64,000 nucleotides of DNA from Paracamarosporium sp. OC-R06-R3. Its lineage: Eukaryota; Ascomycota; Dothideomycetes; Pleosporales; Didymosphaeriaceae. Both the position numbers and the translations under genes were made by a program. The stretch's first letter is position 1, and the number at the start of each line of letters is the position of its first letter. The stretch is from assembly GCA_019828545.1 (NCBI GenBank), contig JACVRA010000128.1, forward strand, positions 62,001 through 126,000, in the 5' to 3' direction. The notes under the pieces were generated by a model. The model was not told the origin of the DNA. It saw nothing but the letters and a program-made list of their open reading frames with translations, and ran no database searches. This document shows positions 1 through 64,000 of this stretch, in pieces.

Positions 1-2003
1 CTCAGCCTCTTGTGCGTGACATGGTTGAGGACGGTAGACGTCTTAAGCCCTTTGCCGTCCAGCTCTCCCTTCACTTCCCATCCACGCCGCACGGGGCCGT
101 GTAAAGTGGCGGGCGTAATGTAGGAGCTGTCAAGGAGGGAGTGCCAGCGCGAGAGGTACATCCCTGGACCGTGCGTGCTGCCTTTGCCACCCCTTTGTTT
201 CGACGGCGATGTTATGCCGTGTGTGGACATAATGGTCTCTAATCTTGAATGGGAGGCTTTCTTCAATGACTGGAGGTGGTTCTCATGCTGGTCGAGCAGC
301 TTCTTAAGTTCCTCCTGTTTCTCGGTCGATAAAGTGGCGAAAAGCGATTGGAGGGGTAATGTCATGTTCCCGGCACCGTGAGCAGTGTTCTCTTCAGAAG
401 AGTTGTCGACACGGAATTCAGTGAGGACGGCTTGCGCATATTCCCGATATTTGTTTGCTAGGTCTGGTGCGTTCTTGCAGATTTGATGCAAAAACCTGTG
501 GGAAGAAGGCATGTGCTTTCTTAGTAACTGAACGTAGTCTTCGACAGTAGGTATGTGCATTCCGCTTGCATTGTCATTAATGCTAGCTGGTTCGTTCGGG
601 CCGGGCGAGCCTGCGCGACTGCTCGGTCTGCTACCTGTTCCAGAGGGTTTCTTGGGCTTTGAAACTTTGATGAGGTCTGAAAGAAATACTTCTGCATCAT
701 AGACTGTGCCAGAAAGGTCGACAGCATTATGTACAGCGCGGATGACGGGGTCGAATGCCGCAACAAGGTCTTTCATAGCAGAGGTCAAGACGTCGGGTTG
801 AAGTTTGCAGAGGATCTTGGTGAGTTCTTCGCGATCGCGGATAGAGAGGTAGTTGCTATAGTATTCCATGGCTACAGTATGTTGGTGTTCGCTGAGAGAT
901 GTGGGGTCCACGGGTGGATCTGATGTCTCGAGGATAACGCCAACGATAGACTTCGATTCTTGTAGCGATATGTTGCGTGCTGCATCATGTCTGTCTTTCG
1001 AAGCGAACACGTATGCCTTTATCGCTTTAAACACCTCCTTCTTAGGGGCATCCCTGCAGCTTTCGAGTTTCTGGGCGCGCTTTTGGAACTCTGATGTGTC
1101 CCATGCCATGACTGTAGACATGATTTGTTGCATCAAATTCATGCCGTCATTCGTATTGTTAGTGAGGCCTATCCAGTTGGTGACGGCGGTTACAGAAAGC
1201 TTTGCGAGAACCAGCCGAACCATGCCGTTTATCATTGTTGCCGCGTTTCCCACGCGCAGTGTCTGCCTCACAACCATGTATGGAATGAGTCTGTGTACAT
1301 TCTCGAGGAGTCGTAAGAGATACTGGCCGTCGGGTGACATGATGAAGACGTGATGGAGAAACGATGCCAGGCTACATAGATTAGCATACCGTATCAATAA
1401 GAAGGAGAAGACTTACTTTAATAGGATGTACTCATGCGCCGCCTGCACTAGACTTGAGTGCTGCTCCAGTTTGTCCGACTGAGCGACCTTCTCAAACAGC
1501 TCATCCAACAAGTCACCATATATTAGTTCCCTCATCCCGTCATCCCACGCTTGTAACACGTCTTGTGGCTTGTTCGTATCATACTTTTGCTCGCCCTTCT
1601 CTTTCCGCTTCCCTACCGGGTATCCGCCCAGCATGCCCCTCGCCACATATTCCAGCAAGCTGCTTATAGCCGTGGCCAGCGCTTTCCTCGCACCTATAGC
1701 TCCCTTGTCATAGCTCTCAGAGAGCTCCGCCTCGCCCAGTTTCTTGACCAGCACCCGTACTTTGTCCTGCCAAAAGTCCAGTCCGATATTGTTCAAGCCC
1801 GGTAGCCGCAGTGCAAACTTATTCAGCATGTTCTGCAGCAAGGGCGACGTCGTCTGGACGCCATCCGCCTTGCGGAAGGGGAACCCATATTGTTCGATAG
1901 CGTTTGGGTACTTGAAGGCTTCGATTTCGGAGTAGAGCTGGTGGTGGATCAGGATGTCGAAGAGAGCGTGTGTCTGCGCGGCGGTGAGGGATGGGTTCGA
2001 CAT
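1..2003 (-). CDS. PX-associated (PXB) and DUF3818 domain protein, 3' end outside window
   Basis: The start is the ATG at 2003 (MSNPSLTAAQTHALF). A longer open frame upstream to 2261 adds only unconserved-looking residues. Exon 1 is 2003-1417, a 45-bp intron (GTAAGT at 1416, AG at 1372) follows, and exon 2 runs from 1371 off the left edge. About 650 residues are visible. The first ~140 residues match the PX-associated domain (ALFDILIHHQLYSEIEAFKYP, compact helical). The later part resembles DUF3818, with VEDYVQLLRKHMPSSHRFLH close to the edge. Yeast Lec1 (YPR097W) and its mould relatives carry these domains and act in lipid and phosphoinositide-linked membrane processes. No PX domain is visible in the part present, so this may be the PX-less form. 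A Ser/Pro-rich linker (SRPSSRAGSPGP) precedes the last visible block. The family call is fairly sure. The function is inferred from family only. Confidence 0.82.
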
Positions 2004-3452
2004 GGTCTGAGGAGCATGGCGGAGGCCGAAGGTAGCTTGGAAAAACGCGTGCCTGGCTGTCCAAGTCGTTGATGCTGTGAATGCGGGACGCGGGACGCGT
2101 ACTGCGTCATCGTGGCTGGAAGTGTGGCTGTGCAGATATCTGCGCTTACGCCCAGCGATTCTGAATCCGTTGGAAGTTTGTTTGCCGGGCTGTTCACACG
2201 CGTTACTGAATCCACTATCGTTTATATACACCATGTGGATTTGAGGGGCGATGATGGTCATTCAACGGCTGTTTCGTTTCTATGTGAATCTGCTTCATTC
2301 CATCACGTCACGTCCGCCCGTTGCAAAAAGCGAGAGAAAACCAACGATCCTCCGTCCAAGGTACAGTATAATAGGCGGAACTCCTATCGGTAAGGCTTGG
2401 ACAATTGCCCGGCCTTGCACGTCTTGCAATGATCGCTTCAACGGCTCATCCTGAGCGCACGCACTGCTTGCATTTTTCCCGGACGAGACTTGTTCACTCT
2501 GTTCGTTAACTGTATGTCTCAAATGGCTAAAGACTGGTGCCGCCGCATGCTTTCTTCCCCAAGTCGCATTCCGATGGTCCCTCTCAAAATCACAGGGCAG
2601 TGTCACTCCTATATCTATATCAGCAAACCAAAGTCACTGTTGTGGGAATCCCTAGCGTACCCTTCTGTCGTAACCTGGAGTGAACATCCGCCCAATGGTC
2701 AAAATCGATCAAAGCGGGTTTGGTCCAAAGATCCACAGGGAGCGCATTGACTGAGTACGGTCGCAGGCTTTGTCGCAAGACAATACAGCATCCGTCTGGA
2801 AGGTATTCGAGCTCAGGAGGCAGGGAATAGATCTCGTCGATGCGCGGACGTCGAGGATGTCTCTCCACGACAAACATAGTTTAGAGACCGAAGATCGATA
2901 CGCAGTGCTTATTACAAGAGGACAGTAAATTATAACTGGAAGTTGTTAAAGAGAAGAGGGAGCTGGGCGAGAAGGATCGTTGGAGGCATGCTTTAGGGAT
3001 CAGGGTGTGGGCAAAATCCGTGCCGTTTGCAAATCCGTTGCCTTCAAACGCTGACGTTTGACAGCATGACCTTCACCAACGCCTCTAAATTGACGTTCTC
3101 GAAGTCGTGAAGACCTTTTGAATTTAGATGCAATCACAACCTTCAAACAACATTTCACACAAAAGTGTGTTAGCAATATAAATCAAATAATGAGTGTTTA
3201 TTGCACGTTTACAGTTAGCTATGCATCTCGTTGTACATTTGGATCATGTCTTTTAGCATTCTTGTACAATGGCTCTCCTAAACGCTTACATTTGGCAGCT
3301 TATACCCATGAAGCGATGTTCACGCGATAGCTATCAACCCAGCTGTATCCCATAACCGCTCTGTCGCTCTGTCGCTCTGTCGCTTTGTCGCCTTGTTGCT
3401 TTGTTGCTTTATCTATTCCGCCCGTTACATGCCGTTGTTCCTTCCAGCCGCT
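2004..3452. other. Intergenic region, no supported gene
   Basis: The left part is the promoter side of the PXB gene. An 85-codon minus frame (2877-2620) has a protein-like stretch (DEIYSLPPELEYLPDG) but no convincing partner exon, so it is not called. A short tandem repeat lies at 3358-3411. Confidence 0.5.
3358..3411. repeat. 8-bp tandem repeat (CTGTCGCT type)
   Basis: About six to seven units of an 8-bp motif reading CTGTCGCT lie in tandem. The first units are exact and the last ones drift to TTGTTGCT. The array sits ~40 bp downstream of the stop codon of the minus-strand gene at 3453, so it is probably in or just past its 3' UTR. Confidence 0.85.
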
Positions 3453-4549
3453 TCATAACAAATTTAGTACAGGCTCGATTCGCCTGGATTCCACTGCCAC
3501 AAACGCCTCGTTATCAAGCTCCCCTTCAGGTTCTATGAGCTTCACATCATCTCTGCCTACAACGTGTGAGTCGTCAATATTCTCTCGGAGGAGGGTATGG
3601 ATCGTGCGCATCTTCCAGATAACAGGGTATAGCTTGCCGTCTTGCTTGCGAACGAAAAGTTCCTTTGTATCGCGGCGGAAGAGGATGACTAGCTCACTCC
3701 AAGGAATGTAGTTTAGAGGGTTGGCGTAGACTTTGTGGTCAGTGTGCGATGTAGCTTTAGCAGCAGGATCTTTGGCTAGGGGATTCGGAGGAAGGGTATC
3801 GATCACCTCGCGCTCGTTCTCGAAGAAGTCTACAAATAAGTCTGAATAGGTTAGTGAGTTTGGACGTGAAGTGGCCGGAGAAAGGTACCTTCGACACTAG
3901 GACTATTCAAGGGATCGTGAGTCATCACACCATATTTCGGCTTGGTTGCTTCCTTGGGTGAATCCTCAGCTCCTTCGCCTTGAGTACTTGAAAGCTCCTC
4001 GAGAACCGTCTTGCGGATGTAGGCTTCTAATTTATCAGCGTGCTCCATCGGGGAAGATTTATTGTTTGCCAGCTCGGCGCACTCCTTTTCCATGAGTACG
4101 ACAGCGCCCTTGATCACCCAATATAAATCTCGGTCCCTTCCCAATGTCGATTCGATCTTCTCATCATCAGCTAAGTCATTGTGCTTCAGCACGGTATACT
4201 TGTCTTCCGGCAGCCTCAGCGGTGTTGCGACAGATTTACGACCGATATGCACGTGTGGCCGCATGCATTTAGGGGATTGTTTTTGGTTTTGGTCTTGATT
4301 CGAGGGTTTGCTGCTGGGTTGAGGGATGGCTGCAGATGCACGTACGGTAGCGACCTCATGTGGACCGGCAAGCTTAGACGGTAACGTATCACCCTTCGAG
4401 AAATACCTGTTGCCTAGATAAGCGCTGTCGGGATGAAGGTCGTAATTCCTAGGCGCTGGCTTGCCTTCAATGAGGTCGAGGGCAGTAGTGGCGGCAGATT
4501 TGGCCTTCTCCCAAAGAGAACGTTTGTTGGTCGTTGGTGGAGCGGGCAT
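3453..4549 (-). CDS. Hypothetical protein, two exons
   Basis: I do not recognise this protein. Exon 1 is 4549-3889 and exon 2 is 3841-3453. The donor is GTACCT and the acceptor TTCAG, and the junction restores ...SVEDLFVDFFENERE... in frame (1,050 nt, 349 residues). The start is the ATG of MPAPPTTNKRSLWEK. The open frame extends upstream to 4678, but the conserved-looking sequence begins here. The N-terminus is an amphipathic Lys/Ala-rich stretch (KAKSAATTALDLIEG), the middle is a low-complexity Gln/Ser/Pro linker, and a helical segment around DLYWVIKGAVVLMEKECAEL follows. The C-terminus is a compact block with aromatic residues (NPLNYIPWSELVILFRRD). No signal peptide or membrane span is seen. 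The gene is confident but the function is unknown. Confidence 0.72.
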
Positions 4550-5065
4550 TGTTACCAGGCTTTGAAGGCATTGGAGGCAATTTAATGTAGTGAGTGATGC
4601 GTATGAGGGTGATTCTCGGGCGTTTTGAAGGTGGCTCGGTCGCGGTTGAGATGTTGCGGCTGCGTATTGATTGCGCAATCAAGTGTTATTTGACACTGGC
4701 TGGAGGTTTTATAATGGGAAACAAGCATTTTCACAAACGCACGGTACCTCTACCGCATATGCCCCACATATATACAACGGAACGTGAAAGATTGTACACG
4801 TGACTACATATCTTAATATTGTAGTATAGGATAGATAACTTGCATAAATTCAACCATACAGGTTATGCAGGCGATGTGAACGATTATATGATGGGCTTTC
4901 TTTATGCGACTAGATGCAAAATCTAAACGAAAAAAGAACGGCTGAGATTCGCAAACAAGTAGATGTGTATATAGCAAACGCAACAAATGAAATAGTTGAT
5001 CGTTAACTATCAAACCTTCGTAAAAAGCGCCACCGTTCGCAGATGAGCCAACATGAGCTGTTTAC
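4550..5065. other. Intergenic region, no feature seen
   Basis: AT-richer spacer between two minus-strand genes. It holds the promoter of the 3453-4549 gene and the 3' flank of the 5066-6619 gene. No coding frame or repeat of note. Confidence 0.5.
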
Positions 5066-6619
5066 CTAAAACCATCTCCCCCACATATCAGATTGACCGT
5101 TTGGTCGGGTCTGATAATCTTGCACACTAATGACCTCAAAGTCATCATCTCCATTATCAGAAGCCTGGACCGGGCTCGGACTGCTGATATCAACATCATG
5201 AAAACGGCCCTCTAGATGGTTCCGTTCAGTAGTTTGTCCGGTTTTCCATGCAGCATCCAACGTAATGTTCCTGGTAACATCTTCTTGACTTGTACTGAGC
5301 TGCATAGGTGCAACTCCACAAGAGACGGCCACGGATGACTGCGGTGGAAATCTCGCTATGACTTTTTGCTCGACCAAGTCTCTTGAATGAGCTTTAGAGC
5401 CATGGCTGACGTTCTGCATTGCTGCAACTACATCTCTTGCATTCTCTTTGGATGTTGCTGACTCGTTGTGGCCATCGTTTGGCTCTTCAATTGCTCTCCG
5501 GTCGGTGATAGAGCTTTCGTCCGCCGACACGGCGGGCACCGCTCCTCGGGCTTCACAGTTGATCTCGATGACACTGGCTGACTTGTCATATTCTGTATCA
5601 TTGACCTTGCCCTTCATCATAGCATCATTTTTCTTGTACTGAGGCGACCGAGACTGTATAGACCCTACTTGCAAACCCTCGAACATTTTGAGACCCCGTA
5701 TAGCATCGATGAGACCTTGCTCGCTGGAATCTGCCATGCTGTCATAGTTCTCAAAATTGCTCGAGTGAATGATAGGTCCATTTTCTCTGTCAAGCACCTC
5801 TTGAATGGGATGTTCGCAGCCCGTTTGGTTTCGACTTAATCCCCAACCATTCTGTATGTGATCTTTTCTGTACTTGACACCTTTGTCATGGGAAGCTTGC
5901 AATTCAGCGGCTTGTCTATCTTGTGTAGCAGTCAATTCCTGGCCAGGCCCAATAGCATCTTGACCCTTTGTATCACGAACTTGTCCAGAGTATCTAGCCG
6001 TGAGTGGGCCAGAGTGAGTACTAATTGAATAATAAGAGTCGTTTCTATTCGATCGCAGCTCTTGCAGTGTAGGATACGGTGAGGCCATCTTTGAAGGGGC
6101 CAGTGGCGGCAATATGCTGTCTTTTCGCAAACTGTGCATTTGCTGCCCAGAATAAACACTCGCCGGTTCCGTGAACAGCGTGTCTGTCATATTTTCCACT
6201 GCACCTTCGATATGAGTCATAGGGTCTAGATATCTGTTTTGTGGAGGCTCTGGTATGATCTCGATTCGGAATTCTGGATGAATCCTCTCTTTTTTCATGT
6301 GCTCACTTCCAAATGTTCTAGTTGAGCTAACCTGACGCATTGCCCGTTGTTCGCGTGGAGCGTTTCCAGGTGGACCTAGTATTTTCGCCATATCGTCTAG
6401 GGAAGGGCTTGCACCTAACTCATCGGAGACCTGCTTTGATAGAGTCTGTATTGGGTATGTTCCTGGAGGATGACTCTGTGAGTATGATAGTGTACCGTAG
6501 TCGTGGGCAACTAGACATTGTGACTCCTGAGCTTGAAGCGATGGGTGTTGGTTTTGATCTTGTCGCGAGGACCTTCGATGGGGAGTAATGTAGATGTTTT
6601 TCTTCTTTGATGGGAACAT
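5066..6619 (-). CDS. Hypothetical, largely disordered protein with C-terminal LIR/AIM-like motif
   Basis: A single open frame of 517 residues from the ATG of MFPSKKKNIYITPHR. The frame is open a further 15 codons upstream, so an earlier exon cannot be excluded. The composition is polar and low in hydrophobic residues, suggesting intrinsic disorder. Short stretches look ordered, e.g. GLIDAIRGLKMFEGL. Near the C-terminus an acidic run leads into DDDFEVISV, which fits the W/F/Y-x-x-L/I/V core with preceding acidic residues of Atg8-interacting motifs. The final residues are tryptophan-rich (DMWGRWF). I do not recognise a family. An Atg8-linked adaptor role is inference only. No signal peptide or membrane span is seen. 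Confidence 0.62.
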   Translation of the reverse strand: MFPSKKKNIYITPHRRSSRQDQNQHPSLQAQESQCLVAHDYGTLSYSQSHPPGTYPIQTLSKQVSDELGASPSLDDMAKILGPPGNAPREQRAMRQVSSTRTFGSEHMKKERIHPEFRIEIIPEPPQNRYLDPMTHIEGAVENMTDTLFTEPASVYSGQQMHSLRKDSILPPLAPSKMASPYPTLQELRSNRNDSYYSISTHSGPLTARYSGQVRDTKGQDAIGPGQELTATQDRQAAELQASHDKGVKYRKDHIQNGWGLSRNQTGCEHPIQEVLDRENGPIIHSSNFENYDSMADSSEQGLIDAIRGLKMFEGLQVGSIQSRSPQYKKNDAMMKGKVNDTEYDKSASVIEINCEARGAVPAVSADESSITDRRAIEEPNDGHNESATSKENARDVVAAMQNVSHGSKAHSRDLVEQKVIARFPPQSSVAVSCGVAPMQLSTSQEDVTRNITLDAAWKTGQTTERNHLEGRFHDVDISSPSPVQASDNGDDDFEVISVQDYQTRPNGQSDMWGRWF

Positions 6620-7559
6620 ATTGCTGACATTTCTAGATATCAGGTAAGCAATTAAATAAAACAATAAACCTGCAGCCTGTTCTCATATTTATGAGGCATC
6701 TCCATGACGGATATGTGAATCGCCTTACTTCACGAATAGAGGAATATTGAAGACGCGGGTGGAAAGGGACTCACCATACTGCGCGATTGAAGCGCTATCT
6801 TCGCACCTGCGAGACTCGTAAGCTGCGAATTTTTGGCCAGTCACAGACCATAGTGACTCCCCTGTAGGGTAGCATTCGTACGACAAATAAATTAATTTAA
6901 TCCATATACACTAATGGCCAGTCAAACTCATCATGTTTGGTTTGCAGCAAGGTCATCGCGAGGAAGTATCTGTGTATGGATTGCAACGACATTGCGTTCA
7001 GCGCATTGTTCATCCCGATTAATCTACAAGAAGTCCGGCATACTCATGTTGTTGATGTCACTGATGACTATCCCGGGTGAGGTCCGCCCTCAAGGGTGAC
7101 ACGATTCCAAATCTAGCACGCCGTATTAGTTGACTTCTCCTAATCTTTTCCAGATAGAATCGTGTTGCTCTTCTCGGTGATGCTATGGTACCTGAAGAAA
7201 TGACGTGCACGACGTCCTATCCCATTGGGTGGGCTACCGTTTCGTCCAATCAAAGCTCAGGAAGCGAGATCGGAGCCCGCTCCATACGCTCACCAACCTG
7301 GGAGGCTCTCAACTTCCCCCTCGTTCTTTATCCGACAGCCCGTTTTCCGATGGGCTTCAGTAGCCAATCCGGCGCACTACTAGACAAAATAGGATTTGGT
7401 GTACGGGCAAGGATGCGCTACTCTAAGGTTGTTGGAAGAGGAACGCGCGGGGGAGGGGCCGCCATCAGCAATTGCAGCACATGTTGAAGTGCGTGAAGGC
7501 ATAAGGATAATGGAAAGGATGTCTATTAGAGCATACTATTGCTTTGCGGCTACAACGAG
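6620..7559. other. Divergent intergenic region
   Basis: Spacer between the minus-strand gene ending at 6619 and the plus-strand GH31 gene. Several short frames occur but none looks like protein. It presumably holds both promoters. Confidence 0.5.
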
Positions 7560-10500
7560 ATGCGATACCACAAAGTTGTCTTGGGCTTTGTAGCCCTTGC
7601 CTCTGGTAAGTATTGTGTAAACCCCTGGCAGTTCTTTTCACTCATTTGCAGTCCAGCTCAAACAACGCTCGACCAGCCACCTGGACCAAATACGTATACG
7701 CCTACACCTACGCTTGAGTCATCAGCGAACCTTGCGCCTAGTGTTACGCCTAATCTGGTGGCTACCAATGTACCAAATGCTCAAGAGGTTTGCCCCGGTT
7801 ACAAAGCGTCCAATGTCGTGGTCGAGAAGGCTAGCCTCACAGCAGATCTGACCCTCGCTGGTGAAGCTTGTAACGCGTATGGAAACGATATCCTAGATCT
7901 TGTCCTGAACGTGCAGTATCAGAACGCTACGAGGTTGAACGTTAAAATATATCCAAAATATATCGTACCCTCTAATCGCTCCCTATATATTTTAGATGAC
8001 TCTTTAAGCCCTAGCGGAAAGATAGAATCCGGAAGTTTGGCCAATGGTAGTAGTTTGGTTTTTGAGTGGGACAACAATCCGTCCTTTCAGTTTCGCATAA
8101 GGCGTTCTGGATCAGGCGAGGTTATCTTTGACACCTACGGCACAAAGTTACTTCGAAGACCAATTTCTCGAGGTAATCACCTCTATGGTCTCCGACTACA
8201 ACATCTACGGGCTCCCCGAGGCTATTCGTGGGAGTTTTCGCCTTCCGAACGAATATTCGCAAACATTCTGGAACCAGTACAACGAGATGAATGACCAGCC
8301 TATCGACGCGAATATGCACAGCGTGCATCCTGTGTATCTGGAGACCCGTTATGGCGAAGGCAGTTCAATATCTCACGTTGTATACGGCCGTAATCTTCAC
8401 GGGCAAGAATGGATCTTGCGACCGGAGACATTGATCTATCGAACTATTGGGGGCAGTCTCGATTTCTACTTTTTTAGTGGCCCAACACCCACAGAAGCAC
8501 TGGCTCAGCAGCAGCTTGGTGTCATTCGACCACCCGCTATGCAACCGGTAAGTTCCAGGTTCCAAAGTGGGTGTTCGTGCTGGCTATTATCTGAATTTCC
8601 AGATTTTGACAGCTGGCTAAGACACCTACGTCTACCCATTCCTTTAACTTGTGAATATTACACTGAATATTAACCCCCATCTTCAAGTATTGGGCTCTGG
8701 AATTCCATCAGGTTCGTTGGGGCTACCAGAACTGGACCGTGTTGCAAGAGGTTCTCGACGGCTATAGAGATGCGAACATTCCTCTCGAAGCGATATGGAA
8801 CGATCTAGACTATCTATTCCAATTTCGCATTTACTCGCACAATAACAACACGTATCCTGTTCCCGAAGGCCAGGAATTCCTTGCACGTCTTCATGCTGGG
8901 GGTCAATACTGGATGCCCATCCTTGATCCTAACGTTTACGATCCGGACCCGACGAACGGAACTGACGCCTTTCCACCATATAATCGTGGGGATGAGCTGG
9001 GCATTTACATTAGAAGGGGCGAAGGGAACGAGGACTACTACATCGGTGATCAATGGCCCGGGTTCAGTGTGTGGCCTGACTTTCTCTTGGAGTCATCGCA
9101 TAACTACTGGGCGGACGAGATGGTGAGATATCATCAAGATCTCGAGTTCGATGGCTGGTGGCTAGATATTTCCGATCTCTCGTCTTGGTGCACCGGAAGC
9201 TGTGGATCCGATAGACTGGAAGACAATCCTATACACGTACCCTTCCCATTGCCAGGGGAGCCTGGACAAATCAGTTATGACTACCCGGAGGCATTCGAGG
9301 TGACAAATGCTACAGAAGCTGCATCTGCTAGCGCTACATATCTTTCCCAAGCTTCCGCTTTCCCCACGCCCACTACAACAGTTGGTACCCCTACTGTTGG
9401 CTTCACCTCACCTACTCCAGGCGTTCGAAACATCACGTTCCCACCATACGCACTCAATCTTACGCTTGAAGGTCACTCTTTACTTAGACAAGCTGTAGCT
9501 CCCTATGCGACGCACAACGATGAGTTTAATACGACCGAATACGAGCTCCACAATACGTATGGCTATGTCTCTGCGATAGCGACTTATAACGGATTGCTTA
9601 CGGTAAAGCCTGGCAAGCGTCCCTTCTTCATCACCCGCTCAACTTCGCCGGGCAGCGGAAACTACACGGGTCACTGGGGTGGTGACACCAATTCTCGTTG
9701 GGGTAACATGTACATGACAATTCCGCAGGCTCTTACCTTTTCGATTGCTGGCATTCCTTACTTTGGTGTTGAGACCTGTGGTTTCAATGGAAATGTGGAT
9801 ATGGAACTGTGCACTCGCTGGATGGAGCTTAGTGCTTTCTTCCCACTATACCGGAACCACAACAGTAGGAATACGATTGCGCAGGAGGCTTACCGATGGG
9901 CAACCACAGCAGAAGGCACGCGCCGTGCTATCCATGTCCGCTTCCAGCTCTTGCCCTACCAATACACCCTTTTTTGGAAAGCCCATACTCAAGGTGGTAC
10001 CGTGCTGCGACCTCTGTCTTGGAATTTCCCTGATGAAGAGCTGCTCAAATCTATCGACAACCAGTTCATGTTAGGACCCAGCATCCTTATTACACCCGTC
10101 CTCGCGCCATTGCTTCGTGAGGCGAAGGGCATTTTCCCAGGAATTGCAGCAGGAACGCGCTGGTACGACTGGTACACGCTAGACGAAGTGCACGCAGAAC
10201 CAGGTCAAGATGTCACGCTGGACGCCCCGCTAGTACATGTTCCTGTTTATTTGAGGGGCGGTACCATTATTGCCTATCAGACACCTGCAAACACAACGAC
10301 TCACACGAGGCAGAATCCATGGAACGTCGTCGTTGCGCTGGATGACAACCAGGGCTCAAGCGGCGAGCTTTATCTTGACGATGGAGTGACACTTGATCCA
10401 GAGGCTACCAAAGTGGTCAATGTAAGTGTTTTAGTTCTTCGATATGTTTTGTAGCACCTTTAACCATAAACAGTTCGAGTTTGCAGACGATGTACTTTCC

Positions 10501-10710
10501 ATCTTTGTTGAGGGTGATTACGACGGGCAGGACACACCACTCAACAAAATCGAGATAGCAGGTTGGGGCGGTAAGCCTGTGCACAAAGTTCTAGTCGGAG
10601 TGGACGGAGAAGAGCTAGGAGCCTACACGGAAATTCAATTTTATGCGGCTGAAGGTGCCAATAAACTTTGGGTTGGGGGCGTTTGCCAAGGATCTCAAGA
10701 TCGTATTTAA
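7560..10710 (+). CDS. GH31 family alpha-glucosidase, secreted, interrupted by a frameshift
   Basis: Glycoside hydrolase family 31 releases glucose from maltose, starch or related glucosides outside the cell. Exons are 7560-7605, 7657-8547, 8688-10421 and 10474-10710. The first junction gives a signal peptide MRYHKVVLGFVALAS-AQ. Asp at about residue 472 in WWLDISDLSSWC is the expected nucleophile, and Asp at about 645 in GHWGGDTNSRWGN is the acid/base. GVETCGFNG and the C-terminal beta domain are present. At ~8148 the frame shifts: EVIFDTYGTKL continues in one frame and FEDQFLEVITSMV in another, with no room for an intron. The exon total is one base over a multiple of three, so either the gene is inactive or the base is a sequence error. 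The rest of the ~968-residue protein is well preserved. Many N-glycosylation sites fit secretion. It is the right length for fungal AgdC/AgdB-like enzymes. Confidence 0.88.
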
Positions 10711-11557
10711 GTAGCAGGATCCTTTTCTATTCAGTGTGTGACAATCGTCCACATGTAGAATAGAGATTTTATGGCGTGGGTAAAATCAAGATCTGTTACG
10801 TTTCGGCTGAATTTTACGTAGTGCTACTGGTGAGTGGCCCAACAATTATCGTAATACTGCACGCTTACAAGGATATGCCATCTAGCATGTACTAATGAAC
10901 GCGGCCCCATCCGGAAACAAAGTTGTTACACGATGGCGCTGTGTAAGCTTGATCCTACACGCACTGCTAAATTGTGATTGGCAAAGCCAGTTGGGGCGCC
11001 GTCAGCTCAGCGTCGTCAGCCGCACCGACGCGTCAAGATGCCCCCAAAATTACAAGCAATGAACACTCAAGAAGTACAGGTATTAGGATTTCCAATGCTA
11101 GGTCGCGCATCTAAAGAGGATTACCCGCTGCTATTATGAGTAGAGCTACGCCTTCTCTATCCCAAACTAAAGCTCCGTTTCGCACCCCACAGGTAGAGAT
11201 CACAAAAGGGGCCAGCCTGTGCACGCAGGAGGGCCCCAGACGTCTGACCACCAAATTCCCCAAAGGGACAAATCGCACAGCCATTTTAATCTAGCTCGCA
11301 GCTGTCTCGGACACGATTACGGCTCGTTCATCATTACGGGTGCCAAGCCGTTGTCAGCTGTCCATATGCCTCGCGCAGTGTTATCATACATCATCCCCAA
11401 ACTAGAATAAAGGAGCTTGTTCGCGCAATGCTCTCGGGCCGTACGGTCATTCCTTAAGGAGTCTTTCCTCGCGTGTTATCGGCGCCCGGAGTGGTACAAG
11501 ACTAATATTGAATCCTAACCGCCAGCGTTCTGTGAGTCGCCTTTTTTGCCCTTGGTT
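10711..11557. other. Intergenic region, no supported gene
   Basis: Spacer between the GH31 and lipoxygenase genes, both on the plus strand. A few short frames have no protein-like character. It presumably holds the GH31 3' UTR and the lipoxygenase promoter. Confidence 0.5.
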
Positions 11558-11572
11558 ATGGTCTGCTCAACG

Positions 11573-13439
11573 ATGCCTTCTCACACCCCCTTGATTCTCT
11601 TGGCCTTATGCAGCATACAGCTGGGGAAATCCCTGGGCTATACGATACCGCAGGAAGCAGTAGATCCCGTACTTCGCGCCACAGCCATCAACACCACACG
11701 AGCCGGGTTTCTCTATGGACCAGCGGTTGCTGGTGGACCGTTCTACCCGAGTGGTCTCCTGGGCAATGCAAAGGCATCTGCGGACGTGGCAAATGAACAG
11801 CTTGAGGCTGCACCTAACCAAGTCTTGGTCTTAGAAGACACAGCACAGGCCAATAGTTCGAGTGAGCAGGTACGTTGTTTTCCCGGTCAACACTCATTAT
11901 CTCAGTGTTAATACAAATGTTTCACAGTACCAAGGGCTGGATAGTTTTGAGGAGTACCTGCTCCTCTATCAGGGTCAATGGGCTAGACTCCTACCGAAAG
12001 GGCCCGCTCCAGGTGTACTCACCAATTACACCCAGGATCTTTTCTTTTCAATGGAGCGGCTGGCCAATAGCGCTTACTCTGTGCGACGTCTACCGAAGTC
12101 TGCGACGCTCCCTTTCCAGGTCGACTCTTCGATCGCAACAAAGCTCGCAGGTTCATCCCTTGAAGAGCTTCTGCAGGATGGCCGACTTTTCTATGCTGAC
12201 CATCGTGCACAAGTTCCATTCCCCAAAACTACCAACAAATTTGCCGCCGCATGCGACGCATATTTCTACATTTGCCAAGAGACTGGTGAATTTCTTCCTC
12301 TCGCTATCAGAACCAATGTCGGATCGAACCTCATCTACACACCAGAGGACGAGGACGCCGACTGGACATTGGCTAAAATCATGTTCAATATCAATGACTT
12401 CTTCTTTGCCCAAACATGGCATCTTGCATCCACTCACGAAGTTGTCCAGATTGCTTGGATGGCAGCAATTCGTACGCTTAGCGTTGATCATCCTATTTAC
12501 GCCTTTTTGGATCGATTGACATACCAGCTCTTCTCCATCCAACCACTAGCTCAATCGTTTCTTTTCGATAACGGTACAGCTTTCGATACTCTGTTTCCTA
12601 TCACTGGTACAGGAGCGCGTGACTTCGTCACCGAGCTTTATTTCAACGGCACCGGCGCATTCCAGTCAGGTTATTTCGAGACCGATCTGAGAAACCGGGG
12701 CCTAATTGATGCCGATGGTCCCGAGCTAGCACATTTTCCCTTTTATGAAAATGCTGTAATTATCCACAACGCCATTCGACTTTTCGTCAGCACCTTCGTC
12801 AAATCGTTTTACGAATCCGATAGTGTCGTACAGGGCGATAAAGAACTTCAAGCTTGGGCTGCCGAAGCAAATGGCCCTGCCAAAGCTATCGATTTCCCTA
12901 AAAAGTTCGATAGCGTCGATGCGGTTGTTGATGCGCTGACCCACATCGCCCATTTGACCTCGACTGTCCATCATTCCGTCAATACCAACAATCTTCTCTC
13001 GATATCCGCAACACTACCCATGCACCCGGCATCGCTTTACAAGCCTGTACCTACGACGAAGGGTAATACTTCCGTCGTTGAATATCTGCCACCACTGAAA
13101 GCTGTCTTGGCGCAATTCCAGGTTGATGGACTTTTGTAAGTTAAACTTCTTGGCTGGAAGAAACATCTCGATTGGTTGCTAATTCAATTTTGTGATAGTG
13201 CACGACCGCTTTTGGCGAACACAACTCGCTCCCTTGCCCACATGTTTGACAGCCCTACTTTCCTAGGCGGCACAAATGAGGAAACGCGCACAGCTGCGGC
13301 GAAGTTCCAACAGTCAATGGAGGCATTTAGCAAGGAGGTTCAAGGCCGTTCTTTCGATGAAGATGGGCTCAGCCAGGGAGCACCATTCATTTGGAAGGCT
13401 TTAGATCCATTGGAGGCACCGTTCTCGCTAACGATTTAA
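11573..13439 (+). CDS. Fungal lipoxygenase (predicted secreted)
   Basis: Lipoxygenases add O2 to polyunsaturated fatty acids such as linoleate. Exons are 11573-11869, 11928-13135 and 13199-13439 (581 residues). An in-frame ATG at 11558 would add five residues. The N-terminus is a signal peptide (PLILLALCSIQLG). Expected metal ligands are His264 and His269 in WHLASTHEVVQ, His447 and Asn451 in HHSVNTNN, and the C-terminal Ile581 (PFSLTI). The nearby IRTLSVDHPIYAFL block is the lipoxygenase core. The first pair is spaced H-x4-H, as in plant and Fusarium-type iron enzymes. As I recall, the classical Gaeumannomyces manganese enzyme has H-x3-H, so the metal is uncertain. The frame is intact. Its neighbour is another secreted enzyme, but no cluster is evident. 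Confidence 0.92.
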
Positions 13440-13690
13440 TCAAGATTTGTTAGACTAGTCTTCCTTAATATCATATAATAACCATACTACTTGGAACAAA
13501 AGAGCGGCATCATTAACAAAGTCTCCATCAGTAGTTATCACCTATTCTCGCCAAGTTCGCTCTTTGAGTCTAACTACTTGATATCCATGCCAACAATCGG
13601 TTGTCCGACCGGTTCCTCTTCGGATAGTAAGGGGATATGCCCGGAGGTAATAGTAGATAATCCACAAGCCACAAGAAGAACTTCCCAGCG

Positions 13691-15595
13691 CTAAAACGAA
13701 CATCCCTCTGGGACCTGGGACCGCTGGCAATGTCTATCAAAACGTCCCCAATTGCCGCTCTTGCTCATATGCCATTCCTCCACCTCCGCTTTAAGCACAT
13801 CTGCGAACATCCAGCCAGCCGTTTGTGCGTTTACAAGCTTCGATACCTTCGACTCCTCGGTTTCTCGCTTGTAGGTGAAGACATTTCCAGTATTGCAAAC
13901 CCAATCGTACATTGCCTCGAGTCTACCTGAAGTACCATTCGGCACACTCTCAATGACCTGTCCAGCTTGCGACGGATCAACAACATGGTAGCCTTGTAGT
14001 AGATATGCGTTTTCTCTACGCACATTATCACCTGTCTCATGGTTCGGGTCGACGTAAGTAGAGTTTCCGAGGTCTTGATGAAACGAATAAGGGGGCTGTT
14101 TGCCATTTAATCGACTTTCCGGTTGTAACTTACCCTGCAAGTACGTTTCATGCTCCCGGTCTAGCTCAACCTGCACCTCAAACTCGTCTAGGACATCCCA
14201 TTGGTTAAGGTTGAGTTGATACTTTTCTACATCAGTAAGCTTGTGGTTAGGTCCTGGGTAGAGAACCTCGTTGGAGACATTGGCTTCGCGCTCTGCCTCT
14301 GCGACGGTGACCTTCGCTAACATGAGATGATGCTGGTAGTGCGGATCCTCCTCGCGATGCCGCGCTTGATCATCTATGACTTTTATCCGCAATTTTTCGA
14401 GCATGCCCTTAGGAAGGATCGTAGGCTCTCCTACCATCGCCTTCGATTGTAAATAATTATACTCGGCAAAATCATCCTCTGTGCCTGAAGCGCTTTCGAT
14501 CCTGGTCGCAGTGAGGTTTTTCTTCGAGAGATAGTTTTCGTTCTTTGCATCAGCAACGTCATCGGCATCTTTGTTATCTGACACCTCTAGCTTTGAGCAA
14601 AGCTCCAACTCGCCGGAATGGGTACAGTCGCCTTCTAAGACAGCTTTCAAATCCTCTTCAAGCACCTTAGAGACAACTGCTTTGATACTAGAGACTCCGG
14701 GGTTCTCGGCGATCCTCACACGCTCATCTCGTGGCTCTGTATCTCCTATCACCTCGGCGGTAAGTTCCTCGTTGCTTCTCCTGGTGACGTAGGTTCGATG
14801 GCTACCAAGATTGCTTAGAGGTCTCTTCATTTTAAATCTCTCGATGCGTGGATGCAAGTTGGTTCCCATGATGCAGCGGACAGTGAAAGTCTTAGGCTTA
14901 GCTGACTGTCCATAGCTATGTCGAGTTCCTTGTAATTGCTGTTCGGTGGAAGAGAGGCTTACCGCTTGAGGACCCGATATATCTTCTGGGTTGTCCAAAG
15001 ATTTGCCATAGGGAGAGCTGGCAGAGGACGCAGTCGTAGCTTGCCGTTCCTTAACTTCACTCTTAGTGTTCTCTACAATCCTGTCTTTGACGCTCGGTAG
15101 GCTTAGTGTCGCCTGCCGATCTGGCCTGTCTCCTGCCATAGCATTTGCCTCCACAGCTCCCTTAGTAGGCTTGTCCACCATTGTGTTTGTAATTGCATCC
15201 GTCTTCTTCCCGTTTTTCGGCTTCCCCTCCCGTTTCCGTTTCAGAGGCTTCTCTCCTGGTAGTGTGCTCAATAGATCATCAGAGATGTCGTTCCAATTAG
15301 ACGTCTTTATGAGCAGCGACTCTGACTTGACATTGACTCTTGGCCTCTCAGCGCCTTGTTCTATCTTCACACCCTCAGGTTCGTGCATCATTTCGGTGTT
15401 TTCTACCAGTGGAACGGTTGACTTGTCGACAAGCAAAGAGCAATGCTCGTTAACTCTGTTCATACGGTTACCTAGAAGTTGTGGACTTAGTGGTTCATCG
15501 TGTTGCAGTTCAATGTGTTGATTAGTTTGGGCATGTTTCGGAGACCCTAGGTATAGAAGGGCTCGTTCATAGGCTTGAGGTTGACCTTCTGCCAT
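13691..15595 (-). CDS. Hypothetical 634-residue protein
   Basis: A single open frame from the ATG at 15595 (MAEGQPQAYERALLYLG). I do not recognise a family. The first ~200 residues are polar and Lys/Glu-rich with a probable nuclear localisation signal (KPLKRKREGKPKNGKK). The middle is disordered. A charged helical region (MLAKVTVAEAEREANVS, then VEKYQLNLNQWDVLDEFEV) precedes a more ordered Trp-rich C-terminus (LEAMYDWVCNTGNVFTY, EVEEWHMSKSGNWGRF). A possible GTAAGT...CAG intron near 14100-14140 would put the C-terminal half out of frame, so I keep a single exon. A nuclear location is inference. It is convergent with the lipoxygenase gene, 251 bp away. Confidence 0.65.
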   Translation of the reverse strand: MAEGQPQAYERALLYLGSPKHAQTNQHIELQHDEPLSPQLLGNRMNRVNEHCSLLVDKSTVPLVENTEMMHEPEGVKIEQGAERPRVNVKSESLLIKTSNWNDISDDLLSTLPGEKPLKRKREGKPKNGKKTDAITNTMVDKPTKGAVEANAMAGDRPDRQATLSLPSVKDRIVENTKSEVKERQATTASSASSPYGKSLDNPEDISGPQAVSLSSTEQQLQGTRHSYGQSAKPKTFTVRCIMGTNLHPRIERFKMKRPLSNLGSHRTYVTRRSNEELTAEVIGDTEPRDERVRIAENPGVSSIKAVVSKVLEEDLKAVLEGDCTHSGELELCSKLEVSDNKDADDVADAKNENYLSKKNLTATRIESASGTEDDFAEYNYLQSKAMVGEPTILPKGMLEKLRIKVIDDQARHREEDPHYQHHLMLAKVTVAEAEREANVSNEVLYPGPNHKLTDVEKYQLNLNQWDVLDEFEVQVELDREHETYLQGKLQPESRLNGKQPPYSFHQDLGNSTYVDPNHETGDNVRRENAYLLQGYHVVDPSQAGQVIESVPNGTSGRLEAMYDWVCNTGNVFTYKRETEESKVSKLVNAQTAGWMFADVLKAEVEEWHMSKSGNWGRFDRHCQRSQVPEGCSF

Positions 15596-16648
15596 GGTTT
15601 TCAGATATCGAGTGGGGTGGGCTTCACAGCCTATACGAGTTTATATGCGAGGTGTGATGGCGGTGAAAAGCACGGGTTATCAGATAGTTTGCAACACTTC
15701 CCGATTCGCATAGATATTCAAACTATATAGGTATGAGGTATCGTATGACTGCCTTGAAAATTTCCAGGTACAATGCAAGGAGTCAGAGCTGCTTCTCGTA
15801 GTTTGATTCTCGGATGCGTTCATATCATGCTAACACAACAGCGGTTTGATAGAGAAGTCAAATAGCTCAGACCAGGAAATTATGAGGACCTATTCATCTG
15901 ATAACATCCCATCTGATATGGCGTCTGCCTGTCCTTCACTGTTCGATTTGCTATCTTCTTAAGGATATTCACATAGGGCGCCTTCGAGAAACAACTTACC
16001 TACTTAAGTAGTCCCTACAACTGCCGTATCTATCTATACTGAATGGTACAACCTGTATATGCAAACAATCTTGATACTCAGACGACATTGATCGTCATTG
16101 CTCGACTCACGATCATTGTGGCTGCGTCTCAGCCGAGCGCAGGTCAGGACTGTGTTGATTCAGTGCCGCGTAACACAGCTGCCTCATCCCAGCTTTAAGA
16201 TAACTTTAAGTACTTAATAACTTCCTATAAATTCTGTCTTTTTAGATGTCACCCAAATTTCTGACTGTCGAGCCGCTGCATCAGAGGATGGCGCTAGCCA
16301 TTTAAGGTAAGTACCTTGCCATTTCAGTCACTAGTCCGTGAATAGCTAGCCTGCGGGCTGTATATTAATAGTCAGGATCACAGTGATGGGTTTGAAGCCT
16401 ACACAACTCTTACTGAATTGCTTATTATTGTACCGGTTGTCGCTGCCGCACAGATCCCTGTTGACGATCCTTTTAATCTCTTCATGATCACGACCCGTCA
16501 TCTAAACGTCATTAGAATACCCTTGTAACCAGAAACACAATGATGCTATATAGTTTGGTTTTAGACTCACCGAAGCTGGATCAAGTCATTTGATGAGGTC
16601 TCTTCTGCGCTCTCTGCACATCAATCCACTATATCCAACCTATCCATA
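15596..16648. other. Intergenic region, no supported gene
   Basis: About 1 kb with scattered stops in all frames and patches of AT-rich sequence (e.g. 16195-16250). It lies between the hypothetical gene at 13691 and the PEBP pseudogene. No transposon ends or repeats recognised. Confidence 0.45.
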
Positions 16649-17658
16649 ATGTCTCAAGACAAGCAACAGATTCTGCGCGAACACAGAGTAATCCCTGATG
16701 TTTTACGAGGGACAACAAAATTCTCATAAGATCTAAATGTCAAGTTCCCGAATGCAACACTGGATGCGCCTGCCAAAGAACTTGCACGAGAAGAGACGCA
16801 GCCCGAGCCGAGGCTTTACCTGGACCCTGTAGTACGTTCTAAATACTTTGCGAACTAGTAAAACAATCCTAACTTATAGATACAGCCACAAGAGAAGCAC
16901 ACTGACTATGCTCTTATTCTTACTGACCCGGTAAGCACTGTATGATGGAAGTATACATGAAGCATGGCGACCCAGCCAATAACCTCCTTCTCTTCCAGCA
17001 ACAATTCCACTGTCTGCATATTGACAAATCTCGTAGGACCTCATGGCAAATAACGACCAAAGTTTCGGCCAAGTTCGCCACTGGCTGTCCACTAATGTGT
17101 CTGTGAAAGACGATGGCGAGCTTGTCGTCTACTCGAGCCCTAAGTTCAACGTCTCGCCATATATTGGTCCTGCGCCACTTCCGAATTATGTTTCCTAGGC
17201 CCCATCGATATATTTTTATCTTGTCTCGTCCCTCATCAAGTGATTCCGGCCAACTTTCCGTATCGGCAGAAGACTTGCAGAAGCTACAGGAGCCCTATGT
17301 GGCTGCATTCAAGGGTGCGCAAAACGAAGGCGTGCAGGATCTAAAGGACAGATGGGGCTTCAATGCACAGAAACTCTTAGAAACAAAGGGCTTAAAGGTG
17401 GAGGCTGCGACTTTCATGTTGGTGGGCGGCACATTGAAAAGTGTTGCAGCAAACGCGATGATGTCAGGACAAGCGATGGTTGACAAGGTAGGCGATGTCT
17501 TCTCGAAACAGACGATATATCCCACTGTATTGACCAATGACAGGCGTTGGGTAGGTAGATACCTTTCTAAGATGAAAAGAAATGGGCGAGAAGTGAAATC
17601 AGAAGTCAAGTTATCATTGTTGTATCCGCTCCCAGCCCTCGTTTGCAAGATAAGCTAG
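16649..17658 (+). pseudogene. PEBP-family (phosphatidylethanolamine-binding, carboxypeptidase Y inhibitor-like) pseudogene
   Basis: Three exons can be traced: 16649-16831, 16880-16930 and from 17037. Together they encode a PEBP domain: REHRVIPDVL, then NVKFPNATLDAPAKELAREE, the core HTDYALILTDPD-LMANND, SFGQVRHWLSTNV, and PRPHRYIFILSRPSS. Two lesions break it. An in-frame TAA at 16727-16729 stands where relatives have a Tyr codon (TKFS-stop-DL). At ~17194 the frame shifts between LPNYVS and PRPHRYIF (one base gained or two lost). The rest, including the family's tail (LKDRWGFNAQKLLETKGL), is well preserved, so inactivation looks recent. Intact members bind phospholipid or inhibit serine carboxypeptidase. 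No translation of the whole protein is possible without bypassing both lesions. Confidence 0.85.
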
Positions 17659-17925
17659 TGTTACAGACAGCTCATTTTTTTTACAACCAGCTACCCAAAA
17701 GTCTTGATACAGTGCAAAATTCATTGCATTTTGGACCGGCATATACACTTTGCCTTCTCTTGATATCCACCTTTGAAAAGTCGATGTGGTAGCAGTCGAA
17801 GTGAGCCCACTAACATTTAACACTCAACAACCGTCAGTTCTGACTGTCCTTGGCACAAGTCACGCATAAGACGCCCAAAGTCCTCATTTCTTGACCAATC
17901 AATTCCATAGCCCTAGGTTTTTGAT

Positions 17926-19380
17926 TCAGTTGTGTAGGGTCATGTCGTCACTTCTGTCGGTCAAGCCGTTTCGCTCACTAGAACCTCCCTTCGTTTCAGC
18001 TTCCACAATCTTAAGTACGATCGTCTTTTCGAATTCAGGCCAAGCAACGGGAGGCGCCTTGGGCTCCCAATCGCTCAATGCCACCACTTGCTTCCGGGGT
18101 TGAGAGAGACCTTCATTTCGCTCACGATGTCGACGACCTGGCTGGGGATGACTTGACTGAGGATGGTTATTTCGCTTTTTGGCAGGCGCAGAGTCCTTGA
18201 GATGCTGCTTTCCGGTCGCGAAACCCTCGTCGTGTTCTAGATCCATCATACCTGCCAACATCTGTTGCGTTTGAAGTGCGGCCCTCACGCACCACTCCGT
18301 TGCAAAGAAGGGACGATTTTCGTCGCGGTCGTTGTATTCCTTGTCATCGACTCGAGCCTTGAGCTCTGGGTGTTCCTCCAGGAACTCCAACACCTTCTCT
18401 GCATCTCGAAGTGCGTCTTTATTTCCGTTCTCATACTCATATCGCCGCTGCCGCAGATCTTCAATCATACGGTAAGTGTACTTGCTATCCTTAGGTAAGC
18501 ATTTCCATATAGATTCAATCACATCGGGAAACAATGGATGGTTGAAATGGTGGGCGGCGATGTAATTGTCAACACGATTAGCATCGCGATGTAAGCCCAA
18601 TGATGCAAGAGCCCGCGACAATGACAAGGCGGCGAATAGGTTTCTAGGGATACGGATCGGCTTCATCTCCTCTGTGCGTGTTCGGCAGGCGCGAATCATC
18701 CAGGCTACCACAATCTTCACACCGACGTGATTGATGTGATTGCGAGGGAACCGTAGCTCTTGCTTTACAGGAGCGCCTTTCCAGTTTTCGTCATCTTCAC
18801 GCTCGAGCGTTCGAAGGAACCTATTAACTATCTTGCGACCGCAGAAAAGAACGAGCATTTTCTTCGGTACGGCAGTGGCGAACTTGTTGTATGTGTCTTC
18901 CTCCGCAATGTCGAGTGTCGGTCCGAGGACAGCATTTGTCAATCTCGCTGGCTGAATGTAAGGTAAGAGCGAATGCAGGGTGTGGTGGTCGCGAACCAAT
19001 TCGGGATCGGGATATTTGAAGGTGTGTCCACCGTACCCAGCAGTCAACGGCAGAACAGTACTAACCATGCCATATGACGATCCAAAAGAAGTTGCATAGC
19101 CAGCGTAGTCATTATATGGGGTGCTCTGTGCCGTTTCCGAGTAATACCCGTCATCTGTCTCGTGCCCTCCGCCGTCCGAGTCGCCAGATGCACTCCCACA
19201 ACCCAAGTTGTCGTTGTTCGAGGTCATTGACTGAACACCTGGATACTGCCAATATGGATCATAAACAGGATTGGTGACTAGGCCGTATTCGAAATTGTAA
19301 GGACCGTGCACTGGGGTGACGTTCGGAAGCACGCAGCTGTACATAGAGCCATCCAAATTACGATAGAAGTATGTTGTCAT
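17926..19380 (-). CDS. Hypothetical 484-residue protein
   Basis: A single open frame from the ATG at 19380 (MTTYFYRNLDGSMYSC). I do not recognise it. The first ~110 residues are Tyr/Gly/Ser-rich and probably disordered. Residues ~130-360 form an ordered alpha-helical region: LGPTLDIAEEDTYNKF, KKMLVLFCGRKIVNRFL, then HVGVKIVVAWMIRACR, LFAALSLSRALASLGL and KVLEFLEEHPELKARVDD. The tail is basic, His/Pro/Gln-rich (HPQSSHPQPGRRHRER), followed by an ordered strip (VVALSDWEPKAPPVAWPEFE). The pattern of disordered head, helical core and basic tail is common in mould-specific proteins. No signal peptide or membrane span is seen. Confidence 0.7.
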   Translation of the reverse strand: MTTYFYRNLDGSMYSCVLPNVTPVHGPYNFEYGLVTNPVYDPYWQYPGVQSMTSNNDNLGCGSASGDSDGGGHETDDGYYSETAQSTPYNDYAGYATSFGSSYGMVSTVLPLTAGYGGHTFKYPDPELVRDHHTLHSLLPYIQPARLTNAVLGPTLDIAEEDTYNKFATAVPKKMLVLFCGRKIVNRFLRTLEREDDENWKGAPVKQELRFPRNHINHVGVKIVVAWMIRACRTRTEEMKPIRIPRNLFAALSLSRALASLGLHRDANRVDNYIAAHHFNHPLFPDVIESIWKCLPKDSKYTYRMIEDLRQRRYEYENGNKDALRDAEKVLEFLEEHPELKARVDDKEYNDRDENRPFFATEWCVRAALQTQQMLAGMMDLEHDEGFATGKQHLKDSAPAKKRNNHPQSSHPQPGRRHRERNEGLSQPRKQVVALSDWEPKAPPVAWPEFEKTIVLKIVEAETKGGSSERNGLTDRSDDMTLHN

Positions 19381-20536
19381 CTTGGTGCAGGATTGGGGGT
19401 GTAGCTTGACGCTAGCGAGCTGTGTGAAGTGAACTAGATGATATTTGTGGTTGTGGCCGTGGACGACTGCGTTGAGTTTTGTGGTAGCCTTTGTGCCTGC
19501 GGTTGCAGTTTTAAGGATTTGATTTGATGTACTGTGTCGTAGATATCCAATCCAAACAACGAACTTGATCTTTTTACTCAGCGTTCGAGAAGACTAGGGA
19601 AGAATACATTAAGTTGGTATAGCGAGAAGTGTTACTGAGCTACGCGTATGTGACCCGCTATAGTGTCGACCGAAGCGGTTGGAAAGTTGGATATGGTGCG
19701 GTGGTGACGAAAATGGACAAAGTGCGGCATATGCACAGGAGCCTTGGCATCGAATCGGGCAGGCACCAACGGGTGAATGCAGCTGATGCCAAGCTATGTC
19801 ACGTGTTTTGACATTCACTTGCTATCAAATCCCAAGAATGAGTGACGAACCCACAGAAGTTCGAATCAGATTTAGCTAAGATGAATAACATCTCTCTTCG
19901 TTCTCTACTCTGCACTTGGCTTTTTGTAAACATGAGGGCTCACATGTTTGTCAGTGAGGAAAGACGTCTGAGTCATAAATCTAGGCAGATGTCGGCAGCT
20001 CCCTAGTACTTCAACCTTACGCAACTTTCGAATGGCAATATCTATATTGATTAGCATGATCTTGATAAATAGGTATTTGCCTCCAAAGGGTCGATCAACG
20101 CTCCCCCTGTATACTTGTGTTATAGACAGTATGTGAAAATTATTCATGCCCGCTATGTTCAGTAAACAAGTCGCCGTGCATGGAGCGGGAACATATACGT
20201 GATTCGATATAATGACCTAGACGGAGACCCAAGCTCTAATCCCAAGAATGGCTCATAGGTCGGGGCATCTACCTTGCACATGCAAGAAGAAGCTATAGCA
20301 AAATGAGAGTATGCCTACGTTGATTTAAACAATCAACCTTGGATCGTCCGTGCGAGCGCGCCTACTCGTCCGACTCCGGAACATTGACGTACCCTACCAC
20401 ACTTCCTTTGCCTTCACCGAACACCGTATCATTTACTAACATTGCCAGAAATAAACATTTACCACTGGTTCGTATTCCAGCTTCGCTCGATCAAGCATCC
20501 AGTTTATGAAGAACAAGTCCATGACCCTTGCAACCT
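19381..20536. other. Intergenic region, no supported gene
   Basis: About 1.15 kb between two minus-strand hypothetical genes. Short frames only. No repeat, tRNA-like fold or mobile-element end recognised. Confidence 0.45.
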
Positions 20537-21685
20537 CTACGCAGTCGCGCTATCTTTGCGAAGAACCCTTCTTTTCCACCATCGCCGAAGTCGTCCGAAA
20601 CGCTCATTTCTCCTTTCCATACGTGCGGGAATCGCAAATCGTAAAAATGGGGACGCTTCTACTGAAATTGAAGACTGGTCTTCGAACTGTTCTACTGTTC
20701 GGTCCCTCTCAATGCTAGATGGCGACCGGTCATTCGCAGGGAGGGACCAGTCTTCTACCCTCTCCGGAATGTTGTCACTTTCCATATGGTCAAACGATAA
20801 CACGATATCATTTTCCATTCGGTTGGATTCCGCAGAGTTCAATATATGGATTGATTCTTCCACTACACTGCCATTTCCCGTTTGGCTGGTCAGGATCGAT
20901 TCCAGGCGTTGGTGTCTATCTATTGGGATAGTATCTTGCGAATCACTTGACCTATCACAAATTTGAGAGAAGCTGACGTCTCTTGCATCGAGTACGAAAG
21001 GCCCATTCCCCTCAAGAATCCTGAGTGTCTCCGGGTCATGGTACGGAGGGTCTCGTCGATCGCGAGTAACTTGCGGGTTCTGCTGGTAACCTCCTGATGT
21101 TTCCGAAACAAAGGTATTGCTGGACGGTTGTTGTAACCTTGCTTCCGACGGTTCAGAGATCTCTTGTGTTTCCTCGGTCGACGACACGCTCAGATGTGTA
21201 GATGAAGTCTTGGGTGACAGGATCATGGTCGCATTCCGGCGTCGCTGCTTGGTACCAATACCATGGAGAAGTGGCATTGATAAGATCGGTCGTTGCAAGC
21301 TCAAACTGTCGAGGCGTGGCAAAGATTTCGCATTATCCATTGTCGATGTCAGATTTCGATCCCGCCCATTCGGATCATCGTCAGATATCGTCGTATTTTC
21401 TAATTCTTCTCGCTCTACGAACCCTAAAATTGTCCTGCACCATTCTTGAAGGTCTGAGGGTAAGGAAGGTAGGTCGTTCGATGTCTCACTGGGCCGAGAT
21501 ACGGTTTGCCAAGTTTCTTCGCGGATGAACTCCTTCTGTGATATAGGCTGGAGGGAAACATCGAACGAAGATGAGATGTAGCGACTGGAAGATTGACGTG
21601 AGTTGCGGCAAGTTTGACAAGGTCCTGCTTTGCTGACCGTTGGAGAACGAGACAGTTGCGGGTCAGTAGGCAAGCTAAAGTTCAT
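20537..21685 (-). CDS. Hypothetical 382-residue Ser-rich protein with basic C-terminus
   Basis: A single open frame from the ATG at 21685 (MNFSLPTDPQLSRSPTV). I do not recognise it. It is polar, rich in Ser, Glu and Arg, and probably disordered over most of its length. A CxxC pair (GPCQTCRNS) stands near the N-terminus. An ordered-looking block LPSDLQEWCRTILGFVEREEL lies at ~75-95. The C-terminal ~35 residues are strongly basic and amphipathic (RFGRLRRWWKRRVLRKD), which could bind membrane or nucleic acid; that is inference. A shorter plus-strand frame overlaps the 3' part, but the minus frame is longer and runs the full length without a break. Confidence 0.55.
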   Translation of the reverse strand: MNFSLPTDPQLSRSPTVSKAGPCQTCRNSRQSSSRYISSSFDVSLQPISQKEFIREETWQTVSRPSETSNDLPSLPSDLQEWCRTILGFVEREELENTTISDDDPNGRDRNLTSTMDNAKSLPRLDSLSLQRPILSMPLLHGIGTKQRRRNATMILSPKTSSTHLSVSSTEETQEISEPSEARLQQPSSNTFVSETSGGYQQNPQVTRDRRDPPYHDPETLRILEGNGPFVLDARDVSFSQICDRSSDSQDTIPIDRHQRLESILTSQTGNGSVVEESIHILNSAESNRMENDIVLSFDHMESDNIPERVEDWSLPANDRSPSSIERDRTVEQFEDQSSISVEASPFLRFAIPARMERRNERFGRLRRWWKRRVLRKDSATA

Positions 21686-22629
21686 CGCTTGTGAGTGAGG
21701 AAAGCCACGACCACAAAGTGCACTCTGCTTCAGTTAGCTAAAACGCAATTTTAACAACCTTTATTACTTACAGGGCTCTTCATATTCAAATGGTATGCTT
21801 GGACTAAGTTATGAATAGGACGGTTGTTCTTCATCCCACTCTACAACAGAAAAGTAAAGAGTTGATTGAAGCTCCAGGGTTGAAACCATTGTGTCGATCT
21901 GGGATATATATATACAGACGTACATATTATCAAACAAAAAGCCCACGGGATCAACAGTCGCGTGGTGGCAACACATTGACGCGTCATTAACGCGACACGG
22001 TGATGCACCACACAGCATTCACGCGGCACTCTTTCACAACACCCCTTCCTGTATAAACATTTGAATTTAGAGAACAACCGCTACTCTCACTTCAAGAGGC
22101 ACTTTCACTTCGCTACTCCCACGTGCTACATCCCTACCATGGTCGATTCGATATCAAATCTTCCAAACGACTACTACAAATGGACTATATATCTTGCTGA
22201 TGACACCAGCAGCTACCGATTTACTACTTACACTAACCATACTACAAGCTTTCTGTCAATGAAAAAGTTAGTGATAGACTTTTCCCCTCGAGAAATACAC
22301 ACAACACAGATTCAAGCTTCCCAGGCCGCATACAGCACATCCTCCAGAACTCATACTCACAACTACCACATACTTCCGACTGTGACTTCGTGGCACCTAC
22401 CCATCCACTTATCCGCCAAACGATGCCTCCCTCTAACGACACCGCCTCAAACGCAAGCACGACCACAAAATTTTCACCACACATGTTTCAACCACCACGT
22501 TCCCACACCAAACGCAGCTTCACCGTATAAAGTCCCTATTTAAACCCACCCATAGACCTCTTCTCCACATCCAACCAAGTTGCCCAGACCTCAACTCCCA
22601 CTTCAACGAATTCACAACAATTATTCACA
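21686..22629. other. Divergent intergenic region
   Basis: Spacer between the minus-strand gene at 20537 and the small plus-strand ORF at 22630. The stretch 22080-22620 is C/A-rich and pyrimidine-rich on the plus strand, like the 5' leader of a mould gene. A 160-codon frame there has low-complexity composition and is not called. Confidence 0.45.
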
Positions 22630-22869
22630 ATGTCGACGAACACAACACCTTCGAAGCCAAAAGCTTCTCAACCCCAAGACCAGACTAAGCCGGATCGAGC
22701 TTCCTCTATGGGTGACCTCGTGGAGCACTTCTCAGAAACGAAGGTCGATCTTGCAAATGATGCGCATGTGGATGATCTTACGAAGGCGTTTGAGCAGAAG
22801 TGGAGTCCGGAGAGTACGTTCGAGAGGGCTGGTGAGGAGAAAAAATATGATGGTGGTACGGGAAAGTAG
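22630..22869 (+). CDS. Small hypothetical protein, 79 residues
   Basis: The ATG at 22630 follows a CACA-rich leader (TTCACAATG context, good for a fungal start). The protein is hydrophilic and acidic: a Lys/Pro/Gln-rich head, then a helical stretch MGDLVEHFSETKVDL and VDDLTKAFEQKWSPE, ending GEEKKYDGGTGK. I do not recognise a family. The regular codon use and the amphipathic helices support a real gene. No signal peptide or membrane span is seen. It stands alone between the 21.7-22.6 kb spacer and the hairpin array downstream of ERG24, with which it is convergent. Confidence 0.55.
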   Translation: MSTNTTPSKPKASQPQDQTKPDRASSMGDLVEHFSETKVDLANDAHVDDLTKAFEQKWSPESTFERAGEEKKYDGGTGK

Positions 22870-23158
22870 CTTAGGCGCTGGATAGGCGGTTCAGGCGTTG
22901 GTTTTGGTGGGTATATGACGCTTTTGGTAGAGAAAGAGACATGGGTTGCTTGCCGGAGTATGTGAGTCGCTCACGACGCATCATGTATATCACGATCACG
23001 ATCCCAGCCAGAGCGCGTTGCATACGAGTACATCAATCCATTATCGGGTCTTCCCTGTTGTGTACGGTTTCTCGGTCGGGTGTGGAGGTTACCGAAGATC
23101 CAACAAACGTGTCTACGTAATTTAATGAAGTCACGTTCATAACAAAAAGATATATCAT

Positions 23159-23208
23159 GGATGCAAGTCTTCAATTCAGCTATCTTCCAAGCTAAATAGC
23201 AAGGCACC
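23159..23208. repeat. Diverged outlying copy of the hairpin repeat
   Basis: It begins GGATGCAAGTCTTC and ends AAATAGCAAGGCACCC. The outer arms GGATGC / GCACCC pair at five of six positions, and an inner AGCT...AGCT can pair. It keeps the TCTTC-left and ATAGC-right signature of the five copies at 23255-23546 but is more degenerate. A fragment matching only the right arm (GCGCGTTGCATAC) lies at ~23013-23025. Confidence 0.55.
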
Positions 23209-23254
23209 CTCCTCTCCTCCGCCACCAGCTCTACATAACATTAAAGATTATCAG

Positions 23255-23546
23255 AATGCACGTCTTTGACCGCCAGCCAGCGATAGCGTTGCATCTGTGT
23301 TGTGTATAGATGGATGTCTTTGACCGCGTTTCCAGCGGTAGCATACCATCCTAGTTGTGTTTCATGGGTGCATGTCTTCGATCGCTCAGCGATAGCATGG
23401 CACTGTACTGCCAAACCGTATTTACTAGATGCATGTCTTTGATCGCTGGGTAGCGATAGCATTGCATCGATCCGACGACCGTCCTCCTAGAATGTACACG
23501 GATGCACGTCTTTAATCAGATCCAGCTGATCCGATAGCGTTGCATA
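23255..23546. repeat. Array of five covarying hairpin repeats in the presumed ERG24 3' UTR
   Basis: Five copies of a ~40-47 nt unit start at 23255, 23309, 23366, 23428 and 23500 (start spacing 54, 57, 62 and 72). Copy 4 starts GATGCATGTCTTTGATCGCT and ends AGCGATAGCATTGCATC. Each unit folds into an outer stem (GATGCA/TGCATC), an asymmetric internal loop with conserved TCTTTG on the left and AGC on the right, an inner stem (ATCGCT/AGCGAT) and a variable apical loop. Copies differ in sequence but keep pairing: inner stem C-G in copy 2, T-A in 3 and 4; outer stem G-C in copy 2 where others are C-G; loop-closing C-G in 1 and 5, T-A in 2-4. The array begins 17 nt beyond the ERG24 stop codon. Confidence 0.85.
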
Positions 23547-23563
23547 CTCCCCTCGCCCGCGAT

Positions 23564-25145
23564 TTAGTAGACATAGGGCACGATCCGGTACGGCACCAAT
23601 TCGCAGTACCTCTCCCAGTCCTTGCCGTACTTCTTCCTGCACTTTTCTTCATCGCGACGTTCACGGTGAAGCAGAAGGACGGCAAAGTACACCATGAAGA
23701 AATATGTGACGATCATACCCCAGCCCTTGGCCTCGCCGGGGACAACATATTTCTGGTAGGTGTTCTGGAAGAAAACCGCATCCGTCGACGCAGCGTCAAC
23801 GGGGTGCGTCGCTGCGTTCCGGATGACGTATCCTGCAGCGGCGGTGGGAAGAACATATGACCACGACATGAACCAGTCGCCAAGGTAGTTGATGTGGCGC
23901 GCAGTGCCCCACCAGCCAGACACAAGGAGTTTGGAGCCGGACGCAGTTTCGATATACTTGAGGTGCTTGACGCGGGGATCATTGGGGTTGGTGCGGAACC
24001 GGTTCTTCTCGTTATTCACGGAGCGGAAGATGTAGTAGCCGACTGCTTGGACCGCGAATATAGGTGCCAGGCCACGAAGGCCAAGCTCTACGGGATAGGT
24101 AGCCAGATACCGTGCTTGCAGACTATACGTGAAAGGTACCCAGACCAAATCGCCAAAGGACAGCATCAATCCGAAGCCGTCACTGATGATGTCGATGGTG
24201 GTCAGCATGGCGGGTTCCATATAGTAGCAGTCAAAGACGTAGAAGGTCTGGGCGAATGTGACGAGAATGATGGAATCGGTGACCTTTCCAAAATTGCGGT
24301 ACTGCTGCATGATGAACGCCAGATCAAGGATCACCCAGCCGAGCATTCCGGGGCGGATCTCAGCCCAGGTTTTGATGTCGATTTCGCCAAAGATGGGGAG
24401 CGTGACACGCGGGTTAAGTTCACGACCAATGAACCAGTCGTACAGGATGTTGCCACTGTGGCCGCCAGCGGCTAGCTCACGCATGCTGGGATCCTTGGGA
24501 TGCTTGACAGAGAAGGAGCTAATGTACACATAAGTAGCCAAAGCGTAGGAGGTCAGGATGTTGGTGGTGAGGAGCCCAACGTAGTTCTCCGAGATGAAAG
24601 TCCAAACGCGGAAGTCAGCACCCTCGACAATGGTTCCAGCAGCCAGGATGACCAGGATGAAGATGCCAGAGCTCCATGCTGTGAAGTGTTAGTGATGTCA
24701 GATGTCAGGTGATCTAATGGAAGAAATGAATTACCATTGAAACGGTACTTGAGTCTTCCTCCACTCCTAAGCTCGGTGCCTTCAGGCTCTTCAGCCGGAA
24801 GGAAGGCGTACAAAGCCAGACTGAGGAAATAGTAGGCAAAGTTTCCGAGGACTGCGTTCCATGTGACCAAGCCTGAAAACCCAGGCCAGCCAGCTTCCTT
24901 CTTCAACTGTTCCCAGTCTAGAGTCGACGGATGAAGCAGTGACGGTGCAGGACATCCAGAAATGTCATTGCATAGAAAGGTGAAGGCATAGCAAAGTAAA
25001 GGCAGGAAGAAGGAAATGACGAAAGCACCAGGCCTGGGCTAGTCAGCGACCAAGCTTACAACATGTAAGTCAATACTTACGGTCCAAAGAATTCGTAGCC
25101 ATGTGGCTGCTCCGGGAGGGCCTCGACCTTTCGTTTCGGCGCCAT
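23564..25145 (-). CDS. ERG24: Sterol C-14 reductase
   Basis: ERG24 reduces the C14=C15 double bond after lanosterol demethylation in ergosterol synthesis, in the ER membrane. Exons are 25145-25081, 25033-24735 and 24678-23564 (492 residues). The start is MAPKRKVEALPEQP, and the second acceptor (CCCAG) restores FFGPPGAFVISFF. Multiple membrane spans are visible. Family landmarks are GNILYDWFIGRELNPR, IRPGMLGWVILDLAF, LLVSGWWGTARHINYLGDW and the C-terminal KKYGKDWERYCELVPYRIVP. LYDWFIGRELNP and the IRPGM block favour C-14 reductase over the ERG4 C-24(28) reductase. The tail lacks the lysine ER-return motif but ends in the usual YRI.PY.Y. The gene is divergent from the Mrl1-like gene (465 bp between starts). 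A hairpin array lies immediately 3'. Confidence 0.93.
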
Positions 25146-25610
25146 GTCTGCAAGATTCGGGATGTTGTTTATTGAAAATTATCGTCGACACGGAAAGGGG
25201 GTCTCGGCAGCGAACTCTGCTCTGATACAAGCAATGTCCGCAGTGTCTTCGCAGCCGACCTTTGCACACGCCGCCGTCTCAATAAGCAACAGCGCACACG
25301 AGGTTATATAGGTAGGACTGGAAGATGGAATTACATGGGACGAGTGCAAGCCCAGCCGGAGGACGCGCTTCCGCGAGGCTGAGGTAATGACGCGCTCATT
25401 CGGCAGCTAGCTCGCGAACGGTTTAGGCCGGCACTAGTCCCGATGCAGGAGCTGCGGACAAGGATGCTGCTGCATGTAACAGTGCTCCGGGCAAACCACC
25501 GTGGCCTGGAGAAACATCACTCCCCGTATCCTGATGCCTTGTACGTAGCCGCACCTTTTTTCGTCCTTTCCTTCCACACGCTCGCTATCTCGCAAGTACC
25601 CTCCGGAACA
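25146..25610. promoter_or_regulatory. Shared divergent promoter region of ERG24 and the Mrl1-like gene
   Basis: 465 bp lie between the two start codons, so both promoters must fit here. I see no confident TATA box or a textbook sterol regulatory element. The plus-strand leader just before 25611 is pyrimidine-rich, as in mould 5' UTRs. Confidence 0.45.
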
Positions 25611-26842
25611 ATGCGGAGGTCATTGCTCTCCGCGCTCGTGGCGCTGCTCTGGACAGCAGCCGCGTCAGACAAGAAGGCACCGAAGCGGTGCACCGCCGTC
25701 TCGCCCACCACCGAACGCTTCTTCGATTTGAATCCGCTGCATCGGGCCCCTCCGGAAGAAGGCAAGAAGAAAAAGGAAGGCGAGGAGGGCAGCTGGCATG
25801 CGCGAGGCCACGACTACGGCGCAAACTTCACCATCAACTTCTGCGGACCTGTTGTGGAGGAGCTGGACAATGTGCAAGATTTGGACAAAGATCTATGGAG
25901 GAACGTGAGCGCGTTCTACGAGAAGGGCGGGAAGCAGTATGCGCTTGGGTAAGTCGAAGCCGAACAGATTTCCCGGAGGCTTCGGATGCTATGCGCCTGG
26001 AATGCCACCGCGGACATAGCCACGATTTGCGGAGCATTGAGCTGACAATGACTTGTAAAGTCTGGAAAGCTACGAGCCTGTATTCCGCGGTCGCAAGCTG
26101 GTTTTGAACTACACCGATGGCTCCCTCTGCCCCTCGTCGCGCGACCGTCGCTCTCCTCACGGCGCGATCGATCTCCCGGCCCGAGAAATCATCCACGACG
26201 ATGACGAAAAGGACAAGGACAAGGACAAGGACGACAAAGACGAAGATAAAGATGAAGACGCGCCGAAGAAGCCTTCTGCGGATGGCAAGCGCCGCAAGAC
26301 CGCTATCATCTCTCTGCTCTGCGAGTCCGACCCGCTAGCCAAGACCGCATTCTCCTTCGTTGCCGCCGTAGATGACTGCGTATATTTCTTCGAGGGGCGT
26401 TCTCCCTCAGCATGTGGAGGCGTACATATCGAAGAGCAAGCGCTAGGTCCCGGTGGTGTTTTCGGTGTCATCATGCTCATCGCAGTCTTGGTATACTTCG
26501 TCGGTGGTTGCGTATACCAGCGCACAGTCATGCACCAGCGCGGATGGAGACAGCTCCCCAACTATGCCATGTGGGCGGGCATTGCGCGCTTCATTGCTGT
26601 ACGTATCTTCTTCCTGCGCTGCTCACCCTTACCACTCCTCCCACGTCCGCGCTCCTCTTCGCAACCACACAACTAACAACGCTTAGGACATGTTCATCAT
26701 CCTGACCTCCTCCTGCGCACGCTTCCTCCCCTCGCGCCGGGGCTACAGCCGCGTCTCCCTCGGCCACGACCGGGGCCGCGGCCGAAGAAACGAAGACGAA
26801 AACCGACTTATCGATAACCTCGACGAAGAATGGGACGACTGA
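25611..26842 (+). CDS. Mrl1-like vacuolar sorting receptor (mannose-6-phosphate receptor homology domain)
   Basis: Type I membrane protein of the mannose-6-phosphate receptor homology group, which sorts cargo from Golgi or endosome to vacuole. Exons are 25611-25948, 26061-26598 and 26687-26842 (343 residues). A signal peptide (MRRSLLSALVALLWTAAAS) starts it. The lumenal domain has conserved Cys and the GANFTINFCGPV and VLNYTDGSLCP patterns. A lysine/aspartate-rich linker interrupts it (nt 26190-26270). A single membrane span lies around GVIMLIAVLVYFVGGC. The cytosolic tail has NYAMWAGIARFIADMF and ends NRLIDNLDEEWDD, with an acidic and dileucine-like signal (NRLIDNL). ATG27, another protein with this domain, is the main alternative. 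The longer tail favours Mrl1. Confidence 0.78.
26190..26270 (+). repeat. Coding AAGGAC/GATGAA-type simple repeat
   Basis: A tandem run of AAGGAC units, sliding into GACGAA and GATGAA, encodes an alternating Lys/Asp/Glu linker inside the lumenal domain of the Mrl1-like receptor. It keeps the reading frame. Such repeats usually vary in length between strains. Confidence 0.8.
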
Positions 26843-27675
26843 AACCTCTTTCCAGTTTGTAACTGTGCTGGCATTTGCATCTAGACTTGGATATATTGGC
26901 GTTACTGGGCTCGGACACGGAGTGTCGCGGAATAAATGGGATAGTCAAGGGTTTCTTACTTGGTAGCGAGTCATGCGTAGAATTTGCAAATCTACCGTTC
27001 TTTGAGATGTTGTGTACGATTCTGGTGATACTTTGCGATTGCGGGATTGTGCGTGGAGAGATGATATATTCGCAGTGCAACAGAAGCCTCATGTCTTCCC
27101 TTATCCCAGGATAGGCAGAGATGCTCAGAGCTTCCAGTCTCATGCCTCGGCTTTTCAGGGATCTCGTAGGCCGTTCATCACCATCACAGACACATGGCCA
27201 TGCATTCGTTCGTAAGCACGAGGACAGGATCTGTCTATATTACGTCCGCCTAAAGCGAACCATACCATATGTCCATAAAACATCGACGTAACCTCGTGTA
27301 TCTACCATCGAAAAGCAGTGATTATCCACCATATCATTCAGCCCTCCTCAAAGTTCTTAAACACTAGTTATATGCATACAAGTGCCGCTCACATTTGGGC
27401 GAACCATCATGGAATGATTCATCCAAACACCGCTTACACCCTTGTTCCCGTCCATTAACGCCATATTATACTATCCTCCATAACGTGGGATAAACAACAA
27501 GAAAGCATATCCGATACCACGCCCGCCAGCTCTTACAACGTTCGTACCATCATAAGAAACATACGTTCGCTGAAATTCCGCGTACACCATCGTATCAAGA
27601 AGAATCGTGACGCTGCTCCTCAACCCCATCGGGGCCCGCAAGGATTTCCTCAAGCACGGAGTCCACCTAGAGCTC
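26843..27675. other. Convergent 3' intergenic region
   Basis: The stop codons of the Mrl1-like gene and the GTPase gene face each other across 833 bp. Only short unsupported frames occur. Both 3' UTRs are expected here. Confidence 0.5.
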
Positions 27676-30600
27676 CTAGCCTTGGTTCTCGTCCTTGGAG
27701 GAAGTGAGAGATGGTTTAGCGGCACGCTTGCGGACTGATGGTCCAGACTCGGTAACTGTAGCATCGTTCAGCGTCTCCTTGTCTCGCTTATGTAGACGCT
27801 CCTTGGACGCAGAAAGAGTACCGTTTTCGTTCAAGTCCACAATATCCACATCGACTTCCTCAACCTGGAGCTGCTCCTCAGCTTCTTTGTTTGCGCCCGG
27901 TTCAGCGTCGTTGCCAGATTCTTGCACGGAACGGTTATCTTCATCATCCAAGTCTCCGTTCGCAATGCGCTCGAATTGTGGGTCCATCTATGGGCAGGTA
28001 AGCATGTGTTTTGTGGCGAATTCTGAATTCAAAGGGCGAGAGCATTGTCAATTCTATCACATCAAAAGTACTCACCTGACTCAGTTGAGTCACCAGCTCA
28101 GCCTTGAACAATCGCTCCGGAGTGGTCATCACGTCCTCCGTCACAGAGGTACCGCCGAGGACACGCATGTAATTCTTGTTCATAAGGCAATATATCTTGT
28201 CCGCCTTGTTGGCCATTTTCTCCTCCAAGCCACGACACATTTGCAACAATGCCGTCTCGACTGTTTTCGTGGCGGTGGGAAACATATTTGGGCTCTGCTG
28301 ATGAACATAGGTCGTCATGTGGTTCTTCATTCGAGCGAAGGATCCAGCACCGCGTTCATTTGCGCAAATGTCATACACAGTCATCATGGTGTTGGCTACG
28401 ATGGGGGAAAAGTCGCGGTTGGCATCCCGTTGTGCCTCCGTCATCCGAGTCTTCATCTGATCCTTGAGGGTTTGGAACATCTGCTCATAAGTGTAGATGG
28501 ACCCTTTCAACATGGCTAGCTTGGCAAGGCTAACTCCTTTCTGCTGTGCGTGCTCTTCGACTCCGGCATGGAAGGCGCGCAGTAGATCTCGCGTGTTCTT
28601 CGTGTAGGTCTCCAAAGCTCCAGGCAAGAGTTTCTGGAAGGTGCGTTCCCAGCAAGTTGCAAGCTTCTTAGTAATGGGGTCCAGTAGTTCAGCGTTAAAA
28701 TCACGATGACCAGTGTACACAGAATCATAAACGCCGCCTCTACGCACAATTGCCTTGTAGGCCGACCAGTACAATCCTCCCTGGTCAGTATGGAGACCCC
28801 ATGATTCGGCAATGGTGGGTGCAGACTGCACGGCTTCAATGACGAGCTCATCCATTCGTTCAAAGATATGCTCTCGAATCTCAGCTTTCATCGAACTGAG
28901 ACAGACTGCAACTGCCTGTTCCAAGCCCGTTTCCAGTTGTTTGAGCCTATTCGCTAGATAGTTCGCTTGATTGCGCTTGTCAGCGTCGGTCATCTTAAGA
29001 CTGGTGGCGTCATCAGAGACCCAAATATTGATTGTAGTGAGCAGTTGAAGCAAATTTAGGAGGAATGTGCGGCAGATTTGGACCCTTCCGTTCTCCGTTA
29101 ACTTCCTGCAATGATCTTGAAGCTGAGGGACTTCAGTTTCCTCTTGCGTTCGGAAACCAGGAACAGGTTCGTCCTTCTTCAAACGCCCGCACAACTTTTG
29201 ATAGGCACGGCTGCTCACGCAAAACACGGGAAGAGAATTGGCAACTTCATCGTAGTCGCGGATGTCCTGATCAGGATCAAAAGCCTGTTCATCTGTTTCC
29301 ATTGCGGCTTCTTGGTCCAGTTCCTTAATGCCAGCGGCAAAGTCCAGCTGAATTGCCCCCTTCGAGTACTTGTTGCGTCCGTCAATGCACACAGCCAAGA
29401 TTCGTGCCTTGGTTTCAGCAATCTTGCGTTCGACTACTCCGATTTTTGGGCTCAGCTCTTTTATCTCATCTTCAACGGCTTTCTTCTCTCGTCGCGCATT
29501 CTTTTTCGTAGCCTTCAATTCAGAAAGCTTATCGTCAACGTCTTGCATAGTCAGTGGCTCTGAGGCTTCTTCAACGCCATCCATGTCCGATTGGTTTCCG
29601 GCATCTCCAGCACCGTCATTGCCAGGCCCGAGAGATTGAACATCAGAATCATCTTCGATCTGTCGACGCTTCCGTGAATTCTGCTTCGACTTGGTCTTCT
29701 TTCGCTTCTGCGTTGCCTTGCTCTTTGGGGGAAAAACAGGCTCGTCATCCACACGGTCTTTAATATCCTCCCAGCTCTCTATTTCTTCATCGACTTCATT
29801 GAATATAGACTTGTACATGTCTGCAGACTCTTTCAAGCCTGCAATATTCTTCTTGATTGCCTCAACTTCCTTCTGGTAAACACGAATTTGAGCCTCGAAC
29901 TCATGAATTTCGTCGCCGAGATCCAAGCTGTCCGTGGCCTCAGTTATGGAAATGTCGTCTGTCTTCGAGCAAATAAATGTGACTGCGGAGTAGCTGCCAT
30001 CGTATTTAAGTTGACGTTTGAATGTATCCCCAAGAAGGTTCTTGGCCGCCTTGTCGTCGACCGCTCGTGTGATGGGGGCCACAATCCAAAGGCCACTACA
30101 CTGCTTCATGTACCGCTCCGCAACGGCGGCTCGGGCGGCATTGGAATCGTGCACACCTGGTAAATCCACGATGACAGCTCCTGTAGACAGGGCTGCAGAC
30201 TTGGTGTAAAGCCGAACAACCTTTATCAGGGGCCAATATTCCATCTGATTTTTTGTCTGTTTGCGCCGCTCCTTGTCCTTTTTCCCGGTCACTTTCTCTT
30301 TGCTATCAACGTACCTCTGTAACTCAGCATAGAATGGCTCCGGACGCGCACGATGAATGGGCTTCGTGGTTCCAAGGACGTGGAGCACCGTACTCTCTTC
30401 CATCAGCTTCTCGACCGTACATTTTCCAAGCTCTTCTTTCTGGATCTTTGGATAGACGGCGTGAAACTTGGCCCATGCAATACCAGCATCAGAGTTTGGA
30501 TCTGCAGTCTCTCGTATCATGGTTCCGCCCTCTGTAAGAAATTCCTGCATGAGAATCTTCAGGTCTTTCTCCCAGTCGGAAGGACTTATAAACTCGATTT

Positions 30601-31871
30601 CTGCACGATATTTGTGATCTGGGTCATTATCTTCGTTCCAAGATATTTCAGTTACCACAGCAGTGCATGCACGCATGCAGTTCGTTGGAACTAAGCGTTC
30701 CTCGTCAAGTAAGGCGTTGATGACGCTGCTCTTGCCAGCGCCAGTGTTGCCCACGACGCCAACAACTGTGCGATTGCGTTTGAATTGCTCCTGCAACTTG
30801 TCGATAGAGTCGATCCAGCTTCCAGCATCCGAGCTAGTAGCAACGAACTGCAAGCATATCTGCTTCAGCTTTTCGATGAGCTTCATCGAACGTGCTACGC
30901 CAGCTTCGAGGACTTGCACGTCCTGTTGGTGGATAATATCATGGATGTGTTGACCCACTAATTGAGCCGGCCCTTTAGAATAATCCATTGGGGATGGCTC
31001 ACGATCGAAAAACTCGCCTGGATTGAAGGATTTTGAAAGTGGTGTGTTGTTGGAAACAAAGCTTATGGAAGACAGAACATCGCTAGGTGGTGTAGAACTT
31101 GTTCGGTTAAGGGAGGACATTTCGAGCGGAAACTCGGTAGACGGTAGTTCTTGGTCACACAGTACCTCCCTCTGGGTTGTTGCGGTGGCTTTGGCTGCAG
31201 ATCTAGGTGTCTGTTGAGTGTTTGCTTTGTTGGCATTGGGGCGCGATGCTGGAGATGAAAGTTGAGAGGTGCGGGCAGGTCCTAGCACAGGTGCTGGGAA
31301 CAGCTTGTCCGAGAAAGAAGAGCGGTCGTCAAGAGTAGTCTAAAATGATTGATCATGAGCTTTCCACCGTCAACACCTTGTCAGATGACTATTTACCGGA
31401 CGTGCAGACTTCTCCACGGCACGTAGAGCTATGACCAGGTCGTCACATGTGCCTAGGTCTTTCATCATTGTGTCTGGCGAAGCTATTGCGCCGTCGAACC
31501 ACAAGTCGAAGTCACAACCGGGATCCGGTTGCTTGGATCTGCAAGTTTCCTTGATCTTCGCGATTGTGACTTTCTGTTACAGGTCAGTCATAGTCGCACA
31601 TAAAAAGGCAAATGGGAGCATAGCCGATGTATGCAGATTTTGCTTTTAGGGTAACGCGAAGTGCTCGGGCGTTTTTTTCGACAGTATAAGGTACCAGACT
31701 TTGGGCACATACACCATGGGCTTTGACCCAACTGAAGTCGGGGAAACTAAGCTCTGCATTTGGATCTCGGTCTGTGAGAAGGACGCCTACCATGAAACGT
31801 CGCGGGGGAAGATATTCTCCATCTGGTTGCGCTTGCACAACTTTCTGGCGAAATTCATCCCACTGAGACAT
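27676..31871 (-). CDS. SLIP-type (nuclear GTPase SLIP-GC-like) large GTPase
   Basis: Dynamin-superfamily GTPase. Exons read as 31871-31713 (least sure), 31573-31397, 31339-28076 and 27987-27676, giving 1,303 residues. GTPase motifs: G1 GVVGNTGAGKSSVIN, G3 VDLPGVHDS, G4 ICSKTDD. Between G4 and the C-terminal helical region is a charged coiled coil with a strong nuclear signal (KRKKTKSKQNSRKRR) and an acidic segment. The final exon is almost entirely acidic and polar (EEQLQVEEVDVDIVDL). The first two exons may form a ubiquitin-like fold (KVTIAKIKETCRS...FDLWFDG); this is a guess. The vertebrate relative NUGGC is nuclear. Filamentous fungi have many uncharacterised members. The alternative first-exon donors are all phase 0, so the N-terminus needs RNA evidence. 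Confidence 0.8.
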
Positions 31872-32429
31872 CTCTTGGGGTGCGGTGGCTCCTTGTCAGT
31901 AGCAATGGGACTTGCTAGCTATATGTCTCACGTTCTTGTGACTGGTCCGCTTGCAAAGGAAGCTGCGGGGCGCCGTCGTGATCAACTGGACAACTCACGC
32001 CGTGCATCCAAAGCAAAAAAAGATAACGTACCTTACAAACCTGCGGGAGCCACGGCTGAAACTAGCGGGAGAGGGCGTCGGCAGGTATGTCGATAGGTTT
32101 TGTCTAATGTGTGGAGCAACCGACGCGTCGCGGGGCAACCAATGCATGCAAACGCGTTTGTAGCACCGCATTTATTACGCCCTCACGTGATCCACGCTGG
32201 CTCATCCGTATATTGACAATGGCACTTCGCCGAGGTCCGGTCAATGCACAGTACGCGCACATATCCATGGATCCATCAGACCTTATAACGTCCGCAGAAA
32301 GATATTAGGATGCTCTTACCCTCTTTAATGTTCGCTTACGCCATGAAGTGCCATGTATTGCAACTGATATTTATACATAACAAACTGTCAATTTAGCTCA
32401 AACATACCACTCATCAACCGTGAACTAGT
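31872..32429. other. Intergenic region, no supported gene
   Basis: 558 bp between the GTPase start and the GST stop, both on the minus strand. Short frames only. Confidence 0.5.
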
Positions 32430-33209
32430 CTACTCCTTGTTCAAATCTTTAGGGTCAACACGCAGGTCTTTATTTCCAAAATAGATCAAATCCATCTTCC
32501 CGCCATTCTCCTCAGCCCGCTTCTTCGCCGGTCGCCCGTTGATCCTCTCCACCCAATCCCTCAGCTTAGGAAACTTGCTCAGGTCGCAGTACCCCCTCTG
32601 AACCGCGACGTCCATTCCCCAACTCACATTGAAGTCGCTGACGCCCATCTCCACGCCGCCAAACCAGGGCTTCTCCTCGCTCAGCGCCTCGTCCAGGATC
32701 TGGAGAACGGGCTGTATATCACTCTTGAACCGCATCGTCATGGGGAGGCCCATGACCTTGTAGAGCCAGGATAGTGGCCACGGTGTGAGTTGGCTCAGGA
32801 CCTCGAAGAGAATGGCGAAATTGTTTATGCTGCCCAACGTGCTGGTAGCGAATTCGGAGAAAAAGCGGTCTCGACGGCGGTTTTCAAGCGTCTGAGGCGT
32901 CCACAGCCCATTGGCATAGTCTTCGTTAATGAAATCTAGTATAAGCTTCGATTCAGTGAGGACGCCAGGCTCGAGTTGAATGACTGGTGGAGCGGTGCCG
33001 TCTGTGGTTTCAACTGTCATTATGGGGGATTTACCGAGACGGAAGACTTTGACGAGGTCTTTGTTGTAGGGGAATTGGCGAGGATAGTTTTTGAGGTTGT
33101 ATTTGAAGGTGGGGTCGATGGAGGAGAGTTCTTCGAGCATCCAGAGGCAGCGGTGGGCCTGGGAATGGGCGAGGTTGTGGAGCGTGGGGATGGTGGTTTG
33201 GGGTGCCAT
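32430..33209 (-). CDS. Glutathione S-transferase (Gtt1-like)
   Basis: GSTs conjugate glutathione to electrophiles in the cytosol or at membranes. The model is a single exon of 259 residues from the ATG at 33209 (MAPQTTIPTLHNLAHSQ). The open frame extends upstream to 33299, but the thioredoxin-fold strand begins here. The N-terminal domain has PTLHNLAHSQAHRCLWMLEEL, with the active-site Ser or Asn in the LAHSQAHR turn, and GKSPIMTVE with the cis-Pro. ESKLILDFI matches the glutathione-binding SNAIL/TRAIL-like motif. The C-terminal helical domain contains KPWFGGVEMGVSDFNVSW (the usual TxAD-like capping box is GVSDF) and ends in a basic, non-conserved tail. It fits the fungal Gtt1 group. Confidence 0.85.
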   Translation of the reverse strand: MAPQTTIPTLHNLAHSQAHRCLWMLEELSSIDPTFKYNLKNYPRQFPYNKDLVKVFRLGKSPIMTVETTDGTAPPVIQLEPGVLTESKLILDFINEDYANGLWTPQTLENRRRDRFFSEFATSTLGSINNFAILFEVLSQLTPWPLSWLYKVMGLPMTMRFKSDIQPVLQILDEALSEEKPWFGGVEMGVSDFNVSWGMDVAVQRGYCDLSKFPKLRDWVERINGRPAKKRAEENGGKMDLIYFGNKDLRVDPKDLNKE

Positions 33210-34194
33210 GGCGATGGTGGTGCAGCGAGCGGTGTTCAAGGTCTTTCCGGATATTGTTTGGGGTAATATGGTCTTACTTTGATGTTCGGGAGTTATCATC
33301 TAACGCTTCATGCAATGTGAGAGACGCTCGTCTCACTCCATGCGGCACAGTATGCTCAAATGATAAATGACCAACACGGGGCATTAAATAGACAGCAATA
33401 CATCCCGTTTGGGTAGTCCATCGTCTTGATCCTATTTGATACCAACGGCGGAGAGTGGCGGCTTACGCCTAGCCTGGCACAGCTTGGTTTCTTAGTGGTG
33501 TTACCACTAGATGTCTGCCGTTTTCTACTTCGAGTTAGTTGCCGCTAATCCAAACCATCCATGCAACGATCTATTTGTGACCAGGATGAAGTAATGGGGT
33601 CGCTTGTACTGTGTAGATGGATGATCCTGTGTGACCTGATATGTTGCGAACAATTTGCCGTCGTTGGTTGCGCTTACTTGTAGGGCACGGGCAACGGTTA
33701 GTTAATATCGGAGGATGAACAATACAGACATCTTGTCAAACCAAGATTGGTGTGCACAAAATAGATCTGTGCTAATAAATTAATAGCTTACCAAGGTACG
33801 CGCAGAAACCGTTGCATTTAGTATAACTTGGCCACGCAGTAATCTCTACAATGAGTGCTGGTAGTAACGAACTAAATCACCTGTCGTGAAAACCGGATGC
33901 GGAAAAAGGTAAATTTGTATTACACGTATCCTATGATGTACTAGCGTGCAGAAACGCAGGTCCATACCCATGCAGCCGAGCCTCCTTGCCGCGGTATTGC
34001 GTGGCATCCTGGTGTAGCACCTTACATTGAGGTTTGCCACGTGGTGCTGTAGAGTAAAACAGCATCTCGTGTATAAACAGACAGCTTTGATAGACCAGTA
34101 TAACGCTGGAGAAATGATTCAATGCGGAGAAAAATCGCATATGCATTAGCAAGTCCCACATTCCTCAACATGATAGTTATCCCGCTCCAGTCCG
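33210..34194. other. Intergenic region, no supported gene
   Basis: 985 bp between the GST start and the stop of the Q/P-rich gene, both on the minus strand. Short frames have no protein-like character. No RNA gene recognised. Confidence 0.45.
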
Positions 34195-35387
34195 TTATTG
34201 TGGCGTTCCATTGAAATAGTTATTTGCAGGGCGGCCCGCGGAAGGGTTCGGGACCCAGCTGTGTCCCGGCGGTGGTTGTATCTGAGCTTGAGGCTGAGGT
34301 TGCCCCTGGAATTGAAATTGAGATTGAGGTTGTTGCTGTGGTTGCGGGATCTGCCCTTGAGAAAGAGGCCGCGCCTGAGGTACACAAGGAATAGGCGACA
34401 TCGTCTGTACGAGTGGAGGCAATGCAGGAGCCATCTTATTATAATCATCCCATGTATGCTCTGGAAGATTTGAAAAGGCTTTGCCGGAGGTTAGGAGTAG
34501 TATGTATGATGATGGCTGATGAGGGAAAAGGTATAAGCCCTGTAACATCCCTGTTAGAAGAACTCTGTTTCACGATCGTGAAAAACAAATAGGGAACTGG
34601 GCTTACAGCAACACCACTAAAATTCGGTGCTTCCTCCAGGAACTTGTTCGTCCCTCTGAGCCCCTCCTCTTTCTCCTTTCCTTTTAGATCCCAACTCCCG
34701 CCTCCTTTGACCGTGCGCATGAAGTAACTCCCGTCAGCGCCCAAACTCACAAAATTAGGAGCATCTCCCCCATTCTCTTTCCAGACGGTCTTCCATGCAT
34801 CTTGACTAACGAGACGGTGCAATAATGCTTTCTCCAACGGCGGCGGCAAATTACTCCACGAAGCAGACGTTTTGTCGTGTGCATAGTACGAGTCCCATGA
34901 ACCAATGCTGATCGACAGAGTGGTGAGGTCACGTATTATACGCGGATGGCCGCAGTACAAGTATTCGGTCAGAGGATTGGGGAGGTTGTAGTGGCCTAGT
35001 AGTGTGAGATGGGCAATTGATAGAAGGACAAACATAGAAACTCACGACAATACACCTCTCCATCGTGATCTCGATAGCTCACAAAGTACGTTCCATTTTC
35101 ACCCTGCGCAAACTCGATGACGTCTCTGATGGGAGGCTGCTTCGTAAACAATGCTTCGACATCCGGGGAAAGATTGCGCCTAAATCCTGTCAGATCCTTC
35201 GGAAACACAACTTTGCTTCACAATACACATCGATAAAACGAGGTAGACGAAGTCTCTTGAGACTCTAATCGCAACAAGCCGTAACAAAGAAACGAGCATA
35301 CAGAACAACTCACCATGCCCAATGCGTAGGACTGTTAAAGAAATACGCGTCCTTCACGCCCATCACGAACGAAACAAAGATCGGCAT
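34195..35387 (-). CDS. Hypothetical four-exon protein with Q/P-rich C-terminus
   Basis: I do not recognise this protein. Exons are 35387-35314, 35215-35046, 34995-34607 and 34539-34195 (978 nt, 325 residues). All four junctions are in frame. The start is MPIFVSFVMGVKDAYFF. The first acceptor is the AAG at 35216. The ordered core has FPKDLTGFRRNLSP, GENGTYFVSYRDHDGEVYC, a HYNLPNPLTEYLY block, and SLGADGSYFMRTVKGG, which resembles the earlier GTYFVSY and may be a degenerate repeat. A short hydrophobic strip (SSYILLLTS) precedes a disordered Gln/Pro tail (QGQIPQPQQQPQSQFQFQG). No signal peptide. Function unknown. Confidence 0.7.
34265..34360 (-). repeat. Coding Gln/Pro low-complexity repeat
   Basis: CAG/CAA/CCG-rich tandem codons encode PQPQQQPQSQFQFQGQPQPQ and related units in the tail of the four-exon hypothetical protein. 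The region is in frame and probably variable in length. Confidence 0.8.
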
Positions 35388-36058
35388 CTTGACTGGAGAC
35401 AGCTCTGAACCGTAGGGCTGGACCCAAGCGAAGGCGCGATGGGGAAGTGGAGCATAAGCGAGGCGATCCCGAAGCGCGCAGTACGTCTACTGTGTATGGA
35501 GCATGCACGCTAAGAGGGTATCATGAAAGATCAAGGGTATCAAGGACGCGAAATGCACAGCAAGTGCAGCTGTAGGTACTTAGCGAGTGAAGGATAGGGT
35601 GGATGTAAGAGAGACGCGCTGATCGCCGACGTCGTCAGCTAGCCCCTCCAATCGTACTCGCTTAATCTTGCCTGATACGACGGACATTTCAGAGTGTTGC
35701 GGAAGGCATAACGTGCTACAAATCGACAGCCGAATGATATGTTCATTGTGATCTTCGTGATTCAAATTATACATTTGCAGAATACTAATGCCTGCAGCCG
35801 TCCGTAGACCAAGCCACTATTCCAACCCCTAATCCGCGCTATCAGAACATAAATGCAATGCTACGAGCGAGCGCCGCCGCACTACACCATATAACCCTAT
35901 CGTGACATACATCTCTTATGAACGCCAATTTCCTAGTTGTTTTGAACAAAACATACACGCACGCAAATGTGAAGCCTTATGTAGAGCCCATATCAGACTC
36001 AATGACTCCAACCCCTCGGAAACTCAGTACGCACTTGGTCATCGAAGTCGAGGAATGC
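35388..36058. other. Intergenic region, no supported gene
   Basis: 671 bp upstream of the four-exon gene and downstream of the ING/PHD gene. No supported frame. It presumably holds the promoter of the former. Confidence 0.5.
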
Positions 36059-38641
36059 CTACCTGTTCCCTCTTCGTCCCGGCAGCGGAGGTGGCACTTT
36101 GGGGTTGCCGTAGGCGTCTGTACTAAGGGCAACCCTACAATCAGGGCAATACCATTTGGCACGACGTGCGGGAAGCTCGCCATCCTTTAGGCCTACGCAC
36201 TCCAGGTGGAACCACTCTTTTTCGCACTGGTATCCGTTAGCATCAAGAACATGCAAGTAGAGGTTAGTGCGACTCACATGGTTATCACAAAGGATCATCG
36301 ACCCGAAGCTGACGTCGTCACAGATACAGTATCTCTCCTCGTCTTGGTCGATCTCTTCCGCAGGTTCAGAATCTTCCTCAGGCTTCTTCCTCTTTTTGTT
36401 CTTATTACCCTGTGCCCGTTTCACATTCGTAACTGTTTTCTGCCCACCATCGCCATTCGTGATCTCGCCTTTGGGTGGCGCTTTCCTCCGTGTGCTCGTG
36501 CGAGTAGGAACTGGAGTAGGAGCCGCGAGCGCGGATTGACCAAAGACGCTATGGCGACGGAGTTCGCGAGTACTCTGTCCTTGTTCGTGGGGTTTGGGTT
36601 CTTCGCTCTGAGCCTTTGGGGTCGGGACGTGACCGCGAGAAGAACTGGGGCGAGAAGACCGTGGGCGGGTAGTTTGGACCGGAGTGGGAGGAGCAGCCTC
36701 AGGCGCGGGCGTAGGGACCTTTTGCTTCTTCACAAGTGGTGCAGGGACGGAAACTGGACTCGACGGCTTCTCTTTCGGTGGGGCGACTGACTCCCTTCTA
36801 GGGCGAGAAGAAGCTGCCGTCACGTTTGAAGCTGCTGCAGGTGCTGAAGGGACCGTGGAAGATAGTTGAGCTTCTGCAGAAGCTTGAACGGCAGGTGAAA
36901 GTACAGCAGGCGTGCCAGGCTGACTACTCGCTGCTGTTTGTGAGATGCCGGCACTTTTCGGTGTACCGGGTCCTGCCGGGGCCAGAGGTATCTGCATGGT
37001 GGTCGTCTTGGTGATCTCTGGATTTGGTACAGGAGTCTTCACACCAGGCGAGGGACCAGTGGGCGTAAGATTTTGTGGTGAGGACGCTTCGCCAGAAGTC
37101 GTTAAAAGATTCAACCGGGGCCGCTTTCGCTCGGGGGGCTTGCTGTCACTGTCCTGCGAGGCTATTGAGGGTTCTCTTGATACTTCTGCCAGCTCTTCGA
37201 ACGTTGGCTGCGGACTTGAATCACGCTTGCGCTTGTTCGGGGTCTTCGCAATAGCTTTCTTGCCTGCGCCACCAGTGCTAAAGCTTAGCTCTTGCATCCA
37301 ATCGGCGGCCTCCTTGATCCTTTTGGTAGCGTTTTCCAGTTCTTGTGCATCGCGTACAGCCTGCCGACGCCGACTGTCTCGATTCGACAGCCTTGTATCT
37401 CTGAAATCAAGCGATTCTATAGGAGTGACACTGTCTTCCATCTCAGTATCTCTTGGAAGTTCGATCGGGGTAGGCTCGATGTCTGCTGGTGTTGATTCAG
37501 CGGGCGGTGCAGCCGGCGCGGGTGCGGGGGCGGGTATAGGTGCGGGTATAGATGCGGGTATAGGTGCGGGTACGGGCACCGGTACTGGTGGAGTTTCCGC
37601 GGCAACCTGTGGAATAGTTGATCGTAGTGTTGGAGCGGCGGGCTCTTCATCAAGAAACTCGTCGCCTGTCTCTTCACATCGCTTCTTCTCCCTCTCGTAC
37701 GCTTCTTGTCCGCGTCCCGCGGCTTCCAGCTGACGCTTAATCATGGTCTCACTAGGAGTCCACACCGCATTCTTCTTCATCTTTTTCCTGAGCACAGCCA
37801 TCTCGTACTCGGTGAGCTTGAACCACGGCGCCCACTTGCTGCCAGGTCTAGCGTTTTCGGGTGGAGGTGAGAGTCTAGCAAGTGCGTTACTCGTAGAAAT
37901 GCCAGCGAGTGAACTGTGAACATTGGTGCCTGAACCTGGAGGCCGTACCCGCACCTTGGGAGGCTTCGGCGTCTTGTCCTTACGGTCTTTAAGCCTCTTG
38001 GGTGCTATGGCGACATCAGCGTTGTATCCCACTTCTGAATCGTCCGAATCCGAGAAGCTTGCAGAACGAATGCGTACACCAGGCAGTGGGATCCTGGACT
38101 TTTTGCGATCGCGTGGACGCGCCGTCGAGCTGCCGGCATACCGACCGTCGAGTGTCAGGCGCAGGTGCGGGGTTGCAAAGTTTCGATTCAGCGATCGCGG
38201 CGCTTGAGGTGATACAGGAGCAGGCGTAGGGTCGCGGGACGGTGGCTCTGGCTGCGCCTGAAGCTTTCTCTTGATTATGCCAATGCGGTGCTTGTGGCGC
38301 TCCGCAACTTCGTACAGGCGCGAGGCCTCTGCGTACGACGACTCCCGAGCGTATATGGCCCTGTCGAGGGAAAGAGCGATTTCCCTGCGGAGCTCGGTGG
38401 GGTCTGGGCGCTCGCGAGCGGGGATGGTGGGAAGTTTGCCATACTTGACAGTGAGGTGGTGGACGGCCTGGGTGGCATCGACGTAGGTCTGGTCGAGATC
38501 GCCGATCAAGCGGAGCGAGCGCACGAGGTCGGAGGGGAAGAATTCGGTGTAGTCGAGGAAGTCGTTGACCGTGGTTTGGGCGTCTGGGTTTGCGACGGGC
38601 GGCGGCGTCAGGTCCTCCTGCGCAGCTGCATCTTCGGCCAT
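36059..38641 (-). CDS. ING-family chromatin protein with C-terminal PHD finger
   Basis: ING proteins read histone H3K4 methylation with a PHD finger and bring acetyltransferase or deacetylase complexes. The ATG is at 38641 (MAEDAAAQEDLTPPPV). The frame is open upstream to a stop at ~38818 but has no ATG. The N-terminal ING helix is VNDFLDYTEFFPSDLVRSL...IGDLDQTY. A very long disordered Pro/Ser/Thr-rich middle includes repeated APIPA units and basic patches. The PHD finger near the C-terminus has YCICDDVSFGSMILCDN, HC, EWFHLECVGL and WYCPDC. A 51-bp intron (36227-36277) splits the finger between ligand Cys residues. Length is 843 residues, long for the family (yeast Yng2/Pho23 are ~280-330). 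The subgroup is not decided. Confidence 0.87.
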   Translation of the reverse strand: MAEDAAAQEDLTPPPVANPDAQTTVNDFLDYTEFFPSDLVRSLRLIGDLDQTYVDATQAVHHLTVKYGKLPTIPARERPDPTELRREIALSLDRAIYARESSYAEASRLYEVAERHKHRIGIIKRKLQAQPEPPSRDPTPAPVSPQAPRSLNRNFATPHLRLTLDGRYAGSSTARPRDRKKSRIPLPGVRIRSASFSDSDDSEVGYNADVAIAPKRLKDRKDKTPKPPKVRVRPPGSGTNVHSSLAGISTSNALARLSPPPENARPGSKWAPWFKLTEYEMAVLRKKMKKNAVWTPSETMIKRQLEAAGRGQEAYEREKKRCEETGDEFLDEEPAAPTLRSTIPQVAAETPPVPVPVPAPIPASIPAPIPAPAPAPAAPPAESTPADIEPTPIELPRDTEMEDSVTPIESLDFRDTRLSNRDSRRRQAVRDAQELENATKRIKEAADWMQELSFSTGGAGKKAIAKTPNKRKRDSSPQPTFEELAEVSREPSIASQDSDSKPPERKRPRLNLLTTSGEASSPQNLTPTGPSPGVKTPVPNPEITKTTTMQIPLAPAGPGTPKSAGISQTAASSQPGTPAVLSPAVQASAEAQLSSTVPSAPAAASNVTAASSRPRRESVAPPKEKPSSPVSVPAPLVKKQKVPTPAPEAAPPTPVQTTRPRSSRPSSSRGHVPTPKAQSEEPKPHEQGQSTRELRRHSVFGQSALAAPTPVPTRTSTRRKAPPKGEITNGDGGQKTVTNVKRAQGNKNKKRKKPEEDSEPAEEIDQDEERYCICDDVSFGSMILCDNHVSRTNLYLHVLDANGYQCEKEWFHLECVGLKDGELPARRAKWYCPDCRVALSTDAYGNPKVPPPLPGRRGNR
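37500..37590 (-). repeat. Coding GCGGGT/GGTATA-type repeat (Ala-Pro-Ile)
   Basis: Plus-strand units reading GCGGGTATAGGT and variants encode APIPAxIPAP-type repeats in the disordered centre of the ING protein. The reading frame is kept through all units. Confidence 0.8.
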
Positions 38642-39592
38642 GTTGTCGCTATCGCATCGCGGGTCGCGCGTCGGTTTCGGGGTGCCAGACGGGCGCGTCA
38701 GGCTCTCCAACCACGCGTCAATGATGTCGAGGGGGAGGGGGAATGGGGCGGACGGGGCAATCGTGATCGTGATAGATACGGGCGAGCTAGGATGGCTGCT
38801 GCTGTGTCGTCGCCGTCACATGGTTCCGTTTGAGGGACCGCAGCCCGCCTAACCGCTTTGGGCGGCTGCTTGGCGGTGGATCGCCAGGCACCAAGCGCGC
38901 AGTTGACCAGCTCCACAAGGCGATGCGGGGATGGCACCGTCGGAGAATAAACGTTATGCATCTTCTCGTTTGTGGTACAAAGATGGGACGTCATGTCGAC
39001 GAGCGTTGCTTGCCCGTCTACCTGCAATCGAAATTCATCCTATGCGACCGACCTGAATATATGCCATTTCGATAGCCTCATCCTCTGCCGGCTGCGAGTC
39101 ACTGTAGGATGCACCTAGTTCCCTTCGCATGCAACTCCATTGCTCTATCTCAGCGTCATGATCCAGCCGCATCGCTCCCTGTGTCTTTCGGTCACGGAGA
39201 TGAACACGCCTATGGGCTTCTTTCTTCTATATAACTGTATGACGCCCCCATAGCTTGCGCCGCCGCACAGCGCCTACAGACAGCCTTCAACCAATGACTC
39301 AAGCACTGCTTCCCATTGATGACCGTCAAACGCACGTTACTTTAAACCCTTTCTGTTCTTCACTCAATCATCGTCTGCGTGCTTTCCCAGTTGCATAAAT
39401 GTCTCGGCGAGTTCGCGCCTGCCTCACTCACCGATAACACTCCACTTTCATCGGCCACAAGCGCGCTTTCCTCATTCAGTCTGCTCCTAACAAACGCAAC
39501 TTCCGGCGTATTATATGGAAGGAGCACCGCACTTGCGGACCCCCTTGCTCTCCAGCACACCACAACCCCGTTTGTTCGTACCACGACCCAAC
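38642..39592. promoter_or_regulatory. Divergent promoter region of the ING/PHD and Gfd2-like genes
   Basis: 951 bp separate the two start codons. No confident coding exon in between. A TATA-like stretch TTCTATATAACTG at ~39223-39235 could serve the Gfd2-like gene, and 39300-39590 is pyrimidine-rich, as for a leader. These are inferences from composition. Confidence 0.4.
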
Positions 39593-42107
39593 ATGGATTC
39601 CAAACTGGCTGCTCGTTTGGAGCGGCTCCGTGTGCTCTCGCAGGACGATCTCGCAGCGTTACCTGATAGGCCGCCTTCCCCCGTGCTCGACAGTGAAGAC
39701 GAGCCTGCCCTGGGTGGCGGCGTGACACTTGTGCCCGAAGCCACTGCCGTTGAATCGACCGGTGAAGCACCATCATCTAGTGCCGGCGCCCCCCACGACA
39801 CGAGTAAACGGCCTCTTTCACTTTCACCTGACACCAATGGTGACATGGATAAGGGGCAGCCGGAACGTCCTCCTCCCACAAACGGACAGTCCGAGAACGG
39901 CGAACGTAGATTCGTCTGGGTCAAGGGTGCCGAGAGCTCGCATAACTTAGGATCGCAGCCTCAGCTTGCAGCTCTTCCTGCTAAACCACTACCACCTGCA
40001 GTGCTCCAGAGAAGCGAGCTGGCGGCAATTCACGAGAGATACTTTACGCCTATTGTTGCTCTCTCCAAGTATCCATACAAGTTCTGCAACAAGAATTGCA
40101 TGCAAGATATCGCCTCAGCTTTCTTCGACCAAGGAAAGTTCTGGGCTCGTGAGTGGGATCTGTAAGTCATCTAATCCGTTTGTGTGTAATCCAGGAATGT
40201 GCTGGAGGCGGCATGTAACCACTTGGCGCCCTATGATTAATTATCTCTTGTTCTCGATCGATCTGACGCTAAATCCGACAGGTATTATCTTTGGGATATC
40301 GAGGAATCTAAGCCTCTTATCCTGATAGGGGAGAGTCAAGTTAAAGATCTCCTAAAAGAGATCAACTCTTGTCTCAAGCTCGATCTCACAATCACCGACT
40401 CACAGCGTGACGAAGGTCTTGTTCTTCGTTTCCCAGACCATACCCGTTGCTGTCCTCGCTATCTAGGTCGATCACATACTAGAAACGAATACAACAGCAT
40501 GACAGATCAAGTTCCAGGTGTAGCTATCCGTCCACCGAATGAGTTAGCTCCACCTTCGATCGATGGTCAGACGCTGGAGGACTTCAAAGCGTTGATCGAG
40601 GAAGCGTGGGAAGTGCAAAAGAACAAGAGCAAGGCGTCGAAAGAGAAGAAGCGGGTCGACCGTATGCAGAAGCTGAAGGTATTGACGGACCAGCTCAAGC
40701 GGGCCCAGCGGTATCTCGGCCTTCGATTGAGTGCAAAGGAAGGTAAGTGCATGCTTACAACACCATGGTGAATGTTTCGGTATATTTTGTTACCACAAAA
40801 TCGACAATACAACGACCGACTAATGGCAAGATGTGGTTTTGATACTGTATACAATGCTGGAGCCATTTTAGGCTAACTCATATTACAGGACAATCTGCGT
40901 CTGGAGCACCGCCTACGGTAGACGTTTCTCTATCTGTGCCTTACCCCTACGACCGCTTAGTGGTCTTCGTATGCGTCGATGTCGAAGCGTACGAGAAAGA
41001 TCATCGTAAGATTACCGAAGTCGGTGTGGCAACATTAGATACTCGCGACCTGATCGACATAGCACCCGGACAAGACGGTGAGAACTGGAGGTCTAAAATC
41101 CAAGCTCGTCACCTTCGGATCGCCGAACATGCTCACTTGGTGAATAGCGAATTTGTCTCAGGTTGTCCCGATCGCTTCTATTTTGGCCAGTCTGAGAGAG
41201 TGTCTCTGAAAGATGCTCCCGCTATTGTTGCGGCATGCTTCGAAGCGCCTTTCTGCGCAAATTCCGGTCAAGTCTCTGAGGACAAGAGTATCGGCGGTGA
41301 TGAGAAGCGCAACCTTATCTTGTTAGGCCATGACACCCTTACAGACGTCAGGTACCTGCAAGATCTTGGCTTTGACCCACTGACAGTTCCTAATCTTCTC
41401 GAATATCAAGACTCGGCAAACCTATACCGTGTATGGCGGCGTGACCAGCAAATCACTAGCCTTGGCAAAATTCTGCACGACTTTGACATTGCTGGCTGGG
41501 GAATACATAACGCAGGTAATGACGCTGTATACACGATTCAGGCCTTCCTGTGCGTTTGTGTTCGCGAAGCAGCTATCAGGAATTCCACTACTTTGCAAGA
41601 ATTCCGCAACGAACAAATTGAGTCGAGAATTGCCCATGCCAAGGAAGAGCTCAAGCAACACATTGAGGCTGACGCGCAGGGATGGGATGCGCTCGATGCT
41701 GAGGGTGACGGTGGTGAGCCAGTGCGTATTGAGATGAAGAAGGGACCAGCACCAGCTGAGAAGAAGGTGTCAGTCACAACTCCTAAGATAAATACGAGCG
41801 CCACATCAGCCTCCAATATTGTCGGAGGCCATGGCTGCACACGCTCGAATGACGGGCACAAACACATCGGAAACTCCACGGCTCCGAATGGCGACTTCGT
41901 GGTATCTGAACCCCAGGTATGTGACAAATCGATGACCTACAGAAGAGTGTGACTTTTTGTATAGTGTTTACTAAAGTCTCGAGATTCTTCGCAGCCTGTG
42001 TACTCCAACTTCCACAACTTGATATCCAGATATCTTGATACAGAACTGACAATTTTTGATAGGTCCATAATACAGACGACGGTTGGGGTAGCTCCGCAGC
42101 TTGGTAG
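39593..42107 (+). CDS. Gfd2/YDR514C-like domain protein with intact DEDDh nuclease motifs
   Basis: Four exons: 39593-40161, 40282-40742, 40889-41916 and 42063-42107 (700 residues). An ATG at 39515 would add 26 residues. The C-terminal domain has an RNase H-like exonuclease fold: VCVDVEAYE (D-x-E), LLGHDTLTDVRYLQ (second Asp), and GIHNAGNDAVYT (His ... Asp), the DEDDh set. The family is named after yeast Gfd2 (linked to Dbp5/mRNA export). Family knowledge does not settle the reaction here, but the catalytic residues look complete. The N-terminal ~130 residues are disordered. The middle has FCNKNCMQDIASAFF and a Lys-rich coiled coil. The last exon encodes only TDDGWGSSAAW. It shares a divergent promoter with the ING gene. 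Confidence 0.82.
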
Positions 42108-42603
42108 GGAAGGTTCCATTCTGGAAGAGCTGAACAGTACAGTGGGGTTTGCGCGAATTTGGCGATGATACCAGAGCGTGGGCTTATGTATGGCTTGGAA
42201 TTATGGGATATGTGAATCAGTGTTTCTAAGAGCTGATGGAGTAATGGCCCTCTATGCGTGACAAGGCTAACTCGAGCAAAGAAACGTCAGACAATTGCTC
42301 TGTTCTTGATATTGAATATATCTACGTTGAGATATCGTGATGGATGCTAACACGCGCAATTAGTGGCAACCAAAAGCGAACTCGCATGGCTGCACCGTCA
42401 GCTGCAGGGTCGCTTACCAAGCCGTTAATCATTCAGGAACCATTCCACGTTTCGACAGTAATAATATTAGTGGATCTACGATTAGTGTTGATTATCACAA
42501 TATCATAGACGCCTCATGTTCAAGGCTTCTCGACTTCTAAAATGTTTAAAATTCTCCAGAGGCAGTCCCAGCCTTCCCGAGCGCCAATTTTACTACTTCT
42601 ACC
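42108..42603. other. Intergenic region, no feature seen
   Basis: 496 bp between two plus-strand genes (Gfd2-like and aquaporin). No supported frame. The last ~80 bp are likely the aquaporin leader. Confidence 0.5.
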
Positions 42604-43768
42604 ATGTCCACAGCGAAAGACGTCGAAGCCGTAGACCCGTCTGGTCTCCGCCAACGGAGACATCGGGAACATGCGCCGCCCGTAGCATCTCGCCCTTTCG
42701 CAGGCCGCATCGGCGGAAACCAGGAATTTACAATATCCCCTAGCGACTCTGACTTCTCCTCTGTCGTCGCGCAAACCCCCGACGCTGCTCCCATATTCAC
42801 ATGGCGCGAGTCCTTCCGTCTATCCGCCTTCTCCTCCCTTGATCTCTGGAAAGAAGCGACCATCGAGGCCGTAGGGACATGCCTACAAGTCTGGCTGGCA
42901 GGCCTATACGCCATCGGTCTCTCGCCTATTGGCGTGCAACCGTCCAATGGGCCTGTCACGGCAGTTTTGATCGGTAGCATTGCGAACGTGTTCTTGGTAT
43001 CTCTGTTCATCTTCGGGGGTGGACCGGTTAGTGGTGGACACTTCAACCCGCTGATTACGATGGCGACGTTCGTGGCGCAGTTGGCTGCTTTCCCTCGCGC
43101 AGTGCTGTATGTGATTTTTCAGTGTGTTGGGGCGGTGTTAGCCGGGTTCATGATTAGGGTGAGTTTGGGAGATGGGAGGAGCGGGTTGAGGGTTGTGCCT
43201 GGGTGTACGGTTGATACGGGGATTGTGAGTCCCGGGGAAGCGTACGTTTTACTGTGCCGATGGAATGGGGAAGAGGTTAGCTGACGGGATTGCAGGTATG
43301 CTCTTGAGACGATGACATCGTTTGCGTTGCTATTCATTTCATTCGGTGTGGGACTAGACCCGAGGCAGAAGGGAGTGTTTGGACCTGCGTTGTCTCCGAT
43401 TCTGGTCTGTTGTCCCTCCTTGTCGATTATCTTCTCGACATGCTGATTCTTCAGGTTGGCCTAGCGCTGGGACTATGCAATTTTGCGTCTGGAGTCGCAA
43501 GGGCTGGGTATACAGGGGCGTGTAAGTTCTGTAGCTTTCGCGGTTATTCTTGGTTTGGTCACTGAACATAGTTGTAGCATTGAATCCGGCGCGGTGTCTC
43601 GGCCTCATGGCCGCTGGCGGTAGGTAGCAAGTGCTCATCATAAGTTGAAGAGTTGCTGATAAGTTGACAGAGTATTTTGAGTACCATTATATTCATTGGG
43701 CTGGCCCGATAACGGCTGCGATTCTGAATGGGATCATGTACCAGGCGATTCCGATATACAAGCATTGA
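42604..43768 (+). CDS. Aquaporin (MIP family) channel
   Basis: Membrane channel for water or small solutes. Five exons: 42604-43241, 43296-43404, 43455-43521, 43578-43619 and 43671-43768 (317 residues). All junctions close in frame. After a ~75-residue disordered cytosolic N-terminus (RRHREHAPPVASRPFAGR) come six membrane segments. The first pore motif is GGHFNPLITMA, NPL instead of NPA. The second is SLNPARCLGLM with a normal NPA and its Arg. WAGPITAAILNGIMYQ is the last helix. NPL-type substitution is known in several fungal aquaporin groups, and selectivity cannot be told from the sequence. The tail is short (IPIYKH). Confidence 0.87.
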
Positions 43769-44102
43769 TGCATGAATGCATGATGAACAGAATCATACTG
43801 AGCACTGGTCTTGACGCGTATAGCGTATAGTTTTAGATGAATACGATAATTCTCGGTGGTAAACGATGCGCGACTGCTCTAGCGCGCTAAGAATTGCAGT
43901 GCAAAAAAATAGAGTTTGAAAGTTGATCGATGGATCCCAGGGCTTCATCAGATGCACGTGACTGCCAAGAACGGCCTAACCGTCGCATCAACTAGCGCGC
44001 TCGCTTACCGTGCGCGGCAGTCGCGAATATTGCCCACACGCCATAATTCTTCTCTCGAACTCCAGGACAACTTCGATTTCGACACATCCGCCAACCGCCA
44101 AC
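43769..44102. promoter_or_regulatory. Promoter region of the eS7 gene
   Basis: 334 bp between the aquaporin stop and the eS7 start. A pyrimidine- and A-rich leader (TTCTTCTCTCGAACTCC) precedes the ATG, normal for a ribosomal protein gene. No TATA box is confident. Confidence 0.45.
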
Positions 44103-44902
44103 ATGTCGAACTACACGAAGATCGCTGCCAACAGCCCGTCCAGGAGCTCGCCCTCTGAGATCGAGGTCGCCATCAACAATGCCCTCGAGGATCTCCAGAA
44201 CAACATCCCCGACCTGAGGAGCTCTCTGCGCCCTCTTCAGTTCGTGTCCGCTCGCGAGGTAAGATGAAGCAATTACCTCTACACAGACACACCTCTACCT
44301 CCCTCGATGCGCTCTCGGACGCCGAAGCCGTCGCATACACACCACACTATTGAACGAAGAGGCGGTGGGCACTGGGCAGCTTTGCTGACACCAGGATTCT
44401 TAGATCGAGGTCGGTCACGGCAGGAAGGCCATTGTCATCTTCGTCCCGGTTCCCCTTCTCCAGGGCTGGCACAAGATCCAGCAGCGGTAAGCTCCACGTC
44501 TACAAATCTTTCAAGATTTGCGCTGATCTGTTTAGCCTCACTCGTGAGCTCGAGAAGAAGTTCTCTGACCGCCACGTCCTGCTGGTCGCTTCCCGCCGCA
44601 TTCTCCCCCGTCCCAAGCGCTCCAACCGCTCGCGCTCCAACCAGACCCAGAAGCGCCCCCGCTCGCGGACTCTCACTGCTGTCCACGACAACATCCTCAC
44701 CGACCTCGTCTACCCCGTCGAGATCGTTGGCAAGCGTCTCAGGACCAAGGAGGACGGCTCCAAGCTCCTCAAGGTTGTTCTCGATGAGAAGGAGCGTGGC
44801 GGTGTTGACTACAGGCTCGACACCTACTCCGAGGTCTACAAGCGCCTCACTGGCAAGACTGTCAACTTCGAGTTCCCTCAGAGCGCTACTTCCGACTACT
44901 AG
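44103..44902 (+). CDS. RPS7: 40S ribosomal protein eS7
   Basis: Component of the small ribosomal subunit. Exons are 44103-44258, 44404-44486 and 44536-44902 (201 residues). The start is [19 protein letters not shown]. Landmarks: [74 protein letters not shown], then [20 protein letters not shown]. The C-terminus is complete ([13 protein letters not shown]). Introns interrupt the N-terminal third, as usual for fungal RPS7. The codons are strongly C-ending, unlike the neighbours, as expected for a highly expressed gene. Opposite-frame long ORFs at the same place are shadows caused by this codon bias. Confidence 0.97.
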
Positions 44903-45127
44903 ATGGTTGTATTAGGGCTGTTGGGCTTCTTCATGGGGTAGGAGTTCGGCTTCGGGCATGCGTTATGTGTTCGTAACGAGGCTTCCAAAAATGACATGAC
45001 ATGGGACCCGCATTAGGGCGTTCAGATACCACTTCCAATTGACTTGTTGTGAATCACTTCAACTGCTTTTCGTGCGCACGTTGTTGGAATTAACTAATTA
45101 GTTTTGCATCAGATGTTACGTTCATAT

Positions 45128-46080
45128 CTACTGACGATCCAGCTCAGGGTAGTGCCTGAAGATGCCGTTGCTGTAAGGCTTCCTCCGGTCACTCGACAGA
45201 TACTCCTTCAAGTTTCCATGCTCCGGCACACTAGCGAAGAACGTCTTGAAGAGGGTAGGGAACTCGCCTGCCTCTTCCCTTGCCTTCAACTCCTTGGGGA
45301 ATGCAAACTTCAGCCCGTGCACTACATGCCACAGCGCCAAGTCTGCATAGCTACACAAAGTTAGCAATATCCTATTTCGACCACCTCATATACACTTCTG
45401 GCCATACGTACCTCAACTTATCCCCAACAAGGTACTTGCCCTGCCCCGCTTTGTTGCCATTCAAGACGCGCTCGAAGAATCCAAAGAACTTCGGAATGCG
45501 TGACTCACGGAAGTTTGTCGCTTTGCGCAGGGCCTCGGGCTTCTGCTCTTCATAGTATGCGAGCGTGGAGACCGGGTGGTGGGTGTCGTGGGCTTCGTTG
45601 TTGGCGTCGAGTGCCGTGAGCGCGAGGGACTGGATCCAGGCTTTCTCTGCGGCGTCGGCGCCAGCGAGGTCCAGCTTGTCGCCTAGAAATGCCTGTCGTC
45701 CCACCATTGTCAGCTCGATGTCCCAGTTGCTTGGATGCCGCGCGCTTACGAGTATAGCAGGCGTCTGGCTCAGGACTAGGGTCTTGCCGTTCTTCCCCTC
45801 GCCGTGCACGCGCAGTGCGGGCGGCGCGAAGGCAGGTGGGTTTCCGTCTGCGTCGTGTGTTGCGTTTTCGTCTTTGAGCGCGAGGATCTGCTGGATGCCG
45901 CCTTCGACTTGGTTTGAGACGTCGAGGTAGGGGGTTTTGGTGGCTTCGAAGGTGAGGCGGGCGAACTCGCCGCGGCCGGCTGTGGAACGGTCAATGGGTC
46001 AAGCTGTAAGAGCATTGGGTTGAGGGGAGCTTACGGAAGCCTGGCCAGTAGAGGAGTTCGTACTTCTTGTCGCTCGACAT
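45128..46080 (-). CDS. Glutathione S-transferase (Sigma/Mu-like)
   Basis: Cytosolic GST. Three exons: 46080-46035, 45979-45412 and 45350-45128 (278 residues). The first junction gives YELLYWPGFPGRGEFARLTF, a typical glutathione-site start with Tyr. LVLSQTPAILV holds the substrate-domain Pro. The C-terminal helical domain runs YLVGDKLSYADLALWHVVHG and ends ELDRQ. Between the two domains an acidic loop (LKDENATHDADGNPP) is longer than usual. It is convergent with the eS7 gene (225 bp apart). It is the second GST in the window, but the two are not close relatives. Confidence 0.87.
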
Positions 46081-47614
46081 TGTGGAGTAGAAGGTGCGGG
46101 TGAAGAGGCGGAGGGGCTGCGATAGTGAGTATGAGCCGCAGGGTAAGAACGACGGTAAAAGCAGTGCATGTGGAGCGGTGTACAAGCATGCGATGCTCTA
46201 GCGTAACACTTACATCAATTCTCTGGAGGACTCTCTGCTGCGGGATACCAGAGCACAAAGCAATGACGAGGGCAGAGCGTAGACTTCTCGGAAGCATGGG
46301 TTATAGCAACGATGGAGCTATCTCCGGGCCCGGTCGAGCTCATTTATATAGCTCTCCCGCATGAGAGAGCGGCTCTTTAACACCGAAGTCTCGCGACAGC
46401 TTTCTTACTGTTCCTGGCGTCATGGTGGGGCTTCCAGTGGTGGTTGTGAGGGGCATTGGTGTTTAGCGCCCCTGAGACCCCTTGCGGGTCCTGACGCCCC
46501 GTCGAAGAAGGGTAAAGCGCTGCGTGCGGACGTCGCGCGCGGAAAGCGTCCGAGGCTTGGTAAGCTTGGGGTTCTTCTTCTTCCAAGGTTTGCTTTCTCG
46601 TGTTTCAGGGCGGGTTGCTGAGGGCTTCGTAAGATGTCGTCGGTCTCGGTGCAAAGTGCCAAGGGCTGAGGTGGATGAGGCTAATGTGTGAAAGAGGTGC
46701 TTCGGAGCTAAGGATACATGAGCGAGAGCGTGTAAGCAAGTGGTGGGAGCATCTCACACGATGGCGGTCAGATGTGGTATAGGCCGCTTTATGCGGTGTG
46801 GGTCCATCTGGGGGACGGGTGTGCCTGCATTGTACATCATTTCTTCGTGCTCGGTTTTGGATGCTGGCAGCACGATACAAGAGAATACTTGGATTGGGCA
46901 TCTGGTTGGATTCAGGCTCTGCCGGGTATTCTTCGCGGCAATTCCTTGATCCGCATGAGTGGCTTCAATGTACTAACGTATCGCGTTTCAGTATTCACGT
47001 GTGCATCGTGTGGTTTACGTTCAATCCTTTTGTTTTGTAAACAGCTTATGTCGGTATCTGTTAGGTTGATACTAGGACATCGTCCAAGATCGCTGTCTAG
47101 TCTTGTAGCGGACGGGTGTAGAGGAACGCTCATTTCTATTTGTGCGCCACCATTCAGAAGGAGACATGAGCGAACAGAGGTGAATCTTCATGACTTCCAT
47201 ATCTTGCACCCCATCGCGTCACTCACGTAACGATAACCCTTCTTTGATCATCGACGCTCCCGCTCGAGAACCAACCCAAGCCAAAACAGACATGACACCT
47301 CTATCGTCCATGAGTCTTGCAGTAGAATAATCACAAGAGGAACCGTACGCCGAGACAAGACGCCGTGAAACCCGAACATTGCCTAGCGCGAGGTGCTGGG
47401 TCGAATTGCAGGCAATCAGTCGCCGTGATGCTGCTCCCGGCGTGGTACTGCTAAGCGCGCGTTTAAGCAACCTTACGTAACTTGGTCCACCGCGATCTCT
47501 CGCTTCAGCTTGCTGCCTCAAGCCATCAGCGAGATTTGTTTGCCAGACCGTGTTCCACCACGAACCTCAATACATTTTCTGCATAGCAGTACGAGCATGG
47601 TTGCTATATACGCC
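46081..47614. other. Divergent intergenic region, 1.5 kb
   Basis: Between the GST start and the CCCH zinc-finger gene. Numerous short frames do not look like protein. A GC-rich patch near 46445-46560 includes a GACCC...GGGTC hairpin (~46487-46502). No RNA gene or mobile element recognised. Confidence 0.45.
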
Positions 47615-49645
47615 ATGTCGGACTTCAATACAACAGACTTCGTCGCCCAGATGAAGGGTTTTCAGGCTTCTGATGACGCCCGCCAGAAACTCTTTGCTGT
47701 AAGCCGTTCCCTTCGTGATTGAGCTGGCCCCCATCGCTAATTGCCATGCAGGATATGCTCGAAAAGTATACTGCTTTGTTAGAAGAATTCGAAATTTTGA
47801 AGAATGACTACATCTCCGAGCGGGACATGAGGCGCAACCATCAGCGGTCGGTTGACCTGATGCAGCGCGAGGTCGCCGAGACCAGACGCGAATTGGTGTG
47901 TTGTCCATTCCGGCCTTGTGCGTCCTGATTTACAGCTAACGTTTCGCAGGAAGACCATTACTTCGTACTAGCATTAATTGATGGAGATGGAGTTATCGTA
48001 TGTTGCACTGTCCAAGCTATGCGATTATCGGTTGTCACTAACGAGTCGTAGTTTCAGGATGCGTTGCTGCGCGCCGCTGGACAAAACGGCGGTTCTGAAG
48101 CTGCATCTAGGCTGCAGCATGCCATTCACGACCACATCACTTCACTATATCCCAACTCTGGAACTTGGCCAATCATGGTACAAATCTATCTAAGTCTTGA
48201 TAAGTTGGCGTTCAAGCTCGCATCTGTTGGTTTGATCGAGAAGCCAACAGATCTTCGAACATTTGCACAATCTTTCTCTCTCAATCAATCCCTATTTACT
48301 ATTGTCGATGTAGGCCATGGTAAGGAACGCGCAGACCACAAAATCAAAGGTACACACCCTGGCTCTTTCTCTAGTGACAAATGCTGATGCTATTCTAGAA
48401 ATGCTTCGAACATTCAGTGATAATCCAACGTGCCGACACATCATCTTTGGAGGGTGTCATGATGCAGGATACCTTCTCAACCTTGACCAATATAAGCACC
48501 ATGCGTCTAAAGCTGAACGTATTACCCTTCTCGAGTCGACACCTGCCTGGAGGGGTTTCGCCGAGCTGCCCAACTTCAAGCGCACTAGCTTCGATAATGT
48601 GTTCAGAAACACAGAGTTGCCAGAATATGCTTTTGCGTCGCGCTCAAATGTGCCAATCCAGCCTCCTGTTTCCGCACCAGTCCAGCCTATTGTGACGAGG
48701 ACTATGACGGATCCCACTCCACCGCCCGGCTTCGGGAATCCTCCGCCCGGCTTTCCACCCGGCTTTCCGTCCGCACCGCCCGGTTTTAGTGATAGCCCGC
48801 GTGGTACACCTCCAATTTCATCACCTGCTACAACTGTTTCCTCGCTCGCCGCGGGTAATCCGACACCCGAGCCTACTGAGTCGTCTTCTTGGGCTGTCGT
48901 CGGCAAGAACGCCGCCTCCGCTAATGAGAAGAATATTTCTATCGCACCTAAGACCAAGCTCAATAAGAAATGGGCTTATTATAATAAAGAAGAACAGCGC
49001 CTTGATGAACCTTTACCGCCGAAAGACAAAACAGCTTATGATGCTATCGAATTGCGCATGAAAAGGGTAGGCAAGAATCTTTGCAATCACTGGCATCTCA
49101 ACAAAGGAAAGTGTACGAATGGACTTAAGTGCCCTTTTCAGCATGAGCCTAAGCTCTCGAATACGGAGTCGATTGCGTTGCGTTACAAGACGAGAAGCCT
49201 TGCTTGTAAGGACCGTTATTGTCAGAATATTGATTGCTGTAAGTTACACCCCGTTTCCCCACATAATGAGTATCGACAAAGTGGGACACCCTCTTACGGT
49301 CATGCTATCGCATATCTCCACAAGATATACCATACAGAGGCAGACTCTACGAAGGCTGGCATCTCCAACTGCACAGCTCTTCGCGCAACCTGCCCCTGTG
49401 CGGTACCTTTCAGGGCAATCTACCGTTGGACCTTTATCTCATATGTCTCCCACGTTCCTTTCTTCGTCTTACTCGCTTGATATACTCGTTACTAACAACC
49501 CTCAGACCTAGGCCACCAATGCTCCTTCGAGCGCGACCAAGGCTGGTGCCCGTTCCCTGATACATGCAACCTACGACACACGCACGGCATGGACAAAACC
49601 AGAGCTTCTCGCTGGGATGAAAATGGAGAAATGGAGCAGTTGTAA
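47615..49645 (+). CDS. DUF7923-like CCCH zinc-finger protein
   Basis: Predicted RNA-binding protein. Six exons: 47615-47698, 47752-47895, 47950-47997, 48052-48349, 48399-49238 and 49506-49645 (517 residues). An ATG 18 bp upstream is also in frame. The N-terminus is a coiled coil (DMLEKYTALLEEFEILKNDY). An NYN/PIN-like core follows: VLALIDGDGVIFQDALL, TFAQSFSLNQSLFTIVDVGH, IIFGGCHDAGYLL. A linker of repeated PPGF units comes next. Zinc fingers: CNHWHLNKGKCTNGLKCPFQH, then CKDRYCQNIDC...CSFERDQGWCPFPDTCNLRH. The DGDG and GCHDAGY motifs suggest a nuclease-like fold. Activity is not established. The last intron (267 bp) is long here. Confidence 0.82.
48710..48790 (+). repeat. Coding PPGF repeat
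   Basis: Tandem CCGCCCGGCTTT-type codons encode repeated PPGF units (PPPGFGNPPPGFPPGFP) in the linker of the CCCH protein. The reading frame is kept. Confidence 0.8.
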
Positions 49646-50181
49646 GCAAATTGTAAATCAAAATAAAAGAGACCGGTTCACTCGAGCGAGCCTACACTGT
49701 TTATGCCTCACGCTAAAGACGGCTATATTTAAAAACAAATTGTTAAGAATAAATATGTCTGGTTTATATTGGTTGTTGGGCGCTATGAAATGGTCGGGGA
49801 AATTGATAAAGATGGTTGTGGATTGTGGTTGTATTTAGGTGTAGGTTGCGCGCTGGTGATATAGGGGAATATTGATATTTGACTCTTCGCGCTTCTCTTT
49901 TGAATCGCGAGTGCGTACAGGATTCCAGTGTTGGTTATGTGAATGAGTTCGCATGCAGTTCCATGGCTCTGCGAAGTACAGACATCACATTGAAAGACGT
50001 CAATGCTACTCAGAGCTACTCCGACAGTACAAAGACAAATCTATTCAAAAGTGTAGCGCAACGTGATACAAGTCAAGTCTATTCAGAATTTATACGCCTA
50101 CCAATGCTCAATGCATAACCAAAAATCTATAAACTACCCTCTTAACATAAGAACGCAAAATGTACATGCTCCACTTCACTA
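49646..50181. other. Convergent 3' intergenic region
   Basis: Stop codons of the CCCH gene and the sacsin-like gene face each other across 536 bp. No supported gene. Both 3' UTRs are expected here. Confidence 0.5.
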
Positions 50182-53100
50182 CTAATCTACCTTCACTTCC
50201 TGCACAAACCTCTCCAACACGTCACGGAACGCCTGACTATACTCGATCGCAATCTGACTCTGGTACCAGATGAACCTCGCATTGTGATCACCGACAAGAT
50301 TGTGCGCCAATTCGTGACAGAACGTCAAAAACCAGCTGTCTAGTGCCCTCGCTCTACCCGCCGGCGTTGCATACTCTGCCGCATGCATCTGCATGAACCA
50401 CCCTAGATTGAAGAACAAAGCGCGGTTCTGGTTAAACGCGATGGTGCGACTTTGCTTGTCGAGAAAGATGCTAACAGCAGCGGGGTTAACGCCAAACAAA
50501 GATGCAAGGCAGAAGATGATCGGCAAGAAGACGTTTAATTCTTTTTGAATTTCTGACAGTGCCTCAGAATGGTCCTTTCCATAGAAGATATCGACGTGGC
50601 GGCCGGAGTAAGGGATAGAATAGGCTTTATGGAGGTTCTCCCATTGCTCGTCGTTGCAGTAGCCGCCCTTGTCGAGCTCGGTGGGTGGGTCTTGGTGATG
50701 CTTCGAGTTGATGTTCTGTTGGTTGATGGGTCGGCAGTCTTTGATAGCATTCTGGATGTTGTTCTTGGTTACTTGGTTGTTCTCACGCGTGATTTGGCCA
50801 ACATCAGCAGGAGCTGTAGGTGCGTTCTTGAAACCAAGTTTCTTGGCCCATTGATTGAAGACACTCTTCTCCGGTGGGCGCAAGGTATTGTCGTGCCCGC
50901 TGTCACTTCCACCTAAGTCTTCGTTGTCGGGGCTGCCAAAGGATCCAGGCATCCCTTTCTCCTTTGGCTTCTCAGGTGTTGCTGGTGCGGCGGGTGGAGC
51001 GGGCTTTTCGGCTTCCACAGCGCCTTGCTTGGCTTGCTCAGCGGCACGTTGCTGCTCCTCAAATTCGCGTTCCAGTTCCTGTTGCCTTGCAATCCGAGCT
51101 TCGTGTTCTTTCTTCCGCAAAATACGTTCAACATTGATACCTTTTTCTTGCAGGCGACGAAGTGGTTCTGTGAGGATACGCTCGAGGGCAATAGCGTCGT
51201 TTTGCTTCGGTTTCTTGATGAGAAGACGAACTAGCTGACTGCTAACCTCATAAACGTCGTATGTTGGGGTGATATAAAGGATTGTCCCAATGCCTCGTTT
51301 CCGACTGATGATAGCACTCCGTCGATGAGAAGTAGCTGCTCGGTCTGACAATGAGTAACGGATAGAGATATCTGACACACATTCGACCTTCATATTTGAG
51401 CTGAGCCATTTGGTATCGTGTCGTATGCTCTTAGACGACGCGTCTCGTTCATACTCGTGGAGAAAGAGCCTACTGCGCTCAAGTATATCTTTGCGCAAAC
51501 GATGAGCCGCACTCTGGTCGCGTGTTAAGTTCCCAATGCGTTGTTCTTCCTTCACCTGTTCCGATATTTTCTTCACCCCAAAACGAGCGTAGAATTCTTC
51601 GAGTGCTTCTTCTTGGGGTGCTGCAATAATATAGTCGCGGAATCTGATGAAAAAGCTGACATCATCAATGATCACAACCTCATTGGCGCTGTTCAAAGAC
51701 CATTCGCGTGATACACCTGGTTCATCAAGGTCATCTAGATTATCCTCTTGAGCGGCAGCGAGACTCTTTTTCTCGTCTTTTATGTCTCGATACCCCAACA
51801 GAATACGAGAGGCCATCAAAGTCTTTGCAAGCTCCTTGTCTTTCCAAAGACTGTCAGCTTGGACCGCCAATTTACGAAGAAGATCAAGATATCGTTCCTG
51901 TCCGATCGCGTTCAAAAATCGGACAGGGTTTTTGCATGTAAGGTAAGCCAGATCGTGACTGCTAGGCTCGTGTTTTGCCCCAGCCTTCAGAAGAAAATTT
52001 GTTGCTTCAGCTCCGTACTGGACATAGTCTAAGATACCCCGATACTCTTGATCTTGACCGACAAAGACTGTGTCCGGAGGGTCGTGGTGGTGAAGTCGCA
52101 TTTCACTCTTCCCGGACTGAGCTCTCGCACGATCTTCAAAGCCGGCAGAGGCTGGCTCAAGATAATATCTGCGAAACACAGGAACGATATGCGCCGTGGA
52201 TATGCTATTCAACAATTGTCGCCGTTGATCTAATTCTCCTATCCTACTGGCAAGATAGGTAAAAAGCATCTCCGCATCGAGTTTCGTCTTTGGTGGAGAT
52301 TTGATCAGTCGTTGAACACAATCTTGAATGTCTGGGTTATGTTGTACACCAAACTTCTCAGCATGTGGTCGTAGATCCGCTCTCAGGATAGCGTATCCTA
52401 GGCATGAAGCCCTCTCGTTCGTGTAACACTGGAATGGCCCTACTAGCGTCGGCCAAGGGGCCTGTTCTGTCGGTAAGATGGGTAGAGAAAGTGCTGCGAT
52501 CCTTTTTGTTTCGGAAGCGTAGCCATGTTTAAAGTGGTTCTGAATGAAGTAGTTCAGAGCAGTAAAATATAGCGGTTCGTTGTTCGCTTGTCCAGCCTTG
52601 TGCATTATGTTGGCAAGGACAACAGAGTCTGGCCACTGCATCAATCCAAGTCGCAACAAGAGGGCGCCTTCTCGAATGTTGTGTTTAAACTCGAAGGGAA
52701 GTTTTACTTGAACAAGTCCCATAGATAGTATCGCCTGATCTGGTGCGTACAGCTCCGAGGCCTTGAATAGTTGGCCATGCTGCACTGGGACTCCCTCTCC
52801 AGGTAAAAATGGTGTGTCTTTCAATCGATCAAGGTCTTTCCTTGGCATCTCGTCCATAACCGAAGCAAAATACCGGATAAGATCGACATGGTTCCACGAA
52901 GCTTTCTCTAACTGTAACTTGGAGTCTTGGTTCCGCATGCGATCAAACACCACCGAGAGCTCGACCGTTTTTCTCACGCCTAACGCGATAAGAAACTTCT
53001 CCTTTGAACCTGGGAAAGATTTGACCGTAGGAAGATCGTCAAAGAGTTTGACAGTAGGGAAATACGACTCTTCCGGTTTGTTCATGCCCGTCTTGGTAGG

Positions 53101-55356
53101 CATAATGGTATGAGGAGTTAGAATATTGACAACAGCCTCCTTCGAGGATCCATCAAATTGGTCCCAGCATTTTGCGGTAAGACTAAGAACTTGCGAAGCA
53201 AGCTTTTCTGAGGATTGAAAATCTTGAAGTTGGGGTGCGGATGTCATGTGTCGTAGCCAGCGTACTATTGATAGCTCTATCCAACCAAACATTTGCAGTT
53301 GCTTGGCTGGTATCGATTTTGAAAAGGCGAATGGAATGGTGTCCGGAGGTACAGGGAGGGTTGGGGAGATTCTTGCTGTATTGATGTACGTCCCCACATC
53401 ACCTAATGCGAGTATCCTCCCCGAATTTTCGTCGGGACTGGTCTCGATGTTTGCCACCGTAATCTCAAAGAGACTTCGAACGCCAGAAGCATCAATCTCC
53501 CGGCTTTCCAGCTTCGCTCCAGACCACTTAAGAAACTCCGCCAATTCTTCTTCTGTTAAAGCTCGACTTTCAAGACCTTCTCGAATATCTGCCATGGTCA
53601 ATTCGGATATGAATCCACGGCTGTGCAAGTTTAACATGAACGTATAGGCCCTCGTAGCTAGGTCTTGGGGTACCATAGGCACCTCGCCTAGAAAGCTTAG
53701 AGTCTCCGCCGGCATCCGTACTTGCTTACTTGCCATGACGCCCTTTGACGAAAGCATTTCGATAGAGCGTTCCTTAGAACAACTCCAAAAGGCCTCCTCG
53801 ATCTTCTCGCCGAGCAAGGTGGAAGGGTGCGAAGCATTGGAAGTGAACTGTTGGAATACGTAGATAGCTCGCTGAATCAGATTGTCCATAGGTTCCTTGC
53901 CGTATCGTCTTTGGATGTCCGCCATATCCGAGGCGTACAGGATGCGGCAAGCCAAGCCAGCCACGCGAAGTAACTCAATGTTCCACTGTGATATGTAACG
54001 GGCGTTTAAATCCACGTTTTCACGTTCCACTGTAGGAATGAGTGAAGGTGCAGAAACATGCGCAAGAACTCCGGTTGTCTGTGCGGTAGGGAACCCAATG
54101 AAGATTCTCCCTGTCTTCGTGGGCAGGACTTCTGAAAACAATTTTGACGCGAGGTCGGCTGTGTTTCCAGAACTTGTAGAAAGCGGAACAGTTGGATCTT
54201 GATATGGTGAAGTCAGAAGAGCGATCCGTGTTTTACGAGGTGGTGGCTTCTTCGTAGCGCGTTCGATTTCGGCTGCGAAGCTCTTCGTTACACGGGTGTC
54301 GACTTCAACAGTGCAAATTTGTAGGAAGATGACTCCTGTGGATTCTCCAGTGATATCATCAGTATCGTTTGATAGTTTGTCGGGTATCTTCGGTGCGGGC
54401 TGGGTTCTGTTTGGTTTCTGTGCAGGCGCTGAAAACTTGGAGAAAAAGCTCTTCAAGGCTGTGCCAGCATTTCGTACTTCAGTTTGAACCAACTCAGCTG
54501 CCCTTTTCGGTGGATTCTGGGCCGATGCAATGACATTGCTCCACTCTGCATTAATTTGAGAATGCTGCTGAGAAACTTGGGCAACGCGCATGGATCCTCC
54601 TTCTGTGTCTGTTCTTAGCCCTTTCGGAACGTGCAAATCCGCAGCCGGTGACGTTTTTTTATTGAAAGATGCAACTTTATGATTGTCAACGTGAAGCTCG
54701 AGAGACTGAAGACCCACAAAAGTCAGACTAGTAGCTAAGAACTGGCACAAGGTCGGCAGATTTGGGACCTTCGCTGGGTTATATGAGGGAGAGGATAGAT
54801 CCGCCTGTCGGTAGTCCAGTGAAAAAGTTGTGTTGGATGTCCGGTGTTCCTGGGGAACGCTTGCGACCTTCGTGGATAATGTATTTCCTTTCCAATAAAA
54901 AGCCATAGTCCTGTCACCAGACACTACGAAAGGTTCATCGCAGTCAGCAAACACACTATAAAACCCTACACCAAATGCACCGATTTTCGTTTCATCAGGA
55001 TTTCCATCCGCGATGCTTTTCAAGCGACTCCAGTCCGCAGCTGTGAAGGGTTGTCCATTGTTGGAAACAATGAGTCGCTTCAGGGTGTGATGCTGGATAA
55101 TGTGCTTCAATAATATGGATTTGTCGGAGCCTTGTGGTGTGGGAGTTTCGAGAGACGGGTCAGTCTCGAATTTGATAACGACAGTGCTCGCGCCGGCGTC
55201 GGAAGCATTCTGAATGAGCTCCCGTAAAGTTGTATGTTCGCTAGAATACCGGGCGAGCACCTTGTCTATCAGCGCCCTTGTGTTCACTGTGACTTCTGAG
55301 TCCTGGCCATCAGCCATTGTCTGGTTGCGCAGCCGCGCAAAGTCGACCGACGCCAT
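50182..55356 (-). CDS. Sacsin-like Hsp90-type ATPase protein (DUF3684) with C-terminal HExxH motif
   Basis: A single-exon protein of 1,724 residues from the ATG at 55356 (MASVDFARLRNQTMADG). The N-terminus is a GHKL ATPase domain as in sacsin: N-box LRELIQNASDAGA (Glu46, Asn50, Asp53), NNGQPF in the place of the usual DNG, and IGAFGVGFYSVF (126-137). The long middle is DUF3684-like, without clear motif. A Glu/Gln/Arg coiled coil (EHEARIARQQELEREFEEQ) and an Ala/Pro linker precede the last ~200 residues. There FCHELAHNLVGDHNARF carries HExxH plus a third His, a zinc-peptidase-like site, at ~1681. Sacsin-type proteins act as chaperones. The role of the C-terminal motif is not known to me. Confidence 0.86.
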   Translation of the reverse strand: MASVDFARLRNQTMADGQDSEVTVNTRALIDKVLARYSSEHTTLRELIQNASDAGASTVVIKFETDPSLETPTPQGSDKSILLKHIIQHHTLKRLIVSNNGQPFTAADWSRLKSIADGNPDETKIGAFGVGFYSVFADCDEPFVVSGDRTMAFYWKGNTLSTKVASVPQEHRTSNTTFSLDYRQADLSSPSYNPAKVPNLPTLCQFLATSLTFVGLQSLELHVDNHKVASFNKKTSPAADLHVPKGLRTDTEGGSMRVAQVSQQHSQINAEWSNVIASAQNPPKRAAELVQTEVRNAGTALKSFFSKFSAPAQKPNRTQPAPKIPDKLSNDTDDITGESTGVIFLQICTVEVDTRVTKSFAAEIERATKKPPPRKTRIALLTSPYQDPTVPLSTSSGNTADLASKLFSEVLPTKTGRIFIGFPTAQTTGVLAHVSAPSLIPTVERENVDLNARYISQWNIELLRVAGLACRILYASDMADIQRRYGKEPMDNLIQRAIYVFQQFTSNASHPSTLLGEKIEEAFWSCSKERSIEMLSSKGVMASKQVRMPAETLSFLGEVPMVPQDLATRAYTFMLNLHSRGFISELTMADIREGLESRALTEEELAEFLKWSGAKLESREIDASGVRSLFEITVANIETSPDENSGRILALGDVGTYINTARISPTLPVPPDTIPFAFSKSIPAKQLQMFGWIELSIVRWLRHMTSAPQLQDFQSSEKLASQVLSLTAKCWDQFDGSSKEAVVNILTPHTIMPTKTGMNKPEESYFPTVKLFDDLPTVKSFPGSKEKFLIALGVRKTVELSVVFDRMRNQDSKLQLEKASWNHVDLIRYFASVMDEMPRKDLDRLKDTPFLPGEGVPVQHGQLFKASELYAPDQAILSMGLVQVKLPFEFKHNIREGALLLRLGLMQWPDSVVLANIMHKAGQANNEPLYFTALNYFIQNHFKHGYASETKRIAALSLPILPTEQAPWPTLVGPFQCYTNERASCLGYAILRADLRPHAEKFGVQHNPDIQDCVQRLIKSPPKTKLDAEMLFTYLASRIGELDQRRQLLNSISTAHIVPVFRRYYLEPASAGFEDRARAQSGKSEMRLHHHDPPDTVFVGQDQEYRGILDYVQYGAEATNFLLKAGAKHEPSSHDLAYLTCKNPVRFLNAIGQERYLDLLRKLAVQADSLWKDKELAKTLMASRILLGYRDIKDEKKSLAAAQEDNLDDLDEPGVSREWSLNSANEVVIIDDVSFFIRFRDYIIAAPQEEALEEFYARFGVKKISEQVKEEQRIGNLTRDQSAAHRLRKDILERSRLFLHEYERDASSKSIRHDTKWLSSNMKVECVSDISIRYSLSDRAATSHRRSAIISRKRGIGTILYITPTYDVYEVSSQLVRLLIKKPKQNDAIALERILTEPLRRLQEKGINVERILRKKEHEARIARQQELEREFEEQQRAAEQAKQGAVEAEKPAPPAAPATPEKPKEKGMPGSFGSPDNEDLGGSDSGHDNTLRPPEKSVFNQWAKKLGFKNAPTAPADVGQITRENNQVTKNNIQNAIKDCRPINQQNINSKHHQDPPTELDKGGYCNDEQWENLHKAYSIPYSGRHVDIFYGKDHSEALSEIQKELNVFLPIIFCLASLFGVNPAAVSIFLDKQSRTIAFNQNRALFFNLGWFMQMHAAEYATPAGRARALDSWFLTFCHELAHNLVGDHNARFIWYQSQIAIEYSQAFRDVLERFVQEVKVD

Positions 55357-55921
55357 TCTGAGTGAGTGCTCTGTGTATTGGAAAATTATTGAAGATATCA
55401 AGCGCCCGGCCCCATTTATAAAATCACAGGAACACCAGTTCTGCTTCAGGTGACAAACGAACGGGCACACCAAATGTCGAGAGAGCAAACGTGAAGAAGA
55501 TTTCTGCGTTATAAGACAGCTGACGTCGAGTTGAAGCCTAGGTGGCGAAGCAGGGGAAAGCGACAGAATGCAGGAGAACCGATGCTAAGCCGATGTTGCA
55601 AACCCTTATCTAGGACCTCGCTATGCAAACGACAAAATGAAAGCTAAGAAGAAAGCTTGAAGTGTTGAGTGTTGCGGCCAGCAAAGTGATTGCTGAGGGT
55701 TCTTTGTACCGCGGGCGCGACGTGTGGCGTTTTGCCTTAGAACAATCCAAGTTAGCGCGCCAAGAGATCCCCATGGCTGTCTCTCGTGCACTGGATCCTC
55801 ACGCTGCGGCCTTTCACTGTCGAAAATTCGACAAATATGCCATTACTTGCGCGCCCAACCCCCAGAATACGATAGAACCCAGGTGCTCTGGCCTTAGGGG
55901 TAATTTTTTCTCCATGTGGCA
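55357..55921. promoter_or_regulatory. Shared divergent promoter of the sacsin-like gene and TRS120
   Basis: 565 bp between the start codons of two large genes on opposite strands. No clear TATA box. An AT-rich stretch lies near 55380-55440. Confidence 0.45.
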
Positions 55922-58900
55922 ATGGCGGTCGACCCTCTCTCACCCATTGCGCCTGCGCGCATACGGGCACTCCTGTTGCCCGTCGGCCGCATCAAGCGCT
56001 CACGTTTCCTGAACTTCGTCGACTTTTTGCAGCCACATTGCATGGTGCGCCTTGGAGATATCACTCCTGATCCACGGCCAGATAGGAGTACGATCCACCT
56101 CGCAACACGGACACCTCTTCAATCGCTGATCTTGGCATTGCGCAGATATGTTCTCACCTCTTGCATTCCCCAACGGCACCCTTTTATATGACCTGTCGAC
56201 ATCACTCCCACCTCCTTCTCATCTGTCGTTGTCCCCTTTTGAGCAGTTTCGGGAGCCACTCCTAATAATCGGTATTGCCGATGCCGCAGAATATCCTTGG
56301 CTCCATCGGTCACGTGCCGAAGCAGAGCCAGATGCCGCGCAATCGAAGCCTGATGTTCAGGACGATCATGAGGAAGAAATCCAATCCGCCGTGCAAGATC
56401 TGAGAGAGCAATTCCCGAAGGCGTATCTGCACAGTCTGATGTTGTTTGATTGTGCCTCTCAGCAGCCGCACCCCTACCTCCCTCCAGAAACATTGCGCGT
56501 GCCCCCAGCTACTCAAGTCAAGATGACTACGATGAAAACGCTGATGTGCGATCTCACTTCTATATTGCTAGCTGAGATGACTACCTTGGCAAAGTCAATA
56601 CAAGTCTTACCTACTATCTCTTCACCAGCGTCCCAAGCCGGCACTACAGACAACGTACCAAGTTGGGCTAATGCGGACCCCTCAACGTCTCTATTCTCCC
56701 GGCGGAACTCTCAAACTCCTACATCGAGTCGACCAGAATCACCTATATCAGCGGCGCAGAAGGACCTGCATCGAATGTCGATGCCTGTGCTACCATCGTC
56801 ATCTGGAGCTTCACTCGCCAACGATGACCCAAGAGCATCGTCTCCCACAGCCCAAGGCACTCGTACTCCTCCAACGACTTTCGATGAGATATCGGGTGTT
56901 AACGCGGCGAATACTCTTCATCGAACAACAAGTAATTCGTCGAAGTCTAAAAGCGCATCGAGGGATCGTAGCGCCGACCGAGTGTCTATTCACGGTTTTG
57001 GATCCGGTGGTGCCGGTGAGCGGGCGCGCAACAAAGGGCGAGGGCGTGTAGGTGTGATCATCGGCACACTGTATCTATGCGCTGGACAGTGGCACGAAGC
57101 TTTGAGGGAACTTACGGAGGCAGCCATGCAAGCACGAACATTCAGCGACCATTTATGGCATGCCAAAGCTTTGGAAAACATCATGGTGTGCCTGCTGCTT
57201 TTTGCATGGTCAGGCATGGACTTTCAAGTGCGTAAATCATACCGTTCTCTCGACTGGCATTAACCCCTTTATTAGATACCACAGATCTGCTACCCTTCGT
57301 ATGATAAATCGACAGGCAGCAAATCTCCCCAGCATACACCTGCCAGTAGCATAGCCGATGTTACATCCCCAACGTCGGCCAGGAATTCCACTCACGAGGC
57401 TGCTCTGGAGAGCCTCAATACCCTACTTCCGGATCTGGTCAACATGATCTTGAACGTATATACACGAGCATCGAATTTCGCTGGAGAATCTCTTCCGCCA
57501 CTTGCTTTCTCAGAGTGCGTCATACGCTTCTCCAAACTCCTAGCAGCCATGAATTTGTCCGCAGGATATCTGGATGAAGATGCCCTGCAACACCTAGTGG
57601 AGAATAGTCCATTCCGGCAAAAGCCACGGCTATCTGTACCACGGCTTGCCGTAAACCCTACAAGGAATGACATAGCTGCTATGCTTTTCCGCGCATTACC
57701 AGGGCCACCAGACAGCTCCGGAATGAGCCCAACCGATAGAGTAGTCGTCTTGGCTGGCGTAGCTTCTGTACTATCATCACTGGAGCTTCAGAGAAAGAAA
57801 GCTATTGTGATGAAAGAATTCATAACGTCCCTAATACCAGGCCTAGTACAAGCTCGCAAAGTTGGTGCTGCGGAAATGGGAGTGCACCCTGCCGCTGGTC
57901 TTGCTGCTCTGAACATGGCCAACGGGAGCAGCTCTGGAGCAGGTGCTCTCCATTTAGGGGAAGGCGAGGTCGAGAACGGCATTGATGAGTTTCTGGGCTT
58001 GCTGGGACGTGTCTACGGGATTCCCGACACAAGAGCCACTTTCGACTCAGTGTCATCTTCTACAGCGGATGGAGAATCTGGACCTGTGCCAGGAAAAACC
58101 AGTCAGAATGCGGTCAAAGAGATATTGCGGATAGCTTCGCTCAGATCATTCGGGAGTCTTGGTTTGAAGTTGGACGTGCTGCGCATGTGCATCAATTTCT
58201 GCGAAGCTTTACCCGATTTCAACGGCGTTCTCCACTTTACTACGTTACTCCTCAGAATAGCGGGTCCCGGAACAGCCCCCAAGCCAAACAGCACCGATGT
58301 GTTCGTCTCGTTACCGCGTGATGAACAGGTACGACTGTTCGCAAACATCTCCCGCACCGTTGCTCAAGCCAACAAACTGGGACTCAAGCACGTTGAGACT
58401 GACTACTGGGATGACTTCCTGGTTCGTGGTCTGTTCATAATGGAACCGCCAATTCCTTTGCGACTAACTCACCATCGCCCTGCAGAGTTGAAAGCTGCGC
58501 CATCCACGGAGGGACCCTTCATCCATAATCCTTGGAACAAAAACCCCCAAGCTAATGCTGTTGAGACCGTTCTTGTTGCAAAGGAAGAGTACAGATTTGT
58601 TATTGCTCTACAGAACCCCTACGACTTTGAACTCGAAGTTGATTCGCTCCGAATAGCTGCTGAGGGTGCGGAATTCATCGCGCACGAGGAGCTATTCATA
58701 TTGGGGCCGTACCGAACACAAAAATTTCCAATCAGCGGTGTTGCTCGCACAGCAGGAACGTTAAACATCATCGGATGTTATGTTAAGGTTATCGGATGCC
58801 GGGAGCGCTTATTTCCGATCTTCCCCGAGCCATGGCGGCCAGAAAAAGAGTTCAAGATGAAAAAAATAGGACTCAAGGCTTGTCTTGGTGCTCCCATCTC

Positions 58901-60527
58901 TCGGCCCACTTCAGCGGTAGGAACGGCAACAGATCTGGATAAAGCATCCTCGCCAAAGCCAGAAACTTTGACTTTCAGTGTGATTCAGGATCAGCCCGTA
59001 GTCGTCATCACTGATGTCTCTCTTCCACAAGGATCTGTCATGGTGCTAGAAGGAGAGAGAAGGCGTTTCATCGTCACCGTGAGGAACACTTCCGAGACCA
59101 CCGCTGTTGATTTCGTTCATATTACATTTCAAGACTCAGCGACGGCAGCTATCCAAGCTGCTACAACGAATCGGGATCTCCCAGCTGCCGAACTCCACGA
59201 ACTTGAAGTGCACCTGGCACGTTTCCCCTCTTTGCGTTGGATAAAAGACGAAGATGAGGGATCTTTCCTGATAAAACCAGGACAGGAAGCTCAATTCGAG
59301 ATCGAAGTCGTTGGCCGTACACGACTTACGGACGCAATCATCCAGATTGACTATGCTAATCTCGGCAAACGACGCTCGGAGATTCAAGAACGATTCTTCA
59401 CACGTCAGGTTTCTGTGCCCATATCCATCACAGTCAATGCCAGCGTTCAGTTACAGCGGCCTGACATAGTACCGCTATCCGGTGATCTTGCTTGGTCCAG
59501 TCAATCGGAACAGGCAGTCGTACCGGCAGACAAGAATGAGAGTAAGTTTCAGACGTTCCTGCGTCACATGCAGTCGCAAAGAAATAATGATGAGTACTGC
59601 ATGCTCTTATTAGACCTACGCAACTCATGGCCAAATCCTCTGAACGTCTCTCTTCAGGTTCGAGGGCTCCTCGACAACAACGAGAGCGGCGGGCAGCCTT
59701 GGGACGACGCTTATACAGTCAACGAAGTTATCCAACCAGGCCATATCAACCGAATTGCTGTTATCCTACCCAAGATTTACTTGAAAGACCCCTATGCACC
59801 CGTCCCGTCCTTAAATCCAGCGAACCAACGCCAGTTCGTTGTTAGTACTAGCAAAATCTCTCCCGAGACAGAGCGTGCGAACCGAGAAGCTTTCTGGTAC
59901 CGGCAGGAACTGATGAAGCTTGTCCACGGAACATGGAGGGAAGAGGGGCACGGGCGGACCGGCGACGTTGAGCTACGAACCATGCGCCTCTCGCCGCGTA
60001 TGGTCGAGGCTATCAAGTCTGGAGATATCAAGATGGAAATGAATGTCCAGGCGGATTTCCCCTCTGATGAAGTCGGCAATGTAGTGCGACAACTTGGGCG
60101 CTCACGATTCGAAGTACCTGTCGACGCATTTTTAACCGTAACGACTAAGGTCTACAATCAGAGTTCCGCTCCAATCGCACCACTCCTGCGATTACAACCT
60201 CATCTCGCTGGCCTCCCACACAACATCGCGCTTGATCTCGACAAGCGGTTCTCATGGACAGGCACTCTACAGCGCCGCCTTCCGACGATTGGACCAGGAC
60301 AGATGGTCGAATCGGAGCTCGGCATTGTCGCACTTACTAGTGGTGTCTTCGAAATCGGTGCAACGGTCGATGAAGTCGAGCTTCAGCAGCGAGTTACTGA
60401 GGTCAAAGGGAACAGACCGCGGAGCGGGACGGCAGAACTGCAGGCTGAAGTGTTGGGTGAGCCAAGGCTGCGCTCCTGGCATATGCAGGAACCATGTACA
60501 GTTGTGGTGAAATCGAGATGCACCTGA
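55922..60527 (+). CDS. TRS120: Trs120, TRAPP II complex subunit
   Basis: Trs120 is a large subunit of TRAPP II, the exchange factor for Rab Ypt31/32 in late Golgi and endosome traffic. Exons are 55922-56087, 56146-57227 and 57276-60527 (1,499 residues). The first junction restores PDPRPDR-NMFSPLAFPNGT. Landmarks: RIRALLLPVGRIKRSRFLNFV, LLYDLSTSLPPPSHLSLSPFEQFREP, GTLYLCAGQWHEALRELTEA, ENIMVCLLLF, then FVIALQNPYDFELEVDSLRI in the immunoglobulin-like C-terminal region. The Ser-rich part (nt ~56640-56990) is a disordered linker. The length fits the mould family. It is divergent from the sacsin-like gene. Confidence 0.93.
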
Positions 60528-62119
60528 TTTGAAAACGTTGCTAGCAGAGCTGTTCGTATATAGTGGGAATGGATATACCTTGGTGATCGACGCAGGTAAT
60601 GAAATCTCAGGTTAGCTAATACAGAAAGTCTTGCAGTTTCATGTACAATCCATGCACCTTACGGTTCCAGAACTCGCATCTCTTTCCTCCCACTCTCCCA
60701 ATCCCAAGCCCCAACAACACGAAACTCAATCTTCAATTCTGGCTCTGTGGATTGTGTCACAGCACTTGCATGAGTAAGTGGTTCGAAGCCATCTGGTGGT
60801 GGTGTACTGCGACTGTCCACACATCTCAGTCGGAGGCCCGGTATGATGCAGGCGGCGCATTAGTCCCGGAGCTCGACCCCGCATACCGAGCCAGACTGTC
60901 GGACCGTTACTGTGCCTTGCGCTTTTTATCACAAACTGTGATCCTGTCGAAGCACGTATTGCGGTCACCCGGATAACAAATCTTTACGGAAGTATATAGA
61001 CCGTTGTTCAAAATCCAGATGCAAGGTCAACAAATACTGCGAAATATTTGTTCGACGTGATATCAGACGCAGAGGTTACCCTGCATGTTACAATAAACCA
61101 AGGCCGCTTTCGGCAGTGTTACAAGACAGCTGTCTTCGGCTCTAGCCGATGCAAATTCACACCCTATCATCGACCAGACTGAACCTGGAATTGAAACTGG
61201 GATCAGACATACAGATAACAGCGCCACCTCACTGCTGAGAGATATTAATGGTGAAAAGAGCGAGCAACAGAAGATTGAGTGGCGGCCGTTGAGATGCAGC
61301 CACTCGCGACTTCCCGGCTGTCGGATCTCGTCCCCAGCCACGTTAATCTCAAGATCCGTTCGCCGAACACAAGGACTTCCCTCTCGATCTATCGACAGCA
61401 TGAGTCTGAAACTTTATTTTTTTTTTTTTTTTTTTTTCTTCTTACGCTTCTTAGACTCACGGGTAGACAGACCACTCCCAAGAAGTGGGGGAAAGAAAAA
61501 AGAAAAAGAAAAGAGACGCATGGGATCGTTCACTCATATTGGCAGGGGCGGAAATTACTCTCCCGAATTGTTGCACCGCTTGTGCATGGCTTTAGGCATC
61601 CCTTTCGCCAGCCCACTTTTGAATGAACGAAGGATCTTGTTGAGAGTGAGAAGCTGACTGGTAATCTGCACATGTTTACGATGAAGCGGACCGTTATTAT
61701 TCTACCTCTTTTCGAGTGGCGCTCGTGTATGCAGCTCGTTCCGAACTTTGCATTGCAGTGACACGAAAACGCCTGAATCTTCCACCACTCCACGTTCAGA
61801 CGCAATTTCTGTAATTCATTGTCCCTGCTTCAGCTTCCTCAGTTTAGATGCTGAACAGCTGGCAGCGACTGCTCATTTCGAGTGTGCATGTCGGCAGGTG
61901 ACGCTACTGCGCAAGGAAGACGTCGTGACACTGTCATGGCGAGGCCGACGAGTTGGATGTCGCACACGCTACAGACTCTTCATAACGGAATGCGTCTGTC
62001 ATCCCTCATCGAGAACTCTCTTTCATTGAACATCAACCGTAATATCGAGCCGTTGGAAAGTCACTTTCTTGCGCGAATGCTACCAACGATCGAGCCAGCG
62101 AGGGCAACAAACTCACGAT
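60528..62119. other. Intergenic region, 1.6 kb, with a poly-T tract
   Basis: The TRS120 3' flank and the promoter of the rhodopsin-domain gene. Short frames (e.g. 60641-60976) have no support. A run of 21 T at 61417-61437 is followed within 50 bp by a purine-rich tract (61486-61516). No transposon ends seen. Confidence 0.5.
61417..61437 (+). repeat. Poly-T homopolymer, 21 bases
   Basis: Twenty-one consecutive T bases, followed by CTTCTT. It is by far the longest homopolymer in the window. It might be a retrotransposed poly-A tail on the other strand or a nucleosome-excluding promoter element. No flanking duplication is apparent. Confidence 0.9.
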
Positions 62120-64000
62120 ATGCATGTCGGTGCGGGACAATTCTTGCCCACTCACTCCGTGAGCACCCGAGCTTCGACTTACAACAAGGAGCCTATCTAT
62201 CTTGCCACTGTCGCTACGCTGGTTTCGCTCGCGCTGTTGACCTTCTTGCTCAGAGTCTACACGCGTATAAGACTACTTCGCTTCTTCGCCATCGATGACT
62301 GGCTTATGCTGGGAGCTGTTGTGAGTGGTCTAGAGACACATCCTTGCGAGGTAGCTAATGTTTGTCGGATAGGCCGGACTTGTTGCCGCTTTGACCTCAC
62401 TGATCTATGCCTCTCGATCCGTTGGTCGAGAAGATGAAGATTCTGTTGCTGCGCAAAGCAACCAATCTCTGAGACTTCACCTTTGGGAGTTCGCCCTTTC
62501 TACTGCCTTCAGTATCACAATGACGAAGGTGTCTATTGTCTTCTTTCTCCTTCGAGACGTTAAGAGAGCAATATATAGACGGGCTCTGTACGTTGTAGTT
62601 GGTGCGGGCATGTTTCTTCTGCATTCGGTATACAGTCAACTGACGCAATATTTAGTAACCGCCACATCGACAGGTTTATCCTGGTTCGCCACCATTCTTC
62701 TCCATTGTATACCGATAGCAGCAGCATGGAACCCCATGCTGAGACTAGGAGCTCGCTGCATGTCGCACACCACCCTTATGGACGTGGCCATATTCTACAA
62801 TTGTAAGTCCTCATCCTGACGGCATACGACGCTAACTTTCCCAGCGATCGATGCCGCCAGCAATCTCATTTTCTCTATACTCCCCATTTTGTTGATTTGG
62901 AGCTCCCGTCATGTCACCTATACCAAGCTCTTCCTAATACCTAGGATAGTTATCTCAAGCCTCGGCCTGATGTACGCCCACCCTGACCGCACATTTTCCC
63001 GGGTTCTTACACCGAGACTAGTTCTACCGTCGCAGCCATCATGCGGATCACTATGCAATACGATCCGCGTAACACTACTGTCCCTTTCAGGTGCGCCTTC
63101 TGATGTGTCGCACGTTCACCACACGTCCAGCTGAACAACTCAACAGCCACAGCGCGACCATATGCACTTGGAGCGTGTAAGTTCTGCCACTTTTCCGTCT
63201 CACCGGAGCTGTTTCTGTGTCATGTGCGCGGGTTACAGCCACGCGTCGTGCAAGATTGCGATCAGGTTGGGCGCGTGTCGCAGGTGGTCGTACAAGTCCC
63301 ACGGCGACCCGCGGACCTGGAAACGGTTTGTTATTTTGCCGCTTTGAGGCTCTGACACATGATTGATTGGGGCATAAATTTGCAGAACCTCGTGGACCGG
63401 TGGGTTCGTGCATATTTGTTTCTTTTCGGCCTAATATGCGGTGGAATTCTGTGTTGTTCTTAATTGCTTTTTCATCGATTGAAAGACTTTTGCATCGGCT
63501 GATATCGAAACAACGGCCGCGCTGACTGAAATTCCAAAGCGTCGAGATGAGCGCCGGTGTAACAGCATCTTGTTTACCTTCTCTCAAAACCCTTCTCGCC
63601 ACTGTATCTGGCTTCTTCACCAACCTCTGGCGTAAGCGCCGCTCGTCGTCTACCAAACCTTCGGACCAATGGCATGATTCAGAGTCGCCACCTCCTTCGC
63701 CTTATCTACGATCCTATAGCACGCCTACCTTCCTTTCTTTGCCGCGACCTAAGCCAACGCGCTTCCATGACCACACATCCGACCTCGACTTTGATTTGTT
63801 CGAAGCACCCGCAACGACACGCTCACGCACGCACAGCCGCAATCCGTCCAATCTTACCGTGTTCACCAACTTTACGAACTTTACTTCGAACTTCATTGTG
63901 CCCCCATTTGATCGGGAGCTCGAAATCGGACGACCGAGAACGGGTAGCAAGGGGGTAGGCGAGCTAGAAAGACCCCTGGAACTTGACGGAGGTAGAACGC
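62120..64000 (+). CDS. Rhodopsin-domain (SAT4/PTH11-like) integral membrane protein, 3' end outside window
   Basis: Seven-span membrane protein of the fungal rhodopsin-domain family. Six exons: 62120-62320, 62373-62802, 62845-62971, 63022-63090, 63147-63176 and from 63540 to beyond the window. The start is MHVGAGQFLPTHS. Landmarks: FLLRVYTRIRLLRFFAIDDWLML, AGLVAALTSLIYASRSVG, MTKVSIVFFLLRDVKRAI, WNPMLRLGARC, SIDAASNLIFSILPILLIW, then STVAAIMRITMQYDP. The 30-nt exon and the last one join as TWSVVEMSAGVTASCLPSLK, the usual end of the domain. A cytosolic tail with basic and Pro/Ser-rich sequence (LWRKRRSSSTKPSD) follows. Members of the family such as PTH11 sense surfaces in pathogens. No role is shown here. 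The fifth intron is 363 bp, much longer than its neighbours. Confidence 0.8.

Follow-up and report, generated by a model that had tools for sequence, protein, structure and literature searches.

After a gap of 17 nt, the stop codon of ERG24 is followed by an array of six hairpins, which share an asymmetric core and differ in large parts of their helices. The array is confirmed, with one copy more than a preceding reading of the letters alone (the sequence-only reading) had given. On balance, we interpret it as a set of at least six hairpins in the ERG24 3' UTR, which probably serves as a multivalent protein-binding site and would be under selection for its fold. The window analysed here, meaning the whole stretch of 64,000 nucleotides to which all positions refer, covers positions 62001-126000 of one contig (C24) in a 43.1-Mb assembly of 337 contigs. 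The features of the locus are compiled in Table 1.

Table 1. Features of the ERG24 locus and of the hairpin array, in window coordinates; bulges and pairs are given in mRNA sense.
Feature	Positions	Strand	Remarks
ERG24 (C-14 sterol reductase), intron-containing	23564..25145	minus	PF01222
ERG24 putative start codon	25145-25143	minus	assigned by eye
ERG24 stop codon TAA	23566-23564	minus	
Gap between ERG24 stop and hairpin c5	23547..23563	minus	17 nt
Whole array, six copies c0-c5	23158-23546	minus	
Hairpin c5 (copy 5 of the sequence-only reading; first in the mRNA)	23499..23546	minus	8-bp inner stem unlike the other copies in sequence; bulge UAA
Hairpin c4	23426..23470	minus	bulge CAA; fold z -4.22 on the minus strand
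Hairpin c3	23364..23406	minus	bulge CGA; one outer pair changed from A-U to G-C
Hairpin c2	23307..23352	minus	bulge CAA; outer C-G changed to G-C, inner U-A to C-G
Hairpin c1	23252..23298	minus	bulge CAA; inner U.G (A.C in plus-strand reading)
Hairpin c0, sixth and most divergent copy	23158-23210	minus	bulge UGA; 8-bp inner stem of its own; 6-bp outer stem
UA-/U-rich stretch directly past c0	23143..23157	minus	possible poly(A)-site context, assigned by eye

The product of ERG24 is a target of morpholine fungicides. The gene was recognized by two matches to PF01222, one of 452 bits in the last exon (ORF 23564-24688, minus) and one of 41 bits in an upstream exon (ORF 24553-25038). The closest protein to the last exon is a Delta(14)-sterol reductase of Paraphaeosphaeria minitans (91% identity), and further named matches come from Periconia, Lindgomyces, Melanomma and others, which we take to be pleosporalean fungi; as judged from sequence, the fungus itself is near Paraphaeosphaeria. 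Searches for relatives of the locus with the last-exon protein yielded four stretches fitting the pattern and no relatives among viral contigs, and 26 stretches among genome contigs, where the sole relative was a chlamydial MAG, set aside as comparison locus at 34% identity. Beyond the fungus' own genome, these viral and genome contig searches thus provided no fungal DNA related to the ERG24 locus. The last exon also contains a 22-nt inverted repeat (23686-23707 and 23745-23766) of 77% complementarity. Because ERG24 lies on the minus strand, this is also the strand relevant for the hairpins, and the molecule to be considered is the minus-strand RNA rather than the plus-strand form described by the sequence-only reading. 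The distance of 17 nt between the stop codon and c5, which that reading had given correctly, places and orients the array for the 3' UTR of ERG24.

All five units noticed before are present in their places, and c0 had been missed. A covariance model built from the five copies (R1), which was run over all 64 kb with filters off, assigned 45.8-64 bits to its training copies, 19.1 bits to c0, which had no part in its building, and at most 18.9 bits to any place elsewhere in the window. This score of c0 is barely above the chance-like value of 18.9 bits and would not settle the sixth copy by itself. We regard c0 as a true copy because it shares the strand of c1, from which it is separated by 41 nt, and combines a 6-bp outer stem, the GCUA and RAAGAC elements and an 8-bp inner stem. 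Moreover, a descriptor (GCTA, then T-[CT]-[AG]-AAGAC within 40 nt, with at least three pairs beyond A-T) matched six places on both strands of the 64 kb, which are the six copies; structure, model and descriptor were all derived from the array copies themselves and are biased in their favour. Two further places in the window were dropped, namely 30889-30922 (+) with 18.9 bits, which is antisense to a dynamin-like ORF and has no inner stem, and 43949-43991 (-) with 16.1 and 15.3 bits, which shows an outer stem without core. The spacers measure 28, 19, 11, 8, and 41 nt along the array and follow no fixed period, and the array is absent from the output of Tandem Repeats Finder, which rules out a fixed-period tandem repeat. 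A coding repeat was likewise ruled out, as the longest stop-to-stop frame within the hairpins comprises 81 aa and no single-frame repeat is found, and so were bacterial-type signals (one promoter-like match vs. 1.1 expected, one terminator-like match vs. 0.3).

Other features of the window include a tandem repeat of 12 and 24 nt (GCGGGTATAGGT type) at 37518-37584 within overlapping ORFs, an ORF of 1131 aa with a dynamin-type GTPase domain and DUF7605 (27944-31339, minus), an ORF of 1800 aa with DUF3684 and a sacsin domain (50182-55584, minus), and, about 25 kb from the array, an ORF for a putative RNA-binding protein with DUF7923 and a CCCH zinc finger (48314-49480, plus).

Read in mRNA sense, each unit begins with an outer stem of about five pairs, followed by one bulged nucleotide, the pairs A-U, Y-R, and G-C, and the core. 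In the core, C-U on the 5' side faces YRA-AG-A on the 3' side, resulting in two Watson-Crick pairs, a 3-nt bulge (variants in Table 1), and a bulged A; the consensus 5'-GCUA / U-YRA-AGAC is common to all six copies. The inner stem consists of A-U plus 4-7 further pairs and ends in an apical loop of 3-8 nt without common sequence. The alignment contains 15 invariant columns, 10 of which represent GCUA and U..AAGAC of the core. The outer stem is only partly variable, since its pairs at columns 6-50 and 7-49 never vary. The plus-strand face TCTTTG, which had been called fixed, is present in only three of the five copies, while copy 3 contains TCTTCG and copy 5 TCTTTA. In c0, the invariant GCUA and RAAGAC are retained, and U.U replaces the two junction pairs A-U and Y-R.

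The canonical core pairs are predicted with probabilities of 0.89-0.99 in c1-c5 (0.93-0.96 in c5, with an MFE of -15.6), and c0 favours another local fold, with values of 0.03, 0.21, 0.20, and 0.85. Taken together, the 464-nt region shows no unusual stability (z -1.04 on the minus and -1.03 on the plus strand), and c3 and c5 are rearranged in its predicted fold; with z at only about -1 on either strand, whole-region stability was dropped as proof of function. The hairpins share a mean identity of 66% (gapped), compared with 26% and 33% (ungapped) for their 8-nt flanks, which indicates that the conserved part ends with the hairpin. The spacers preceding c2 and c1 both contain ACACAAC, and at least this pair of copies therefore arose by duplication.

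Coordinated stem changes around a constant core, as proposed by the sequence-only reading, are seen in the alignments of five as well as of six copies. In the five-copy alignment (A1), the outer pair at columns 8-45 is C-G in four copies and G-C in copy 2, the outer pair at columns 5-48 is A-U in four and G-C in copy 3, and the loop-closing pair at columns 11-43 is U-A in three and C-G in two, all as described. The inner pair at columns 16-34 is C-G in copy 2 and U-A in three copies, again as described, plus U-G in copy 1, where the plus strand shows an A.C mismatch that the earlier description had omitted. With six copies and 17 pairs, 86 of 90 pair cells are standard, and two-sided changes occur in 9 of the 17 pairs, three of which rest on the comparison of c0 with c5 only. 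The covariation score of the six copies is 0.318, compared with 0.160 after shuffling, and none of 500 shuffles reached the observed value in any of the five measures applied; a shift of the partner by 1-3 columns reduces the paired cells from 96% to 24-39%. Support is weaker with the five copies alone: covariation score and paired cells are reached by 6 of 500 shuffles and the number of two-sided pairs by 19 of 500, and for further pair types no excess is seen, 338 of 500 shuffles doing as well. All these values compare paralogous copies within one genome, and the shuffle tests ignore the relatedness of the copies. Among the 720 possible permutations of whole arms, the true one comes first by a narrow lead (95.6% vs. 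94.4%, mean 85.7%), because c1, c3, and c4 are nearly interchangeable.

The most compelling single argument comes from the inner stems of c5 and c0, which are unlike each other and unlike those of c1-c4, and yet pair over 8 bp each (the fixed A-U plus seven further bp). Comparable inner pairing appeared in 0.2% of 20000 mononucleotide shuffles and in 1.4% (c5) or 0.8% (c0) of 3000 dinucleotide shuffles. The pairing of the inner stem of c4 was matched by 0.1% of shuffles, and those of c1, c2, and c3 are singly within the reach of chance (1.4-5.6% of mononucleotide and 7-8% of dinucleotide shuffles).

It had been argued that simple duplication would not keep the pairing through such changes, which is too strong, as a single template-switch event can yield two-sided changes, according to a report on this process (PMC8794818). 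The main rival explanation, to which we assign a minor though appreciable likelihood, accordingly consists of an imperfect palindrome that underwent several duplications and had one arm repeatedly re-copied from the other by template switching during replication, without any selection on the RNA. According to the same report, stems that carry compensatory changes of several bases arise and persist through template switching (PMC8794818). Events of this type would also exchange stems as a whole, as seen in c5 and c0, and the duplication that is presupposed is evident, at least for c2 and c1, from the ACACAAC spacers. What it leaves unexplained is the presence of an invariant asymmetric core amid changing stems and the likeness of the hairpins next to flanks which are not alike. 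Since two-sided changes can be made by template switching (PMC8794818), the case for selection rests on these two features, the unchanging asymmetric core and the hairpins outlasting their flanks.

The hairpins themselves weakly favour the ERG24 sense. Their fold z-scores are lower on the minus than on the plus strand in all six copies (-3.90 for c2 on the minus strand), while the raw fold energy is lower on the minus strand in four copies, equal in c4, and higher in c3 (-13.0 plus vs. -11.6 minus). The minus sense shows five G.U cells vs. one A.C, and the paired cells decrease to 82 of 90 on the plus strand. This preference is weak enough to lend something to the idea, which we consider improbable, that a separate non-coding RNA or a plus-strand transcript bears the hairpins, which would then lie next to ERG24 by coincidence. 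On the plus strand, an ORF of 79 aa (22630-22869) does point towards the array and ends about 290 nt before c0, but neither homologues nor Pfam families were found for it in our searches, the folds are better on the minus strand, and c5 starts 17 nt past the ERG24 stop codon. The 79-aa ORF is preceded by a C-rich stretch with a GC skew down to -0.65 at 22400-22599.

As far as searched, the element is confined to the ERG24 locus, although short copies with different stems may have escaped detection. BLAST of the 411 array bases against the genome returned the self-match only, with the same reservation for short, diverged copies, and pattern counts in the genome were compared with those of reversed patterns as controls. 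The pattern TGCNNNGCTAN{6,36}AAGACNTGCA, which fixes three outer-stem letters, GCTA, AAGAC, and four outer-stem letters, has six matches in 43 Mb, compared with none for the reversed control; five of them are in the array, including c0 and excluding c2 with its different outer stem, and the sixth is located in an ORF on contig C47. Three other patterns remain at control level, with 206 vs. 196 (only the initial places listed), 12 vs. 11 (two array copies included), and 11 vs. 9 matches (one included), whereas two patterns exceed their controls with 17 vs. 7 and 12 vs. 5 matches, each including two array copies. All non-array places of the patterns with 6, 17, 12 (vs. 11), and 11 matches and 6 of the 10 from the 12-vs.-5 pattern were scored with the model, the background being the 64-kb window plus the scored loci. 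No full copy was found among these scored places. The best one, the place on C47 (L063, 20.0 bits), was dropped because its outer stem of 7 bp is accompanied by only half the core, the inner stem is absent, and the place lies in a 156-aa ORF. The best place of the other patterns (L003 on C35), with 14.7 bits for R1 and 15.8 for a model R2, has no outer stem and lies in a 170-aa ORF; a further weak model match (L042, 14.6 and 13.6 bits) shows the outer stem alone. Both were dropped, as was a single match of 10.0 bits (L032); the remaining pattern loci gave none listed with default filters.

A similar picture was obtained for 16 loci of PF01222 paralogues, squalene epoxidase, sterol methyltransferase, ERG2, and fatty-acid hydroxylase, which reached at most 14.6 bits. 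These loci extend about 1.5 kb past the domain match, are grouped by Pfam family rather than by single ERG genes, and include an ERG2 match located 306 bases from a contig end; ERG11, ERG5, ERG7, ERG9, ERG26, ERG27, and HMG-CoA reductase lie outside the set. A pathway-wide sterol-response element becomes less likely by this result, which is silent on a sterol-response element specific for ERG24.

The same searches bear on a function at the DNA level, either as a cluster of palindromic protein-binding sites or as a mobile palindromic repeat family, which we regard as a very improbable alternative. The units are imperfect palindromes in DNA as well, and the two patterns above their controls would fit such a family. 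The array is located behind ERG24 and not before it, however, and its pairing is better on one strand if G.U is counted; BLAST found only the self-match, the other patterns are at control level, and the scored places contain no good match. Both BLAST and the genome patterns give no sign of a dispersed mobile repeat, within their limited reach for short copies with different stems.

An invariant asymmetric internal loop flanked by variable helices is also a feature of small aptamers, and the host gene is metabolic, so the core might be conceived as a ligand-binding aptamer for a sterol or a cofactor, repeated six times in a riboswitch-like manner. We consider this hardly likely, as six copies would be unusual and no expression platform was recognised, short of a systematic search; moreover, experiments on two 3'-UTR structures of metabolic genes in fungi provided evidence that argues against riboswitches (PMC8216456). 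Still less can be said for hairpin precursors of small RNAs: six consecutive stem-loops are present, but their stems of 5-8 bp are interrupted by bulges and fall short of the length usual for Dicer substrates, and it is the core that stays constant instead of a 20-22-nt product.

For the multivalent protein-binding site which we prefer, the following mechanism may be envisaged. The array would be transcribed as part of the ERG24 mRNA, and selection would act on the folded RNA. The UA-/U-rich stretch past c0 would suit a poly(A) site, in which case the 3' UTR would consist largely of the array. The constant internal core, the largely variable helices, and the free apical loops suggest that the core is read and the helices present it; the asymmetric core would thus be the recognition surface, and the inner helices and part of the outer ones could vary provided that pairing holds. 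With six irregularly spaced sites, protein binding of a cooperative or multivalent kind is a better fit than a single switch, and the multiple copies may lend avidity. A trans-acting RNA-binding protein would dock on the array and set the stability, translation, or localisation of the ERG24 mRNA. As a more tentative proposal, the undescribed motif GCUA / U-YR-AAGAC might represent the site of a fungal RNA-binding protein, and its six-fold array might give the ERG24 mRNA a dedicated post-transcriptional control.

Multi-hairpin arrays controlling a single metabolic mRNA are known from animals, namely the IREs of the transferrin receptor mRNA, and we know of none for fungal sterol genes. If this tentative proposal holds, filamentous fungi would possess an IRE-like system for sterol synthesis. 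Control of ERG24 through its mRNA would supplement the known transcription factors by a further level of sterol regulation. The six copies at one locus also align naturally with each other, so that the required part of the hairpin, the core, can be deduced from them. In Candida albicans, ERG24 is among the genes raised by fluconazole, and the accessible part of this azole-response paper contains no passage on 3' UTRs (PMC11586853).

In agreement with the earlier statement that no element of this kind has been described, no Rfam family fits: Rfam 15 gave no match at the gathering score in the 64-kb window. Sub-threshold matches in 22870-23570 comprise snoZ17 on c4 (20.1 bits vs. 44, E 0.58, with the model mostly deleted), whose match to c4 is taken as chance, and DUF805b outside the hairpins (10.4 bits vs. 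35.6). In the mostly open-access literature searched for ERG24, UTR structures of fungi, and the control of sterol mRNAs, no such element appears in titles and abstract openings.

Among known RNA motifs, K-turns of the L7Ae/15.5K/L30 type resemble the hairpins in having two helices separated by a one-sided bulge of three nucleotides, which is followed there by tandem sheared G.A and A.G pairs. In the array, the A-G after the bulge stands opposite C-U and forms Watson-Crick instead of sheared G.A pairs in all six copies (columns 13-43 and 14-42), and the hairpins are therefore not assigned to the K-turns. Smaug/Vts1 hairpins and She2 zip codes are further examples of mRNA hairpins read by proteins. 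Vts1 recognizes CNGG in the apical loop, and CUGG was seen by eye in the apical part of c1, c2, and c5 and is absent from c0, c3, and c4; the CGA bulge of She2 sites is present in c3 only.

Two kinds of 3'-UTR elements in metabolic mRNAs are also comparable. Conserved structures in the 3' UTRs of fungal metabolic genes, each restricted to a subphylum or smaller taxon, were reported by Gao, Jones, and Rivas in 2021 (PMC8216456), whose study does not name ERG24 in its accessible part. Like the GLY1 and MET13 structures described there, the array is a putative 3'-UTR RNA structure of a fungal metabolic gene; it differs from the four-stem junction of GLY1 and the short hairpin of MET13 by forming six copies behind ERG24 (PMC8216456). 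The transferrin receptor 1 mRNA carries five IREs in its 3' UTR, to which IRP binds and protects against endonucleolytic decay, and an IRE is characterised by CAGUGH in its apical loop together with a stem that is bulged by an unpaired C or by UGC/C (PMC4112806). CAGUGH occurs in none of the six predicted apical loops, and Rfam gives no match, so the hairpins are not IREs themselves: their apical loops vary and their constant part is the internal asymmetric core. Nevertheless, a single metabolic mRNA has, or in the case of ERG24 probably has, several 3'-UTR hairpins that each keep a constant part for recognition, and by this analogy the IRE array of the transferrin receptor may be regarded as the closest functional parallel.
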